Assembly: GCF_000504205.1 (NCBI RefSeq)
Contig: NZ_AZAJ01000001.1
Location: 2,144,879 to 2,208,878 of the forward strand
Reading direction: 5' to 3'
DNA from: Methanolobus tindarius DSM 2278
GTDB taxonomy: Archaea > Halobacteriota > Methanosarcinia > Methanosarcinales > Methanosarcinaceae
Length of the DNA: 64,000 nucleotides
Part shown: piece after piece, positions 1-64,000 of the stretch
How the letters are laid out: each line of letters starts with the position of its first letter
Numbering within the stretch: position 1 is the first letter of the stretch
The notes under the pieces: model-generated
Database searches by the model: none
What the model was told of the DNA's origin: nothing
Seen by the model: the letters and a program-made list of their open reading frames with translations, nothing else
Position numbers and translations under genes: made by a program

Positions 1-221
1 AGGTGAAATTTTTTTCTTTCTTCTTCGAAAAGTAACTTTGTTTTGGATACACTATGCAGGCTAAAAAAAGCAACTACTTTAATATAAGAGTTTGATACAG
101 TAATAGTGAGTAAATGGCTTTTCCATAACGAAATTTCATTTTACATTCATATTATTCATATCAGTGGGGCTATATTATTACCATACAGAGTATCCAGTCA
201 GACATTAATTTTGCAGAGGAT

Positions 222-3200
222 TTGACACAGGGTAATTCATACTCCCTGCTCTATGATACAACAGATCAACTTGTGGATGTCGTTGCTTCCTTTTTTGATG
301 CGGGACTAAAGAATAATGAGTGCTGCCTCTGGGGAGTAGCAGGACAGCTTGACGTTGATTATGTGAAAGACCTGTTAAGGGATGCAGGACTTGATGTTGA
401 CAAGTATGTTGAGAACGGGCAGTTGATATTTTCGGAATGTAATGAATGCTATATTGCCGGAAAAGGCTCTGTTTCTGATATGGATCTTCTGAAATGGCAG
501 GAGATGTACAACATTGCAATGGCTGAAGGCTACAACGGCCTGCGTATTGTTGATAAATTTACGATTGTAGATGGTGAATCCTGGAACAGCTTTGTGGAAT
601 ATGAAAAACAGGCCATGGAACTTATCAGGACAAAGAAGATAACAGGTCTTTTTGCATTTCTCCTTGAAGCACGTTCAAGAATGGAAATGATAGAGCTTAT
701 CAGCATGCATGACGGAACAATCATTGAGAAAAATGGCAGGTGGACACTGCTTCAAAGTTCCTCATCATGTAAGACGGTTAGCAGAAGTCAGTATTTCAGG
801 GATGAGATTCTTGAAAATGTCTGGACCGGTTTCTGGGCAGTTGATGAAAATGACAAAATAGTCTTTTTCAATAAGGGCATGGAATCCATATCCGGCCTTT
901 CAAAAAGTGACGTATGCGGAAAAAAACTGACAAGTTTTGTTCCACAAAGTATTGAGGGTGAAGACCCTGGATTTGCAGATGTTTTTCAGGCAGTGAAAGA
1001 AGACCTGCAATCAAGAAGTTATAACGTTTTTCCATTTGTAAAACCGGACGGTCAGTTCATTTATCATAGTGGTTTCCTGCTTCCCCTTACGGATGACGAG
1101 GGAAATTACAGCGGTATGATAGGTACTATCGGCAAACTTGTAGAGCAGACCATCGACCATGAAACACTACGTGATAAGTTCAAATCCATAGAAAAACTGG
1201 AAGACATCTACAGAAAAAGTCCTGTTGTAGCATTCCTCTGGAGTGCAGAGGACGACTGGCCAATTGCTTTTGTTTCAGAGAACATTTCGCAGTTCGGTTA
1301 TACTCCTTTTGATCTGACTTCCGGTAAAATGAATTACGGTGATATAATCCATCCCGATGATCTGGATTATGTACGCAGCGATGTGTCAGAGCTTGAAATC
1401 CAGGGTAAGATGTTTTTCTCAAAAGAATATCGCCTCATGACAAAATCCGGCAAGATACGCTGGGTCACTGAAAGGTCTCACCTTATCAGGGATAAAAAAG
1501 GGAATCCTGCCTACTATCAGGGTATTATCATTGATATCACGGAAAGGAAAAAGGCAGAAGAAACTGCTCTGGATGCTGAGAAAAAATATCGTCTTATTTT
1601 TGAGAACTCTCCTCTTGGAATTTTCCACTTCGATGAAAAAGGGATTATCACTCACTGTAATGAAAAATTCCTGGACATAATGGAACTGGAAAGTAAAGAG
1701 GATATTATTGGTTTTGATCTTGGTGCATCAATTGTAGATAAAAACATGAAGCAGGCAGTGGATGATGCTCTTTCCCGAAAACAGGGTTTTTTTGAAGGAG
1801 AATATCACACAGTTTCCACAGATATTACAATCTATATCAAAGCATATTACAGTCCAAACGTTGCAGAAGATGGCAGTTTCCTTGGTGGCATTGGAGTATT
1901 TGAAGACATCTCCGAGAAAAAGAGAGCGGAAGATGCTGTACTGGAAGCTGAAAAGAAATACCGGCTTATCTTTGAGAACTCTCCGGTAGGAATTTTCCAT
2001 TTCAATGCAGAAGGTATAGTAACTCACTGTAACGAAAAGTTCCTCCAGATAATAGGAGTTGAAAACAAGGACAAAGTGATTGGTTTTAACATGGTCACCC
2101 AGACACGGGATGAGGACATGATAAAAGCAGTTTCAGATGTCCTTTCAAGAAATACCGGTCATTTTGAAGGTAAATATCATACTGTTATTAGCGGCAAAGA
2201 TCTTTATCTCAAAGCTGACTTTAGCCCAAATCTTGCAGACGATGGAACTCTGCTTGGTGGCATTGGAATCTATGGTGATGTTTCGATTCGTAAAAAAGCA
2301 GAAGAGGCTTTGCGCCTGGATGAATCACGTCTGGAAGCATTACTCAAGATAAGTCACGTTACAGATCTCTCTCTAAGTGGCGTTTCAGACTTTGTACAGG
2401 AAGAAGCCGTAAGGCTGACCCAGAGTAAGATTGGTTATCTTGCTTTCTTAAATGATGCCGGTACAAGGCTTACCATCTATTCATGGTCACAGAGCATTAT
2501 GGAAAGATGCAAGGTTAAGGGAAAGAAGCTTGAGTACGCAATTGAGGAAACAGGTCTCTGGGGAGAACCTATCAGGCAGAAGAAAGCTGTAATTGTTAAT
2601 GATTTCGATGCTCCGAATCCGTTGAAACATGGTTATCCTGAAGGTCACATCAGACTCAGACGCTACATGAGTATTCCAATCTTTGACGGGAAGAAAATTG
2701 TTGGTGTTGCAGGTGTTGGCAACAAGGATGAGGATTACGATAAAACCGATGTAAGGCAACTTACATTGTTCATGGAAGGCATGTGGAAACTTATCCAGCG
2801 CCAGAAATCCGAAGATACTTTGCGTGAGTATGCTGATGAACTTTCTAAGGTCAATGAGGAGCTATCAAAGACCAACGAAGAACTTTCACAGGCTAACGAG
2901 GAATTGAAATCACTTGACAGGATGAAGGATGATTTCCTCTCAAATGTCAGCCACGAGTTTAAGACTCCTCTTACTTCAATTCAGGGATATAGCCAGCTCA
3001 TTTCAGACGGAACACTGGGTGAAGTGAATGAGCAGCAGCAAAAGGCTGTTGAAACAGTTCTCAGAAACTCTGAAAGGCTTCGCAGACTTGTAGACTCTCT
3101 GTTGTATCTCAGTCGTGCACAATCCGGTAAGCTTAATTATTCATTTGAAAAGCTTGATATAAAGGATATACTTGAACATGCGGTTCAGGATCTTGCACTT

Positions 3201-3605
3201 CAGGCTGCAAGCAAGAACATAGAATTAATAACTGATATTCCATCTGATATTCCGCAGCTTGATCTTGATCGTGACAAGATGATGGATGTTTTTGTCAATC
3301 TTATAGACAATGCTGTTAAGTTTACTCCTGATGGTGGAAAGGTTACAGTTTCGGCACATGTTTCCGAAGGCTCGATGTATCTTGATGTAGAGGACACGGG
3401 TATCGGAATTCCTGAAGACAAGATTCCAATGCTTTTCCAGCGTTTCTATCAGGTCGATTCTTCTGTGAAAAGAAGGTACGGTGGAACAGGTCTTGGTCTG
3501 TATATCTGTAAAAAGATAGTTGAGGATCATAAAGGCGATATTTACGTTAACAGTGAAGAGGGTAAAGGGACAACTGTTCATGTCCGTCTTCCTATGGACC
3601 AATAA
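222..3605 (+). CDS. MEDS-multi-PAS-GAF sensor histidine kinase
   Basis: A soluble hybrid sensor of 1127 residues with no membrane segment. In order: an N-terminal MEDS domain (about 1-165, the sensory domain of methanogens and methylotrophs), four PAS domains (about 190-320, 330-455, 452-575, 576-700), a GAF domain (about 710-865), a short coiled coil of NEELSK-type repeats, the HisKA H-box VSHEFKTPLT with phospho-acceptor His911, and a HATPase domain with N-box NLIDNAVKF, G1 DTGIGIP and G2 GGTGLGLY. No receiver domain is attached and no response regulator lies nearby, so the partner is unknown. The start is TTG at 222. The frame is open back to a stop at 126-128 without any ATG or GTG, and the AGAGG at 215-219 is only about two bases away, so the start is uncertain. 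The signal is unknown; redox or methyl-substrate sensing would be a guess. Confidence 0.93.
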   Translation: MTQGNSYSLLYDTTDQLVDVVASFFDAGLKNNECCLWGVAGQLDVDYVKDLLRDAGLDVDKYVENGQLIFSECNECYIAGKGSVSDMDLLKWQEMYNIAMAEGYNGLRIVDKFTIVDGESWNSFVEYEKQAMELIRTKKITGLFAFLLEARSRMEMIELISMHDGTIIEKNGRWTLLQSSSSCKTVSRSQYFRDEILENVWTGFWAVDENDKIVFFNKGMESISGLSKSDVCGKKLTSFVPQSIEGEDPGFADVFQAVKEDLQSRSYNVFPFVKPDGQFIYHSGFLLPLTDDEGNYSGMIGTIGKLVEQTIDHETLRDKFKSIEKLEDIYRKSPVVAFLWSAEDDWPIAFVSENISQFGYTPFDLTSGKMNYGDIIHPDDLDYVRSDVSELEIQGKMFFSKEYRLMTKSGKIRWVTERSHLIRDKKGNPAYYQGIIIDITERKKAEETALDAEKKYRLIFENSPLGIFHFDEKGIITHCNEKFLDIMELESKEDIIGFDLGASIVDKNMKQAVDDALSRKQGFFEGEYHTVSTDITIYIKAYYSPNVAEDGSFLGGIGVFEDISEKKRAEDAVLEAEKKYRLIFENSPVGIFHFNAEGIVTHCNEKFLQIIGVENKDKVIGFNMVTQTRDEDMIKAVSDVLSRNTGHFEGKYHTVISGKDLYLKADFSPNLADDGTLLGGIGIYGDVSIRKKAEEALRLDESRLEALLKISHVTDLSLSGVSDFVQEEAVRLTQSKIGYLAFLNDAGTRLTIYSWSQSIMERCKVKGKKLEYAIEETGLWGEPIRQKKAVIVNDFDAPNPLKHGYPEGHIRLRRYMSIPIFDGKKIVGVAGVGNKDEDYDKTDVRQLTLFMEGMWKLIQRQKSEDTLREYADELSKVNEELSKTNEELSQANEELKSLDRMKDDFLSNVSHEFKTPLTSIQGYSQLISDGTLGEVNEQQQKAVETVLRNSERLRRLVDSLLYLSRAQSGKLNYSFEKLDIKDILEHAVQDLALQAASKNIELITDIPSDIPQLDLDRDKMMDVFVNLIDNAVKFTPDGGKVTVSAHVSEGSMYLDVEDTGIGIPEDKIPMLFQRFYQVDSSVKRRYGGTGLGLYICKKIVEDHKGDIYVNSEEGKGTTVHVRLPMDQ
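1575..2318 (+). repeat. Tandem duplicated PAS-domain coding unit
   Basis: Two adjacent 372-bp units (1575-1946 and 1947-2318) inside the sensor kinase encode near-parallel PAS domains. Both begin AEKKYRLIFENSP and share ITHCNEKF or VTHCNEKF and the LGGIG block in register. The offset is exactly 124 codons, so this is an in-frame internal duplication that has since diverged. Confidence 0.85.
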
Positions 3606-3747
3606 AATATCTCAACTCCTGAATCATAAGTGATTTTTCAAAAAGCTTTTAGTTTAGTAGCCTGATTAATGGATATATTTGCTTTTGGACCCACACTAGT
3701 TGCAGACAAGAATAATGGATATAAGGTATTTAATCCACGGTGAAATA

Positions 3748-4800
3748 ATGAAAGTCATAATTATAGGCGGTTTTCTGGGAAGCGGTAAAACAACTACTTT
3801 AAGGAATCTTGGTAAACATCTCATTGACAAAGGTCACAAGATAGCTATAATTGTCAATGAGGTCGGTGAAGTTGGAGTGGACGGAGAAACTATTTCAAGC
3901 AGTGGTCTTGTGACAAAGGAACTTACAAGTGGTTGCATATGCTGTTCACTCAAGGTCAGTATGGAGTTTACTCTGGATTCCCTTATAGAGGATTATAATC
4001 CTGATGTTGTTATCATTGAACCTACCGGAATTGCATTCCCTCTCCAGATAAAAGAACATATTGAGCTTATGGATCTTGGTGAAATTTCTTTTGCTCCTGT
4101 TGTAACTATTATTGATGCCAGCAGATTTGGGGCGGAGTGGAATCAGATTCCAAAGTTTATTGAGAATCAGATAAAGGAATCAGAAATTGTCTGTATCAAT
4201 AAGATAGATCTTGTTGACAGGGAAACAATTGCATCCTCAACACAGGCGGCACTGGAGATAAATCCTGATGCAATTGTTGTGGAATTCTCTGCAAAGAATG
4301 CCGATGAGAAGTTTGAGAGATTCATGGACCTTTTGACCGGTGAAAGCGAGTTACACCAGGAACGTGAGGATATGAATTCCATGGAAGTCTCAGGTGTTGG
4401 ATCCTATGCAGGTGAGTATTCCATTACTTCCAATGGCAAAGATGTGGATCAAATAACAAACATGCTGGTCCATACGCTTGTGAATATCAAGGACAAAGTT
4501 AAGGAGATTAATCCTGATTTTGTGGGTCACATTAAGATTAGTTTCAAAGCATCTTCAGGTCTTGTCAAGGGCAGCCTCACATCATCAGATGGTGAACCCG
4601 TGGTTGAGATTCTCGATGAGAAAGGCGATGGAGAAGAACATCTCAAGTTCCTAAGTGCTGTTACTAAAGTAGAGAAAGAGGATCTTGTTGAGATTGTAGA
4701 CAAATGCATCCAGATGAATCTGGAAATGGAAAATGTGGAGTTTGAAAAGACCCATTCCCATGTCCATAATGAACCTAATTTCGTAAGTCTTGATCTATAA
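3748..4800 (+). CDS. CobW/G3E-family GTP-binding metallochaperone
   Basis: A 350-residue P-loop GTPase of the G3E (CobW/UreG/HypB) family, whose members deliver metal ions or cofactors to target proteins. Visible motifs are Walker A GGFLGSGKTT (Lys14), the CobW metal-binding motif GCICC (Cys63, 65, 66), IEPTG and the guanine-specificity motif NKID. The tail ends in a His-containing HSHVHNE stretch that could bind metal. The ATG at 3748 is chosen because GGTGA sits five bases upstream; a longer reading from 3700 has no such site. It stands alone, closed by a hairpin at 4835-4855. CobW-like proteins in methanogens are often tied to corrinoid or zinc handling, but nothing nearby fixes the metal. 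Confidence 0.88.
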   Translation: MKVIIIGGFLGSGKTTTLRNLGKHLIDKGHKIAIIVNEVGEVGVDGETISSSGLVTKELTSGCICCSLKVSMEFTLDSLIEDYNPDVVIIEPTGIAFPLQIKEHIELMDLGEISFAPVVTIIDASRFGAEWNQIPKFIENQIKESEIVCINKIDLVDRETIASSTQAALEINPDAIVVEFSAKNADEKFERFMDLLTGESELHQEREDMNSMEVSGVGSYAGEYSITSNGKDVDQITNMLVHTLVNIKDKVKEINPDFVGHIKISFKASSGLVKGSLTSSDGEPVVEILDEKGDGEEHLKFLSAVTKVEKEDLVEIVDKCIQMNLEMENVEFEKTHSHVHNEPNFVSLDL

Positions 4801-4834
4801 TTTTTTAATTTTGAATTTTTGTTTTTGTATTTTT

Positions 4835-4866
4835 GGACGGGAATCGTTCCTGTCCTTTTCTGTTTT
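4835..4866 (+). terminator. Hairpin plus T-tract after the CobW-type gene
   Basis: GGACGGGAA-TCG-TTCCTGTCC forms a nine-pair stem (one G-T) with a three-base loop. It is followed by TTTTCTGTTTT and preceded by a T-rich stretch. Confidence 0.6.
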
Positions 4867-4905
4867 ATGTGAATCTCTAAATACTATTGAAGCATTTTTT
4901 CTTTT

Positions 4906-5454
4906 ATGAAGCAGAATCCCGAACTCGAAGTACTTGAAACGCTTGCAAATACTATCCTTGTGGCTGCAAGAACAGCACCAAAAGGTAAGGGTATCGATGA
5001 TATTGTAACTTATTTGTTCAATGATGATGACAGAATGGAACTTGCTGACAAGATGGACGAGCTCAGTGAGACCAAAGGTCTGAAATTCCTTATTCGTGAT
5101 GCTCAGAATGTAAGGGATGCTGATTGTCTGTTGATAATAGGTCTGAAGTCTTCAGGTGTAAGTTCACTTAACTGTGGTGCATGTGGATATGAGACCTGTG
5201 CTGACATGGTTATGCACAAGAAGGTGAAGGTGGAATTTACCGGTCCGCATTGTATGATTAAATATATGGATCTGGGAATTGCAGTGGGTTCTGCTGCTTC
5301 CAAGGCAAAAGACCTGTGCATTGACAACAGGATTCTCTACTCTGCCGGAGCAACTGCATGTTATTCAGGCATGGTGGACGCAGATGTTGCAATGGGAATT
5401 CCATTAAGTGTTAAAGGCAAGAACATATTTTTTGACAGAAAAACATCAAGATAG
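4906..5454 (+). CDS. Ferredoxin-domain protein (DUF2148 family)
   Basis: A cytoplasmic protein of 182 residues resembling the DUF2148 (COG4739) family of predicted iron-sulfur proteins. The Cys pattern NCGACGYETC (Cys90, 93, 98) with a further Cys116 in GPHC looks like a 4Fe-4S site of the type seen in corrinoid iron-sulfur and Fe-S assembly proteins. The family is common in anaerobes and has no established reaction. It is a single gene about 100 bases after the terminator of the CobW-type gene, in the same direction. Fe-S binding is inferred from the Cys spacing; function is unknown. Confidence 0.8.
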   Translation: MKQNPELEVLETLANTILVAARTAPKGKGIDDIVTYLFNDDDRMELADKMDELSETKGLKFLIRDAQNVRDADCLLIIGLKSSGVSSLNCGACGYETCADMVMHKKVKVEFTGPHCMIKYMDLGIAVGSAASKAKDLCIDNRILYSAGATACYSGMVDADVAMGIPLSVKGKNIFFDRKTSR

Positions 5455-5623
5455 TCGGAAGATAGGCAATCTAAAAAGTAGTTGTATATAATTTGTTATT
5501 TTTGTTATTTTCCTTTCTTTTCTTTCATTTTTTTTGTTTTGTTTTTGACTATATATTTCAGCTCAATATAATTATATATTAATGGAGTCTATATTGAAAT
5601 GGACAACGATATGAGGCTTAATT

Positions 5624-5773
5624 ATGGATAATTTAGAATTGATACTTGCTGCTGCATTTGTTCTGGATTTGTTTATTGGATATCGGATTTATGTGTTTTT
5701 AAAAAAATATTTCTTAAAAATCATCCGATGGACCGGTAATAGACTTCAGGCTGCAAAAAATCAGTTACTTTGA
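5624..5773 (+). CDS. Possible 49-residue one-TM membrane protein
   Basis: A short open frame (ATG 5624, TGA 5771) in an otherwise empty 450-base gap. It encodes one hydrophobic helix, LILAAAFVLDLFIGY, followed by a basic tail. There is only weak ribosome-binding sequence upstream (ATGAGGCTTA). The first 20 residues recall the N-terminus of the cobalamin-synthesis membrane protein CbiB (usually LLLDLLLGDP), but the DP is missing and the rest of that roughly 300-residue protein is absent. It may be a genuine small membrane protein, a relic, or chance. Confidence 0.35.
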   Translation: MDNLELILAAAFVLDLFIGYRIYVFLKKYFLKIIRWTGNRLQAAKNQLL

Positions 5774-5858
5774 ATTTTAATCTCTTTGCAATACGCTTTT
5801 TCTTCTTTAATGCCTATGTATTATGGAATGTATGTGCCTTTTAAATATTATTCTCTAT

Positions 5859-5883
5859 AATCTATATAGATTAACTTTATATT
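5859..5883 (+). promoter_or_regulatory. Perfect palindrome plus TATA box before the phosphatase-like genes
   Basis: AATCTATATAGATT (5859-5872) is a perfect 14-bp inverted repeat. The adjoining TTTATATT (about 5876-5883) is a fair archaeal TATA box lying about 25-30 bases before the ATG at 5908. No Shine-Dalgarno precedes that ATG, so a leaderless transcript is likely. The palindrome would sit on or beside the BRE/TATA region, where a repressor would block TFB/TBP. A regulator is inferred and none is encoded nearby. Confidence 0.5.
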
Positions 5884-5907
5884 ACTGATTGCTGACAAAT
5901 CTATCAT

Positions 5908-6354
5908 ATGGTGTCAGATGATAACAAAATTAAAGTTCTTTTTATATGCATCCGCAACAGTGGCAGAAGTCAAATCGCTGAAGCTTATCTGAAAAAGATA
6001 GGTGGTGAAAGGTTTGAAGTTGAAAGTGCAGGCTATAAACCAGAACCAGTAAATCCTCTGGTTCTGGAAGTAATGAAAGAGGAAGGTTTAGACCTGAGTA
6101 CAAAAACACCTCAATCTGCATGGGACTGCTTCAAGGAAGGAAGACTGTATCAGTATGTTATAACCGTTTGTGACAGGGCACATGAGGAAGAATGTCCGCT
6201 TTTCCCAAAGCCATTTACCCAGCTTCATTGGCCTTACCCTGATCCTGAAACCTTCACCGGAACAGAAGAAGAGAAACTGGAGCAGACACGCAAACTCAGG
6301 GATGCTATTAAGGGAAGGATCGGGAAATTTGTCGAAGATATTGACAAATTATAG
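5908..6354 (+). CDS. Low-molecular-weight phosphatase / ArsC-like protein, copy 1
   Basis: A 148-residue single-domain protein of the low-molecular-weight tyrosine phosphatase fold, which includes thioredoxin-coupled arsenate reductases. The P-loop is CIRNSGRS (Cys14, Arg20) near the N-terminus, and the acid loop WPYPDP carries the likely general-acid Asp. Possible redox cysteines occur in CDRAHEEEC (eight apart rather than the seven of classical ArsC). Arsenate reductase is the usual annotation, but a phosphatase is equally possible, and the Gly-Arg within the loop differs from copy 2. It lies 69 bases before copy 2 and probably in the same transcript. Expression is likely controlled by the palindrome at 5859-5872. 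Confidence 0.8.
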   Translation: MVSDDNKIKVLFICIRNSGRSQIAEAYLKKIGGERFEVESAGYKPEPVNPLVLEVMKEEGLDLSTKTPQSAWDCFKEGRLYQYVITVCDRAHEEECPLFPKPFTQLHWPYPDPETFTGTEEEKLEQTRKLRDAIKGRIGKFVEDIDKL

Positions 6355-6423
6355 TTCCTCATCTATTTTTATTTTTATATTGGTGAGTTTTCAATGAGTG
6401 TCTGAGGGTAGCTGGGGTTTATT

Positions 6424-6897
6424 ATGGAAAATCAGGAAAACCAGGATAAAAGCAAGATTCTTTTTGTGTGCTATCACAATTCTGCAAGATCACAGATGGC
6501 TGAAGGGTTAATGAGGTCTCTTTATGGTGATAGTTATGAAGTTTACAGTGCAGGTGTGGAGGCTACCGTGGTGGATTCTCGTGCAATTAAGGTGATGCGG
6601 GAAATTGATATTGATATTTCAGGTCAGCGCTCAAAGAAAATGAGTGAGTATCACGATATTGTGTTTGATGTCCTTGTAACGGTCTGTGATAAAGCCAAAC
6701 AGGCGTGTCCTGTTTGCAACACACCGGAGCTTGCAGCTGTAAATGTCAGAAGTGATGAACCTCGTGCTAAGAAGTTGATGCATAGAAGTTTTAAGGATCC
6801 TTCTGGAGCATCAGGTTCAGATGCCGAACAACTTGAGTTTTTCAGGCAGCTTAGGGATGAAATTAGAGAATGGATAATTCAGGCATTTGAGCCATGA
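6424..6897 (+). CDS. arsC: Arsenate reductase-like LMW phosphatase-fold protein, copy 2
   Basis: 157 residues of the same fold as its upstream neighbour. The P-loop is CYHNSARS (Cys16, Arg22) and the acid loop is KDPSG. The segment CDKAKQAC places two cysteines seven residues apart, as in thioredoxin-coupled ArsC, where the pair relays the disulfide after arsenate reduction. This supports arsenate reductase more strongly than for copy 1. No arsR, arsenite pump or arsM is seen nearby, so the physiological role rests on the fold and motifs alone. Confidence 0.78.
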   Translation: MENQENQDKSKILFVCYHNSARSQMAEGLMRSLYGDSYEVYSAGVEATVVDSRAIKVMREIDIDISGQRSKKMSEYHDIVFDVLVTVCDKAKQACPVCNTPELAAVNVRSDEPRAKKLMHRSFKDPSGASGSDAEQLEFFRQLRDEIREWIIQAFEP

Positions 6898-7113
6898 ATG
6901 TTTGTTGCTGTTATTTTCCTTTCCTTTTGTATTGTTTTTTATCTATTGTGAGTGTGCAAGCTAACACATTTTCATAATATTTTTTGCATATAGAAAAAAC
7001 TATAACTAGAATTGTTACATATGTGTATAATAGTAATATCTAAATGCACATTATCTTGTTTGATTTAATCCTGATAATGGGCTAAACTTACAAAAGAGGA
7101 ATGAAGTGAGAGG

Positions 7114-7572
7114 ATGAAAAAAAGACTAGTAATTTTAGTTCTGCTGATGGCAATGCTGATGCCGATTGCCAGTGCGGATATTGTTAATGATCTTGAAAAT
7201 GATGTTGATGAATACAATGCGAACGTAGCTGCTGTCCCATCTTATCTAGTAACTCTCCTTGGTGATGAAACTATAAAGCTTGTAATAGTCGATGATGATG
7301 GGGATGAGGTCTACATAAAAGCCGTTACAGAAGATGCAGTCATCACATCATTTGAAGAAGTGGATGATGACGAGGATTTTGGTGCAACCATGGTTGTCGG
7401 TGCAAATGAGTTCACCGTGAGGTCAGTTCTCAGATCATCAGACCCATTGTCTGAGTTCACCGCAGCAAAGGACAACGGCGAGATAGTTGTAGAACCTGTG
7501 GGTGTTACAAGTACCGTAAAATATACCGTTGCCAGTGTGGTAATGGACGTAACATCACTGTTTGGATTTTGA
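7114..7572 (+). CDS. Secreted protein of unknown function
   Basis: 152 residues with a clear Sec signal peptide, MKKRLVILVLLMAMLMPIASA, ending at an A-x-A type site. The mature part is acidic (runs such as DDDGDE and VDDDED), beta-rich and without cysteines, as expected for a cell-surface or exported protein. No family is recognised. The ATG follows AGAGG at short spacing. The last 50 or so codons recur in damaged form at 8235-8394, so this gene was once partly duplicated. Confidence 0.7.
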   Translation: MKKRLVILVLLMAMLMPIASADIVNDLENDVDEYNANVAAVPSYLVTLLGDETIKLVIVDDDGDEVYIKAVTEDAVITSFEEVDDDEDFGATMVVGANEFTVRSVLRSSDPLSEFTAAKDNGEIVVEPVGVTSTVKYTVASVVMDVTSLFGF

Positions 7573-7595
7573 TTGAATAAATACTGGTATTCTCC

Positions 7596-8141
7596 ATGAG
7601 ATTATCAATATTGTTCTCTATATTTTTTTTATTGGTTATTTCAATAATTGCAGTTGGCTGTATAGATCAAACAAGTGATGTCAGGCCAGCTACAAATATG
7701 CAGGCTGAAACACAGAATGAAAGTAGATATTATGTGTCAATGGAATATGTAGATAATGAAGCAGAAAACGTGAGTGTTTCAAATAACATACAGAATTATC
7801 ATTGTGCTATATTCTCTGTAAAGCCTGATGTGTTTAATTATGAAGTTAATGAACGTAAAACGATAATGTTGAATCTAATGGGTGAAGAAGTGGGATTGAT
7901 TTTAAATGAAACACATGTTTCTAACAACCATAACATTAGAACATATCGCGGAAAAGTAGTTGGGGATGAAAACAGCAAGGTTGCAATAACGGTTAGTAAT
8001 AACCTTTTGTTAGGAACAATTGATGTGGACAGTAATCCATATTACATTGAAAGTACAAAATATGAGTTAGATGGGAAAACTATCCATATAATGTACAGAG
8101 CTGAAGATCTTCATATTGAAAATGAATATAGAATAGATTAA
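7596..8141 (+). CDS. Putative lipoprotein resembling a metalloprotease propeptide
   Basis: 181 residues starting with a hydrophobic segment and a lipobox-like AVGC, so probably membrane-anchored outside the cell. The C-terminal half (TYRGKVVGD, KVAITVSNN, GTIDVDSNPYYIES) resembles the propeptide domain that precedes reprolysin-like zinc metalloproteases. No HExxH catalytic domain follows: the frame stops at 8141, just before the repeat at 8149. It may be a stand-alone propeptide/inhibitor-like protein or the truncated head of a protease. It starts 23 bases after the previous gene. Confidence 0.55.
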   Translation: MRLSILFSIFFLLVISIIAVGCIDQTSDVRPATNMQAETQNESRYYVSMEYVDNEAENVSVSNNIQNYHCAIFSVKPDVFNYEVNERKTIMLNLMGEEVGLILNETHVSNNHNIRTYRGKVVGDENSKVAITVSNNLLLGTIDVDSNPYYIESTKYELDGKTIHIMYRAEDLHIENEYRID

Positions 8142-8148
8142 CTCAGGA

Positions 8149-8235
8149 CAATCATTATATTTTCATCTTATACTTATAAAAGCATGGACTATGTGGAACT
8201 CTGCACTCATTTGAGGTGCAAGTCCTAAAATATCA
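8149..8235 (+). repeat. Composite repeat, copy 1 (short B-like part + A element)
   Basis: The 58-base A element at 8178-8235 begins AAAAGCATGGACTATGTGGA. It matches 51 of 58 positions (one gap) with 13688-13744 and contains the hairpin TGCAC...GTGCA. The preceding 8149-8177 begins CAATCATTAT and ends in a T/A-rich block resembling a shortened version of the B element at 12717-12791 and 13615-13690. It is followed directly by a degraded gene fragment. Confidence 0.75.
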
Positions 8236-8394
8236 GGTCCGTTCTCAGATCATCTGATCCACTGTCTGAGTTCATCGCAGTAAAGGATAACGGCGAGATA
8301 GTTGTGGGGCCGGTGGGTGTTACAAACACCGTGGAATACACCCCGTGTAAGTGTGATAATGGCTGTAATATCGCTGTTTGATTTTGATTTTTAG
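8235..8394 (+). pseudogene. Frameshifted duplicate of the 3' end of the 7114-7572 gene
   Basis: From 8235 the DNA closely follows about 7420-7572. The translation RSVLRSSDPLSEF...KDNGEIVV is shared, and then GVTNTVEYT replaces GVTSTVKYT. One extra base near 8341 shifts the frame, giving a stop at 8379-8381, while the original frame would continue through LFDFDF to TAG at 8392-8394. There is no start codon or signal-peptide region. It is a dead fragment joined directly to the repeat at 8178-8235. Confidence 0.85.
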
Positions 8395-8514
8395 TATTTA
8401 TCTTTTAGAGCAAATCCAATTAATGGATTTCTCTGATCTTAATTTCCCTCTTCTTAGATCATACTTTTCTAAAAGGTATTGCCAATTTAGATGCATGGTT
8501 TCAGGAGAAATGTT

Positions 8515-9855
8515 ATGACTGGAAAAGGAAAACTTTGTTTTCTAATTTGTATGATATTTATTGTGACAGTTGTTTCCGGATGTGCTGAACATAGAGGTGG
8601 AATGACTGAATCTGATTCCGGAGGAACATCTCAGACAATTGATGATAGTTCAGAAATTACAGATGAGGAAAATGATGATGTTTCAGTAACTAAAGTTACA
8701 GAACCCGGACAGTATGTTGTGACAGATACGATGCAGTATCTATATTATGACAATGAGAAGGTTATTCACCCACTTTCCGAGGGCGATTCGTTCTATGGTC
8801 AGGATGCACGGTATGATGGAACAGAGCCTGGTTTTGTAGATAATGGTGATGGAACTATAACTGATGAGAGCACCGGTCTGATGTGGCAGAAGGAAATGAC
8901 CAGATCGGATTTCGATGATGCCGAAGATAAAGCCGATGCATCAATGACAGGTGGATATGACGACTGGAGGATTCCTACGATAAAGGAAATGTATTCTCTT
9001 ATGGATTTCAGGGGAACCGATCCGAATGTTGAATCAACTTCAACTTCAGGACTTACTCCTTTCATTGATACTGACTACTTTGATTTTGAATATCCAACTG
9101 AAGGAAGGATAATCGATGCCCAGTATATTTCCAGCACAGAATACGTATACAAGGTTATGAATGGCCAGTCAGCTTTCTTCGGACTCAACCTTGCAGACGG
9201 AAGAATAAAAGGCTACCCTCAGTCAGGCGGAAATCTGCAAGTGGAGGAAGGAAGGTACTATCTGAGACTTGTGAGAGGAAATAGTGCATACGGAACCAAT
9301 CTTTTTGTTGATAACGGCGATGGAACCATCACAGATGAAGCTACAGGACTTATGTGGACACAGTCCGACAGTGGCAGTGATGAGTTTGCTGATATGCTTT
9401 CGGATTATACCAATGACGATGGTTCATTAAACTGGGAAGAAGCCCTGGACTTTGCAGAGAACCTTGAATATGCAGGTTATGATGACTGGCGTCTTCCAAA
9501 CGCAAAGGAGTTGCAGAGTATTGTAGATTACACCCGTTCCCCGGACACTACAGATTCACCAGCAATTGATTCTATATTTGAATGCACTCAAATTGTAAAT
9601 GAAATAGGTGACGAGGATTACGGTTTCTACTGGACCGGAACAACACATGCAAGTACTAACATGGCAGGCTCCAATGCTGTGTATATTTCGTTCGGACGTG
9701 CATTGGGTTACATGAACGGAGTATGGATGGATGTCCATGGCGCCGGTGCACAGAGAAGTGACCCAAAATCAGGTGACCCGGATGATTATGGAAATGATGC
9801 TCCACAGGGCGATGCTATCAGGGTGTACAATTATGTTCGTCCTGTGAGAGGTTGA
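8515..9855 (+). CDS. Lipoprotein with two DUF1566 (Lcl-type) domains
   Basis: An exported protein of 446 residues. A hydrophobic signal ends in the lipobox VSGC, followed by an acidic Ser/Thr/Asp-rich linker. Two DUF1566 domains follow, each carrying the hallmarks GTITDE-TGLMW and DDWR-P: the first from about residue 95 (DDWRIPTIKEMYSLMDF) and the second from about 260 (DDWRLPNAKELQSIVDY). The family is related to the C-terminal domain of Legionella collagen-like surface adhesins, and a surface role is likely though no ligand can be named. ATG 8515 is preferred because AGGAG (8503-8507) lies seven bases upstream; ATG 8491 lacks a site. A hairpin ends the unit. Confidence 0.8.
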   Translation: MTGKGKLCFLICMIFIVTVVSGCAEHRGGMTESDSGGTSQTIDDSSEITDEENDDVSVTKVTEPGQYVVTDTMQYLYYDNEKVIHPLSEGDSFYGQDARYDGTEPGFVDNGDGTITDESTGLMWQKEMTRSDFDDAEDKADASMTGGYDDWRIPTIKEMYSLMDFRGTDPNVESTSTSGLTPFIDTDYFDFEYPTEGRIIDAQYISSTEYVYKVMNGQSAFFGLNLADGRIKGYPQSGGNLQVEEGRYYLRLVRGNSAYGTNLFVDNGDGTITDEATGLMWTQSDSGSDEFADMLSDYTNDDGSLNWEEALDFAENLEYAGYDDWRLPNAKELQSIVDYTRSPDTTDSPAIDSIFECTQIVNEIGDEDYGFYWTGTTHASTNMAGSNAVYISFGRALGYMNGVWMDVHGAGAQRSDPKSGDPDDYGNDAPQGDAIRVYNYVRPVRG

Positions 9856-9860
9856 TTGGA

Positions 9861-9891
9861 GAATGGTTTGGTTACCATTCTTTATTTTCTA
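9861..9891 (+). terminator. Hairpin and T-rich tail after the DUF1566 gene
   Basis: GAATGGT-TTGGTT-ACCATTC (seven pairs) is followed by TTTATTTTCT, six bases after the stop codon. Confidence 0.6.
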
Positions 9892-10084
9892 TTTATGGAG
9901 TATTTTCTAGAATCAGAACTTCCGATTAGTCAGTACAATAGAAAATCAATCTTCACGCCGTCAAATGATTCAACAAAATCTGAGATTGCATATAAATAAA
10001 AAAGGTATTTTTGAAATGCTGTTGGAAGTCTTTCCTTTATTAGGGTATTACGGAATGAATCTCATATTGCTCTATAAAGATAGT

Positions 10085-10741
10085 TCACGATTTTAAAAGG
10101 AATATGAAAAAAGCAGCACATACTATCCAAACAACAATCATATATGCAAGTTTTAGATATTGCTTTTGTGAGTGGTTTGATTCCATTTTTGAATCAATAT
10201 GCCCATAATTCGTACCATTTGATAGTACTCTAGCTAACTCATCAGGACGTTGTGTACCAATCTTAATCTTTTTGCCATTATTAAATTCAACTTCAACTAT
10301 ATCGTTACCTTTAGCAATGAATTCATTTGAAGGAATATTTCCAGGCACATGCCCCGGGACTTTCCCACCCCCTCCTACATAAGTTCCCCCTATCCTGTTA
10401 TCGCGTAATAGACTAAGTTTACGTACTTCATAGTGCTTAATTTCCTTTAATGGAAATGTTTGTAAACCATACTTGAAAGGTTCAGTGTAAATATATAATT
10501 GATTTTTGCGAACTTCTGTAACCTGCTTTACTGACAGCATATAATATGGAAAAATAACTCCAGCCAGAATAAGGAGAATCAGTAGTTTAATGTATGCAAA
10601 CATTCCGGAATATAGTCCTTGTGCTATTCCTTGTATAGCACGTGACCATACAAATATTGCAATAAGTAAAGCAATAACCTGACCCCACCACTGACCTGAT
10701 TTTTGTTCTTCCCTAAAGATTACGAAATGCCCATCATTCAT
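10085..10741 (-). CDS. Membrane protein with a PH-like core (DUF6141-like)
   Basis: 218 residues. It has an N-terminal FREEQK segment, two hydrophobic helices (about residues 20-65), a beta-rich middle (VTEVRKNQLYIYTEPFKYGLQTFPLKEIKHYEV is typical of bacterial PH-like domains) and a final helix near the C-terminus. The FREEQK-W opening and layout recall the DUF6141 family, which I propose only tentatively. There is no catalytic motif. It is a single gene transcribed against its upstream neighbour, and no function can be given. Confidence 0.6.
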   Translation of the reverse strand: MNDGHFVIFREEQKSGQWWGQVIALLIAIFVWSRAIQGIAQGLYSGMFAYIKLLILLILAGVIFPYYMLSVKQVTEVRKNQLYIYTEPFKYGLQTFPLKEIKHYEVRKLSLLRDNRIGGTYVGGGGKVPGHVPGNIPSNEFIAKGNDIVEVEFNNGKKIKIGTQRPDELARVLSNGTNYGHIDSKMESNHSQKQYLKLAYMIVVWIVCAAFFIFLLKS

Positions 10742-10932
10742 AGTATATACCTCAATAGAAGTTGCAGATACTAATATTATCAGTTCTATACGCTTAACTT
10801 CCTTTTTTTTCGAGGTATAGAAAAATTTTAATAATATATATATAATTTGTTTATTTTAATTGTCTGCAATTATGGGTGCTATTATGATCGCTGCTATTTG
10901 TTTATGAGGATGGCTTGTTTAACCACTTTGTT

Positions 10933-11199
10933 TTATGTTTTTTTAGCTTTGAATATGCTTTCGAGTGTTTTTGTAAAACTCGGTGACTTGTGTTTTTGAT
11001 ATTCAAAATAAAAGTAGATTATGAATGAAGCTCCTCCAAGGAGTGCATATATCATTCCATTAACCATCCATATATTTACGGCGTACTCTATATCATGAGC
11101 AAGCATTAATCTCATTATTGATAGCACTGTATAAATTCCATATAGTATGAAAAACATGCTGAGGATTCGGAATAACTGATGTAAATTCTTGTTGTACAT
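10933..11199 (-). CDS. Small two-helix membrane protein
   Basis: 88 residues with two predicted transmembrane helices (about 12-33 and 42-66) and a basic C-terminal tail (FEYQKHK...FKAKKT) that should face the cytoplasm. AGGAGG (AGGAGGAATTTGGAAG on the minus strand) lies upstream, which supports translation. No family is recognised. It sits in an AT-rich zone between the PH-like membrane protein and the nucleotidyltransferase. Confidence 0.55.
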   Translation of the reverse strand: MYNKNLHQLFRILSMFFILYGIYTVLSIMRLMLAHDIEYAVNIWMVNGMIYALLGGASFIIYFYFEYQKHKSPSFTKTLESIFKAKKT

Positions 11200-11410
11200 T
11201 CTTCCAAATTCCTCCTGTTAATATTTATATATCAATTTTTTGATAATCGAAAACATTCCACTCACTCATAGTATTTTTAAGAAAAACAAATCTTCACTAT
11301 ATATCTTTATATTCAATCTTATGTTATTTTATTTGCTCACGTGAGGAAATTATTTATCTGTATGGAACTCGATGGTATAATCTTCAAAATACCACATATA
11401 GGGGCAATGT

Positions 11411-12097
11411 ATGAGTTTTGATATTGACACATGGATGAAAGAATACTTAGAAAAGGTGAAATCCCGGTTTGGTTCCCGACTGGTGTTTGTCGGGCTTCAG
11501 GGAAGCCGTGGGCGCGGTGAAGCAAGTGAAAGCAGTGATATTGATGCGGTTATCATACTTGACCGTGTGGATGTTCAGGATTTGAAGGCATACAGTGCTG
11601 TTCTTGATACACTCCCTAACAGGGAATTGGCATGCGGTTTTATCTCTGGTAGGCAGGAACTGGTAAATTGGGAGAAATCCGATCTGTTCCAGTTATATCA
11701 TGATACTATACCTATTTACGGAAACATTGACTTTCTGTTGAAGACGATTAAAAAAGAAGATATTCATCGTGCTGTCCGAATTGGAGCCTGTAACATATAT
11801 CATATGTGTGGTCACAATATGGTGCATGCAAAAAATAAAGAGATGTTGAAATTTCTGTATAAAGTAGCCGCTTTCATCATACAGGCGATTCATTATGACC
11901 AAACAGGAACTTATGTAAAACTTAAAAAAGAGCTTATTCCTGTTCTGGGATCACAGGAACGAGAAATATTGCAAACCGGTATTATGGTCAAAACTCAACC
12001 CTCTGTGGTTCAGACCGAGTTTGAGTCCCTCTCTGAGTTGCTCTTCAATTGGGCAGCAGAAGTGATTATTGAATACCAGGTTGATTTAATTGAGTAG
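11411..12097 (+). CDS. Nucleotidyltransferase-fold protein
   Basis: 228 residues. The N-terminal half is a polymerase-beta-type nucleotidyltransferase domain with the signature GSRGRG...SDID (Gly31-Ser32, Asp43, Asp45), the metal-binding pair used to transfer NMP groups. The C-terminal half is alpha-helical, as in aminoglycoside nucleotidyltransferases and related MNT proteins. The substrate is unknown; AMPylation of a protein partner or small-molecule modification are both possible. No HEPN toxin gene is adjacent, so a classic MNT-HEPN pair is not supported. The upstream region contains the 10-bp palindrome CTCACGTGAG at 11336-11345. Confidence 0.75.
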   Translation: MSFDIDTWMKEYLEKVKSRFGSRLVFVGLQGSRGRGEASESSDIDAVIILDRVDVQDLKAYSAVLDTLPNRELACGFISGRQELVNWEKSDLFQLYHDTIPIYGNIDFLLKTIKKEDIHRAVRIGACNIYHMCGHNMVHAKNKEMLKFLYKVAAFIIQAIHYDQTGTYVKLKKELIPVLGSQEREILQTGIMVKTQPSVVQTEFESLSELLFNWAAEVIIEYQVDLIE

Positions 12098-12167
12098 ATT
12101 GTATCAACATTTAATGTGAAACGATACATAAGAAAAATATTAAAATATCATCCGTGGATTCTTTATA

Positions 12168-12650
12168 TTGATGAATTTGAAGCCTTCTACAAGCAAAAAA
12201 ACAAAATATATTCTCTGGCTTAAGAAGGCCATTAAAAACCCATCTAATTACATATACTTTATATTAGGCATCCCCTTTCTGTATGCATTATTCTGGGTTT
12301 TGCAACCAGGTGGGGATTTATCACCACCTTTTATTTTAGTCCCTACTTTAACAGTAATTATTTATGCCTACTTCACCCGGAATAAATTAGCATCTGCAAT
12401 ATTAGGATTGGCACTGTTTTCGTTGACAATGTTTTATTTGGATTTCCTATACGCTGTCCTAAATTATTCAAACAATATTTTCATGTTTTTAACATGGAAT
12501 CGAATTATATCCTCGATTCTGGACATGTTACCATTTTCAATTATTCATTTGATAATAGGGGCTTCAGTTGCATCCCGAAAAAAGGAATATTTGCTAATTG
12601 CAGCAATTATGGTTTTATTGCTTGTGTTTATTGTCCGTGGAATCGATTAA
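12168..12650 (+). CDS. Four-helix membrane protein of unknown function
   Basis: 160 residues. A basic N-terminus is followed by about four transmembrane helices (residues 28-47, 52-70, 74-108, 118-158). No family is recognised. The ATG has no Shine-Dalgarno, but AATATTAAAATAT lies about 25-30 bases upstream, so a leaderless transcript is plausible. It is followed by repeat DNA rather than another gene. Confidence 0.55.
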   Translation: MMNLKPSTSKKTKYILWLKKAIKNPSNYIYFILGIPFLYALFWVLQPGGDLSPPFILVPTLTVIIYAYFTRNKLASAILGLALFSLTMFYLDFLYAVLNYSNNIFMFLTWNRIISSILDMLPFSIIHLIIGASVASRKKEYLLIAAIMVLLLVFIVRGID

Positions 12651-12716
12651 ATAAGTACGAATTTTTTTCTGCCATAAATTATGGACTATTTCCTTTATTT
12701 GGCATAATCTGAAAAC

Positions 12717-12791
12717 GCATATTTTTCCTTAATGACCACCAAAACACAATCATTATGCCCAACAACTACTTTTCACCATATATTCAAAAAA
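12717..12791 (+). repeat. B element, copy 1
   Basis: This stretch aligns over its length with 13615-13690, sharing CATTAT, CAAC-AC, TTTTCACC and TATATTCAAAAAA in the same order. In the ungapped 26-base core, 20 positions match and all six differences are transitions. This copy lacks the A element that follows the other two. The rest of 12651-12900 shows no gene. Confidence 0.6.
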
Positions 12792-12900
12792 TCAGGCAGA
12801 ATTATAAATTAACAGTTGTTTGTGTAAATTTGTTAGCATAAAAATAGGATGAGATGCAGCATATTGTTATTTCGCTGCTACTCTATAAATTGGGTTCTGA

Positions 12901-13467
12901 CTACCAGAAGTGTCTCCAATCATCCTGCCAGAGGTCATTCCATTCATCCCACCAGGACTTGTCCTGTTTATCAGATGGTACTTTGATTGTCAGAGTCGTA
13001 TCTTTGATTAATACCTCAACTTGATGGCCTGATGAATCACTTATTATCACATTTTTCAGACTAATAGTTGATGTACTGGTAGCCTGCTCTTTTGCAGTCA
13101 TTGTGATTCTTGCAAAAGACCCGGATTCTAAGATGCTCACAGGGCCCAATACCACACCATAAATATCAGAAAGTATTCCTGCGGTGTTGTCTATGTTTCC
13201 ATAATTGCTAAATGTTGGATCTCCATTTGAATCTAAGAAGTCGCCCTTAGATACTTTATTCACCTGTATCTTTGAGCTGTCAAACTCAATATCGAACTGT
13301 AATCCGGCAATTCCTGTATCCGGCACTATGAGCACATCTACTGTGAAATTCTCACCTGGTGTAACAATCTGAGTTGACGGTTCAAGTGTTACGTATGTTG
13401 CACTCGAATTGAAACAACCAAAAACGAGAATTGATAAAAATATTCCAATTATTGTAATGTATTTGAT
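12901..13467 (-). CDS. Cohesin-like domain protein with Trp-rich tail; start codon unclear
   Basis: The frame encodes a hydrophobic signal/anchor (IIGIFLSILVFGC), then VTPGENFTVDV and a cohesin-type beta domain (GIAGLQFDIEFDSSKIQV ... GSFARITMTA), which in other proteins binds dockerin modules. It ends in a striking acidic Trp-rich tail, WWDEWNDLWQDDWRHFW. The signal sequence is in frame but has no ATG, GTG or TTG before it back to the stop at 13543-13545; the first GTG lies inside the domain at 13335. An ATC at 13467 follows GGGG at plausible spacing. Either a rare start codon is used or the start has mutated, making this a decaying gene. No dockerin partner was seen in the window. Confidence 0.6.
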   Translation of the reverse strand: MKYITIIGIFLSILVFGCFNSSATYVTLEPSTQIVTPGENFTVDVLIVPDTGIAGLQFDIEFDSSKIQVNKVSKGDFLDSNGDPTFSNYGNIDNTAGILSDIYGVVLGPVSILESGSFARITMTAKEQATSTSTISLKNVIISDSSGHQVEVLIKDTTLTIKVPSDKQDKSWWDEWNDLWQDDWRHFW

Positions 13468-13614
13468 GTTGAATACCCCACGTTTCAGTACATCAATATC
13501 TAAACCATATATAATTATGTGTGCAATTGAATAATAATATATTTATTGTGATTAACATCCTTCTTTTGGTATTTTGACGCATCACATTTTTTCCTTAACA
13601 CTACATACTGAACC

Positions 13615-13744
13615 CATCTTCATTTTCCAATAATCGCCAAAGCGCAACCATTATACCCCTGCAACCACTTTTTCACCCTATATTCAAAAAAGCATGGACT
13701 ATGTGGACCTCTGCACTACTTGATGTGCAAATCCTGAAATATCA
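13615..13744 (+). repeat. Composite repeat, copy 2 (B element + A element)
   Basis: 13615-13690 matches the B element at 12717-12791, and 13688-13744 matches the A element at 8178-8235. B ends in CTATATTCAAAAAA, which could serve as a TATA box. A would then be transcribed as a 5' leader with the hairpin TGCAC...GTGCA in front of the CBS-domain gene at 13765. The rest of the 13468-13764 gap holds nothing else I can identify. Confidence 0.7.
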
Positions 13745-13764
13745 TAGTAAAGTAAGGTATAATC

Positions 13765-14232
13765 ATGGACGTAAAAGATGTAATGAACACTGAAGTTGTT
13801 ACCTGCTCACCGGACACCTCAATAAGGGAAGTAGCACAACTCCTTAAGAAGGAAAAGATCAGTGGTCTTCCGGTAGTGGACGACGGCAAAGTAGTTGGCA
13901 TTGTTTCAGAAGGAGACATTCTCGCACTGCTTGAGGTTCCGGAACATGGAGGTCTCTGGCTTCCAAGTCCTTTTGAGGTTATCGAAGTTCCAATCAGAGA
14001 GTTGCTCAACTGGGAAGAGACAAAAGACATGCTTGAGGATTTTGGTTCAAAACCTATCAGGGAAATAATGACCAAGAGTGTTTATGCAGTAGGTCCTGAC
14101 ACATACATCGAAGATGCTTCCACAATCCTTAGCAAGCACAAGATAAACCGCCTTCCAGTAGTGGACGGGGACGGCACGCTTGTGGGTATTGTAACACGTG
14201 GTGACATCATCGCTGGTCTTGGTCAATTGTGA
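13765..14232 (+). CDS. CBS-pair domain protein
   Basis: 155 residues consisting of two CBS domains (about 1-58 and 86-155) joined by a helical linker. Both show the usual pattern (VKDVMNTEVVTCSPDTSIREVAQLL, GLPVVDDGKVVGIVSEGDIL; IREIMTKSVYAVGPDT, RLPVVDGDGTLVGIVTRGDI). Such pairs bind adenine nucleotides or S-adenosylmethionine and usually regulate a partner enzyme or channel. No effector domain is fused and no partner is evident, although argJ follows in the same direction 74 bases later. A GGT-containing site lies just before the ATG. Confidence 0.88.
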   Translation: MDVKDVMNTEVVTCSPDTSIREVAQLLKKEKISGLPVVDDGKVVGIVSEGDILALLEVPEHGGLWLPSPFEVIEVPIRELLNWEETKDMLEDFGSKPIREIMTKSVYAVGPDTYIEDASTILSKHKINRLPVVDGDGTLVGIVTRGDIIAGLGQL

Positions 14233-14306
14233 GTTCAGCCAAATTCTAACTATAACCATCACAAAATCAAATCAAAATCATATTCAAGCAGAATAGAAGG
14301 CATATC

Positions 14307-15491
14307 ATGAAATTCATTGAAGGCGGTATCTGTGCTGTAAAAGGCGTGCGTGCCGGTGGAATCAAACCCGGTAAGATGGGACTGGCAATCATTCAGGCAG
14401 AAGGAAACGCTGCCGGAGTTTACACCAGGAACAAGGTCATTGCAGCTCCTCTGGTAGTAACAAGGGAACATATCTCAAAGACCGGCAGACTCTCAGGTGT
14501 AGTCGTGAACAGCGGCAACGCCAATGCTTTCACAGGTGTTCAGGGTCTTGCTGATGCAAGAATCATGGCCTCCTCTCTCGCATCAAAACTCGATGTCAGC
14601 GAGGAGCTTATCGGTGTGGCTTCCACAGGTGTTGTAGGTCGAAAACTTGACACCGGCTGGATAACGGCTCACATTGATGAAGTCCTTGAATCACTGGGTG
14701 AAGATGCCGATGCAAGTATGAGTGCAGCACGCTCCATCATGACAACCGACACAGTACCCAAGGAGATTGCAATTGAGATAGACTGTGGCATCCGCATAGC
14801 AGGAATTGCCAAGGGTGCTGGTATGATCGAGCCAAACATGGGTACAATGCTCGCATTCGTTTACACTGATGCAGAAGTTCACCCTGATGTCTTACAGTCA
14901 TGCCTGACAGTAGCCGTTGACAAGAGTTTCAACATGATAGTAGTAGACGGCGACACAAGCACAAACGATATGGTTCTTGTAACAGCCACAGGCCAATCCG
15001 GCATCATTCCTGAAGTTTCTGACATTCAGGCAGGTCTTGATTATGTTCTCACAGAGCTTGCAAAGATGATAGCAGTTGACGGTGAAGGTGCTACCAAACT
15101 CATTGAATCCAAGGTGACAGGTGCAGCAACAGAAGAGGATGCTCGTCTTGTAACCAAGGCAATTGTACGCTCCCCACTTGTAAAATCTGCAATATTCGGT
15201 CAGGATCCTAACTGGGGACGTATCGTAGTTGCAGCCGGTTATTCCGGTGCTAACATGGACCCTGAAAAAATATCCCTTTCATTCTCAGCAGGAACTGAGG
15301 TTGTTGAGCTTGTAAAAGACGGCGAGGTTGTCAGGAATGACGAGGAAACCCTCTCACAGCTAAAAGCCATCATGGCAGAGGATGAGATTTACATCATCAC
15401 CGATCTTGGCATGGGTGACAAGAGTGCAACTGCATGGGGTTGTGATCTGACTTATGATTATGTCAGGATCAATGCTGAGTACACGACTTAA
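14307..15491 (+). CDS. argJ: ArgJ, glutamate N-acetyltransferase
   Basis: 394 residues, full length for ArgJ. The enzyme transfers acetyl from N-acetylornithine to glutamate in the cyclic arginine pathway, and some forms also use acetyl-CoA. The self-cleavage site is visible as KGAGMIEPNMGTMLAF, where Thr180 becomes the N-terminal nucleophile of the beta chain. STGVVGRKL and the oxyanion region are also present. The C-terminus GDKSATAWGCDLTYDYV is the family ending. Other arg genes are not contiguous: argC lies 2.6 kb downstream, beyond two propeller genes. A strong hairpin with a T-run ends the gene. Confidence 0.96.
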   Translation: MKFIEGGICAVKGVRAGGIKPGKMGLAIIQAEGNAAGVYTRNKVIAAPLVVTREHISKTGRLSGVVVNSGNANAFTGVQGLADARIMASSLASKLDVSEELIGVASTGVVGRKLDTGWITAHIDEVLESLGEDADASMSAARSIMTTDTVPKEIAIEIDCGIRIAGIAKGAGMIEPNMGTMLAFVYTDAEVHPDVLQSCLTVAVDKSFNMIVVDGDTSTNDMVLVTATGQSGIIPEVSDIQAGLDYVLTELAKMIAVDGEGATKLIESKVTGAATEEDARLVTKAIVRSPLVKSAIFGQDPNWGRIVVAAGYSGANMDPEKISLSFSAGTEVVELVKDGEVVRNDEETLSQLKAIMAEDEIYIITDLGMGDKSATAWGCDLTYDYVRINAEYTT

Positions 15492-15517
15492 TTTTCATTA
15501 GTAGTTTGAGGGAGTAA

Positions 15518-15548
15518 TCCCTCTAATGTTCTTTTTTTATTGATTATT
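15518..15548 (+). terminator. Terminator hairpin after argJ
   Basis: GAGGGA-GTAA-TCCCTC, extendable by flanking ATTAG/CTAAT, followed by CTTTTTTT. Confidence 0.75.
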
Positions 15549-15692
15549 TCTTTCAAATCCACAATTTATTATGTGGATGGATATCGGAAAAATTAAATAA
15601 TGTATATGGGTATGTAGAGTTGAAAAAATTTTAATATTTAATAATTCTCACTGTTCTGTTTAGCATAAACTTACACAATTGGATTAAGTAAT

Positions 15693-16859
15693 ATGGAATC
15701 ACAAATGAAGACAGCCCGACTTATTTTCATGTTGATTATCTTAGCAATGCTTTTCCCTAATGTCAAAAGTGATTTCATGGATTTCGCGTCCACTGCACAA
15801 TCATTGGACGACTTCACTCCTGAAAAAGCAACATACGATTATGATATGATAAGCAATATTGATTGTTCTCCTAATAACAAATATGTCGCATTTGGTTGTG
15901 TAATTGATAATTCTATAGTTCTATGGGATAAAAAAAAGGAAACGGAATCTTTTGGGTATAATGGAGTTCAAAACAGCGAAACGATTTATATTTTAGGAAG
16001 GGAGCCATACATTTATCCCGGATTGAAGTTTTCACCAGACAGTAAATATTTGTTGGTATATTCGAGTTATTATATTCCGGAGCTTATTAAGTCCCATCTC
16101 ACACTGTATGATGTAGAAAACAAAACCATTGTTCGGGAACATGACGTAGTCAATAATGATATAGAAGATGTTGCTTTTTCCCCCGATGGGAAATACTATG
16201 CATCCTCTTATAAAACAGAAGAAGATTCTGGGCACTGTATTGTCAACTTGTGGGATACAAGAACAGGTGATATTGCAAATTCGATTATTAGTGACAATTA
16301 TGGAGTAAAATCTCTCACTTATACTCCAGATGGTGAATTTATAGTCATAAGTTTTGAAGGTAATAAAGGCAGTGCAGATAGTATCGTGTTCTTTGATGCA
16401 GATACAGGAGCAATTCATAAGACCTTAGATGGGATTTCTGCTTTTGACTTGCAATTTTCTAACGATGGAAGCATTTTAGCAGGAGAAAATGGGAATGAAA
16501 AAGGACTTTTGGTATGGGATACCAGTACCTATCATGTAATAGGTAGGTTTTCTGATATAGGACTTCCCTATGATGTTTCTTTATCACCCGATGGTAAATT
16601 CTTAATGGCGATCGATCCATCTGCATTAATTGTATGGGACATATCCTCAAAAAAACAGATTCTGAGGACTAAAAGCTACAAGCTGGATTACGTAGATGAG
16701 TTTTATGCAGCGACTTTTTCTGCTGATGGAAAACAGATAATAATTGGACTTGAGGCTACTGAAGATTCCATGTATTCAGTAGGAACCAAGTCAGATGAAA
16801 GCATGGTATTTGTTTATAATTTCACGGAGATTGTTGAAAGTTATTACCTGCAAAATTAG
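15693..16859 (+). CDS. Secreted seven-bladed WD40-like propeller protein, copy 1
   Basis: 388 residues. After a hydrophobic N-terminal segment (LIFMLIILAMLFP) the chain shows seven blade motifs of the type FSPDGKYYAS: CSPNNKYVAF, FSPDSKYLLV, FSPDGKYYAS, YTPDGEFIVI, FSNDGSILAG, LSPDGKFLMA and FSADGKQIII. Seven blades close a propeller by themselves. There is no enzymatic domain, so a surface binding or scaffold role is likely. Translation may start at ATG 15693 or 15705. It is a tandem paralogue of the next gene, 76 bases downstream, with the same N-terminal STAQSLDDFTPE-like linker and the same end, YNFTEIVESYY. Confidence 0.82.
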   Translation: MESQMKTARLIFMLIILAMLFPNVKSDFMDFASTAQSLDDFTPEKATYDYDMISNIDCSPNNKYVAFGCVIDNSIVLWDKKKETESFGYNGVQNSETIYILGREPYIYPGLKFSPDSKYLLVYSSYYIPELIKSHLTLYDVENKTIVREHDVVNNDIEDVAFSPDGKYYASSYKTEEDSGHCIVNLWDTRTGDIANSIISDNYGVKSLTYTPDGEFIVISFEGNKGSADSIVFFDADTGAIHKTLDGISAFDLQFSNDGSILAGENGNEKGLLVWDTSTYHVIGRFSDIGLPYDVSLSPDGKFLMAIDPSALIVWDISSKKQILRTKSYKLDYVDEFYAATFSADGKQIIIGLEATEDSMYSVGTKSDESMVFVYNFTEIVESYYLQN

Positions 16860-16935
16860 ATATTAGCAATATAACAACTGCACTGGCAGTAGGATCATCT
16901 TTATAATATTATTAATAGCTATAAGAATAGTAACA

Positions 16936-18063
16936 ATGAAACAACAGGTGAATATTCTTAGAGTAATCAGCACAATAATAATTCTGATTGTTCTTTTTCC
17001 AGATGCAAAAGATGCATTCCTTGATATTACTTCCAGCGCCGAGTCATTAAGTGATTTTACTCCAGAAGAACTAGGAGGTAACTATGCATGGATAAATGAA
17101 ATGGACAATTCACCTGATGGCAGATATGTCGCCGTTTTAGCTTTTTCTAATAGACCGATAGTTTTGCGAGATAAAAATGGAAATGATAATCTAATAGAAG
17201 ACGAAACATATAGTCTGTCAGAACTAGTATTCTCATCCGACAGTAATTATCTGTTGATATGTTCTAATAAATACAATTCATCCATAAAAGACTACGAAAA
17301 ATCCCACCTGATTTTATACAGTGTTACTAATAAATCCATAATCAGAACCCATGAAATGGAAAATAATTCTATGTGGGAAATAGCTTTCTCTCCAGATGGG
17401 AGATATTATGCATCCCCTTATAGAAAAGGCGATGATTCTGGAAAATGTACTGTTAATATATGGAACGTAAATTCAGGAGAGGTAATACACTCTATCACGA
17501 GTGAAAACTATAGAGTACAGGCTCTTACTTTTACGCAGGATAGCAAATATTTAGTTGTAAGCTATGATGGTTCTGGTTATTCTTCAGATAGTACAATCTT
17601 CTATGATGTTGGTACAGGAAACGTCTACAGGACTTTAAATGGAGTTTATGCTTTTGACTTGCAGTTTTCAGATGATGGTAAAATACTGGTAGGAGAGAAT
17701 GGGCATGGTGGAGGACTCCTGGTATGGGAAACAGATACTTATAAGCAGATAGCCAAATTTACTGATATATCCTCACCAAATGATATATCCCTATCACCTG
17801 ATGGCAAATATTTGATGGCTAATGATTACTATGGATTGATGATATGGGATTTGTCTACAAAAAAGCAAATTTTGAGGACAAAAGTCAATAATTTAGATTA
17901 TGTTGATCAATTTTACACAGCAAAATTCTCTGCTGACGGAAAGCAGATTCTAATAGGACTTGAGGTTTCTGAAGATTCAATATATTCGATGAATTCTAGG
18001 GCACATAGTGGTAGAATTTTTGCCTATAATTTCACGGAGATCGTTGAAAGTTATTATGCATAA
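16936..18063 (+). CDS. Secreted seven-bladed WD40-like propeller protein, copy 2
   Basis: 375 residues, paralogous along its whole length to the preceding gene: hydrophobic leader, TSSAESLSDFTPEE linker, seven blade motifs (NSPDGRYVAV, FSSDSNYLLI, FSPDGRYYAS, FTQDSKYLVV, FSDDGKILVG, LSPDGKYLMA, FSADGKQILI) and the closing YNFTEIVESYY. The pair arose by tandem duplication. No membrane anchor or sorting signal is seen at the C-terminus, so the uncleaved leader may act as the anchor. The ligand is unknown. Confidence 0.82.
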   Translation: MKQQVNILRVISTIIILIVLFPDAKDAFLDITSSAESLSDFTPEELGGNYAWINEMDNSPDGRYVAVLAFSNRPIVLRDKNGNDNLIEDETYSLSELVFSSDSNYLLICSNKYNSSIKDYEKSHLILYSVTNKSIIRTHEMENNSMWEIAFSPDGRYYASPYRKGDDSGKCTVNIWNVNSGEVIHSITSENYRVQALTFTQDSKYLVVSYDGSGYSSDSTIFYDVGTGNVYRTLNGVYAFDLQFSDDGKILVGENGHGGGLLVWETDTYKQIAKFTDISSPNDISLSPDGKYLMANDYYGLMIWDLSTKKQILRTKVNNLDYVDQFYTAKFSADGKQILIGLEVSEDSIYSMNSRAHSGRIFAYNFTEIVESYYA

Positions 18064-18132
18064 AGAATGATGGCATTTCATAGCCGAAATATAGAATAAC
18101 CATATAATCTATCAGGGTATTTGAGGAAGATT

Positions 18133-19074
18133 ATGTACAAGATATATGTGGACGGTCAACACGGAACGACCGGCTTACTGGTAAACGAGCGTCTGGCAAA
18201 GCATCCGGAAGTAGAGATACTTGATATTCCATACGAGGAACGTCATAACAGGGAACTGAGGACAAAGCTGCTCAACGAGGCAGACCTGGTGTTCCTGTGC
18301 CTGCCGGATGAAGCTGTTGCAGACACTGTCAGTCTGGTCACAAATCCTGACACAAGGATCATTGATGCATCCACAGCTAACCGTACAAACGATTCATGGG
18401 CTTACGGACTGCCGGAACTCTCTGTCAAACACCGGGAAAATGTAGCCGGAGCAAGCAGGGTTTCCAATCCAGGTTGCCATGCAAGTGCATCTGTAGTTGC
18501 ACTTTATCCTCTTATTGAAGAAGGAATCATCTCAAAGGATACAGCAGTTCCGTTGTTCTCAATCACGGGATATACCGGTGGCGGAAAGCAGATGATACAG
18601 ACATACGAGACCACAGAAGAGCGAGCTTACAAAGCACCAAGGCAGTATGCACTTGGTCTGACTCACAAGCATGTTCCTGAGGTCAGGGTACGCTGCGGTC
18701 TGAATGTAAATCCGATTCTCATGCCTGTTGTTTCCAATTTCCCAAGGGGTCTTGCAGTTACATTACCTCTTTCAGTTAAAGATCTGGAAAAAGCTGTAAC
18801 AAAGCAGGATTTGTATGAACTCTACCAGAAGTATTTTGGTGATTCAACATTCATCCGCGTTCATGAAGTTGATGAAGCTGATGACCTTGTGGATAATGCT
18901 TTCGATGTTCAGGGTAGTAATGATACCAATTATTCAGATATCTACATCTACGGCAACGATGAGCAGATTCAAGTAATCTCACGTCTGGACAACCTTGGAA
19001 AAGGTGCATCCGGTGCTGCTATCCAGAACATGAATATCATGCTTGGCATGGATGAAACGACTGGTCTGCTTTGA
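18133..19074 (+). CDS. argC: ArgC, N-acetyl-gamma-glutamyl-phosphate reductase (uncommon short form)
   Basis: 313 residues. It reduces N-acetylglutamyl phosphate to the semialdehyde with NADPH in arginine synthesis. The N-terminus MYKIYVDGQHGTTGLLV holds the nucleotide-binding loop, and SNPGCHASASV carries the catalytic Cys115. The GQHGTTG form and the length match the less common ArgC family (TIGR01851 type) rather than the roughly 345-residue form usual in archaea. ATG 18133 follows GAGGA with good spacing; TTG 18121 is possible but lacks a site. It would work with ArgJ, encoded at 14307. Confidence 0.92.
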   Translation: MYKIYVDGQHGTTGLLVNERLAKHPEVEILDIPYEERHNRELRTKLLNEADLVFLCLPDEAVADTVSLVTNPDTRIIDASTANRTNDSWAYGLPELSVKHRENVAGASRVSNPGCHASASVVALYPLIEEGIISKDTAVPLFSITGYTGGGKQMIQTYETTEERAYKAPRQYALGLTHKHVPEVRVRCGLNVNPILMPVVSNFPRGLAVTLPLSVKDLEKAVTKQDLYELYQKYFGDSTFIRVHEVDEADDLVDNAFDVQGSNDTNYSDIYIYGNDEQIQVISRLDNLGKGASGAAIQNMNIMLGMDETTGLL

Positions 19075-19082
19075 GACCGGTC
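19059..19082 (+). terminator. Hairpin overlapping the end of argC
   Basis: GACTGGTCT-GCTTTG-AGACCGGTC pairs over nine bases (one T-G), spanning the argC stop codon and followed by AT-rich DNA. Confidence 0.5.
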
Positions 19083-19205
19083 AATTATAGATTAGTAATT
19101 TTATTCTTAAATCCATTTCTGAATTTGTTTATTTTTGCCATAAAAAATCTCCATCCATCGTTTATATATACTCTCTAAACATAATTTATACCAATTGGTG
19201 TAACT

Positions 19206-20693
19206 ATGGAGATCGTGGAATGGGAGAAACGTTACGTTGAGGCTGTTTCTAATGTAAAGAAAGAGCTTGCAAACGTACAGGGCGTGTTCGTGGCTTATAA
19301 CAGCAATGTTGATGCCATGAAACATGTACGCAAGGATGACATCAAGAAGCTTACAAATATCATCGGCTATGAAAAAGTCAGGGAAAAGATACTGGCGTAC
19401 CCTCGTGAAATAAATGAACCTTCTGATTTTCTGGCAAGGCTCATCATAGCAATGCGTGATGGTAAAGCCGCCGAGGTTCCGACTTATACATCAGACCTTC
19501 ATGAGTGGTTAATGGATAATATGGTCTTTGATTCCGCACGCATGGGTGGTCAGGCAGGAATTATCTCTAACTTACTTGCAAACCTTGGCGTGAAGAACGT
19601 AATCACATATGTTCCCTGGTTGTCAAAAGATCAGGCTGATTATTTTGTAGATTCTCCCAACCTAAAGCATCCTGTAATAGAAAATGGAAAACTGTATCTA
19701 AAACATCCGAAGGAAGCATACGATCCAAATCAGAAACCCAAAATCAACTGGATACTTGAATTCTCAAGAGGAATAAGTTTCAAATGTTCAGGTGAAGAAT
19801 TCGTGGTTCCAAGGGACAACCGGCTCATTGTTTCATCAAGGCCAAAATGGCTCAGAATTGACATGAGTCCTGAAATGTACGAACAGCTTTCTGATATCAG
19901 GGAAGATATAGATGGGGCTATACTTTCAGGCTACCAGATGATCAAGGAAGAATATGATGACGGCACCACATACAAAGACTATGTGGAGCGTGCTGTAAGT
20001 GTCATTGAACGTCTGAAAGGCTGTAATCCTCAGATGCGCTTGCATGTGGAATTCACATCAATTCAGAATAAGATAATCCGCAAAACATTGCTCACAGATA
20101 TTGTGAAAAAACACGTAACTTCTCTTGGTCTTGACACTGTGGAAGTTGCAAATGCTCTTAATGTTCTTGGTTATGAGGAACTGGCATATTCCGTAATCAA
20201 CAAAGGAGAAAACAGCATAGTTTCACTTTACGAAGGCGCTGTGATGTTACTGAAGGAACTGGAGCTTCAGAGAGTACATATTCATTCTCTTGGGTTCTAC
20301 ATTTGTGTAGTCTCAAAAGACCATCCACTGGATGCAGATGCACATCGTCAGGCACTACTTTTCGCATCAGCCGTGGCAGCAACACAGGCTGCAACCGGTA
20401 ATATATCAGATATTGATGACATTGATCTTGGACTTGGAGTTCCGGTATACGATCAGGGCTACAGGGATTTGATAGAACTTGAAAAGCATCTGGTCAGGAA
20501 CAATATATGTTCAGCCGAAGATTTCGAGGACGGGTGCATAAGTGCACCGGATCATGATCTTATTATAGTTCCATCCAAAGTTGTGAAAGATCCCGTTGCA
20601 ACCGTAGGAATTGGTGATGCAATATCGGCAGGTGCTTTTGTTGCTTTACTGGCAAAAATGCCAAAAATAAATGTATGCAGAATAACGGAGTAA
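19206..20693 (+). CDS. pfkC: ADP-dependent phosphofructokinase/glucokinase
   Basis: 495 residues of the ADP-specific sugar kinase family (ribokinase fold), which phosphorylates fructose-6-phosphate or glucose using ADP in archaeal glycolysis. Seen are the substrate-site GGQAGI, the metal-binding HVEF (HxE) and the catalytic VGIGDAIS near the C-terminus, with the Asp as base. Methanosarcinales enzymes of this family are usually phosphofructokinases and serve glycogen breakdown. It is followed three bases later by a divergent paralogue, probably co-transcribed. Confidence 0.9.
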   Translation: MEIVEWEKRYVEAVSNVKKELANVQGVFVAYNSNVDAMKHVRKDDIKKLTNIIGYEKVREKILAYPREINEPSDFLARLIIAMRDGKAAEVPTYTSDLHEWLMDNMVFDSARMGGQAGIISNLLANLGVKNVITYVPWLSKDQADYFVDSPNLKHPVIENGKLYLKHPKEAYDPNQKPKINWILEFSRGISFKCSGEEFVVPRDNRLIVSSRPKWLRIDMSPEMYEQLSDIREDIDGAILSGYQMIKEEYDDGTTYKDYVERAVSVIERLKGCNPQMRLHVEFTSIQNKIIRKTLLTDIVKKHVTSLGLDTVEVANALNVLGYEELAYSVINKGENSIVSLYEGAVMLLKELELQRVHIHSLGFYICVVSKDHPLDADAHRQALLFASAVAATQAATGNISDIDDIDLGLGVPVYDQGYRDLIELEKHLVRNNICSAEDFEDGCISAPDHDLIIVPSKVVKDPVATVGIGDAISAGAFVALLAKMPKINVCRITE

Positions 20694-20696
20694 CCG

Positions 20697-22079
20697 ATGA
20701 ATATTCTCTGTGCCTACAATGCTAATATTGATTCAATTTATCATATTGATGGCAGTGAATTATCCCAAATGGTAGGGGAACTTGAAGTTGAAAATCCTGT
20801 ATTTGCAGACGAGTTCAATAAGAAAATCATCTCACCACCAGGTTCAATTTCTTCAAAACCTGATTTTTTGGCAGGTCTTATTACCTGCATGCGTGATGGT
20901 TCCGGCGCAGAGTGGATGATAAAAGATTCATCAGTATTCGAATGGATAAAGAAGACATTCATTGATGGTTCTTTTATGAGAATGGGTGGCAACATGGGAA
21001 TAATGTCCAACGTTCTTTCTGAACTTGGAGCGTCCAGAGTTGTCCCAAATGTAGCAAGCCTATCAAAGTTACAGCTTTCTTTTTTCTCAGGTAAAGCTGT
21101 TTATCATCCTTTTGAAGGCAAACTCTATAAGAGCTCAGAACTGGAAACTATACTTCCGGAACATGATACTAACAATAAACCAGAGCTTATACACTTTGTT
21201 TTTGATTTCAGAAAAGGAGATAAAGTGTCCCTTTCAGGAAAGGATTTTACAGTTCCAAGAGAGAACCGTTTCATAGCAACCTATGATCCGTTAAATTTTG
21301 AGCTCCATATGGACGCAGAATTCAGAAAATACTCAGAAGCTCATATTGCAGATATGGACGGAGCCATAATTTCAGGTTATCATATGCTTCAGGAGAATTC
21401 TGAAACAGGCTCAGATTACAAATCTAAACTCGATGCATCCCTGATGCAACTTAAAAGCTGGAAAAATATCCGTAAAGATCTGCACATCCATGTTGAATTC
21501 GGTCATTTCTCATCAGATGACATTGCATTGTACGCATTCTCCAGTCTTTCCAAAATTGTTGACCGGATAGGAATGAACGAGGATGAACTTGCTATGCTTG
21601 CAGGATTAAATGGAATTGATCCAAATCCAATCCTTGAAATGGATTCGGTTGCAATTGCAGATGCTGCCATTTCATTATGCAATAATTCCGGACTTTGCAG
21701 GATGATCGTGCACACAAGGGAATTCGTTGTTTCGGTTTCATGCATGAAAAATGATGACCCTGAAATTATAATCGAGGCAATGAAGTTTGGAGCAGGTTGT
21801 GCTGCAGCTTTTGCATGTTCCGGTAAACTTACTGACAGGAACAAGCTTCTTGAAATTGCATCTAAAATTCCTGAAAGTGAATCTGGCAAAAAGGAAAGTG
21901 AAAGATTGGCACAGCATATTGAGGATAAACTGAACTGCAGTACAGTATGCGGAATACATGATTCATATCAGGTAACTGTTGTTCCGACTCGTATTTGCGA
22001 TGAACCTGTTTCAACCGTGGGGCTTGGGGACACCATATCAGCCGCCATTTTTTTAAGGGAGCTTGAACTCAATTCTTGA
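20697..22079 (+). CDS. Second ADP-dependent sugar kinase-like paralogue
   Basis: 460 residues, alignable with the preceding gene throughout: YNANIDSIYHI, GSISSKPDFLAGLITCMRDG, MGGNMGIMSNVLSELG, the HVEF metal motif and the C-terminal STVGLGDTISAA with the catalytic Asp kept. As the active-site motifs are intact, activity is expected, though the sugar may differ (glucose, fructose-6-phosphate or another). It is spaced three bases from the first copy and followed directly by the glycosylase gene. Confidence 0.82.
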   Translation: MNILCAYNANIDSIYHIDGSELSQMVGELEVENPVFADEFNKKIISPPGSISSKPDFLAGLITCMRDGSGAEWMIKDSSVFEWIKKTFIDGSFMRMGGNMGIMSNVLSELGASRVVPNVASLSKLQLSFFSGKAVYHPFEGKLYKSSELETILPEHDTNNKPELIHFVFDFRKGDKVSLSGKDFTVPRENRFIATYDPLNFELHMDAEFRKYSEAHIADMDGAIISGYHMLQENSETGSDYKSKLDASLMQLKSWKNIRKDLHIHVEFGHFSSDDIALYAFSSLSKIVDRIGMNEDELAMLAGLNGIDPNPILEMDSVAIADAAISLCNNSGLCRMIVHTREFVVSVSCMKNDDPEIIIEAMKFGAGCAAAFACSGKLTDRNKLLEIASKIPESESGKKESERLAQHIEDKLNCSTVCGIHDSYQVTVVPTRICDEPVSTVGLGDTISAAIFLRELELNS

Positions 22080-22080
22080 C

Positions 22081-22917
22081 ATGTATACTCTTTTCTCTGA
22101 GAATTTCAATCTTGACTACACTCTTGATTGCGGACAGGTCTTCCGCTGGGACCTGATTGATGGCTGGTGGACCGGGGTTTTGAATGGCCATGTTGCAAGG
22201 TTGCAGCAGGACAAAATCAGCGGCGAAGTTCTTGTAGATTGCCCCCTGCCGAAAAGTTTTTTTGAGAATTACTTCCGCTTTGATGATGACCTTGATTCTA
22301 TTCTTCAGGAAGTTAACAAAGATGAATTCATGGATGAAGCCATAAGCAAGTACATGGGTCTGCGTCTTATCAGGCAGGATCCCTGGGAGTGCCTGATATC
22401 ATACATGCTTGCAACGGCGTGGAGTATTCCTAACATCAAGCGTGCAATTTCAATGATGTGTCAGAACTACGGTAAAGAGATAGAAGGTGGTTACTACAGT
22501 TTTCCCGAACCACACGCACTTGTTCATGCATGTGACGATGATCTGCGGGCTTGTAAACTTGGTTTCAGGGGCGGACGTGTAATCAAGGCTGCAAGACATG
22601 TTGAGGATGGGAACCTGATTCTTGATGACATTTTCAAGGTAGATTACGAGGAAGCCAAACAGAGACTAATGTTCCTTGAGGGAATCGGGGAAAAAGTTGC
22701 AGACTGTATCCTTCTTTTTGCATTTGATAAAATGGAAGCATTTCCGGTAGATACTCATGTTGAAAAGGTTGTGAAAACAGTTTACGGTCACCATGAATAT
22801 TTCAATGGGAACGCAACTAAAAGCAAGATTGGTAATTGGGGAAGGATGTATTTTGGACGTTATTGTGGTTATGCGCAGCAGTATTTCTTTTATCAGAAAA
22901 GACTTGAAGGACTTTGA
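22081..22917 (+). CDS. ogg: 8-oxoguanine DNA glycosylase, OGG1-like
   Basis: 278 residues. The N-terminal OGG domain (FNLDYTLDCGQVFRW, GVLNGHVARL) is followed by a helix-hairpin-helix GPD domain (LEGIGEKVADC) with catalytic Lys205 and Asp224 in FPVDTHV. The enzyme removes 8-oxoguanine and cuts the strand by beta-elimination. It resembles eukaryotic OGG1 more than the archaeal AGOG type. ATG 22081 gives the standard N-terminus; a TTG at 22063 would overlap the kinase gene by 17 bases and cannot be ruled out. Co-transcription with the kinase genes is likely from the spacing only. Confidence 0.88.
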   Translation: MYTLFSENFNLDYTLDCGQVFRWDLIDGWWTGVLNGHVARLQQDKISGEVLVDCPLPKSFFENYFRFDDDLDSILQEVNKDEFMDEAISKYMGLRLIRQDPWECLISYMLATAWSIPNIKRAISMMCQNYGKEIEGGYYSFPEPHALVHACDDDLRACKLGFRGGRVIKAARHVEDGNLILDDIFKVDYEEAKQRLMFLEGIGEKVADCILLFAFDKMEAFPVDTHVEKVVKTVYGHHEYFNGNATKSKIGNWGRMYFGRYCGYAQQYFFYQKRLEGL

Positions 22918-22975
22918 TTTTTAAACCAGTTTCTCTTCTCTCTAATTTACTAAAATGAAGGTTCAGGGCTACAGG

Positions 22976-24322
22976 CTATTTACCCTGTTCCCATTTTTTC
23001 ATAAAAATCCTGAACCCGGGTTGTTTTATATCATAAATAGAATTATCTTCCAGAACTTCGAAGCTTTCCAGCACTGCTTTTCCGAGATGTTTGCCAAGTG
23101 AACACGTTTGCATTTTTTCCTGGAGCAGTTCTTTTGCAGTTGTGTATTTACGTTTTATATCTGCAACATAAAAACCGTCTTCAATATACATGGAAAACAG
23201 TTCATCAGAGTTACTGTACTTTGCCTTAAAACCTCTCGCATGTTCATTAACCCATACAGGAGGTCCTCTGTGTTTTTTCACAAAAGGGAGTTCTGATGAT
23301 ATGAGCTCAATAACGACTATAGACTGTTCATCTGCCCAATATCCGGAATTGAGAACCTGAAAATCATGGTCTTCCAGAAGTGCACAGACGGATTTTTCCA
23401 TCTTATCAAGTTGTGGGTACAGTATGTCGTCCACAAGTTCCGGAGTCTCAAAAATCACTGCGATAAATGAACTTCCTCTGGACTGCATCATTTCTTTAAT
23501 CTCATCATCTGACATGGGCTCTTTTGCTTCCGGGAAAAAGAATTCTTCAGAAGGATTCTCAGAATAAGCTCTGCATGCATCGATAAACTGAGCAAAACGA
23601 TTAATGGAAAGTGCTGCTGCAACATTTCTTTTAGGATCAGTGGGATCCACGACAATCAGGGGGTCTTCATGTTTTAATGTTCCATGTTCCAGCATGTCTA
23701 TTACAAGTCCTGGTTTCCAGGTGCATGCATTGCGTATGAGATTTCGGAATGAGCCATAATGGACTATCAGAAGTTCTGTGAGGTAGCCTGAGAATCCCTG
23801 TGTGCGAAGTTCAGAGCCGTAGGTGCCGGTGCCTTTCATGAACTGTTTCATTATGAGTACATCATCTTCTCTTCCGGGTATGCTCATTTTGATGAACTCG
23901 TTGTGGAATGGTGTCCTGTCAACTGCAGATTTTATCTCTGATGCGGATTTAACGGCAAAGCAAGGTACTAGATCAACATCGAAGCCTTTGTAATTCATGT
24001 TCAGGTATGGATGTTCTGCATAGCGTTCTTCAACATTTGTGCCGTTCCTTGCAACTTCTCTTGCAATCAGGAGGCCATTTTCTTCAAGTTCCTCACGGCT
24101 AACGCTTTCTGGAAATGAGATAAAAATATCAAGGTCGTGTGTACCTGATATCCACGTGTTCCTTGCTGCAGAACCTACCAGCTTTGGAACAATACCATCT
24201 ATTCCTTTTATTCTTGCAATGGTACTGACTCTTGCAAGTAATTCAGAAGCAACCTCCTGCAACTTTTCTTTTTCATCAGGACTGGGTTTTATCCTTTCAA
24301 GTACCTGTTCTTCGAGTGTCAT
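22976..24322 (-). CDS. cca: CCA-adding tRNA nucleotidyltransferase, archaeal class I
   Basis: 448 residues, full length for the archaeal enzyme that builds or repairs the 3' CCA of tRNA. The nucleotidyltransferase site is GSAARNTWISGTHDLDIF (Gly50-Ser51, metal ligands Asp63 and Asp65), followed by central, tail and C-terminal domains typical of class I. Both tRNA genes in this window already encode CCA, so here the enzyme may mainly repair ends. It is a single gene, 106 bases downstream of proB on the same strand. Confidence 0.95.
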   Translation of the reverse strand: MTLEEQVLERIKPSPDEKEKLQEVASELLARVSTIARIKGIDGIVPKLVGSAARNTWISGTHDLDIFISFPESVSREELEENGLLIAREVARNGTNVEERYAEHPYLNMNYKGFDVDLVPCFAVKSASEIKSAVDRTPFHNEFIKMSIPGREDDVLIMKQFMKGTGTYGSELRTQGFSGYLTELLIVHYGSFRNLIRNACTWKPGLVIDMLEHGTLKHEDPLIVVDPTDPKRNVAAALSINRFAQFIDACRAYSENPSEEFFFPEAKEPMSDDEIKEMMQSRGSSFIAVIFETPELVDDILYPQLDKMEKSVCALLEDHDFQVLNSGYWADEQSIVVIELISSELPFVKKHRGPPVWVNEHARGFKAKYSNSDELFSMYIEDGFYVADIKRKYTTAKELLQEKMQTCSLGKHLGKAVLESFEVLEDNSIYDIKQPGFRIFMKKWEQGK

Positions 24323-24428
24323 TTTTGATCTTGGGATTTGAAACTTTATAATGGGGACTAGTTATAAAAAAGTAATCAAGATACCATTAAAAAGTTAACC
24401 GGAACTTTAGCAGGTGATAAAACACATT

Positions 24429-25553
24429 TTAGCAAATACCTATGTTCTCTTTCTTGATTACGTGATTATAGTTCTTGTAACCCAGAATATCGGCTATCAG
24501 GTCAGTGTGTTGCCCTTTGACAAGTTCCAGTTCATCAGAAGTATAGTCCGTGATACCTTTTGCAAAGACTTCACCTTCACAGACAATTTCTACAATTTCT
24601 CCCCTGTCAAACTCGCCTCCAACTCCTGTTACTCCCGAAGGAAGCAGGCTCATACTGTTGATTATTGCTTCTTTTGCCCCGACATCAACTTCGATGGAAC
24701 CACATGATTTTGAAAGGAGTATCCAGCGAATCCTGTTCTTGTGTACGTCCTGGTTGGCAAGGAACAATGTTCCGATGTCTTCCCCGCAGAGCACTTTTGT
24801 AACAACGTTTTCGGTTGCACTGTTAGTAATTATCATGTAACAGCCTGACATATAGCATATCTTGGCAGCTTCAATTTTGGTTCTCATGCCGCCAACACCT
24901 TTCATGCTTGTGGGGCTACCTCCGAAGCTTTCTATTTCCGGAGTGATCTCTTCCACAAGGCTCAGGAGTTTTGCATCATCGTTGCGCTTTGGGTTCTTGT
25001 CATAAAGACCGTCAATATCTGAAAGTATAATGAGAAGGTCGGCTTCCATTTTACTGGCAACCATTGCAGAAAGTTTATCGTTGTCGCCGAATGTTGCTTC
25101 TATTTCATTAACTGATGTACTGTCATTCTCATTGATGATTGGTATGACACCATAACTAAGCAGAGTGGAAATGCTGTTCCGGAGGTTGAGATAGGTGAGC
25201 CTGTTTGAGAATGAATCGTATGTAAGGAGTATCTGAGCTACCTTCAGGTTGTGTTTTGCAAAGGATTCACACCACTGCTGCATTAGCACACTCTGGCCGA
25301 CAGCAGCACATGCCTGCCTTACCGGTATCTCTTTTGGGCGGCTGTCAAAATCCAGAATGTCAATACCAATTCCAATGGCTCCTGAACTTACAAGGATGAC
25401 CTTTTTTCCCATTTCATGAAGTTCGGCAACCTGGGCGGCCATGTTCTCCATGAACTGGCGGTTAAGCTTTCCGTCTTCGGTATTGATGGATGAGGTTCCT
25501 ATCTTTACAACTATCCTGTTCACATCTTTGAAGAGCTCTTTCCTGTCGTACAA
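24429..25553 (-). CDS. proB: ProB, glutamate 5-kinase with PUA domain
   Basis: 374 residues. An amino-acid kinase domain (VVKIGTSSINTEDGKLN; VSSGAIGIG; NENDSTSVNEIEATFGDND) phosphorylates glutamate as the first step of proline synthesis. A C-terminal PUA domain (about 275-360) is present, as in bacterial ProB, where it influences regulation. It is the second gene of a proA-proB operon, 31 bases after proA. The gene pair is bacterial in type. Confidence 0.95.
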   Translation of the reverse strand: MYDRKELFKDVNRIVVKIGTSSINTEDGKLNRQFMENMAAQVAELHEMGKKVILVSSGAIGIGIDILDFDSRPKEIPVRQACAAVGQSVLMQQWCESFAKHNLKVAQILLTYDSFSNRLTYLNLRNSISTLLSYGVIPIINENDSTSVNEIEATFGDNDKLSAMVASKMEADLLIILSDIDGLYDKNPKRNDDAKLLSLVEEITPEIESFGGSPTSMKGVGGMRTKIEAAKICYMSGCYMIITNSATENVVTKVLCGEDIGTLFLANQDVHKNRIRWILLSKSCGSIEVDVGAKEAIINSMSLLPSGVTGVGGEFDRGEIVEIVCEGEVFAKGITDYTSDELELVKGQHTDLIADILGYKNYNHVIKKENIGIC

Positions 25554-25584
25554 AAGTGATGCCTCTTAGTGTTGTTAACCTTTG

Positions 25585-26940
25585 TTATTTTCTGGAAACT
25601 GCATCACCGACTTTCTTGTTGAGCTTGCGGTGTGTGAATTTCTTTGCATCAGGACCAGCGTAGTCTGCAACTTTGTCTCCGTTGCCTACTAATATATATT
25701 TGTAGATAAGGAGTCCTTCCATTCCGACAGGGCCACGGGCATGAATCTTGTTTGTGCTGATTCCGACTTCTGCCCCTTTTCCATAGCGGAAGCCGTCTGC
25801 AAATCGGGTTGATGCGTTAAGCATTACGCTGGATGAATCAATAAGCTCTGTGAACTTCTTCTTCTTGAGGTCATTCTCTGTAATGATGGCGTCAGTGTGA
25901 TGTGAACCGTAGTTGTTGATGTGCTCGATGGCTTCATCCATTGATTCTACTATCTTGATGGAGAGTGTGAGGTCATTATACTCAGTTCTCCAGTCATCTT
26001 CAATGGCTCTTGCTATGCTTTTAAGGAAGTCAATTTGTCCGAGTATCTCAAAGGATGTTTCGTCACAGCGCATCTGGACACCTGCATCATCATACATTCT
26101 TGCCATCTTTGGCAGGAATTTTTCTGCAATTTCCGCATTTATAAGCAGTGTTTCCATTGCGTTGCAGACAGCAGGATACTGTACTTTTGAATCAAAACAT
26201 ACTTCGTATGCCTTTGAAAGGTCTGCTTCATCGTCAACATAAACATGGCAGATACCGTCTGCATGTCCGAGAACCGGAATCTTTGTGTTGTCCTGCATGT
26301 ATTTGACAAATGCATTGGAGCCTCTTGGGATTAGCAGGTCGATGTATGCGTCCATGCTCAGGATATCGTTGACTTCTTCCCTTGTTTCCATGAGCTGGAA
26401 TGCACCGCTTGTCATTCCCTTTGTTGATTCTGCAGCTTCATTTAATAAGTCAAAGATCACGCGGTTGGAATTTAGTGCCTCGCTTCCACCTTTGAATATG
26501 GTTGCATTGCCGCTTTTAAGACATAAGGACATGACCTGTGGCACTACATCTGGGCGTGCTTCAAATATCACTCCAATAAGTCCGATTGGACAGCTTACCT
26601 GATAGAGTTCGAGTCCCTGATCAAGCTCAAGAGCATCAATAGTTTTACCTACCGGGTCTTCGAGTTTGATTACGTCACGGATTCCATCTATCATTCCGCT
26701 TATCTTGCTGTCGCTGACCTTGAGCCTGTCTACAAGAGCCTGGGAAAGTTCCCCTTTCCTTTTCAGCTTCTCTGCCGCTTCAATGTCTTTCTGGTTTGCT
26801 TCGAGTATCTTATCGCGATTATCGTCAAGTGCCTGTGCCATTGCTTCAAGAGCTTCATTCTTTGTGTCTGTGCTGACGCTTGCAAGAATGATAGACGCCT
26901 TCTTTGCTTCAATGACCTTTTCTTCAATTTCAAGAACCAT
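25585..26940 (-). CDS. proA: ProA, gamma-glutamyl phosphate reductase
   Basis: 451 residues. An aldehyde-dehydrogenase-fold enzyme that reduces gamma-glutamyl phosphate with NADPH to the semialdehyde that cyclises to pyrroline-5-carboxylate. The catalytic Cys is in QYPAVCNAMETLL, and the cofactor region IGVIFEARPDVVPQ is present. It has a C-terminal extension (HRKLNKKVGDAVSRK) slightly longer than usual. It is first in the operon with proB; AGGGTGG precedes the ATG at 26940. Two perfect palindromes lie about 60 and 90 bases upstream and may be operators. proC is not in the window. Confidence 0.95.
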   Translation of the reverse strand: MVLEIEEKVIEAKKASIILASVSTDTKNEALEAMAQALDDNRDKILEANQKDIEAAEKLKRKGELSQALVDRLKVSDSKISGMIDGIRDVIKLEDPVGKTIDALELDQGLELYQVSCPIGLIGVIFEARPDVVPQVMSLCLKSGNATIFKGGSEALNSNRVIFDLLNEAAESTKGMTSGAFQLMETREEVNDILSMDAYIDLLIPRGSNAFVKYMQDNTKIPVLGHADGICHVYVDDEADLSKAYEVCFDSKVQYPAVCNAMETLLINAEIAEKFLPKMARMYDDAGVQMRCDETSFEILGQIDFLKSIARAIEDDWRTEYNDLTLSIKIVESMDEAIEHINNYGSHHTDAIITENDLKKKKFTELIDSSSVMLNASTRFADGFRYGKGAEVGISTNKIHARGPVGMEGLLIYKYILVGNGDKVADYAGPDAKKFTHRKLNKKVGDAVSRK

Positions 26941-26996
26941 GAATAAACCACCCTGGGTTTGTTAAAAGAGTGATGTCAGATTATATTGATTTTTAT

Positions 26997-27040
26997 TCTA
27001 CTATAGTAGATGAGCAGACATATTTACAAGTATACTTGTA
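26997..27040 (-). promoter_or_regulatory. Two perfect palindromes upstream of proAB
   Basis: TCTACTATAGTAGA (26997-27010, 14 bp) and TACAAGTATACTTGTA (27025-27040, 16 bp) are both perfect inverted repeats, with centres 29 bp apart, in the 158-base space before proA. Different half-sites suggest two regulators or a regulator plus a promoter element. Reading toward proA, AT-rich stretches beyond the first palindrome could be the TATA box. Confidence 0.5.
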
Positions 27041-27098
27041 GACATTGCACATAGTTCTTTGGTTTTATATTTGTCGATTATGATGTCAGAGTAGGTGT

Positions 27099-27824
27099 CT
27101 ATCTTCGTGAATTCAACTTTGCAAGCAAGCGAAGAATTTCAAGATAAAGCCATACAAGTGTTACCATAAGTCCGAATGCACTGTACCATTCCATGTATTT
27201 TGGAGCGTGGGCTTCAACTCCGCTTTCTATAAAGTCAAAATCAAGTACAAGGTTAAGTGCAGCGACAATAATAACAACCAGACTGATTCCAATACTCAGG
27301 GGACTTGCATTATCTATCTGAAGTACGGGTATTGAACTTCCAAAAAAACCCATTGCAAAATTAATTACATAAACAACTGCAATCCCTGCAGTAGCAGCAA
27401 ATACACCTAACTTGAAGTTTTCAGTTGGTTTTATGATATGTGATTTGTAGGCAAACAAAAGTGCAAAGAATACTCCTATTGTAAGAAAAACTGCCTGTGA
27501 AACAATTCCCGGGTACATAGTTTCGAAAAAGAATGATATGCCTCCAAGGGCAAGCCCTTCAAATGCAGCGTATATGGGAGCAGTAATAGTTGATGCGGTC
27601 TTTTTGAAAACGGTAATGATGGCTGTAATTAATCCTCCGATTACACCTATCATAATTAAGCCCTGACTCTCAGCTCCCAGCCCCCACGTGTACGTTGCAG
27701 TAAGAAGTAAAATGCCAAGCAAAATGAGTGACTTGTTAGCAGTTCCTTCCAGGGTCATAACGTTTTCAGAAGATGTCAGATTGCTAAATGTATTTTTATT
27801 CAAAGCTGGATTTGCTGTACGCAT
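27099..27824 (-). CDS. Bax inhibitor-1/YccA-family membrane protein
   Basis: 241 residues with about seven transmembrane helices after a roughly 28-residue soluble N-terminus (MRTANPALNKNTF). The pattern matches the Bax1-I family branch found in bacteria and archaea (COG4760), with a helix ending in VLDFDFIE and a last segment rich in aromatic residues. Relatives act as pH-sensitive calcium leak channels or in membrane stress; here the role is unknown. It is a single gene between proAB and the RMD1-like gene. Confidence 0.85.
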   Translation of the reverse strand: MRTANPALNKNTFSNLTSSENVMTLEGTANKSLILLGILLLTATYTWGLGAESQGLIMIGVIGGLITAIITVFKKTASTITAPIYAAFEGLALGGISFFFETMYPGIVSQAVFLTIGVFFALLFAYKSHIIKPTENFKLGVFAATAGIAVVYVINFAMGFFGSSIPVLQIDNASPLSIGISLVVIIVAALNLVLDFDFIESGVEAHAPKYMEWYSAFGLMVTLVWLYLEILRLLAKLNSRR

Positions 27825-27934
27825 TATGTAATCACTCTTTGTTTTATATAGGTGGATAGTTAAGTTATCGTAGTATGAATTAGCTTCACTATGATATATA
27901 TTTTTATAGAATGTACTTAAAACCTGTTATTTTT

Positions 27935-27980
27935 AGTAAAGGATTCTTTACTTAGAATCCTCTCTTCAATTCTAAGTAAA
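27935..27980 (-). terminator. Inverted-repeat cluster between the RMD1-like and Bax-like genes
   Basis: TTTACTTAGAAT (27947-27958) and ATTCTAAGTAAA (27969-27980) form a perfect 12-bp stem with a 10-base loop. An upstream AGTAAA (27935-27940) could instead pair with TTTACT, giving two mutually exclusive hairpins. The position just past the stop at 28010 suggests a terminator, but no T-run follows on the minus strand. Confidence 0.4.
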
Positions 27981-28009
27981 GCAAACTAAATTAAACAAAA
28001 ACCACAGTT

Positions 28010-29071
28010 TCAAACAATCCTCTCCACCACAGCCATCACAATCTCAATAGCAATCAGCACAATAATTATCCATTCAAGATAATTGGAATGCTCGATTCTT
28101 ACCTCATCAGAGAGCATTGAATAATTGTCTTTTATCATGTCGATTTTACGATTTACACTCTCGCTCCATTGCTCGCTTCTTAGTGTTTTCAGGACGGTCG
28201 CATATACTCTTGCATAGTAAACGTCCTCAGTGACTTTGATAAGGTTGTTGACTTTCTCGGTGACTTCGGAAAGGGCTACGTTATCCTGCATTAGCTGTGT
28301 CATAATAGTCCTGTAAAGTTGTCTTCTTCTGAAGAATGATAATTTATCTGCAAGGGCAATGTCATCGTACATCTTTTCCATGCTTCTGCTCAGTTCCCTG
28401 TCATAGTAACGCAGCTCAAAGACCTGCACATTTGCAAACTCAATGAGGTCAAAAAGGTCTGTAGGAGTATCAGGGTCGCAGATCAGGGCAGAGTCCCAGG
28501 AAAAAATGGCACGGTCATTTTTACTGTAACTGTGAGTACCTTTGAGAATTTCCTCTCTCATCTGGGGTGAGAAATCTATTTTCTCGCCTGCAAGGAGTGG
28601 CATCGGGTCAATAGAATCATCCATCCAGTCCATATGGTAAATGGTATAGTCTTCAAAGAAATCAGGGGTAAATGAAAAGCCTTTGATGTGTGGTTTGAGT
28701 ATATCTGCAAGCGTATTGAGGTGTGAAAGGAACAATTCTTCAAGTCCTTCCTGCTCAGAGAACAAAAGTGCAGTTTTCTCAAGGAATTTGAAATCTGCAT
28801 CTCCTTTCTCGTAAGCGAGACACAGACTGATGGCACCAACACGGAAAATACGTGCAAAAACTGAGAACTTAAAGTTCTCTCCATCTTTTTCTACATTGCA
28901 TTGTCCAAGCCTGATAAGCAATGGTGAAACATCTATTATGATTGATGTAGGCCTGACACGCACAAAACTTGCTCTTGCCGTTGTAAAACTGCTGGCAAGT
29001 TCCTTTTCAAGCCAGTCAAGGTCAATATCCAGTCCTATGTCATAGATCCTGTAAAAACGAATCGTTATCAT
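28010..29071 (-). CDS. RMD1/DUF155-like protein
   Basis: 353 residues with an alpha/beta N-terminal part, a long helical middle, and one C-terminal membrane helix preceded by YLEWIIIVLIAIEIVMAVVE. That ending is the hallmark of the RMD1/SIF2 (DUF155) family, which in eukaryotes is linked to mitochondrial translation or microtubules. The biochemical role is unknown in all domains. It is a single gene on the minus strand, divergent from iorA. Confidence 0.7.
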   Translation of the reverse strand: MITIRFYRIYDIGLDIDLDWLEKELASSFTTARASFVRVRPTSIIIDVSPLLIRLGQCNVEKDGENFKFSVFARIFRVGAISLCLAYEKGDADFKFLEKTALLFSEQEGLEELFLSHLNTLADILKPHIKGFSFTPDFFEDYTIYHMDWMDDSIDPMPLLAGEKIDFSPQMREEILKGTHSYSKNDRAIFSWDSALICDPDTPTDLFDLIEFANVQVFELRYYDRELSRSMEKMYDDIALADKLSFFRRRQLYRTIMTQLMQDNVALSEVTEKVNNLIKVTEDVYYARVYATVLKTLRSEQWSESVNRKIDMIKDNYSMLSDEVRIEHSNYLEWIIIVLIAIEIVMAVVERIV

Positions 29072-29276
29072 GGATTATTATCTCCTGCGGAGAACTATGA
29101 TCCATATTGGACAGTGTAAGCTTATAAAGCTTTACAAGGTGCTGTTAATTGCTATAATTTTTCTGTTTTCCTTTCAGTTATTGGTAAATCATCATGCAGT
29201 GACATGTGTTAGCATGCAACATTCTTCCAGATATCTTTATCAATAATCATTTTGTATGACTTGGCAGGAGATTAAC

Positions 29277-31106
29277 ATGAGCACACGCGAGTACATGCTG
29301 GGAAACGTTGCAATAGCACGCGGTATCGTAGAAGGAGGCGGACAGGTCATATCCGGATATCCCGGAACACCTTCCTCTGAGATCATCGGTACACTGGCAG
29401 CAATGTTGGAAAGAGACTTTTATGTAGAGTGGTCGGTCAATGAGAAAGTTGCCCTTGAAGTGGCAGCAGGTGCTGCAATGGCTGGCGTGCGTTCAGTGGT
29501 CACAATGAAACACGTCGGGTTAAATGTAGCAGCAGACCCCTTGCTCACACTTGCCTACACAGGTGTCAAAGGCAGTATGGTAATAATCGTTGCAGACGAC
29601 CCATCATGTCACTCATCACAGAACGAGCAGGACACTCGCAGGTACTCACAATTCTCACTCATACCATGCTTTGACCCTTCCACACCACAGGAAGCCAAGG
29701 ACATGATACCTTACGCATTTGAATTCTCTAATAAGGTCCAGATGCCTGTTATCTTCAGGCCTACAACCCGTATCTCCCACGGAAAATCCGATATTCAGCT
29801 CGGACCTGTGGAAGAAACCAGGCCTGCAGCAGAGTTTGTAAAAGAACTTGAAAGATGGGTCATGGTGCCAAAGAATGCAAGGATACAGCACCCTCGCCTT
29901 CTTGAATCCCAAAAAATAATGCAGGATGAACTGGAAAACTCTCCGTGGAATTGTCTTGAACTCGAAGACGGTGCAAAGGTCGGAGTAATAGCATCGGGTA
30001 TTGCTTCTGTTTATGCAAAGGAAGCCATCATTAAACAGGGAATCAATGCATCATTCCTGAAGATAGGAACATATCCGATTCCAGATAAGAAGATTCGCAC
30101 TCTTATGGAAAATACAGAGAAGCTAATCATTTTCGAGGAAATGGAACCTGTTGTTGAGGAACAGGTCAGGATAATCGCACAGCAGACTGGCTCAACTGTG
30201 GATATAGTTGGTAAAACGCCAGGTCCGGTTCCAAGAATTTATGAATTGAATACTGATATCTGTGCTGATGTTCTTGCAGAAGTCCTTGAACTTGAAAGAC
30301 CGGATGTCCCTGCAGAAGTCGCAGAAGATTTCGATTACGACAGGTGCAGGATTGACCTGCCAATGCGTCCTCCTGTAATGTGTCCGGGATGTTCACACAG
30401 GGCAAGTTTCCATGTCATGAAAAAAGTCTACGGCAAGGATGCTATCTTCCCAAGTGACATCGGTTGCTACACACTGGGAATCCAGAGTGGCACAGTTGAT
30501 ACAACACTCTGTATGGGTGGAAGCATAACCGTAGCAAGCGGAATGTATCAGGCAGGAGAGAAAAAACCAATCTGTTGCTCAATCGGCGATTCAACATTCT
30601 TCCACACTGGAATGAATGGTCTTCTCAATGCTATCTATAATAAAGCAGACATCACAGTAACTATAGTAGACAACCGCATTACAGCAATGACCGGTCATCA
30701 GCCAAACCCTGGAATGGGAAAGCTTGCAACAGGTGAGCCAACCATTGAAGTTTCCCTTGAGGAATTATGTAAGAGTATGGGTGCTGGATTTGTTGAAAGT
30801 GTTGACCCTTATGACCTTGAAAAGACAGAAGAGGTTTTCAAAAGGGCAAAGGAATACAAGGGAACATCAGTCGTTATCACAAGACAGTATTGTGTCATTG
30901 ATGCAAAGCGTTCCGGTATTCGCAGGAAGCCATTAACTATCGATGCTGAGAAGTGCGTTGGTTGCAAACTCTGTGTAAACCTCGGTTGCCCAGCTATCGA
31001 GTTCGATACAACTACAAAGAAAGCATCCATAAATACAATGTGTACGGGGTGCGGAGTATGTGCAGCCCTTTGTAAGTTCGATGCCATCACGGAGGTGAAG
31101 AAATGA
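29277..31106 (+). CDS. iorA: IorA, indolepyruvate ferredoxin oxidoreductase alpha subunit
   Basis: 609 residues. With IorB it oxidatively decarboxylates aryl-pyruvates from aromatic amino acids (or works in reverse) using TPP and ferredoxin. The N-terminal pyrimidine domain begins REYMLGNVAIARGIVEGGG; the TPP domain has CPGCSHRASF and GDSTFFHTG; the C-terminal ferredoxin part has CVGCKLC and CTGCGVC for two 4Fe-4S clusters. ATG 29277 follows AGGAG by six bases and is preferred to ATG 29256. The stop overlaps the iorB start as ATGA. Confidence 0.96.
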   Translation: MSTREYMLGNVAIARGIVEGGGQVISGYPGTPSSEIIGTLAAMLERDFYVEWSVNEKVALEVAAGAAMAGVRSVVTMKHVGLNVAADPLLTLAYTGVKGSMVIIVADDPSCHSSQNEQDTRRYSQFSLIPCFDPSTPQEAKDMIPYAFEFSNKVQMPVIFRPTTRISHGKSDIQLGPVEETRPAAEFVKELERWVMVPKNARIQHPRLLESQKIMQDELENSPWNCLELEDGAKVGVIASGIASVYAKEAIIKQGINASFLKIGTYPIPDKKIRTLMENTEKLIIFEEMEPVVEEQVRIIAQQTGSTVDIVGKTPGPVPRIYELNTDICADVLAEVLELERPDVPAEVAEDFDYDRCRIDLPMRPPVMCPGCSHRASFHVMKKVYGKDAIFPSDIGCYTLGIQSGTVDTTLCMGGSITVASGMYQAGEKKPICCSIGDSTFFHTGMNGLLNAIYNKADITVTIVDNRITAMTGHQPNPGMGKLATGEPTIEVSLEELCKSMGAGFVESVDPYDLEKTEEVFKRAKEYKGTSVVITRQYCVIDAKRSGIRRKPLTIDAEKCVGCKLCVNLGCPAIEFDTTTKKASINTMCTGCGVCAALCKFDAITEVKK

Positions 31107-31699
31107 GTGCTGAAGGAATATCTAAATTCGATCTTGTCATTGCTGGTGTTGGTGGTCAGGGTACCATTCTTGCATCAGATATAATCGGAAAGGCTGCTGT
31201 AAAGGAAAACATGTCTGTGCGTGCAGCAGAGACGCATGGAATGGCACAGCGTGGCGGTTCTGTAGTAAATCACATCAGACTTGGCTGCGAACTTGGTTCA
31301 ATGATTCCAATGAAAGGTGCTGATGTTCTGCTCGCACTTGAACCTAGTGAAGCACTCAGGTATCTTGAATTCCTATCCGATGAAGGTACTATAATAGTAA
31401 ATACTGATCCGATTCTTCCGGTGACTGTGACCTCAGGACAGTGTACATATCCTGATGTCGATGCAATAATTTCAAAAATGGAAGAAACCCATAAGGTAAA
31501 AGCTTTCAATGCAACTGAGCTTGCAAAAGAAGCAGGTCATCCACAGTCCATGAACGTTGTCATGGTTGGTGCAGTTTCAAGCTACCTGCCGGTTTCCGTT
31601 GATACTCTGGTTGATTGTGCTAAGGAACTAGTTCCCCGGAAGACAATTGATATCAACGTAAAGGCTTTTGAGATGGGCAGGTCTGTAACACAGGGATGA
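31103..31699 (+). CDS. iorB: IorB, indolepyruvate ferredoxin oxidoreductase beta subunit
   Basis: 198 residues forming the gamma-type domain of 2-oxoacid ferredoxin oxidoreductases, with GVGGQGTILASDIIG near the N-terminus and ETHGMAQRGGSVVNHIR. It pairs with IorA, with which it overlaps by four bases (translational coupling). A hairpin with a short T-run ends the two-gene operon. Confidence 0.96.
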   Translation: MSAEGISKFDLVIAGVGGQGTILASDIIGKAAVKENMSVRAAETHGMAQRGGSVVNHIRLGCELGSMIPMKGADVLLALEPSEALRYLEFLSDEGTIIVNTDPILPVTVTSGQCTYPDVDAIISKMEETHKVKAFNATELAKEAGHPQSMNVVMVGAVSSYLPVSVDTLVDCAKELVPRKTIDINVKAFEMGRSVTQG

Positions 31700-31714
31700 T
31701 TTTATCATCCTTTT
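31694..31714 (+). terminator. Terminator hairpin after iorB
   Basis: GGATGAT-TTT-ATCATCC overlaps the iorB stop and is followed by TTTTCTAATC. The remaining space to 32006 is AT-rich; TTTAAATTATAT and TTATATTATATT around 31952-31980 are the likely promoter of the next operon. Confidence 0.6.
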
Positions 31715-32006
31715 CTAATCTATATTTTTCTAATTTTGAATTTATATTAGTATTATTGTGCACATAGCTGCAAAAATTTAGTTTTTCCCGTTTCTTTTTA
31801 GATCGAATTATTCTTTAATTATTCTATGCAGAGCATCCGGTTGTTTAATTTTAACTTCCTATTTATTTTAATTACTATATGATTTCTTTCGACATGTGTA
31901 TACTTACTCAGGTATCTTTTTTATATTAATTCTGTTATTTTTAGCAAAGTCTTTAAATTATATTGTCTTATATTATATTGCACCATAAATTTTGGAGGGT
32001 AAAACT

Positions 32007-32621
32007 ATGGTATCAGTTGGTCAAAAACTATTAGATGTTCCTTTCGGGGACATGATTAAAGAAATGGCATTTGCCATTGCCGAGGGTCAGACAGCACTTG
32101 ATATGAATTCTGTCAATGTTGCACAGGCTCTTGCAGAGACAGAGCTAGAGGCTGGAAGTGTAATTCTCTACATAGAAGAAACAGTGGATGAGGATGGTAA
32201 CGTAACTGCAAGTAATGTGGTTACCAATGACCAACCAATGTCCTTGTTGACTTATGGTATGGAGCCACGTTTCTATGAGTTTACTGAATCTATCATTGAA
32301 GTAAAAATGACTATATCAATGAAGAGGGAATACTCAACTGAAAGAAAGTATGGCAGAGAATTCAAATTTACCAATGAATCCAAGATCAAGGGAAGTTACA
32401 AGTCTGGCGGGCTTGCAGGTCTTCTCTTTGGAAAATCAAAGGCAAGTTATGAAAACACTACAAATGTTGCATACACATCTACCTATGATGCAACATATAA
32501 GTCAAAGTACACTTTCAATGAATCAGGTACAAGTCTCCTGAGGACCACTTTAAAGCCAGTGCCTGCTCCGGAAAGAGCTGTTCCGACCGTAAGGGTCAAA
32601 GAGAGCGGTTCTACAGAGTAA
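32007..32621 (+). CDS. Uncharacterised protein A of the PASTA operon
   Basis: 204 residues, soluble, with no signal peptide. An N-terminal helical motif (LLDVPFGDMIKEMAFAIAEG, then QTALDMNS), a central beta pair with EVKMTISM, a Lys/Tyr/Ser-rich repetitive stretch (SYKSGG, KASYENT, TYKSKYTF) and the end GTSLLRTTLKPVPAPER are visible. The same N-terminal, central and C-terminal motifs recur in the next gene, so the two are paralogues. The layout recalls DUF2589-type proteins, but I would not assign that family. ATG 32007 is chosen for GGAGGG at 31994-31999. It is the first gene of a four-gene operon. Confidence 0.75.
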   Translation: MVSVGQKLLDVPFGDMIKEMAFAIAEGQTALDMNSVNVAQALAETELEAGSVILYIEETVDEDGNVTASNVVTNDQPMSLLTYGMEPRFYEFTESIIEVKMTISMKREYSTERKYGREFKFTNESKIKGSYKSGGLAGLLFGKSKASYENTTNVAYTSTYDATYKSKYTFNESGTSLLRTTLKPVPAPERAVPTVRVKESGSTE

Positions 32622-32693
32622 GGTGAATATTTGATATCAATGCAGAGCTTCTGCATTGGTAATCTTTTTTCAAAATAATCAGGAGGTATTCTA

Positions 32694-33101
32694 TTGCCAT
32701 CCATTAGTAGTGAAAATATCGAAGAGGTTCTTGTAAGTCCACTCTCAACAATCCTTGCTGAAATGGGCAAGTCAATTGCACAAACGCAGAAAGCAATGGA
32801 TCGTAACTCAATTGATACTCAGATTGAACTGTCCAGTGATGAAGTACTCAAAGATTACAATCTGGAAGCTACATGGTATCATTTGCCTGAAGTGGATATT
32901 GAACTTAAGATGGCTCTTTCCATGTCATATGAAGAAGAAAAAGATTCAAAAGGTCGTGTCCGCGGATACAAACGAGTTCTGAAAGCAGCACCTTTGAATG
33001 CATCTTATAAATCACTTAATTCCTATGATGTAGAAGGCTCAAGTGTCCTGAAGGCAAAGATCGTATCGGTACCACCATCTTACCGGGTAACTGAAGAATA
33101 A
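32694..33101 (+). CDS. Uncharacterised protein B of the PASTA operon (paralogue of A)
   Basis: 135 residues starting with TTG 32694, which is well supported by AGGAGGT six bases upstream. Motifs shared with protein A, in the same order: SPLSTILAEMGKSIAQTQ with KAMDRNS, the central VDIELKMALSMSY and the ending GSSVLKAKIVSVPPSYR. It is shorter because the repetitive Lys/Tyr/Ser insert is missing. No catalytic or membrane features are present. It probably forms homo- or hetero-oligomers with A, by inference from paralogy. Confidence 0.72.
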   Translation: MPSISSENIEEVLVSPLSTILAEMGKSIAQTQKAMDRNSIDTQIELSSDEVLKDYNLEATWYHLPEVDIELKMALSMSYEEEKDSKGRVRGYKRVLKAAPLNASYKSLNSYDVEGSSVLKAKIVSVPPSYRVTEE

Positions 33102-33117
33102 GTATGGGAGGGGTGGA

Positions 33118-34188
33118 ATGACTGATGTTAGTGAACTCAGGAAAAATATTGAAAGTTTGAACAAAGCAACGACTGCTGCGTCAAAAAGAAAAAGTTATCT
33201 TTTAGCTGAAAGAAGCGTTGCTTCCATTGAGGCCGAATTTAATAATATAAACAAGGAGCTTGTATCAAAATCAGATACACTTGAAAAACTCCGAAAAGAA
33301 AATCTGGCTTTAAAACAGGAATATAATGTACTTGATAGTCGCGTGAAGGATATCATCAATGAAAAGCTGGAGATGGAGAAGAAGCTGGAGCAATTATCAC
33401 GTACAAGGCCAGAGCTTTCCTCAACAAATCTGGTAAGAGCTTTCAGTGATTCTCTTAATAGTATGGATTCCTCTCTAAAAGGAAGTTCCTCAAGGGTCAA
33501 TTATAGTATTAGTTCAATGAACATTAAGCTTAAGACAAACATTGCCATGAATGGAAACGATCTTTGTTTCCAGTTACCTAAAGCTGATGATCTGATTCCT
33601 GCAAGTAATCTGAGTGAGGTGGAATTCACAATTAGCTCATCATCAAAGGCTCCTGAATTTACCAGTTATGAGGATGTACCTGATGTTGTTGGTGTAGATC
33701 TTGAAACTGCAATTGCTGTTATCAAAGAAGCAGGTTTTGTTCAGGGCGAGCTCATTGAAAAGGACAGTGAATTAGAACAGGGCACTGTACTTTCGCAGAT
33801 ACCATCAGGCAATTCAGTTGCAAAGTCAGGTGATGCAGTAGATCTTGTAATTTCAAAGATCACGTCTGTTGAGGTTCCTGATCTGGCGGGTAATACTCTT
33901 GCATCTGCTAAGAAATCACTTGTAACTATCGGCCTATCTTTGGGAAAGGTAACTGAAGAGGTGAATTCCTTAAAAGCAGGTACGATTATAAGTCAGTCCA
34001 TTGAAGCAGGTAGTTATGCAGATATTGGTTCTGCTATAGATCTTGTTGTTGCAAGTTCTAAAACTGAATTTGCTGCAGTTTCAGGAAAAACAACTGTAGG
34101 TTCATCAGTTTTAACACCGGCTTCCAAACCAGTATCTAAAGTGTCTACTAGAATAAGTCCCACAAGGAAATCGGTTTTAAGGAAGTAA
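33118..34188 (+). CDS. Coiled-coil protein with two PASTA domains
   Basis: 356 residues. Residues 3-95 form a charged coiled coil. About 125-180 contain SMNIKLKTNIAMN and SEVEFTISSSS, echoing the beta motif of proteins A and B. Two PASTA domains follow (about 186-246, beginning VPDVVGVDLETAIAVIKEAG, and 251-312, beginning VPDLAGNTLASAKKSL), then a basic Ser/Thr tail. PASTA domains normally lie outside the cell on Ser/Thr kinases or penicillin-binding proteins, but here there is no kinase, signal or membrane segment, so the protein looks cytoplasmic. It lies 16 bases after protein B, with GGAGGGG before the ATG. Confidence 0.8.
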   Translation: MTDVSELRKNIESLNKATTAASKRKSYLLAERSVASIEAEFNNINKELVSKSDTLEKLRKENLALKQEYNVLDSRVKDIINEKLEMEKKLEQLSRTRPELSSTNLVRAFSDSLNSMDSSLKGSSSRVNYSISSMNIKLKTNIAMNGNDLCFQLPKADDLIPASNLSEVEFTISSSSKAPEFTSYEDVPDVVGVDLETAIAVIKEAGFVQGELIEKDSELEQGTVLSQIPSGNSVAKSGDAVDLVISKITSVEVPDLAGNTLASAKKSLVTIGLSLGKVTEEVNSLKAGTIISQSIEAGSYADIGSAIDLVVASSKTEFAAVSGKTTVGSSVLTPASKPVSKVSTRISPTRKSVLRK

Positions 34189-34193
34189 TTGGA

Positions 34194-34439
34194 ATGCCTG
34201 TTGAAACACATCTTGTAAGGGTTGCAGATAATGCAACTCCTTCCCAGATAGAGGGCATTCTAAAAGCTCTTGTAAGTATTGGGGGCCGGGTTGATGTTAT
34301 TGCAAATAAAAGTATAATTGCCACCTTTGATGGCGATTACTCTGAAGTTATCAAACGCAAACCGGGCGTTCTTCTTGTTGGCGGTGTGAATTTCAGGGGC
34401 CGTACTGTGAGAAAAGTTGTTAAACGAAGTTCGCAATAA
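34194..34439 (+). CDS. Small protein resembling the I9 inhibitor/propeptide fold
   Basis: 81 residues. The order HLVRVADNATPSQIEGILKA, then GGRVDVIANKSIIATFDGD, then SEVIKRKPGVLLVGGVNF follows the beta-alpha-beta-beta-alpha-beta plan of subtilisin propeptide inhibitors (I9), including the 'pGVxxV' turn. The C-terminus is strongly basic (RGRTVRKVVKRSS). No subtilisin is encoded nearby, so protease inhibition is only one option; a small assembly or binding domain is another. It starts five bases after the PASTA gene and ends the operon. Confidence 0.6.
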   Translation: MPVETHLVRVADNATPSQIEGILKALVSIGGRVDVIANKSIIATFDGDYSEVIKRKPGVLLVGGVNFRGRTVRKVVKRSSQ

Positions 34440-34693
34440 ATTCAACATTGTGAACTTGCGTTTTCTTATCTTCTTATATATTATACTGTAGTAAGCTTTT
34501 TCTTATTGTCCATTTTACTTGAGAGAGTTCATACATATGGTGTAACTTTATAGGTTCATGTTTGATATGTATTCTTTAATTCGTTCTTGTTTGCTTAGAT
34601 TCATATATAAGCAGCAACATCATATTGTCGAAAAACTTGTTTTTTGTACAACTTATACTTCTTCGTATTTTCAGTCTCTTTTCTTGCAAAGGC

Positions 34694-34710
34694 TTTATAT
34701 ATTATATATT
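34694..34710 (+). promoter_or_regulatory. Probable TATA box of the ribosomal L3 operon
   Basis: TTTATATATTATATATT is a strong archaeal TATA element. A start about 25 bases downstream would lie near 34730, leaving roughly 360 bases of leader before rpl3. The space 34440-34690 before it is AT-rich and shows no gene. Confidence 0.6.
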
Positions 34711-34729
34711 CCTTTAATGGCGCAGCGTA

Positions 34730-35092
34730 GATTACATAGGAATATGTAATTCTGCATGTTTAAGATTACAGTGCGAAAAGTCGGATTTAACATGAAGTAT
34801 AATTGGGCCTCTTCAAGAATGCCCGTTTACACATAAGGTGTTAAAATACTGGGATGTTTAAATCTTTTCGAGATGACCCTCAGTAGTTCCTTTGGGCTAC
34901 GAAGGTCCGGTGATGACTGGAATATTGTATAGGTTAGGCGTTGAATGCGTATCATATGAGTACGTGGAGTCCGCTTTATCTAGTCTTCTTCCTGATTATT
35001 TCCGGTTCCTGCCTGACTTTCTCGCGTAAAATGGCCTATGCAAAATTGCATAGACCTGCCAAGAAGAAAATGTGTAAATTAGGAGAATAATA
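34730..35092 (+). other. Long structured leader upstream of rpl3
   Basis: About 360 bases of less AT-rich, non-coding DNA separate the TATA box from rpl3. Self-complementary parts include CGTATCATATGAGTACG (near 34948-34964, one bulge) and CTATGCAAAATTGCATAG (35036-35053), followed by AGGAG before the ATG. No tRNA, box C/D pattern or convincing peptide is found. A cis-acting RNA controlling the ribosomal operon, or an independent small RNA, are both possible; no known family is recognised. Confidence 0.45.
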
Positions 35093-36106
35093 ATGGCAAA
35101 AGGACATAGACCAAAACGAGGTTCACTCGCTTTCAGTCCACGCGTAAGAGCAAAAAGCCACGTACCAAGGTTTAACTCATGGCCAGATGCAGCTGGAGAA
35201 CCAAAGCTCCAGGACTTTGCAGGCTATAAAGTAGGTATGACTCATGTGGTAATGGTAGATGACACAAAGAACAGTCTCACTGAAGGTATGGAGATTTCAG
35301 TTCCGGTAACTGTTGTAGAAACTCCGGCTGTTCGTGTCGCTGCAATTCGTGCTTACGGTAATTCCACTCATGGTGAAAAGGCACTTTCTGAAGCATGGAC
35401 TGCTGATCTTGATGAGAGTCTTGGAAAGTCAATCGTACTTCCAAAAGAGTCTAACACTGAAGAGGCTCTTGCTAAGCTCGAAAGTCTGGTTGAAGAAGGT
35501 AAGGTTACAGACATTAAGGTCATCACATATACTTTACCAAAGAAGCTGACTGGTGTTCCTAAGAAGAATGCAGATCTCATGGAAACAGCAGTAAGTGGTT
35601 CTGATGTAAAGGCAAAGCTCGAGTACGCAAAGTCTGTACTCGGTGCAGAAATCAAAATCACTGATGTATTCAATGAAGGCGCATTCGTCGACGTAGCAGC
35701 TATCACAACCGGTAAGGGTACTCAGGGTCCTGTAAAGAGATGGGGTATCAACCTGCAGAAGAACAAGCACTCACGTCAGGGAAGTCTCAGGCAGATAGGT
35801 ACGCTTGGTCCATGGCACCCAGCTGTCGTCAGGTGGACAATTCCACAGATGGGTCAGATGGGTTACCACCAGAGAACCGAATACAACAAGCGTATTCTTA
35901 AGCTAGGTGAAGATGGAGAAGAGATTACTCCTGCTGGCGGTTTCCTGAACTACGGTCTTGTGCGTGGCGAATACATCCTCATTAAGGGAAGCATTCCCGG
36001 TCCTTCAAAGAGGCTTGTAAGGCTTAGAGATCCAATGAGATCAAAGGTGTCTGCTATGGGTGAACCAGAGATTGTTCACGTAAGTACACAGTCCAAGCAG
36101 GGGTGA
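35093..36106 (+). CDS. rpl3: Ribosomal protein uL3
   Basis: 337 residues, archaeal L3. The basic start [20 protein letters not shown] and the conserved loop reaching the peptidyl transferase centre ([25 protein letters not shown]) are present. First gene of the 23-gene ribosomal cluster; AGGAG lies upstream. rpl4 follows after five bases. Confidence 0.98.
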
Positions 36107-36111
36107 ACTGA

Positions 36112-36873
36112 ATGGTTACAGCAAATATTATAGATTTATCAGGAAACACAAAGGGTGAAGTTGAACTTCCTGCTGTGTTCGATGAAGTATACAGACCAGA
36201 CCTTATTAAAAGAGCAGTTCTCGCAGCTCAGGGTAACAGGTACCAGCCATATGGTCCAAGGATGTACTCCGGTATGGATACCTCTGCACACTCCTGGGGT
36301 TCAGGAAGAGGTGTAGCACAGATTCCAAGACTTGCTAACGGAAGCCGTGCAGCAAGAGTTCCACAGGCAGTAGGCGGTAGAAGGGCACACCCACCAAAGC
36401 CAGAAGCTGACAGGACTGAGAAGGTCAACAAGAAAGAAAGACGTATGGCAATCCGCTCAGCAATTGCTGCAACGTGCAATGACGATCTTGTAAAGGCACG
36501 TGGTCACAGGTTCGACGCTCAGCTTCCTCTTGTCGCTGCAGATGAACTTGAAACCGTTGAAAAGACCAAGGATGTAGTAAGCTTCCTTCAGAATGCAGGT
36601 CTTTACGATGATGTACTTCGTGCAAAAGATGGAAGGACTATCCGTGCAGGAAAAGGTAAGCTCAGAGGAAGGAGATTCAAGAATAAAAAGAGTGTTCTTA
36701 TTGTTGCAACATGCGACAGTCCAATCATGAAATCTGCAAGGAACCTTGCAGGTGTGGATGTAATTTCAGTTGATTCATTGAATGCTGAAGTTCTGGCTCC
36801 TGGTACTCATGCAGGTAGGCTGACCGTCTGGACTGAATCTGCAATATCCTCACTTGGAGGGATGTTCGAATGA
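36112..36873 (+). CDS. rpl4: Ribosomal protein uL4
   Basis: 253 residues, archaeal L4. The exit-tunnel loop is visible as [20 protein letters not shown], followed by RRAHPPK. Its stop overlaps the rpl23 start by four bases (ATGA), indicating coupled translation. Confidence 0.98.
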
Positions 36874-37118
36874 GCGTTATCAAATATCCGTTTATTACTG
36901 AAAAAGCAATGATGTTGCTGGATGATAACAAACTCCAGTTTATTGTTGATACTCGCGCAAACAAAAAGCAGATCAAGGCCGATGTAATGAAGATGTACGG
37001 GTTCCCTGTATTATCTGTCTGCACAATGAGCACAATGAAAGGTCTTAAGAAAGCTATCGTTACTTTCGAAGGAACTGATGCAGCTCATGAAATTGCAACC
37101 AGGATCGGCCTGATGTGA
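36870..37118 (+). CDS. rpl23: Ribosomal protein uL23
   Basis: 82 residues, the compact archaeal form: [20 protein letters not shown] and [20 protein letters not shown]. It sits at the tunnel exit and binds SRP and the translocon. Overlaps rpl4; rpl2 follows after 11 bases. Confidence 0.97.
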
Positions 37119-37129
37119 GGTGGACATAA

Positions 37130-37843
37130 ATGACAAAGAGAATCATATCACAGAACAGGGGTCGCGGAACTCCTACATACAGGGCTCCATCACACAAGTA
37201 CAAAGCTGCACTTAAACACCCACGTGTCGATGAAGAAGGCACATTGTACGGTACAGTTATTGAGATTACACACGATCCGGCTCGTTCAGCACCAATTGTC
37301 AAAGTTTCTTTTGAGAATGGTGAAGAGCGCCTGATCCTTGCTCCTGAAGGTATAGCAGTTGGTGAGAAGATCGCTTGCGGAATTTCAGCTGAAATCAAAC
37401 CTGGTAACATCCTGCCTCTTGCAGAGATCCCAGAAGGTATTCCAGTCTGCAACATTGAGTCCAAGCCAAATGATGGTGGACAGTTCGCACGTGCATCAGG
37501 TGTCTATGCAACAGTTGTCTCTCACGACCGTGGAAAGACAGTTGTCCAGATGCCATCAGGTGAAATGAAGTGGTTAAATCCAAAATGCCGCGCAACAATC
37601 GGTATTGTTGCTGGTGGTGGAAGGGTAGACAGGCCATTCCTCAAGGCAGGTAAGAAATACCACAAGATGAAGACAAGAGCTGCAAAGTATCCACGTGTAT
37701 CAGGTATTGCTATGAACGCCATTGACCACCCATTCGGTGGAGGTAACCGCAAGCACCCTGGTAAGCCAACAACAGTTGGTAGGAATGCACCTCCTGGTCG
37801 TAAGGTAGGTCAGATCGCAGCACGCAGGACCGGAAAGCGTTAA
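37130..37843 (+). CDS. rpl2: Ribosomal protein uL2
   Basis: 237 residues. The C-terminal [20 protein letters not shown] holds the conserved His region near the peptidyl transferase centre, and ends [11 protein letters not shown]. Preceded by GAGGTGG. Confidence 0.98.
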
Positions 37844-37857
37844 CCGGAGGTTAGTAC

Positions 37858-38271
37858 ATGGCAAAGAAAACATCATCAAGATTACCAAAACGAAAAGGTG
37901 AATATACCTACCGTGGCAAGACGGTAGCAGAACTCCAGGCTCTGGATGCCGATGAGTTTATAGGCATGCTTCCTGCACGTGAACGCCGTACTCTTAAGAG
38001 GGGCTACACAGAAGGCAGGAAGGACGTTGTCCAGCAGCTCAAAGACGGTAAAGATAATTTGAGGACCCACTACAGGGATATTATTATCTTCCCTGAGATG
38101 GTCGGCAAAAATGTAGAAGTATACAACGGCAAGTCATTTGTGGCATTTGAGATTCAGCCTGAAATGATCGGACACAGGTTCGGAGAATTCGCACCAACTC
38201 GCTCAAGAGTATCTCACGGTAGCGCTGGTGTAGGAGCAACCCGTTCAAGCAAGTTCGTGCCACTTAAGTAA
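37858..38271 (+). CDS. rps19: Ribosomal protein uS19
   Basis: 137 residues, archaeal S19 with an N-terminal extension rich in Lys ([19 protein letters not shown]) and the conserved core [20 protein letters not shown] and [18 protein letters not shown] lies upstream. Confidence 0.97.
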
Positions 38272-38282
38272 GGTGAGATAAC

Positions 38283-38738
38283 ATGGCAAGAATTGGATAT
38301 TCAATTGAAATGGACTCTGCTGTAAGTTCAAAAGCAATGGGTTCTGAGCTTCACATCTCCCCGAAAAAGTCACGTGAACTCTGTAAAGCGATCAAAGGCA
38401 TGCGTACCAGTGTTGCCCAGAAGTACCTGGAAGATGTAGTGATTATGAAGCAGGCAGTACCTTTCAAGAGGCACTGTGATGGATCTGGTCACAGAAAAGG
38501 TCCAATGGCAAATGGTAGGTATCCTGTAAAGGTTGCTGAGGCTTTCCTTAAGATTCTGGAAAATGCCAGAAGCAACGCTGAATACAAGGGACTTGACCCG
38601 GAGCACATGTACATTGCACATGCTGCTGCAAAACGCGGACGTGTTATTCATGGTATGAGGCCAAGAGCACGCGGACGCGGCAGTCCAAGTAACACAGAGA
38701 CTGTGAATGTTGAGATTATTTTGAATGAGGTGCGCTAA
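38283..38738 (+). CDS. rpl22: Ribosomal protein uL22
   Basis: 151 residues. Conserved helix [15 protein letters not shown], tunnel hairpin region and the end [20 protein letters not shown] are present. Its stop shares one base with the rps3 start (TAATG). Confidence 0.97.
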
Positions 38739-39664
38739 TGGCAATAGAGAAGAAATTCGTTCAGGAAGGATATGTAAAAGCTTCAATGAACGAATATTTC
38801 ACAAAACAGCTCAGCAAAGCAGGTTATGGTGGAATGGAAATCAACCGTACTCCTATGGGTACCCAGATCACTGTATATGCTGAGAAGCCAGGCATGGTCA
38901 TTGGTAAAGCTGGTAAGGTCATCCGCAAGCTTACGCGTGATATCGACAGAATGTATGATATGGACAACCCCCAGATAGATGCTCAGGAAGTTAAAAAGCC
39001 AGAGCTCAATGCCCAGATGATGGCAACTCGCCTTGCTTCTTCAATTGAAAGAGGCTGGTATTTCAGAAAAGCCGGTCATAATACCCTCCGGGCAATTATG
39101 AACTCCGGTGCACTGGGCTGTGAGATAGTTATTTCAGGTAAATTGACAGGTGCAAGGTCAAGGGTTGAAAAGCTCGTTGACGGTTACATCAAGCACGCTG
39201 GAAAACCTGTTGATGATATAGTAGACGAGGGATTCGCAACAGCTGTAAAGAAGCTTGGAACCCTTGGTTGTAAAGTAAGAATCATTCCTCCTGGAGCAGT
39301 TCTCCCTGACGCTTTTGACATCAGAACTGATGTTGTAGAGGATGTTACAGAGGCAGTTGCACCGGAAGCTGCAAAGGCTGACGTGACAGAACTCGTAGAA
39401 AAAGAATCAGAAGGCGAAGTTGCAGATGAAGAGGAAACAGTAGAAGTTGCCGAAGAGGTTGCAGAAGCAGGAGTCGCTGAAGAGGCCTCAGCTGAGGAAG
39501 TTGAGGAAGAATCCTGTGCAGAAGAGGCAGCAGAATCTGATGATTCCATTCCGGTAGAGGATCTCGGAGATGAACAGCGTAGACTGGTTGACGGTGTATG
39601 GCAGCACAAGCATGAAGGCTATGATTACTGGCATCCTGTTGCACGTGTTCATAAGGAGGGATAA
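38738..39664 (+). CDS. rps3: Ribosomal protein uS3 with long acidic C-terminal extension
   Basis: 308 residues. The KH domain ([20 protein letters not shown]) and C-terminal S3 domain ([20 protein letters not shown]) end near residue 200. About 75 residues rich in Glu and Ala follow ([20 protein letters not shown]), then an aromatic/His end [19 protein letters not shown]. Many archaeal S3 proteins are shorter. The extension is probably disordered and solvent-exposed at the mRNA entry side; its role is unknown. Confidence 0.97.
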
Positions 39665-39667
39665 GCA

Positions 39668-39871
39668 ATGGCAATTCTTCGTATGAACGAGATCAGGGAT
39701 ATGTCCCCGGAAGAAAGAATGGACGAGCTTGACAAGATGAGAGATGAGCTTATTCGCGAGCGTGCCCTTTCATCTGCTGGCGGTGCTCCTGACAATCCAG
39801 GAAGGATTGGGGAACTCAGGAAAACCGTTGCAAGGATAAAGACCGTCCAGAGGGAAATGAAGGAGATCTGA
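39668..39871 (+). CDS. rpl29: Ribosomal protein uL29
   Basis: 67 residues, helical-hairpin protein: [22 protein letters not shown] and [17 protein letters not shown]. It lies three bases after rps3, with AAGGAGG upstream. Confidence 0.96.
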
Positions 39872-39872
39872 C

Positions 39873-40184
39873 TTGGAGATCACTCCTTCAAATCTGGTCT
39901 TCCATGAACTAATCGGACTACAGGTGGAAATTGCAGAGTCTGTCAACCCTGCGCTAAAAGCCATCAGTGGAAAAGTTGTCGACGAAACCAGGAATATGCT
40001 GATAATTCAAACAAAGGAGAGAACAGAAAAAATGGTTCAAAAAAACGGTACAACCTTTGTGTTTCAGATACCTGCCCACCTGTCCGGTAAACATGCTGAG
40101 AGGTATGTCAAAGTGAATGGAAACCTTCTGCTCTCACAACCTGAGAACAGAACAAAGAACATAAGAAAAATACACATGAGGTAA
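39873..40184 (+). CDS. rnp1: RNase P protein subunit Rpp29
   Basis: 103 residues, archaeal Rpp29/Pop4, a component of RNase P that helps the RNA cut the 5' leader of pre-tRNA. Sm-like beta barrel: [41 protein letters not shown]. The start is TTG 39873 with AGGAGAT six bases upstream, one base after rpl29. Its place between rpl29 and rps17 is standard in archaea. Confidence 0.93.
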
Positions 40185-40189
40185 TAATC

Positions 40190-40519
40190 ATGGTTAGAGA
40201 TATTGGATTGGATGTCCCCACTCCTGAAGAAGAGTGCGACGATGTCAATTGTCCATTCCATGGAACACTCCCTGTTCGTGGACAGGTTCTTGTAGGAACT
40301 GTTGTTAGCGATAAAATGGACAAGACAGTGGTTATCCAACGTAAACATGAAGTGCTGATCAAAAAGTATCAGAGATACGAGAAGAGGCAATCCAAGATCC
40401 ACGCACACAATCCTCCATGCATTGATGCAAAGGTTGGAGATGTTGTGACAGTGGTAGAATGTAGGCCTCTTAGTAAGACAAAATCATATGTAGTCATCAA
40501 GGCGGAGGCACAGGAATGA
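40190..40519 (+). CDS. rps17: Ribosomal protein uS17
   Basis: 109 residues with the archaeal N-terminal extension ([19 protein letters not shown]) and the OB-fold core [28 protein letters not shown], shown in two pieces of the same stretch. It overlaps rpl14 by four bases. Confidence 0.97.
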
Positions 40520-40914
40520 GGGGAATTAGATCAACCGTTCCACGTGCACTTAACGCTGGTGCTAAGATCGACTGTGTAGACAATACTGGTGCACGTGTAG
40601 TCGAAATTATCTCCGTAAAGGGCTACAGAGGTGTTAAGAACAGACACCCAAGGGCAGGTATAGGCGACATGTGCGTAGTTTCCGTGAAAAAAGGAACTCC
40701 GGAAATGCGTAAACAGATTCTCCTTGCAGTGGTAGTACGCCAGAAGCAGGAGCTTCGTCGTCCAGACGGCCTTAGGGTTTCCTTTGAAGACAATGCAGTT
40801 GTCATTGTAGACAAGGATGGAATTCCAAAAGGAACCGATTTTAAGGGACCTGTTGCCAGAGAGGCTGCAGAGAGGTATCCAAAGATCGGTACAACAGCAT
40901 CTATGGTAATGTGA
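40516..40914 (+). CDS. rpl14: Ribosomal protein uL14
   Basis: 132 residues. Conserved core [19 protein letters not shown] and [14 protein letters not shown], then [18 protein letters not shown]. Starts within the rps17 stop (ATGA). Confidence 0.98.
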
Positions 40915-40924
40915 GGTGTGAATA

Positions 40925-41278
40925 ATGGTATCAAATCAGCCAAGAAAACAGAGGAAAGCAAGATATACAGCTCCTCTGCACATCAAGCAGAAGTATATGG
41001 GTGCTCTCCTGTCAAAGGATCTCCGTGAAAAGTATGGATCCCGCAGTGCCAACGTTATCGTTGGTGACACAGTAAAACTTATGCGCGGCGACCATGCAGG
41101 GACAACCGGAAAGGTTGAAGCAATTTCCCTTAAACACGGTACCATCGTTGTTGAAGGTGTAACAGTTTCAAAAGCAGATGGAACTGAGGTTGCAAGACCG
41201 GTGTACCCTTCAAATGTGATGATCACAAACCTTGAATTGAAGGATAAACACAGAGAAGAAGTTATCAGTAACAGGTGA
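40925..41278 (+). CDS. rpl24: Ribosomal protein uL24
   Basis: 117 residues with the KOW motif ([20 protein letters not shown]) and archaeal flanks, including the N-terminal [18 protein letters not shown]. Preceded by GAGGTG. Confidence 0.97.
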
Positions 41279-41282
41279 TTTT

Positions 41283-41993
41283 GTGGGCAAACATCAGAAA
41301 AGAATATCTGTCCCAAACAGCTGGCAGATATCAAAGAAATCCAACAAATGGATCACAGCAACAAGACCCGGTCCACATAACAAGCAGCAGAGTATTCCTC
41401 TTGGTGTAGTCCTTAGGGATATGCTGGGTATTGTAGACACCCGTGCAGAGGCAAAGCGCGTTCTTTCAGAAGGCAATGTGCTCGTTGATGGTGTTGTAAG
41501 AAAGGATCTCAGGTTCCCTGTAGGTCTTTTAGATGTAATTACAATTCCTCTTGAGAATGTTGCATATCGTGTGCTGCTGGACCGCAAGGGAAGACTTGAA
41601 GTTCATAAGCTGGCAGATATGAATGCAAACAAGCTTTGCAGGATTAACGGCAAGACTATAGTTAAAGGTGGGGCAGTACAGCTTAACCTCAATGACGGTA
41701 CAAACCTCATTGGTTCTAACGATTATAAACCAAAGGATTCACTTATTCTTACAATGCCTGGCAAGGAAATTGTCAAGCACATAAAGTACGAAGTGGGTAA
41801 CCTTGCTATGATTGTTGGTGGTAGACACACCGGCGAGATCGGAACCATCAAAGAAATCAACACAGTAAGAAGTTCCAGACACAACACTGTCTCTATTTCA
41901 GGTGAATATGATTTTGAGACCATCGAAGACTTCGTTGTTGTTATTGGTGAGAATGAACCTGAGATCAAACTAGGTGGTGAGGTAGTTGAGTAA
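41283..41993 (+). CDS. rps4e: Ribosomal protein eS4
   Basis: 236 residues, archaeal/eukaryotic S4e with S4-type RNA-binding, central and KOW ([16 protein letters not shown]) domains. The start is GTG 41283, five bases after rpl24, with the AGGTGA of the rpl24 end as its site. The end overlaps the likely rpl5 start. Confidence 0.97.
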
Positions 41994-42495
41994 TCCAATG
42001 AGAACACCTGTAGTTGAAAAGGTAGTTGTTCACATGGGTGTCGGAGAAAGTGGTCAGCACCTTGTAGATGCTGAAGGCATTCTCGGTGAGATTACCGGAC
42101 AGACAGTTATCAGGACTTATTCAAAGAGAACTCTTCCAGCATTTGGTATCAAGAAAAATGAACCAATTGGATGTAAGGTCACACTCAGGTCTGACAGTGC
42201 AGAAGAGTTCCTTAAAACAGCACTTAATATTGTAGAGAGCAAACTTAGATCATCCCAGTTCGACAAATACGGAAACGTTGCTTTTGGTATTGAAGAACAC
42301 ACTGACTTCCCTGGAATGAAGTATGACCCGCAAATAGGTATCTTTGGAATGGATATCAATGTTGTTGTAAACCGTCCAGGTTACAGGATCAGCAAGAGAA
42401 GGATAGTCAAGAGGAAGATCCCATCATCTCACAGAATTACAAAAGAGGATACAATTGCTTTCTTCAAAGACAAATACTCCGTGGAGGTAATTTAA
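41986..42495 (+). CDS. rpl5: Ribosomal protein uL5
   Basis: 169 residues. Core features [37 protein letters not shown] and RRIVKRKIP are present. Start either TTG 41986 (MSNPMRTP, overlapping rps4e, with GGTGG eight bases upstream) or ATG 41998; the former agrees with the usual N-terminal length. rps14 begins directly after the stop. Confidence 0.96.
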
Positions 42496-42648
42496 ATGGT
42501 ACAAACCACAAAGAGCTTTGGAAGAGGAGCAAGTGAATGCAAGAGATGTGGAAGAAAACAGGGTCTTATAAGGAAATATGGCATTTACCTTTGCAGACAC
42601 TGCTTCCGTGAAGTTGCCCACGATATGGGATTTGAAAAGTATACGTGA
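42496..42648 (+). CDS. rps14: Ribosomal protein uS14, zinc type
   Basis: A short gene of 50 residues directly after rpl5. It carries the four-cysteine zinc site (Cys15, 18, 33, 36 in [10 protein letters not shown] and YLCRHCFRE) of the C+ form of S14. GTGGAGGT precedes the ATG. The position between rpl5 and rps8 is the expected one. Confidence 0.97.
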
Positions 42649-42658
42649 GGTGAAAGAA

Positions 42659-43051
42659 ATGGTATTATTAGATCCACTCGCTGATGCTTTGTCTACAATT
42701 AAGAACGCAGAAGCAATTGGTAAGGATTCCTGTATCATTAAACCCGCATCCAAACTCATAGGCACTGTACTCAAAGTAATGCAGGACCGTGGCTATGTAG
42801 GCGAATTCGAATTTATCGAAGACGGTAAGGCGGGTGTTTACAAGGTAGAACTCATTGGTAGGATCAACAAGTGTGGTGCTATCAAACCACGTTATTCAGT
42901 AGGTGCTGCAGACTTTGAGAGATGGGAAAAACAGTTCCTTCCTGCAAAGAACTTCGGAACATTGATACTGACTACATCAAATGGTGTAATATCACAGTAC
43001 GAGGCACGTGAGAATAACGTCGGTGGACAGTTAATTGCATATGTGTACTGA
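42659..43051 (+). CDS. rps8: Ribosomal protein uS8
   Basis: 130 residues beginning [18 protein letters not shown], with the conserved end [17 protein letters not shown] 42659 is preferred because GAGGTGA lies just upstream and the N-terminus is standard; the frame stays open further upstream only because it passes through rps14. Confidence 0.97.
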
Positions 43052-43066
43052 TGGAAGTGATGTCAC

Positions 43067-43600
43067 ATGGCAAAAGAAATAAAGAAAACAATCGAGATCC
43101 CTGAAGGCGTGACCGTCACAATGCAGGGTAAGCTCCTGTCAGTCACTGGTCCAAAAGGCAAGATTGAGAGGGACTTCTGGTACCCTGGTATTAAGATCGA
43201 GGTTGCAGGTTCAGAGATCATTGTAGATTCAACAGTCTTGAAAAAGACTCAGAAAGCAATGGTCGGTACCTTTGCATCCCATATCACAAATATGATGAAA
43301 GGTGTCACCGAGGGATTCGAATATCGCATGAAGGTCGTTTACTCTCACTTCCCTATGCAGCTTAAGGTTGAAGGGGACAAGTTGATGATTGGCAATTTCC
43401 TTGGAGAGAAAAAAGCAAGATCTGCAAAGATTCTTGGAGATACCAAGGTAAAGGCATCAGGTGACGAGGTCATTGTCACAGGTTACAACAAGGAAGATGT
43501 CGGGCAGACAGCTGCTAACATCGAGCAGACCACAAGGATAAAGAGATTCGACCCTCGCGTATTCCAGGACGGAATATACACTGTGGAGAAGATAGTGTAG
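43067..43600 (+). CDS. rpl6: Ribosomal protein uL6
   Basis: 177 residues, two repeated L6 domains; [20 protein letters not shown] and [20 protein letters not shown] mark the core. Preceded by a weaker GGAAGTGATG site. Confidence 0.97.
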
Positions 43601-43609
43601 GTGATTTGA

Positions 43610-43999
43610 ATGGATGATAAAGTTAAACGCCTTTTTAAGGTAAGGAAAATCCAGAAACACAAGAAACCTCAGTTCAAGAGAACCGAGAGTCACAAGTACA
43701 AGCGTCTGGATGACAACTGGAGGCGTCCAAGAGGTCTTCAGGGCAAACAGCGCAAGGGCATTAAGGCAAAGGGCGCTGTCGCACAGGTAGGCTACGGAAG
43801 TCCCGTCGCTGTTAAGGGTTTACACCCATCTGGATATGCAGAAGTTCTTGTCTGTACGATTTCACAGCTTGACGATATCAACGCAGAAGCAGAAGCTGTC
43901 AGGATATCTGCAAAAGTTGGTGGAAGAAAGAAGGCACTCATAGAGGCAAAGGCTGCAGAGCTTTCCATAAAGGTCCTCAACCCAACAAGAGGTGAGTAA
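43610..43999 (+). CDS. rpl32e: Ribosomal protein eL32
   Basis: 129 residues: [37 protein letters not shown] and the following [15 protein letters not shown]. Archaeal/eukaryotic-specific protein of the large subunit. AGGTGA lies upstream. Confidence 0.97.
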
Positions 44000-44000
44000 G

Positions 44001-44459
44001 ATGACCGATCTGTCAAATCAGAAGAGGATTGCTGCGGCAGTTATGGACTGTGGTGTCAACAGAGTATGGCTTGATCCTGAAGCAGCTGAGGATATTGCAG
44101 TAGCTATAACAAGGGCTGACATCCGTGAGCTCATTGAAGCAGGCAGTATTAAAGCAGTTCAGGTTAAAGGTGTAAGCCGTGGACGTGCAAGAGTAAGAGA
44201 TGCAAAGCGCAAGTACGGTCACCGTAAAGGACACGGTAAGAGGAAAGGTAAAAAGGGCGCACGTAATCCTCGCAAGGAGCAGTGGATGAAGAAGATCCGT
44301 GCTCTTAGAAAGGAACTGAAACAGATGCGTGAAGATGGCTCATTGGATAGGTCAACCTATTGTAAGGTTTACCGTAAGGCTAAGGGTGGAGAATACCGCA
44401 GTGTGGCTCACCTTAAAGCACACCTTGAGTCAGAGAAGCTCATTAAGCACGAGGAATAA
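44001..44459 (+). CDS. rpl19e: Ribosomal protein eL19
   Basis: 152 residues: [35 protein letters not shown] and the basic helix region. ATG 44001 is chosen because GAGGTGA (43989-43995) lies five bases before it; a GTG at 43992 would fall inside that site. Confidence 0.96.
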
Positions 44460-44461
44460 TC

Positions 44462-44983
44462 ATGGCAACAGGACCCAAATATAAAGTCGCATTCAGGCGA
44501 CGAAGAGAAGGGCGTACTGATTACCACCAGAGACTCAGGTTACTTCTTTCAAAGGAAGACCGTGTGGTAGTACGCAAGAGTTCAAGGCACATGCAGGTCC
44601 AGCTTGTAGCTCCAAAACCTGAAGGAGATGTAACTCTTTCAACTGCAATTTCAACAGAACTTAAAAAGTATGGATATGATGCTCCAACAGGAAACACAAC
44701 AGCAGCATATCTGACAGGACTGTTATTCGGTTACAAGGCACTGAGTGAAGGATATGATTACGGCGTTCTTGATATAGGACTCCAGGCATCATCTTCTGGA
44801 TCACGTGTGTATGCAACCTTGAAAGGCATCGTAGATGCAGGATTCGAGATTCCTCATGACTCATCTGTACTTCCTTCAGATGAGAGAGTAAGAGGAGAAC
44901 ACGTAGCAGAGTACATGGAAGGCTCAAATCTGCCTGAACTGTTTGATGCAGTTAAGGAAAAGATCTCTGCAGAGTTCAATTAG
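44462..44983 (+). CDS. rpl18: Ribosomal protein uL18
   Basis: 173 residues, binds 5S r[21 protein letters not shown] and the [11 protein letters not shown] region are recognisable. Two bases after eL19. Confidence 0.97.
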
Positions 44984-44991
44984 GTGATTAC

Positions 44992-45627
44992 ATGGCATAT
45001 GAATATGAAGAAGAATGGGTTCCACAAACAAGACTTGGAAAACTCGTTCAAGAAGGGCAGATCACTTCCATGGACGAGGTAATCGATTCAGGTCTTCCTG
45101 TAAGGGAATCCCAGATTATCGATATCCTTTTACCGGATCTTGAGGACGAGGTTCTGGATATCAACATGGTTCAGAGGATGACTGACTCCGGACGTCGTGT
45201 AAAGTTCAGAGCAACTGTTATTGTTGGTAATGGAAACGGCTTTGTCGGTCTTGGACAGGCAAAGGATGTTCAGGTCGGACCTGCTATCAGGAAGGCTATC
45301 AGCAATGCAAAGATCAACATTATCAAGGTAAAGCGTGGGTGCGGTTCATGGGAATGCGCATGCGGTCTTGAGCACACAGTTCCTTCACAGGTTCGTGGAA
45401 AAGCCGGCAGTGTTCTGGTAGAGCTTAAACCAGCACCACGTGGACTTGGTCTTGCTGCAGGAGACACTGCAAGAAAAGTACTTGAAAAGGCAGGCATTAA
45501 AGATGTCTGGACAAGGACCGAAGGTACCACCAGGACAACCCTGAACTTTGCAAAAGCTACATTTAATGCACTGGAAAATACAGGTGTTGTAAGAATGCCT
45601 GCAAACCATGGCAAGAAGGAGGCTTAA
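44992..45627 (+). CDS. rps5: Ribosomal protein uS5
   Basis: 211 residues, archaeal S5 with the S5 fold core [19 protein letters not shown] and the C-terminal [12 protein letters not shown] segment, rich in cysteine. The end provides the AAGGAGG site of rpl30. Confidence 0.97.
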
Positions 45628-45628
45628 A

Positions 45629-46090
45629 ATGTACGCTTTGATCAGGATACGTGGTGACGTTAATGTCAGAGGCAACATTAAGGATACTCTTAAAATGCTT
45701 CGTCTGCACAAGGTAAACCACTGTGTTCTCCTTGCTGATAATCCTCACAACGCAGGAATGATCCAGAAGGTAAAGGACTACGTGGCATTTGGTGAAATCA
45801 GCGCGGATTCACTCGCAGAAGTACTTGCAAATCGTGGAAGACTTGAGGGTGACGAAAGACTTACCGATGAGTATGTGGCAGAAAATACTGACTACGACTC
45901 AATCAAGTCATTTGCACAGTCAGTTTGCGATGGCAATGCAACTCTTAAAGATGTTCCAAAACTGAAACCTGTATTCAGGCTACATCCACCAAGGAAAGGT
46001 CACGCAGGTATCAAGAGAACAGTTCAGCAGGGTGGAGTACTTGGTAACCATGGTGAAGACATCAACAAACTGTTGAGGAAGATGAGGTAA
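45629..46090 (+). CDS. rpl30: Ribosomal protein uL30
   Basis: 153 residues, archaeal long form starting [23 protein letters not shown] 45629 lies six bases after AAGGAGG (45616-45622); an upstream ATG at 45608 would place that site inside the gene. Confidence 0.96.
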
Positions 46091-46094
46091 TTCC

Positions 46095-46538
46095 ATGACA
46101 TCAAAGAAAACCAACACAAAGAAGTTCAGAGGTTCACGCACATGTGGTGGCGGAACAACCAAGAACAGACGTGGTGCAGGTAACCGTGGTGGTAGAGGTA
46201 GAAGTGGTGAGAATAAACATCATTTCTCCCGTGCAGTACTGCTCGGATACTGCCGTGGACACCAGAGAGGTTTTACACGTCCGTTGAAGGTATTGAACGA
46301 TGCTTCAATTGTAAACGTCGGTGAACTTGATGAGCTTGCAGATCAGCTTGTTGAAGATGGTTTTGCAGAACTTCAGGATGGCACATACGTCATCGACCTT
46401 GCAGTTCTTGATATCGACAAAGTTCTCGGTTCAGGCAAGGTATCAAAGAAGCTTGCCATTACTGCAGCTGAATTCTCAGCCAGTGCTAAAGAAAAGATAG
46501 AAGGTGCAGGTGGATCTTGCACTGAGATAGAAGAGTAA
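46095..46538 (+). CDS. rpl15: Ribosomal protein uL15
   Basis: 147 residues; Gly/Arg-rich start ([20 protein letters not shown]) and the L15 C-terminal domain. Last ribosomal gene of the cluster. A hairpin overlaps its stop codon. Confidence 0.97.
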
Positions 46539-46570
46539 TGCCATTTGGCATTACCTATTTTATTTTTATA
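46537..46570 (+). terminator. Terminator hairpin at the end of rpl15
   Basis: TAATGCC-ATTT-GGCATTA (seven pairs) overlaps the rpl15 TAA and runs into CCTATTTTATTTTTATATT. GTATATTTATT near 46588-46598 is a likely TATA box for secY, so secY probably has its own promoter besides any read-through. Confidence 0.65.
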
Positions 46571-46669
46571 TTATCGCAATTTAAAGGGTGTATATTTATT
46601 AATGTGTAAATCCATTAAGGTGTACTTTACCTAAAATTGCATGGATTTTTCCATTCAAGGGTGGAATTA

Positions 46670-48148
46670 ATGAGTCTAAAGGATAGTTTGGAACCAATTT
46701 TTAATAAATTGCCTGCGGTTGCAAGTCCAGAGGGGCATGTCCATTTCAAAAATAAATTAATGTGGACACTTGGCATTCTTGTGCTCTATTTTGCACTTGC
46801 AAATGTACCGCTGTTTGGATTGTCAGCGGATTCGATTGATCTTTTCGAATCCTATAGAGCGTTTTTTGCCGGAGCTTCGGGTTCTCTGATGCTTCTGGGT
46901 ATAGGTCCTATTGTCACCGCATCCATCGTCCTTCAGCTTTTGGTTGGCGCAGATGTCATTAAACTTGACATGTCCAATCCATCTGACCAGGCATTCTTTC
47001 AGGGTGCACAGAAGTTTATGGTCTTTGTAATGATAGTATTAGAGGCTCTGCCACAGATAGCAGGTGGTTACATACAGCCCGATGCCGCTCTTGCAGCTAC
47101 ATTAGGTGTCAATACCGGAGTTATCACATTTATCATCTTTATACAGATATGCATTGGTGGTGTACTGGTACTCTTCATGGATGAAGTAGTTTCAAAATGG
47201 GGAATCGGTTCAGGTGTAGGTCTTTTCATTGTAGCTGGGGTATCTCAACAGATTGTTACCGGTCTGTTTAACTGGACCTCAGATACAAGTGGTCTTCCAA
47301 CAGGTTTCTTCCCTAAATGGATATACATATTGCAGAATGTGGAAGCAGATTTCCTCTTCTCTGGCGATGGAATTATGTTCATGCTGGTGAGCGGTGGAAT
47401 ACTTGCTCTTGTAAGTACGGTAGTGATCTTCCTTCTTGTAGTATATGTTGAAAGTACACGTATCGAAATTCCTCTGGCACACAGTGCAGTAAGAGGTGCA
47501 AGAGGTAAATTCCCTGTAAAACTTATTTATGCTTCAGTTCTTCCAATGATTCTTGTAAGGGCATTACAGGCAAATATCCAAATGGTAGGTTTGCTTCTCA
47601 GCAGTAAAGGTATTACATTCCTTGGTGAGTTCAGTGGTTCAACTCCTATCAATGGTCTTATGTACTATCTTGCTCCAATTCACAGCCCGTATGATTGGAT
47701 ACCTTCTTTGGTGAGGGAATCTTTTACCAGCTATGGTGCTCCTGTGCCTGCAGCATGGCAGATCATTTTACATGTATTTGTAGATGCAACGTTCCTTATA
47801 GCAGGAGGTATTGTATTTGCATTGTTCTGGATTGAAACTACTGGAATGGGTGCAAAACCAACAGCTAAGAAGATCTTTAATTCCGGAATGCAGATTCCAG
47901 GTTTCAGAAGAAATATCGGAAGTATTGAAAAGGTTATGATCAGATACATACCAAAAGTAACCGTTATTGGCGGTGCCTTTATTGGTTTCCTGACACTGGT
48001 TGCAAGTTTACTTGGTACACTTGGAGGTGCGGGTGGTACTGGTCTCCTGTTGACGGTAAGTATCGTGTATCGTCTCTATGAAGATATAGCATCCGAACAG
48101 ATGATGGAAATGCATCCGATGGTAAGATCCTTCTTCGGACAGGAATAA
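46670..48148 (+). CDS. secY: SecY, protein translocase channel subunit
   Basis: 492 residues with ten transmembrane helices, forming the protein-conducting pore with SecE and Sec-beta. ATG 46670 follows AGGGTGG and yields MSLKDSLEPIFNKLPAVASP, the usual cytosolic start; an upstream ATG at 46637 lacks a site. It is the first gene of the secY-adk-EMC3-cmk-cbf5 series. Confidence 0.97.
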   Translation: MSLKDSLEPIFNKLPAVASPEGHVHFKNKLMWTLGILVLYFALANVPLFGLSADSIDLFESYRAFFAGASGSLMLLGIGPIVTASIVLQLLVGADVIKLDMSNPSDQAFFQGAQKFMVFVMIVLEALPQIAGGYIQPDAALAATLGVNTGVITFIIFIQICIGGVLVLFMDEVVSKWGIGSGVGLFIVAGVSQQIVTGLFNWTSDTSGLPTGFFPKWIYILQNVEADFLFSGDGIMFMLVSGGILALVSTVVIFLLVVYVESTRIEIPLAHSAVRGARGKFPVKLIYASVLPMILVRALQANIQMVGLLLSSKGITFLGEFSGSTPINGLMYYLAPIHSPYDWIPSLVRESFTSYGAPVPAAWQIILHVFVDATFLIAGGIVFALFWIETTGMGAKPTAKKIFNSGMQIPGFRRNIGSIEKVMIRYIPKVTVIGGAFIGFLTLVASLLGTLGGAGGTGLLLTVSIVYRLYEDIASEQMMEMHPMVRSFFGQE

Positions 48149-48163
48149 AATCAGGTGTAAATT

Positions 48164-48811
48164 ATGAATATTGCGTTATTTGGCCCACCGGGTGCCGGCA
48201 AAGGCACCCAGGCAAAAGAATTATCAAAAAAGTATAGTATTCCTCACATTTCAACGGGTGACATTTTAAGAGCAAATGTCCGTGATGGAACTGAACTCGG
48301 ATTAAAAGCAAAACAGTATATGGACAAAGGCGAGCTTGTACCTGATGAGGTTCTTATAGGTCTTATCAGAAACAGGCTAACTGGGTCTGACTGTGAGACG
48401 GGTTACCTTCTTGATGGTTATCCAAGAACTATCCCACAGGCTGATGCACTGACTGATATACTCAAAGAGATCAGCAAACCTCTTGATGCAGTAATTAACA
48501 TTGAAGTAAGCGATGATGAGCTTGTAAAAAGGCTTAGTGGACGTCGCAGTTGTGCATGTGGTGAGAGCTATCATGTTATGTTCAATCCTCCGGAAAAGGA
48601 TGGTATTTGCAATGCATGCGGTGCTGATCTTTATCAGAGGGATGATGATAAAGAAGAGGTCATACGCCAGAGACTTGCTGTTTACAATGAAAAGACAAAA
48701 CCTCTCATAAACTATTATGATGATGCAGGTATTCTTGTCAATATAGATGGTACCGGTGTAGTAGATGCTGTATTTGCAGATATCTGCAAGGTAATGAACC
48801 AATTCAAATAA
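48164..48811 (+). CDS. adk: Adenylate kinase, long form with zinc-type LID
   Basis: 215 residues. P-loop GPPGAGKGTQ (Lys13), NMP-binding HISTGDILRANV, and a LID with four cysteines (SCACGESYH and ICNACG), indicating a structural zinc site. It interconverts AMP, ADP and ATP. This is the bacterial-type long form rather than the trimeric archaeal AdkA. It lies 15 bases after secY, a placement also common in bacteria. Confidence 0.96.
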   Translation: MNIALFGPPGAGKGTQAKELSKKYSIPHISTGDILRANVRDGTELGLKAKQYMDKGELVPDEVLIGLIRNRLTGSDCETGYLLDGYPRTIPQADALTDILKEISKPLDAVINIEVSDDELVKRLSGRRSCACGESYHVMFNPPEKDGICNACGADLYQRDDDKEEVIRQRLAVYNEKTKPLINYYDDAGILVNIDGTGVVDAVFADICKVMNQFK

Positions 48812-48835
48812 ACACAACTAAAAAGAGGCTATCCC

Positions 48836-49456
48836 TTGGTTACAGAACAATTTAAGAAAAAGCTCGATCAGTTTCTCCTGGCTTTTGGACTATCCCTTAT
48901 GCTGGGTATAATGATACTTGGTCAGGATTTCAGGGACTCTCTTGGAACAGCAATGAGTGTTATTATGGATCCTGTGGTGGTTATCCTGGGAGCTGATAAC
49001 CTTCATATTGTTCTGTTCATAATGGCATCCATAACTGCTCTTTATGCCTCCCTCATTCAAAAATATACAATAGACTGGGATCTTATGCGAAACACCCAGG
49101 AAAAGATGAGGGTATTTCAGAAAGAGTTCAGGGAAGCTCAGCTTTCCAATAATACTGCTCTTATGAAGAAGATGGAAGAAGAGCGTAAGTCAATGATGGA
49201 AGATCAAATGGAGATGTCAAAACAGCAGTTTAAACCCATGGCATATATAAGTATTATTTCTCTTCCTTTGTTCATGTGGGCTTACCACTATATCAAAGGT
49301 CATGGTGCTGCTTCACTTGTATTTCCATTTTGGGGAGAACAAATTCTCACAGATCCTGTATTTGGTCCTTTCCAGCATTGGATCTTCTGGTATTTCATCG
49401 CATCTCTGGCAGTAAGCCAGTTGATTAGAAAGGCTCTGGATGTCGGTGGCGTCTGA
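48836..49456 (+). CDS. DUF106/EMC3-type membrane insertase
   Basis: 206 residues with an N-terminal helix, a second helix, a long charged cytoplasmic coiled coil (MRNTQEKMRVFQKEFREAQ ... EEERKSMMEDQMEMSKQQF) and one or two further helices. This is the layout of archaeal YidC/EMC3-like insertases (DUF106), which help membrane proteins insert beside SecY. The start is TTG 48836, with AGAGG about eight bases upstream. It overlaps cmk by 17 bases. Confidence 0.88.
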   Translation: MVTEQFKKKLDQFLLAFGLSLMLGIMILGQDFRDSLGTAMSVIMDPVVVILGADNLHIVLFIMASITALYASLIQKYTIDWDLMRNTQEKMRVFQKEFREAQLSNNTALMKKMEEERKSMMEDQMEMSKQQFKPMAYISIISLPLFMWAYHYIKGHGAASLVFPFWGEQILTDPVFGPFQHWIFWYFIASLAVSQLIRKALDVGGV

Positions 49457-49985
49457 AGTGTTACTGACTATAAGCGGTCTTCCGGGAAGTGGGACTACCA
49501 CTGTATCCCGTTTACTTTCTGAGAAGTATGGACTTGAAATGATTTCAGCTGGCGAAGTCTTTCGCTCCCTTGCAAAAGAGTATGGGATGACATTAGCTGA
49601 ATTCGGTGAACTTGCTGAATCTGATGACAGCATCGATCTGAAAATAGATGCACGCCAGAAGGAGATTGCCAACACCCGTGACAACGTTATTCTTGAAGGA
49701 CGTCTTGCTGGTCATATGGCTGAAAAAGCACTCAAGATCTGGATCAAAGCTTCGGTAGATGTCCGTGTGGAAAGGATTGTTGGCAGGGAAGGTAGTTCTT
49801 TTGACGATAAATTAGCTGAAACTATTGAACGTGAAGCATCAGAAGCTATCAGGTACAAATCAATCTATGATATAAACATTGATGACCTTTCTGCTTATGA
49901 TCTTGTGATAGATTCCCAAAAATGGAATCAGTTTCAGATCACAAACATTGTTTCCATTGCTATTGACAATTATTCAGACATTTGA
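49440..49985 (+). CDS. cmk: Cytidylate kinase, archaeal type
   Basis: 181 residues; P-loop ISGLPGSGTTTVSRLL and ISAGEVFRSLAKE. It phosphorylates CMP and dCMP. The gene starts inside the end of the insertase gene, and the standard position near cbf5 is kept. Confidence 0.93.
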   Translation: MSVASEVLLTISGLPGSGTTTVSRLLSEKYGLEMISAGEVFRSLAKEYGMTLAEFGELAESDDSIDLKIDARQKEIANTRDNVILEGRLAGHMAEKALKIWIKASVDVRVERIVGREGSSFDDKLAETIEREASEAIRYKSIYDINIDDLSAYDLVIDSQKWNQFQITNIVSIAIDNYSDI

Positions 49986-50005
49986 TCAGCTATCTGGCGA
50001 TTTTT

Positions 50006-51013
50006 ATGAGTAAATATATTCTTCCTTCTGAACAAAAACGAGAGTTATTACACAAAGCGGAAGCTACGACCAGTTCTCTATATGGTTGTTCGCCATATGA
50101 TCGTCCAATAGAAAAATACATAGAAATGGGCGTTGTAAATCTTGACAAGCCTGTAGGTCCTACAAGTCACGAGGTAACTGCATGGGTCAAGGATATCTTG
50201 GAGTTAAACAAGGCTGGTCATTCTGGTTCTCTGGATCCTATTGTGACAGGTGTACTTCCTATTATGCTTGGCAAAGCAACTAAAACAGTTGCAGCATTGC
50301 GTCTGTCAGGGAAGGAATACATATGTTTGATGACATTGCATGAGAATGTTCCTGAAAAAAAGGTGCGTAAGGTATGTGCTCAGTTTACTGGTCCAATTTT
50401 CCAGATGCCTCCTATAATATCTGCAGTAAAACGTGCTGTGCGTGTAAGGAAGATATACTATCTGGAAGTTCTGGATGTAAAAGAGAAATCTGTGCTTATG
50501 CGTGTTGGTTGTGAGGCAGGAACCTATATGCGCAAACTTTGTCATGATATTGGCGTTGCACTTGGCTGTGGAGCTCACATGCAGGAGCTACGCAGGACAA
50601 AGACTGGTCCTTTCAGAGAAGACACTCTTGTAACGCTTCAGGAATTAAAGGATGCTTACGTTTTTTGGCAGGAAGATTGTGATGAGTCTTTACTGCGTAA
50701 AGTTGTCAGGCCTATGGAAGAGGGGTTATCACATCTTCCTCGTGTTGTTATTCGCGATAGTGCAATCGAGGCAATATGCTGTGGTGCGGCAATTGCGGTA
50801 CCTGGTATCCTAAGTCTTGATAGTAATATTGAAAAAGATGATGCTATTTGTCTCTTTAGTTTAAAAGGAGAGGCTGTGGCTTTGTGCAAATCTCTTATGA
50901 ATTCTGAAGAAATGCTTCAGAATGAGCACGGAATCGTGGCTACAACCGAAAGAGTAATAATGGATGCTGGCACTTATGCGCAAGGCTGGCACAGCAAGCC
51001 GGCAAAAACATAA
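50006..51013 (+). CDS. cbf5: Cbf5/TruB-type tRNA and rRNA pseudouridine synthase
   Basis: 335 residues. The catalytic domain has the signature GHSGSLDPIVTGVLP with Asp77, and a C-terminal PUA domain (about 255-325). In archaea it acts as the catalytic subunit of H/ACA RNPs and can also modify tRNA position 55. ATG 50006 gives the standard N-terminus MSKYILPSEQKRELL, although the upstream site is weak. It ends 12 bases before the tRNA-Ser gene, so the tRNA is probably in the same transcript. Confidence 0.95.
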   Translation: MSKYILPSEQKRELLHKAEATTSSLYGCSPYDRPIEKYIEMGVVNLDKPVGPTSHEVTAWVKDILELNKAGHSGSLDPIVTGVLPIMLGKATKTVAALRLSGKEYICLMTLHENVPEKKVRKVCAQFTGPIFQMPPIISAVKRAVRVRKIYYLEVLDVKEKSVLMRVGCEAGTYMRKLCHDIGVALGCGAHMQELRRTKTGPFREDTLVTLQELKDAYVFWQEDCDESLLRKVVRPMEEGLSHLPRVVIRDSAIEAICCGAAIAVPGILSLDSNIEKDDAICLFSLKGEAVALCKSLMNSEEMLQNEHGIVATTERVIMDAGTYAQGWHSKPAKT

Positions 51014-51025
51014 TGAAACTCGTGT

Positions 51026-51112
51026 GCCGAGATAGTCTAGCGGTAGGGCGCAAGCCTGGAAAGCTTGTGGGGCATCCGCCCCTCGGGAGTTCGAATCCCC
51101 CTCTCGGCGCCA
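51026..51112 (+). tRNA. tRNA-Ser (anticodon GGA)
   Basis: Acceptor stem GCCGAGA/TCTCGGC, anticodon loop CTGGAAA with GGA (codons TCC/TCT), long variable arm (TGGGGCATCCGCCCC), T-loop TTCGAAT, discriminator G and encoded CCA (51110-51112). The class II variable arm confirms serine. Confidence 0.96.
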
Positions 51113-51214
51113 CATTCTTTTCTAAATTTATGTAATGAGAACTCTTCATTTTTACATTAAGTGTTGAATACAATAGTATTGGATTATATATTGTAGGCAA
51201 AATAGGTAATGACT

Positions 51215-51502
51215 ATGTCTGATGTTAATATATTCCACATAAAAGAAAATCTGGATGTAAATGATGATGGCACTACTATTGTTACATGTCCTGAATGTGA
51301 GAATGAAATAAGCGTAGCATTCTGTAACATAGTTGATGACAGCATGGCGCTTGCTGAGTGCATAGATTGTCCGGTGTGCAACAAAATTCTGGATCAGGTA
51401 CATCCATCTGAAAGCTTAAACAAAAAAATTGCTGATCATGTGGCAAAGGAATTGCTGAAAGGTCTCGAACTCGATTTAAGTAGTGTATTATCCAAAAGAT
51501 AA
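51215..51502 (+). CDS. Small zinc-ribbon-like protein
   Basis: 95 residues with CPEC and CPVC pairs plus two further cysteines (VAFCNIV, ECIDCPVC), suggesting a zinc ribbon, then a helical Lys/Leu-rich tail. No family is recognised. AGGT sits seven bases before ATG 51215, which I prefer to ATG 51209. It stands alone between tRNA-Ser and the convergent PEF-CTERM gene. Confidence 0.65.
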   Translation: MSDVNIFHIKENLDVNDDGTTIVTCPECENEISVAFCNIVDDSMALAECIDCPVCNKILDQVHPSESLNKKIADHVAKELLKGLELDLSSVLSKR

Positions 51503-51570
51503 ATTAGCACAGCAACAAGATGGCCTTTTGTAGCTAATTAGATAAAAAATAATTATGAGTAAGCCAGTGC

Positions 51571-52098
51571 TTACTCTTGCTTGCGGCGCTGGATAAAGAA
51601 AGCCAGTCCAATTATTGCTGCTACAGGAAGTGCAATTGTTGGGAATTCAGGAATAGCTTCTATAGTTCTTGAAGCTGTTTGGAATTCTACTACTCCTCCA
51701 CCAGCACCAATCTCTATATAATAGCGTGCTCCAACAGGTGCATCTGCATCCATTGTAACTATTATTACTCCATCATCCATGTATTCGCTTCCACCTGGGA
51801 TGAATCCATCTGGGTTATATGCAGTATTGAAATCAATTGTTATGTCACCGGGAACCGCTTCAGCTGGCGACCCTGCTCTGACGCTTATCTCTTCTACTGT
51901 ATATTCGAAAAATTCATTATATTCTGAACTGAGTATGGATGATGCATAATAACTAAGTACTACGGAATCTCCTGGTTCCATGTATATAGGATTTGATGCA
52001 ACTGCATTTCCATCAGCATCATACAATATTGCCTGATAAGCTGTTGCAGTCCCTGCCATGGCTAACAGTACTACTAAACACATAATTAATTTCTTCAT
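51571..52098 (-). CDS. Secreted surface protein with PEF-CTERM sorting tail
   Basis: 175 residues. A signal peptide, MKKLIMCLVVLLAMAGTATA, starts the protein; the mature part is an acidic beta-rich domain. The end PEFPTIALPVAAIIGLAFFI followed by QRRKQE is a classic PEF-CTERM tripartite tail (motif, helix, basic cluster), processed by an archaeosortase in methanogens. The protein is therefore exported and attached to the surface. The archaeosortase is not in this window. The leader of the transcript holds two hairpins just before a GGGGGG site. Confidence 0.88.
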   Translation of the reverse strand: MKKLIMCLVVLLAMAGTATAYQAILYDADGNAVASNPIYMEPGDSVVLSYYASSILSSEYNEFFEYTVEEISVRAGSPAEAVPGDITIDFNTAYNPDGFIPGGSEYMDDGVIIVTMDADAPVGARYYIEIGAGGGVVEFQTASRTIEAIPEFPTIALPVAAIIGLAFFIQRRKQE

Positions 52099-52109
52099 TA
52101 TTTACCCCC

Positions 52110-52145
52110 CCGTACATTGTACGGATTTTCCCGTTTTTCGGGAAA
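52110..52145 (-). promoter_or_regulatory. Twin hairpins before the PEF-CTERM gene's start
   Basis: In the direction of transcription TTTCCCG-AAAAA-CGGGAAA (52145-52127) precedes CCGTAC-AAT-GTACGG (52124-52110). The second stem runs straight into the G-rich ribosome-binding site GGGGGG that lies before the ATG at 52098. The CCC of the first stem could alternatively pair with those Gs, so a switch of translation is conceivable. Confidence 0.5.
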
Positions 52146-52444
52146 GTTTCCCATATTATAATTACTTATTTTATGTATTTATATGTAATCATGCTCTGTA
52201 TTTTGATCCAGTACTGATGCCATGCATTTCAGATCTAATATTCGAAGACTGTTATATTTTTATGCATTCTCTAATAAGCTTTAAATGGGGAATTAATTGA
52301 ATTTTTTATTTACAGGAAAGTATTTATGTTATTAACTAGTAGTGCATCCTCACCTGTTTCGCTATTCTTAATGGCATGAATACTGTTAAATAAGAACAAT
52401 GGTATAAACAGGCAAGTTATTCTATTAATCTTTAGAATTGCCTG

Positions 52445-52516
52445 CTCCGTAATGTCGGAGTGTGTCGAAACTGTGTTTCGAGGCTACAGGACGCATGCGT
52501 CCCTAAGGAGGAACAA
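52445..52516 (+). promoter_or_regulatory. Three consecutive hairpins in the rps13 leader
   Basis: CTCCG...CGGAG (52445-52460), TCGAAAC-TGT-GTTTCGA (52465-52481) and the perfect palindrome GGACGCATGCGTCC (52489-52502) follow one another and end at the AAGGAGG site of rps13. The rest of 52146-52444 is AT-rich without a gene; the promoter lies somewhere in it. Confidence 0.55.
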
Positions 52517-52519
52517 CTA

Positions 52520-52966
52520 ATGGCAGATGAAGAAATAAGACACTTAGTCCGTATTATGAATACTGACCTTCAGGGTAGTCAGCCTGTAATGTACGCGCTG
52601 ACAGGTATTCGTGGTATTGGACTCAGAACATCACGAATTATAGTTGACAGTACGGGTATTGACCCAAAAGAAACAATCGGTTACCTTTCCGATGAGGATG
52701 TTGCAAAGCTCGATGATGCTATTGCTAATTTCGAGAAGAACATTCCAACCTGGATGCTTAACAGATGTGAAGACCCATTAACCGGAGATGACAAACATCT
52801 TCTTGGTCAGGACATCATTATGACCCTCAGGGAAGACCTGAACAACCTCAAGAAGGTCAGAGCTTACCGTGGTCTCAGGCACGAGAGAGGTCTTAAGGTC
52901 AGAGGTCAGAGAACAAAGTCCACAGGAAGGCGTGGCTCAACCATTGGCGTAAGCAAGAAGAAATAA
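52520..52966 (+). CDS. rps13: Ribosomal protein uS13
   Basis: 148 residues: [30 protein letters not shown] and the C-terminal [23 protein letters not shown] 52520 lies eight bases after AAGGAGG; an earlier TTG-type reading has no support. First gene of the rps13-rps4-rps11-rpoD operon. Confidence 0.97.
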
Positions 52967-52979
52967 ATAAGGTGATTTT

Positions 52980-53928
<949 letters not shown>

Positions 53929-53953
53929 ATAATATATTAACGGATATGAACTC

Positions 53954-54751
53954 ATGACAATGGAAGTAGACATACTTGAACTGTCAGAGAGGTCTGCAAA
54001 GTTTATATTATCCAATGCAAGTGCAGCATTTGCTAATGGTGTCAGAAGAGCAGCGCTCTCTGACGTACCTACTCTTGCTATAGATGATGTGAACATTTAT
54101 AATAACACATCAGTCCTCTTTGACGAGCAGTTAGCGTTAAGGCTTGGCCTTATACCTTTGACGACAGACATTGAGGAGTTCGTACCAGTAGATGAGTGCA
54201 CCTGTGGCGGCGCCGAATGTCCTGCATGTAAGGTTTCTCTTACACTCAGTGCTGAGGGTCCGAGGATGGTATATTCAGGAGATCTCATTTCTTCTGATGA
54301 AAGAGTGCAGGCAGCTGACCAGAATGTTCCTATCATTGATTTGAAGGAAGGCCAGAAGGTTGTGCTTGAGGCTATTGCTCACATGAACTATGGCCACAAA
54401 CATGCAAAATGGCAGGCTGGTGTGGCATGCGGCTACAAGAATATGCCTATAGTCACGTTTGAAAACTGTGATGAATGTGGTGCATGTGTGAAAGAGTGTC
54501 CTAAAAACATCATTCACATTGGTTCGAACGGTGCAGAAATATCCGGTGACGATATCCTTAAATGTATTCTCTGCAAACTCTGTGCATCTGTCTGTGAGAT
54601 TAATGCAATAACTGTGTCTGAAGATGAAAATTCTTTTATTTTCACGATGGAATCTGATGGTTCATACACGGTTCAACAGTTAATTATAAATGCAGGAACA
54701 ACTATTAAGGAGAAAGCCAGCCGGTTAGGAGAGATTTTAGAGTCCCTCTGA
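53954..54751 (+). CDS. rpoD: RNA polymerase subunit D with ferredoxin-like insert
   Basis: 265 residues, the archaeal counterpart of the alpha/Rpb3 subunit that nucleates polymerase assembly with subunit L. The insert carries two Cys clusters, CDECGACVKEC and CILCKLCASVC, so both 4Fe-4S sites seem intact, as in other Methanosarcinales D subunits. It follows rps11 by 25 bases and is closed by a terminator, so the usual L18e-L13-S9 continuation is absent here. Confidence 0.97.
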   Translation: MTMEVDILELSERSAKFILSNASAAFANGVRRAALSDVPTLAIDDVNIYNNTSVLFDEQLALRLGLIPLTTDIEEFVPVDECTCGGAECPACKVSLTLSAEGPRMVYSGDLISSDERVQAADQNVPIIDLKEGQKVVLEAIAHMNYGHKHAKWQAGVACGYKNMPIVTFENCDECGACVKECPKNIIHIGSNGAEISGDDILKCILCKLCASVCEINAITVSEDENSFIFTMESDGSYTVQQLIINAGTTIKEKASRLGEILESL

Positions 54752-54758
54752 CACGGTT

Positions 54759-54784
54759 TTAGGAGATTTACTCTCCTAATAATT
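54759..54784 (+). terminator. Terminator hairpin after rpoD
   Basis: TTAGGAGA-TTTAC-TCTCCTAA (eight pairs) followed by TAATTTATATT. Confidence 0.65.
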
Positions 54785-54814
54785 TATATTAAATCGTAGG
54801 AAATCCGACTTGAT

Positions 54815-54902
54815 GCGGGGGTTGCCCAGCCAGGCCAAAGGCGCTAGGTTGAGGGCCTAGTCTCGTAGGAGTTCGTGTGTTCGAATCACACCTCCCGCAC
54901 CA
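54815..54902 (+). tRNA. tRNA-Leu (anticodon GAG)
   Basis: Acceptor GCGGGGG/CTCCCGC (one G-T), anticodon loop TTGAGGG with GAG (codons CTC/CTT), long variable arm, T-loop TTCGAAT, discriminator A and encoded CCA at 54900-54902. ATTTATATTAAAT about 35 bases upstream is a likely promoter. Confidence 0.96.
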
Positions 54903-55045
54903 AATATCTTTTCTAAAATATCATTTTGTATAATTATATAATTCTCTAGACTATGTTATGTGTTAACTGATATTCAAAATTGCTTCATACAGGATTTTAA
55001 TTAAGAAATAATCAGGGATTGATGTTTTCAATCTTTACGTCTAAT

Positions 55046-55921
55046 TTAATCTTTTGAATGGTGCCTTACTTCCTCAATTTCAGCCTTTCCAAGAGCTTTG
55101 AGGAAATGTGCTGCACGTATGGTTGTATGCTGTTTTTTTTCTCTCATACGGGCCTGGTATACGCGGATAGAACGTAGAAAATCAATCTTGCGGAACTCCG
55201 GCCAGAATGGTGCACAGAAGTAAGCAGCACATTCATTTCCATTGGCTTGCCAGGGAAGGAAATTGGAAACTCTTTCATCTCCTCCGGTACGTATTATAAG
55301 ATCCACATCCGGCAGAGCAGAATTTCCCGAAGGGTATAGATGACTGGATATCGTATCTTCGTTTATGTCATCAGGTTCTATACTACCAGATTCAACCTTG
55401 CTGGCTATTTCTTTAACAGCCTGGACGATTTCCTGTCTGCCACCATATGCGATAGCAACGTTGAGTACAAAATTATCATATTCTGACGTTAAAAGTTCTA
55501 CATTCTTAATTGAATCTTTAAGTGGCTCTGGTAATTTCTCAATATCACCGATAGCGTGAACACGCATTTTTCTTTCATGCGTTCTTTCATCAACTACTAT
55601 TTCATCAAATTTCAATCTTATAAGGTCAAAAAGCTTATCCTTTTCATCATTATTCCTGTTGAAATTCTCTGTAGAAAAAGCATAGATTGTAAGATATTCT
55701 ATGCCAAGGTTGCAAGCCCATTCCATAACATTTTCAGTTACGTCTGCTCCTCTGGCGTGTCCATAGGAAGTTATCTGTCCAAGTTTTCGTGCATATCTTC
55801 GGTTTCCATCCATTATAATAGCTACATGCCGGGGAACTCTCTCGCTCTTCACTTCCTGTGTGAGCAGACGTTCATATCCTTTGTAAACTATTCCGGGTAT
55901 GCTTTTTAGTATACTTGACAC
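55046..55921 (-). CDS. uppS: Cis-prenyltransferase (UppS family)
   Basis: 291 residues. The signature HVAIIMDGNRRYAR with catalytic Asp38 and the C-terminal DLIIRTGGDERVSNFLPWQ are present. It extends a prenyl diphosphate to the long cis-polyprenyl carrier used (as dolichol-type phosphate in archaea) for glycosylation. The length (longer than bacterial UppS) suits the archaeal enzyme. The start is GTG 55921, the first start codon after an in-frame stop. It is a single gene. Confidence 0.93.
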   Translation of the reverse strand: MSSILKSIPGIVYKGYERLLTQEVKSERVPRHVAIIMDGNRRYARKLGQITSYGHARGADVTENVMEWACNLGIEYLTIYAFSTENFNRNNDEKDKLFDLIRLKFDEIVVDERTHERKMRVHAIGDIEKLPEPLKDSIKNVELLTSEYDNFVLNVAIAYGGRQEIVQAVKEIASKVESGSIEPDDINEDTISSHLYPSGNSALPDVDLIIRTGGDERVSNFLPWQANGNECAAYFCAPFWPEFRKIDFLRSIRVYQARMREKKQHTTIRAAHFLKALGKAEIEEVRHHSKD

Positions 55922-56000
55922 TCCCGCATGTTAGGTAAAAACAATTCTCTTATGGACTTGACTTCTATTTAAGACTAATTAAACAAAAAAGAAGATGGAA

Positions 56001-56324
56001 TTAATAATTGTCAAGCACGTTCCTGACAATATCTCTGTAATCTTCCTTAAGCAGGTAAATATTGTGATCACCGGTAACATCAATGCTCAGGATTCCAAGC
56101 CTTGTGTTCATGAGTCCTACCATTGCTGAGACGCCTCTGTAACTCACATCAAAATCCGTATCATGAAGATGCTCGTACACGTCCCCTGTAGTAAATTTAT
56201 CACCATTTAGGAACAGTTTCAGTACTACTTTACGTATACCTGTATCATCGCGACTAAGATATTTTATAAGCCTTTCTCTTACCCGCTCTTCAATCGTTTC
56301 CAGTACAAACACCTCTTTCTTCAA
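56001..56324 (-). CDS. DUF2551 protein, methanogen-type DNA-binding-like
   Basis: 107 residues of the DUF2551 family, known mainly from methanogens. The sequence IRKVVLKLFLNGDKFTTGDV and VSYRGVSAMVGLMNTRLGIL looks like a winged-helix domain, so a role in transcription is likely but unproven. The start is TTG 56324 or GTG 56312; neither has a strong site. Confidence 0.72.
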   Translation of the reverse strand: MKKEVFVLETIEERVRERLIKYLSRDDTGIRKVVLKLFLNGDKFTTGDVYEHLHDTDFDVSYRGVSAMVGLMNTRLGILSIDVTGDHNIYLLKEDYRDIVRNVLDNY

Positions 56325-56431
56325 TATGTTATTTTATCTTATAAAACTATTTATTTGCAATAGCTTTAAAACCTGCATTGTATATGAAAATTGTACCATC
56401 TATATCATTCTCACATATATATTTTGGCCTT

Positions 56432-57484
56432 TCACAAAGGTATTTTCTCAACAATTAGTCCTTCTTCAAAAGGATATCTTTCTATTATGTACAATTTTCT
56501 ACCAGTCAGCCTAATATATTCTGCAATGTCCTCAAGAATCCACCAGGCAAGATCTATTCCCTTGGATTTTATTTCCATCATATCCGCAGGAACTTTAATC
56601 TGTTTCAGCTTTTCAGAAACAGCTTCCAGGTCACTTTCCGTGCATTCTATATGTCCGTAATAAACAGTTCCATCCTCACCAATTTCATCAAAAAGCCTTG
56701 CTGTATTCTCCGCAATCCGTATGAGTCTTTTACGAAGCTGTACTGCGTCCTTATAGCTTGATGAGCAGAAATGCATCTTTTCACAATCTTTTGCCACTTC
56801 CCGGGCAAACATCTCAGAACCAGCTACTGCATTTGATATGTCATCTATAAGAGAATATCCCCGTTTAATCATGGCATGTGAATTAGTTTCTGAAAATTCG
56901 AGTTCATTTAGGTTCAGGAAACACTTCATACTGTTTGCAAACTGTCCTACATGTTCTACACCATCAATAGATGGAATCTCAATGCCTACTTCCATTTCTA
57001 ATTCTCTGGCATTTTTGATGGAACTTGCATAACCTGTTTTTTCAAGTTCCTTCCATGATTTAACCGGTGGATGAAACCTAATCTCGTTCAGGCCTGAATC
57101 TGCCAGTTCTTTTAATGTATCATAGTCAGGTGCCATGGATGTGTACATATGAACATGGTGCTGCTGTCCAAAACTACTTTTCAGGAGTCTTATATAGTGA
57201 ACAACCTTTTCTTTTCTAAGAAGTGGCTCTCCTCCTGTAATTCCTGTTCCCAGTGCATCCATCTGTAAAGCTTCATCTACAACATCCGTGTCTGAAAGAA
57301 CCTTTCTTTCGTTAGCAAAGGTCAGATCTGTGCGTCTTTCTTCAGATACCGGGCAGTAAAAACAATCCTTTGGGCATATACCTGTAATGAAAAGAACCAT
57401 TTTTGCTCCTTGCTGGCAGAGCTTACAACCTTCTGAAAGAAATGAATAGAAAGAACCAGCTTCTCCCTGTATGACCTTGCTCAT
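56432..57484 (-). CDS. Radical SAM protein (COG2108 type)
   Basis: 350 residues. The cluster motif is CPKDCFYC (CxxxCxxC), with upstream CKLCQQG and the SAM-binding GTGITGGEPLL. A family of uncharacterised archaeal radical SAM enzymes shares this layout; no substrate is known. It is transcribed divergently from the small ferredoxin at 57570, 85 bases away, a natural electron donor. Confidence 0.85.
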   Translation of the reverse strand: MSKVIQGEAGSFYSFLSEGCKLCQQGAKMVLFITGICPKDCFYCPVSEERRTDLTFANERKVLSDTDVVDEALQMDALGTGITGGEPLLRKEKVVHYIRLLKSSFGQQHHVHMYTSMAPDYDTLKELADSGLNEIRFHPPVKSWKELEKTGYASSIKNARELEMEVGIEIPSIDGVEHVGQFANSMKCFLNLNELEFSETNSHAMIKRGYSLIDDISNAVAGSEMFAREVAKDCEKMHFCSSSYKDAVQLRKRLIRIAENTARLFDEIGEDGTVYYGHIECTESDLEAVSEKLKQIKVPADMMEIKSKGIDLAWWILEDIAEYIRLTGRKLYIIERYPFEEGLIVEKIPL

Positions 57485-57569
57485 CAGAGCATTCTATAAC
57501 CTGCAGGTATTTAAGGCTATTTTACTTCAGGGTTAATACTATCTAATATTTACACGTTAGTATTTCCAG

Positions 57570-57755
57570 ATGGAAGAACGAGATGGTTTTATTGTCTCAA
57601 TAGGTTGCCGCAAATGCGGTAAATGTGAGAATGTTTGTCTTAATGGGGCTCTTTACAGGATCAACGGTTTTGTCAATGTTGATCATCAAAAATGCGACCT
57701 TTGTATGAAATGCGTGAAAATATGCCCTAATAAGGCACTGGTCTACATGGAATAA
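57570..57755 (+). CDS. Small 2[4Fe-4S]-type ferredoxin
   Basis: 61 residues with two cysteine sets, CRKCGKCENVC and CDLCMKCVKICP, each of the CxxCxxCxxxC type. It would carry low-potential electrons. It begins within the shared promoter region of the radical SAM gene. GG-containing sequence before the ATG is weak. A hypothetical partner of that enzyme. Confidence 0.85.
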   Translation: MEERDGFIVSIGCRKCGKCENVCLNGALYRINGFVNVDHQKCDLCMKCVKICPNKALVYME

Positions 57756-57789
57756 ATTCCATGTTCCAGAACCTTTGTAAGAGTTGAAT

Positions 57790-58362
57790 CTATTTTTTAT
57801 CTGCTTCCATACCAATAGAAAATGCCTTGCCCAGGAAATCACCAAGTCCGTAGTAACTTCTCTCCGGTGAATAGATAATTGGTCTGATTTTTCTGATATC
57901 CGGATTACCTTTTTCATCGAGTACAGATTCATCTGCTTTAACATCCATTATCTCACCAACAAACTGAGTATGAAGTCCAAGTTCGAAGCTTTGAACCAGT
58001 TTGCATTCAAGTATAACAGGAAATTCTTCTACAAATGGTGCATACACCACTTCACTTTTAATTGGTGTAAGTCCCATTTTTTCAAACTTGTCCTCATCCC
58101 TTCCACTTGCAATTCCAAAATAATCTGTCTCTTTGACATAGTCCTCGGATGGAATGCTAATGGTGAAAGCTTCCTTTTCCATTATATTGGCGTAACTGTA
58201 TGTTGCTTTTCGCAGTGATACGCTTATACATGGAGGATCCGAGCAGCATATTCCTGCCCAGGCTGCAGTCATAGCGTTTGCATTTCCAAACATGTCATAG
58301 GTTCCTACCAGCCATGCAGGGGTAGGGTATGCCAATGTCTTTGCTCCGATTGATTGTTTCAT
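57790..58362 (-). CDS. Flavin reductase-like FMN-binding protein
   Basis: 190 residues with the split-barrel FMN-binding fold of the flavin reductase/flavoredoxin family: [20 protein letters not shown], then [20 protein letters not shown] and the [17 protein letters not shown] segment. It would bind FMN and move electrons in anaerobes. The substrate is unknown. Single gene, convergent with the ferredoxin. Confidence 0.85.
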
Positions 58363-58441
58363 AAGAACACCTCTATAAAAATAGTGTTGAAGAAGCTTTA
58401 ATCTTACGGCAGCTGAGCTGCGGTATTCCTGCTTCTTTGCA

Positions 58442-60409
58442 CTAGATCATTCCTCTGAAAACAATTCTTGAAAAAATGGTCGATACTGTAAAAACTATTA
58501 TTGTCACAGGAAGTATCTGCCCAATTTCATACCTTAATTGTGCCCTGTCCCCGCCATACTCTATGGTTCCGGAGAATCGTATCAATATCACAGTTATTAA
58601 TATGATATATATGCCAATTGCAAACATGAAAAGATCAGATGGTATGGACTGGTTAAGATTTTCCAGTGAAATCTGTGCAGGTCCGGGAAGTGAATTCTCG
58701 GGAAGCCTCTGGATGCTTTCTGATATGTTCTGAAGGATCTTTGCTATGACTTCAGAGAGTGCGATGGTGACACCTGCAATAAGCGGTGCAAATACTGCTG
58801 CTGTGGAGCGCATTGTGGAGGTCATATCATACAATGATTGTTTGATATTGAGTTCCACATCCTGAAGCTCTTTAAGGTGGTCTGCAAGTTTTACAATTGC
58901 AACACCTGCTATCTCATGGCTTTTATGAGTACTTTCCACAAGCAGTTTCATTGTGGTCTTTATCCTTTCAGAATAAATGTTTTTGAAAGCTCCGAAATCC
59001 TCATCGAATATTGCAGAGTAGACATCTGTTCTCATATTCATAAGATTCAGCGATATTCTTTCAAACGCCGGTGTAATATCTGATCCGTCCATGGTACTTG
59101 CAGTGTGTATGAATGCATCTTCTGCGGATCTGCCTTCTGATATCCTCCTCCCAAGAATAAAAAGAGCATCTGAAAATTCGTTTTCCATCTTGCATATTTC
59201 ATCCCTTATTTTTTTATATGGGGCATAACTGATGTTCAGGTAAATTGCTACTGCAAAGACAATTCCCCATATGATAAAGAGCGTAGGTGGGACTATTCCT
59301 TCGAGTGTATCAGTGGAAACAATATTCCAGGGATTTCCTTTAAGAATTAGCATGTATCCAAGTGAAGAGATAACAGAACCTATTACCAGAGATGTGATTA
59401 ATGCTTCCTGCTTTCTCTTTCTGATGCCCGCAAGACCTGGATGTACGTCAGGAATATTCTGTGGAATGAATGCAGCCGGACGTTGCATAAGTATGTATTC
59501 TGCATAGGCAAACGTGAAAAGCGGGAGTATAATGTCGTAAACGATCACAAGTGTTCCGAGTCCAAACCTGATGCCCACCACCGTAATGGCTGGCATGAGT
59601 GCCACAAGTGCAAGAGGTATAAGGATGAATACTGAATAAAGCACATAAGTAGGTGTTTTAAGTTTGGATGCGAAGCTGTCCATGAGATTTTTCGTACTTT
59701 CAAGCACCAGGTCAAGTGATCTGTTCAGTGTTATTATCCTCTGAGCTTCGTCAGGTTCGCTGGTTGAGCTTTTAATGAGGTGTAGTGCCCTTTTGAAAAA
59801 TTCACTATCCTTGCCCCAGAGATTTGAAAATTCAAGTATTGCATCATCAATTCCACGATATTCCCTCACATGCAGGTTCCATATCATTTTCTTCAGGTCT
59901 TTTGCAAGCGGTCTACCGGAATTTTCTGCGGCAAATCGAATGGCTACTTCCATATTGGGCACAAGTTTCATAGACATTACAAGATAGCTCACTATCTCCG
60001 GCATATCTCCCAGTGAGCTGACTTTCATCCATTTTGCATGTAGTTTGATATATTCGCTTGTATAAAGAAGAATAGCCAGAGGGAACAGAAGGCTCAACAC
60101 TATTACAGCCTGAAGGGTTGAGCTTTCAAAGCTTGTCATCCTGAACAGAAAATAATCAAATATCAATATGCTTACAAGTGTGCAGGCAGCCGCAATATAG
60201 GAAAAGAGTACGGTTTCATAGGGTTCAAGTCCCATTCCTGTGTAGATCATTGCATTACGATATTCTTCACTGGTTGCATTGTCGGCTTTTTGCCGGAATG
60301 TTTCCAGGTCTTTTAGCAGCCAGTTAAAGTTTGCAGATGTGAACTTACATCCATGATAGTACCAGTTTTCACTGTACAGTCTGACCACCTTCTGTGAAGT
60401 AATCTTCAT
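58442..60409 (-). CDS. tadC: TadC/GspF-type inner membrane protein of a type IV pilus system
   Basis: 655 residues with about ten membrane helices in two clusters separated by cytoplasmic domains. It contains two GspF/TadC modules (about 135-300 and 430-600), twice the usual bacterial size, as in archaeal pilus platform proteins. It anchors pilus or secretion assembly in the membrane, powered by the ATPase encoded directly upstream. Overlaps tadA by 41 bases. No pilin-type gene or prepilin peptidase is seen here. Confidence 0.87.
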
Positions 60410-63059
60410 TTGTGATCAGGTCACACGATCCATCAAGAATAAGCTCATCAAAAGAAAGTGCAGTTAATTTATCCTGAGTCTTGCTATCTTCCCATTTCAT
60501 ACTGCCTGTGTCATCTGTATCACTGCCCCCTGGTTTTTCTTTTGTCTCATCTTTTTTTCCTGAAAAAGAAGAAAACCATTCAAACCATCTGTCATAGACT
60601 CTCTGATAGTTGATACCATCAGGTTCAGCAACTTCCCTGTCCATTAGCATCCAGAACATGTTGTTAGCTATCGCAACATTCCTTGCTTCAAGTAGATGGG
60701 GTTGCTCCAATCCTGATTCTGCAATCTTTCCTTTAATCATGGCTCTCATGCGAATATTGAGGGCAGCTTCATCCATGGATATGCCCCATTTATCTGCTAT
60801 TTTTCCAATGAGTACAGACTGTCCTCTGTCCATGAGATCCGATGGCAAAAGCTTGTCCGTTGAAGCATCATAACTGAGTATGTCAGAGAAAACTTTTCCT
60901 GAATTATCATCCCATTTATCGTTGACCTCTGCAATTTGCATAAGCCTCCTTTTCATTGTCATACTGCCTGACATTCTTGTATTCGCACAGACTATTACTG
61001 CATCAGTAGCTTTGAATGAGGCAGGCGGCACTTCCAGAGTATTAACTATCCTCTCATAAACTGCATCTGTGGATGAGCCATGAATTGTGCCAATAACTGA
61101 GTTTCCGGCTGCACCAACCTGCATGGCTTCGTACAGCACCGCAACTTCAGGTCCTCTTACTTCTCCCATAACAAGTGATGAACTGCCAAGTCTAAGGGAA
61201 GCGCGCAATGCAACGGAAGGCTCGATTTCAACTCCGTATTTCATGATGGCAGACTGGGAATTAAGTCCCTGTACCTTCCATCCCATTTCCTGAAGCTCTT
61301 CAATGGGTATCTCTGGTGTATCCTCTATCGTTATCATGCGGTACTTCTGCGGCATTTCCAGAAGCAATGCGCACATAAGTGATGTCTTTCCGGCTCCTAC
61401 GCCGCCAGCCACCAGCACAGATGCCTGTCCGTCCATAATAAAACTCAGAAGACCTGCTGCAAGTGGTGAAATTGAACCCTTGTTTATTAGTTTTGGCAAC
61501 GTCCACGGGTCTTTTGCATGCTTCCTGAAAGCATAGGCTATACCTTTTGCACTGAGGGGATCACCAATAACCGATACTCTAACACCGTATTCCCTCAGGA
61601 ACATCTCAAGAACCGGGGTAGCTTCACCAAAGGGTCTTCCACTTATCGACCGCAGTCTCGAAACCATGGATTCCATATCATCCTGTGACAGGTAAATGTT
61701 GGAAATACATTCTTCTCCGTCAAGAACTACATGAACGGGATTCTGGTCTGCCGGTGCGTTTACATAGACGTCTGTAACACGCTCGTCTGATAGCAAATCC
61801 TCAAGGATGCCAAGTCCAGTTGTGTACTTTGTAAGAAGATCACAGCAGAGTTTAATCTTTGCAGGGTCGGATATTATTTCCTCGGCATCTTTCTCATCGA
61901 GTAGGAACTGCTTACTAAGCCTGTGGAAATACTCCCTTGAACTACCAGAGTCTGCAAATTGGAGATCTGCAGGCCGGTGAGAAATCATCTTTTTCCTGAT
62001 TCTTTCTATCAGTTTCAGTTCCTTCTCTTCAAGTGAATACTCAACCGGATTTATTATGTACATTTTTTCCGGACGGTCTGTCAGCTGGTATATATTAACC
62101 GGCAGGTTTCTTTCATCCTGGTAACAAATGTCGTAACATTCAAGAAATAATGTATTGTCCGGTGGTTCGGTGTATATTCTGGATGTTGAAAAGGGAGGTC
62201 TGACATAGGAACGCAGATGGCTTTCATAATCGATAGCATAACCTTCGTCACCAGTTCTGTCTGTTATCGTGTGGAGATTTATGGATTTTTCAGATACTGT
62301 TCCTGCATTACAGGTAATCCTTTCGGATATTGCTTTCATTTCCAGCAAAGTGCTGAGAAATCTCTGTCTGCAGAGTGAACATTCATTCCGAATATCAAAG
62401 CAACTGTCTTTTGATTCGCTGTATTCTGCTAGCTTTTCAATTGTATAACATGTTTTTAATGGATCAGTTCCTGCAGTTGAGATTATTGAATCCATAATCA
62501 TTGTGTGTTCTTTTTTGCAGAGACTGGAATTGTCACAGCTTTCAGTTGTGAACCTGGAATTTCTATATGGTATCAGCTTATCCTGCAAGCCTGCCATGAG
62601 ATAAATTGCATCCAGGGCTCCGCTTTCATAATCTCTTTCGTATAGATTTGCAAGTGTAAGTCTTTCAACAGCAGGCTCTTTTCTAAGTATCTGAAAAATA
62701 TTCATTCTGCAATGTTCGTTTTGCAGGCTGGATTCATGTTCACATTCACTACAATCAATTGTGATGTTTCTGCTGCTTCTGGAAACTTTCAACCTGTAAG
62801 GGCAGAGTTCATCTTTTTCCGATTTTTTTCCTGTCAGCAAATTAAATCTGGAAGTTAATTTGCTAATCATGTCGTTGGTCTTTCTTTTTTCAAGGTCTTT
62901 TGCCGGAACTATGCCTGCAAGTATCATCTCTTCTTCAGGTAAGATCATTTGCATTTGCGGATAATCTGTGCTATCTTCTATCATGTCAGAACTATTATTT
63001 AAGTCACTATTCGCTATGCAGGTAGTTTTTCTTTTTTTTAGTACCACGTTTTTCACCAC
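60369..63059 (-). CDS. tadA: TadA-type type IV pilus/secretion ATPase with Cys-rich N-terminus
   Basis: 896 residues. The C-terminal half is a GspE/VirB11-family secretion ATPase: Walker A GGVGAGKTS (Lys558), ITIEDTPEIP Asp box, and LRLGSSSLVMGEVRGPE. The N-terminal 400 residues are unusual, with 11 cysteines between residues 86 and 250 (86, 103, 106, 117, 175, 181, 204, 220, 227, 230, 250), which may bind zinc or an Fe-S cluster. It drives the neighbouring TadC platform. The start GTG 63059 follows GGGTGG but without spacing typical of Shine-Dalgarno sites, so it is uncertain. Confidence 0.9.
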   Translation of the reverse strand: MVKNVVLKKRKTTCIANSDLNNSSDMIEDSTDYPQMQMILPEEEMILAGIVPAKDLEKRKTNDMISKLTSRFNLLTGKKSEKDELCPYRLKVSRSSRNITIDCSECEHESSLQNEHCRMNIFQILRKEPAVERLTLANLYERDYESGALDAIYLMAGLQDKLIPYRNSRFTTESCDNSSLCKKEHTMIMDSIISTAGTDPLKTCYTIEKLAEYSESKDSCFDIRNECSLCRQRFLSTLLEMKAISERITCNAGTVSEKSINLHTITDRTGDEGYAIDYESHLRSYVRPPFSTSRIYTEPPDNTLFLECYDICYQDERNLPVNIYQLTDRPEKMYIINPVEYSLEEKELKLIERIRKKMISHRPADLQFADSGSSREYFHRLSKQFLLDEKDAEEIISDPAKIKLCCDLLTKYTTGLGILEDLLSDERVTDVYVNAPADQNPVHVVLDGEECISNIYLSQDDMESMVSRLRSISGRPFGEATPVLEMFLREYGVRVSVIGDPLSAKGIAYAFRKHAKDPWTLPKLINKGSISPLAAGLLSFIMDGQASVLVAGGVGAGKTSLMCALLLEMPQKYRMITIEDTPEIPIEELQEMGWKVQGLNSQSAIMKYGVEIEPSVALRASLRLGSSSLVMGEVRGPEVAVLYEAMQVGAAGNSVIGTIHGSSTDAVYERIVNTLEVPPASFKATDAVIVCANTRMSGSMTMKRRLMQIAEVNDKWDDNSGKVFSDILSYDASTDKLLPSDLMDRGQSVLIGKIADKWGISMDEAALNIRMRAMIKGKIAESGLEQPHLLEARNVAIANNMFWMLMDREVAEPDGINYQRVYDRWFEWFSSFSGKKDETKEKPGGSDTDDTGSMKWEDSKTQDKLTALSFDELILDGSCDLITNEDYFTEGGQTVQ

Positions 63060-63289
63060 CCATGAAGTTTTTTCAAATGAAAAACGAATATATTAAAAGT
63101 TTTCTAAATTAAATTTTAAGTATTTACTTATTTATGAACTTATTTTTTAGATGACTTTTAGAAGGGTTTGATATCACCGGGTATTGGAATAAGATTTTCA
63201 GCAACAAGCGTTAATACAATACTTTCACATTACTTCCCACTGGGTTTTATACTCCCGAATCATATTATCTTTAAAGACCGGAGGTCTGC

Positions 63290-64000
63290 ATGGGTATATA
63301 CACCGTATCACAGCTAAATGAGCACATAAAAAAGGTTCTTACAAGCGATCCACAACTATCTCAAGTGTGGGTTCGCGGTGAAATATCGAACCTTACTAAA
63401 CATAGCTCCGGTCATCATTATTTCACTCTGAAGGATGGAAACGCACAGATAAGCTGCGTAAGTTTCAGGATGACCAACAGGACACTTAAATTCGAACCTG
63501 AGTCTTCGATGAAAGTCCTTGTATTCGGAACTGTTGACGTTTACACTGTCCGTGGCCAGTATCAGCTCAGGGTTCTTGATATGCGTCCTGATGGAATCGG
63601 TGAGCTTTACAAGGCATACGAACAGCTCAGGAACAGGTTACAGGAAGAAGGTTTGTTCGATGTGGTGCACAAGAAGAAGATTCCTCAGTATCCTTCAAAG
63701 ATTGGTGTAATTACGTCACCCACCGGGGCAGCAATCCATGATATACTTCACGTACTAAGGCGCAGGTTCCCTGTGGATATCCTGCTAAGTCCGGCGATAG
63801 TGCAGGGTGAAAATTCCGCAGAGAGCATTGTAAAAGCTCTTGAATATCTAAACCGGACTGATGTAGATATGATTATCCTGGGGAGGGGTGGTGGTTCTCT
63901 GGAAGACCTGTGGTCTTTTAATGAAGAGGTAGTTGCAAGGGCTATATTTGAATCCGGGATTCCTGTAATATCGGCTGTGGGTCATGAAACGGATTATACA
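63290..64000 (+). CDS. xseA: Exonuclease VII large subunit XseA (partial, runs off the window)
   Basis: The first 237 codons of XseA, incomplete at the end of the window. An N-terminal OB-fold domain (VWVRGEISNLTKHSSGHHYF) is followed by the catalytic domain start (IGVITSPTGAAIHDILHVLRRR). With XseB it degrades single-stranded DNA. ATG 63290 follows GGAGG (63280-63284) at good spacing. The gene family is mostly bacterial and occurs in some methanogens. xseB would be expected just beyond the window. Confidence 0.95.
   Translation, partial: MGIYTVSQLNEHIKKVLTSDPQLSQVWVRGEISNLTKHSSGHHYFTLKDGNAQISCVSFRMTNRTLKFEPESSMKVLVFGTVDVYTVRGQYQLRVLDMRPDGIGELYKAYEQLRNRLQEEGLFDVVHKKKIPQYPSKIGVITSPTGAAIHDILHVLRRRFPVDILLSPAIVQGENSAESIVKALEYLNRTDVDMIILGRGGGSLEDLWSFNEEVVARAIFESGIPVISAVGHETDYT

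Follow-up and report, generated by a model that had tools for sequence, protein, structure and literature searches.

The window analysed here, the whole stretch of 64 kb, comes from one contig of 3.15 Mb, whose closest named relatives are Methanolobus species. It carries four genes, designated A to D, whose features are as follows:

31970..31999, + strand: AT-rich TATA-like stretch with a ribosome-binding site upstream of gene A; putative promoter, from reading of the sequence
32007..32621, + strand: gene A; 204 aa; ATG start; ribosome-binding site GGAGGG at 31994-31999
32694..33101, + strand: gene B; 135 aa; TTG start; ribosome-binding site AGGAGGT at 32681-32687
33118..34188, + strand: gene C; 356 aa; ATG start; ribosome-binding site GGGAGGGG at 33106-33113
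33400..33672, + strand: conserved middle domain of C, about aa 95-185, with the strand YSISSMNIKLKTNIAMN
33667..34053, + strand: two PASTA domains of C, about aa 184-246 and 251-312
34194..34439, + strand: gene D; 81 aa; small protein with an I9-propeptide-like fold

The intergenic gaps are 72 (A-B), 16 (B-C) and 5 bases (C-D), and the ORF calls bear out the four reading frames, the order and the spacing given in a first-pass annotation of this DNA, with ribosome-binding sites read before A, B and C. On the 5′ side lies a gene (29256-31699) that we take from its sequence to be an indolepyruvate ferredoxin oxidoreductase; on the 3′ side presumably begins a ribosomal protein operon, its first gene, read as L3, standing at 35093.

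Comparison with other Methanolobus gives dN/dS values of 0.04–0.07 for A, 0.05–0.07 for B, 0.13–0.18 for C and 0.03–0.14 for D; because all values fall within 0.03–0.18, the four are under purifying selection, and A to D are real genes. Hydropathy detects no membrane helix in A, B, C or D, which confirms what had been claimed for all four proteins, and none of the genes of the module encodes an enzyme.

Genes A and B and the DUF2589 family

Across many genomes, tblastn of A regions against B regions gives E values of about 1e-6 to 1e-12, and profile comparison with hhalign gives 98%, rising to 99.8% (E 1.3e-29) with deeper profiles; the profile score is 179, whereas none of 150 column-shuffled controls exceeds 18. 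These values show that A and B are true paralogs, which explains why they have a helix, a central strand and a terminal block in common, the three shared motifs that were originally read from the sequence. The invariant residues are A25, Q28, D32, G84, P87, F89, Y90 and P186 in A and P16, Q32, D36, W61 and S117 in B, and in both proteins the long helix has Q and D at an identical i, i+4 spacing; the role of the invariant residues looks structural.

Single-protein structure prediction, as proposed at the outset, covered B and A, the model of A being poor. The AF2 model of B (mean pLDDT 80.6) has a single 32-residue helix (aa 17-48) and three strands (66-83, 89-100 and 117-124), the longest of 18 residues. 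That of A, predicted with low confidence (pLDDT 61.6), has a similar long N-terminal helix (aa 13-44), a hairpin and two 21-residue beta strands (aa 95-115 and 162-182). A fold search with both models returned no solved relative; a viral model, A0A516MP19, matched at E 3e-3. No relatives of A were found among phages.

In Pfam, NCBIfam, PHROGs and PADLOC, A, B and D match no family over cut-off, nor do their sequences match any solved structure, so A and B belong to no well-known family detectable by these scans. Extending the scan to 24- and 45-member sets, the larger one of relatives of A, likewise yielded no Pfam match to DUF2589 (PF11655). A likeness to DUF2589 in the central strand and the N-terminal helix prompted a profile-profile comparison, for which DUF2589 proteins were gathered from the host phylum and aligned. 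A matches this profile at 96.1% in hhalign (P 3e-9), collinearly across 177 columns, with a score of 63.0 against control maxima of 22.9 (150 column shuffles) and 18.5 (reversed), while for B alone P is 0.001. Neither A nor B reaches the Pfam gathering score for PF11655, and the host genome has no PF11655 match at all. The homology spans the full length of the profile, which identifies A as a remote homolog of DUF2589. The profile searches suggested earlier thus leave A, B and D without a family match over cut-off, and the implied lack of relatives for A had to be corrected.

Archaeoglobaceae carry three-gene operons in which two of the genes encode DUF2589 (L116:6702-8192 and L118:6934-8624). 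The genes AF0414-AF0417 of A. fulgidus, described as DUF2589-related, rise on lactate (PMC3949148); in the literature searched, we found no other mention of DUF2589.

The coiled-coil/PASTA protein C and the small protein D

Protein C consists of an N-terminal coiled coil, the conserved middle domain and the two PASTA domains, which score far above the Pfam cut-off (E 1.5e-21; 76.5 bits vs 23.2) and are the only PASTA matches in the host genome. PASTA domains normally lie outside the cell, where they are known to sense pieces of the cell wall. Among C proteins, membrane-helix-like hydropathy occurs in only one ORF (L131), whose start was probably called too early.

The number of PASTA copies on C proteins varies from 0 to 14 according to a profile built from these repeats. 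Three related Methanosarcinaceae genomes (G079, G101 and G119) encode a second, upstream PASTA-rich protein of C type, with 12–14 copies where complete, and C lacks PASTA in genome G276 (L088) and in Burkholderiales (L183, L203). One Bacillaceae contig encodes a B protein with DUF4332 and PASTA fused to it, beside a C without PASTA; in Amphritea, B and C carry one PASTA domain each. The tail is thus optional and movable between C and B. In several lineages, namely ANME-related archaea, haloarchaea, Bathyarchaeota (by a weak match) and Acidimicrobiia, C ends in a helix-hairpin-helix (HHH_5) or DUF4332 domain; such a tail is absent from C of the host, of Aquificota and of members of the Methanosarcinaceae. 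Outside the operon, Methanosarcinaceae genomes encode a further short protein that combines a coiled coil with a single PASTA domain (L253:2486-2986).

The strand of C that had been described as similar to those of A and B does lie in the expected register, with P 0.003 for B against the middle domain of C (hhalign), but the score is borderline (22.8 vs a null maximum of 21.9) and kinship with A and B is unproven; we do not claim a third copy of the A/B module. In viral contigs, no relatives of C were found.

Profile comparison of D with Inhibitor I9 (PF05922) gives 81% in hhalign (P 1.2e-5) over 59 columns, with a score of 33.1 vs a shuffled maximum of 16.7, and D matches the subtilisin E propeptide weakly (E 0.34). 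None of 17 D proteins reaches the Pfam gathering score for I9, and the host genome has no I9 match. The earlier description of D as I9-like is thus supported: D is distantly related to the I9 propeptide fold. Across the flanks compared, no protease or subtilase is conserved beside D. The gene lies downstream of C in the host and upstream of A in most bacteria, and haloarchaea have a D-like gene after C. It is missing or undetected in Archaeoglobus, Amphritea and Bacillaceae, so the core may be A-B-C alone. At one locus (L187:3717-5900), A, A' and B are preceded by a gene for a glycosyltransferase-like protein that appears to have a D-like domain fused to its C-terminus.

Conservation of gene order and transfer between lineages

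A scan of species genomes returned 192 related stretches, from which 79 loci were kept; they include Bathyarchaeota, Archaeoglobus, Halorubrum, Methanocalculus, Aquificota, Elioraea, Syntrophaceae and Acidimicrobiia, as well as Amphritea, Neptuniibacter, Xenophilus, Polaromonas and Chloroflexi. Gene A, fragments counted, is present in 31/120 Methanosarcinales genomes, and the order A-B-C-D is kept in all 19 extended Methanosarcinales loci that have the module, while the flanks vary, with the ribosomal operon in most Methanosarcinaceae and other genes elsewhere. The order A-B-C-D or D-A-B-C also occurs in Bathyarchaeota, Methanocalculus, Aquificota, Elioraea, Syntrophaceae and Acidimicrobiia, with D-A-B-C in many bacterial loci, including those of Aquificota, Alphaproteobacteria, Syntrophaceae and Acidimicrobiia. 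The neighbourhood survey therefore finds the genes together well beyond the host, across two domains of life, and neither of the outcomes named in the first-pass annotation as refuting it has come about. The module is rare in bacteria, since B was found only in the centre genome among 200 sampled Pseudomonadota.

Within the host genus, A occurs in 9 of the 14 sampled genomes, and PASTA occurs in exactly those nine. The association of A with PASTA among the 120 genomes is strong (Fisher p 1e-18), although it is partly built in, C itself being a PASTA protein. The A and B trees are congruent (Mantel r 0.82, 0/2000 permutations), and in them Methanocalculus clusters with Syntrophaceae, which indicates transfer between archaea and bacteria.

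We found no flanking gene family common to unrelated lineages: the shared flank clusters are antisense shadows of the module itself, these being the widest, or are confined to one group, as is the haloarchaeal D-like gene. Several variant loci should also be mentioned. Decayed A fragments occur in Methanosarcina (L050:9087-9290 and L090:9673-9843), one of them at the usual ribosomal-operon site. Marine Gammaproteobacteria have an enlarged version (L176:3032-10449, L181:3169-12543 and L195:3240-12373) in which A-type genes number four and B-type genes two, accompanied by one coiled-coil gene and two upstream genes of unknown kind. A corresponding five-gene cluster on a Sphaerotilus plasmid is annotated "hypothetical protein" throughout. 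The literature searched contains no publication on the four-gene module.

Proposed role of the module and comparison with known systems

By a narrow measure of confidence, we favour the view that the product of the four genes is a scaffold in the cytoplasm and that together they form a self-contained module able to move horizontally. In its favour stand the gene order kept while flanks change, the congruent trees, the homologies that exceed shuffled controls, the shared presence of A and PASTA, the variable PASTA and helix-hairpin-helix tails, the purifying selection and the want of any flanking family common to unrelated lineages. A and B would form a mixed oligomer through the invariant Q-x3-D helix and the long beta strands, and C would be the stalk that holds it. 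The PASTA tail of C, or helix-hairpin-helix in some lineages, would serve as an exchangeable, length-variable part that recognises or spaces a client, and D may be a small binder or regulatory cap. Since no enzyme is encoded, the module should act by assembly, and since in addition no flanking gene is common to unrelated lineages, it appears to be self-sufficient; the fact that the gene set travels between two domains of life as a unit also suggests a self-sufficient function.

The multi-protein assembly put forward in the first-pass annotation agrees with the conserved unit, the shared A/B module and the predicted cytoplasmic location, and we infer that the proteins assemble physically, while noting that a conserved operon alone is no proof of this. 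The poor model of A, the absence of a solved fold matching A or B, the borderline kinship of the C strand and the lack of D in some lineages weigh against the scaffold. For the PASTA repeats, which had been seen as an internal adaptor, the variation from 0 to 14 copies and the move to B support a role as adaptor or spacer, but the tail is optional and the core would be A-B-C(-D). Since PASTA occurs here on proteins that have no membrane segment, and many of these belong to archaea lacking peptidoglycan, the domain must be put to another use. More tentatively than the scaffold itself, and at less than even odds, we suggest an undescribed kind of intracellular assembly common to archaea and bacteria: DUF2589-like proteins would pair and polymerise on a stalk made by the coiled coil, and intracellular PASTA would form the exchangeable tail of variable length.

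The main rival to the scaffold is a conflict or stress-response adaptor, in which the DUF2589-like proteins would act like the small Trypco-type adaptors of peptidase/NTPase conflict systems and be kept or lost with parasite pressure. The patchy presence within one genus, the inter-domain transfers and the remnants in Methanosarcina would fit such a role, as would D, whose I9-like fold is that of protease propeptides. In conflict systems, Trypco proteins have been reported next to trypsin-like peptidases (PMC7159879), and one haloarchaeal A matches Trypco2 (PF19631) at E 0.011; however, this match concerns a single member, covers mostly the helix and falls below cut-off (16.3 bits vs 24.2). 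Moreover, the module has no conserved neighbour that is an effector, a nuclease, a protease or an NTPase, no trypsin-like peptidase or VMAP/MoxR/vWA genes are shared among its neighbours, and PADLOC, whose anti-phage models include no match for A, B or D, returns only the PASTA of kinases and coiled coils. We consider this explanation unlikely.

A scaffold linked to DNA or the nucleoid, with the helix-hairpin-helix/DUF4332 tails binding DNA and PASTA a mere spacer, is less likely still. The presence of HHH_5/DUF4332 on the end of C in several lineages and on B in Bacillaceae speaks for it, but the tail is wanting in the C proteins of the host, of Aquificota and of the Methanosarcinaceae members, and helix-hairpin-helix domains bind proteins too.

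We regard as very improbable an accessory function in contractile injection systems or tail-like particles. On an Acidimicrobiia contig, a gp19 tail-tube gene (L161:510-938; Pfam E 3e-36) lies directly upstream of D-A-B-C, and an ANME-2-related gene cluster for a contractile injection system encodes a protein of 1214 aa that has about 10 PASTA repeats (L251:8786-12430; genome G058, contig 111), with gp19 tube genes on the same contig. Among the 120 Methanosarcinales genomes, however, gp19 shows no association with A, being present in 7/31 genomes with A vs 34/89 without it (p 0.13), and the host genome itself has no gp19, so that such a general role is already largely refuted. That unrelated small genes lie together here by chance has next to no probability and is refuted by the order held across two domains of life despite different flanks, the A-B paralogy and the congruent A and B trees, with nothing found in its favour.

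The cytoplasmic scaffold may finally be compared with known systems. With Trypco2 systems the likeness is a weak one of a single haloarchaeal A over the helix region; the module, by contrast, stays below the cut-off and has no peptidase neighbour. D resembles Inhibitor I9 and the subtilisin propeptide over the aligned columns but stands alone and below any family cut-off. Like PknB-type kinases and penicillin-binding proteins, C has true PASTA domains over the Pfam cut-off, but it has a coiled coil in place of a kinase or transpeptidase domain and a membrane segment, and its tail, unlike theirs, is optional and ranges widely in copy number. As for the DUF2589 clusters of Archaeoglobaceae, haloarchaea and a Vibrio plasmid, neither a coiled-coil/PASTA C nor D adjoins those examined, unlike in the module; yet A aligns collinearly with their DUF2589, and the Archaeoglobaceae clusters resemble the module in layout, with two DUF2589 genes and a third that has weak B-like profile matches. 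The profile comparisons thus indicate that the module is a divergent relative of DUF2589 clusters, and DUF2589, a domain without function, gains a related gene set with defined, testable partners and layout.
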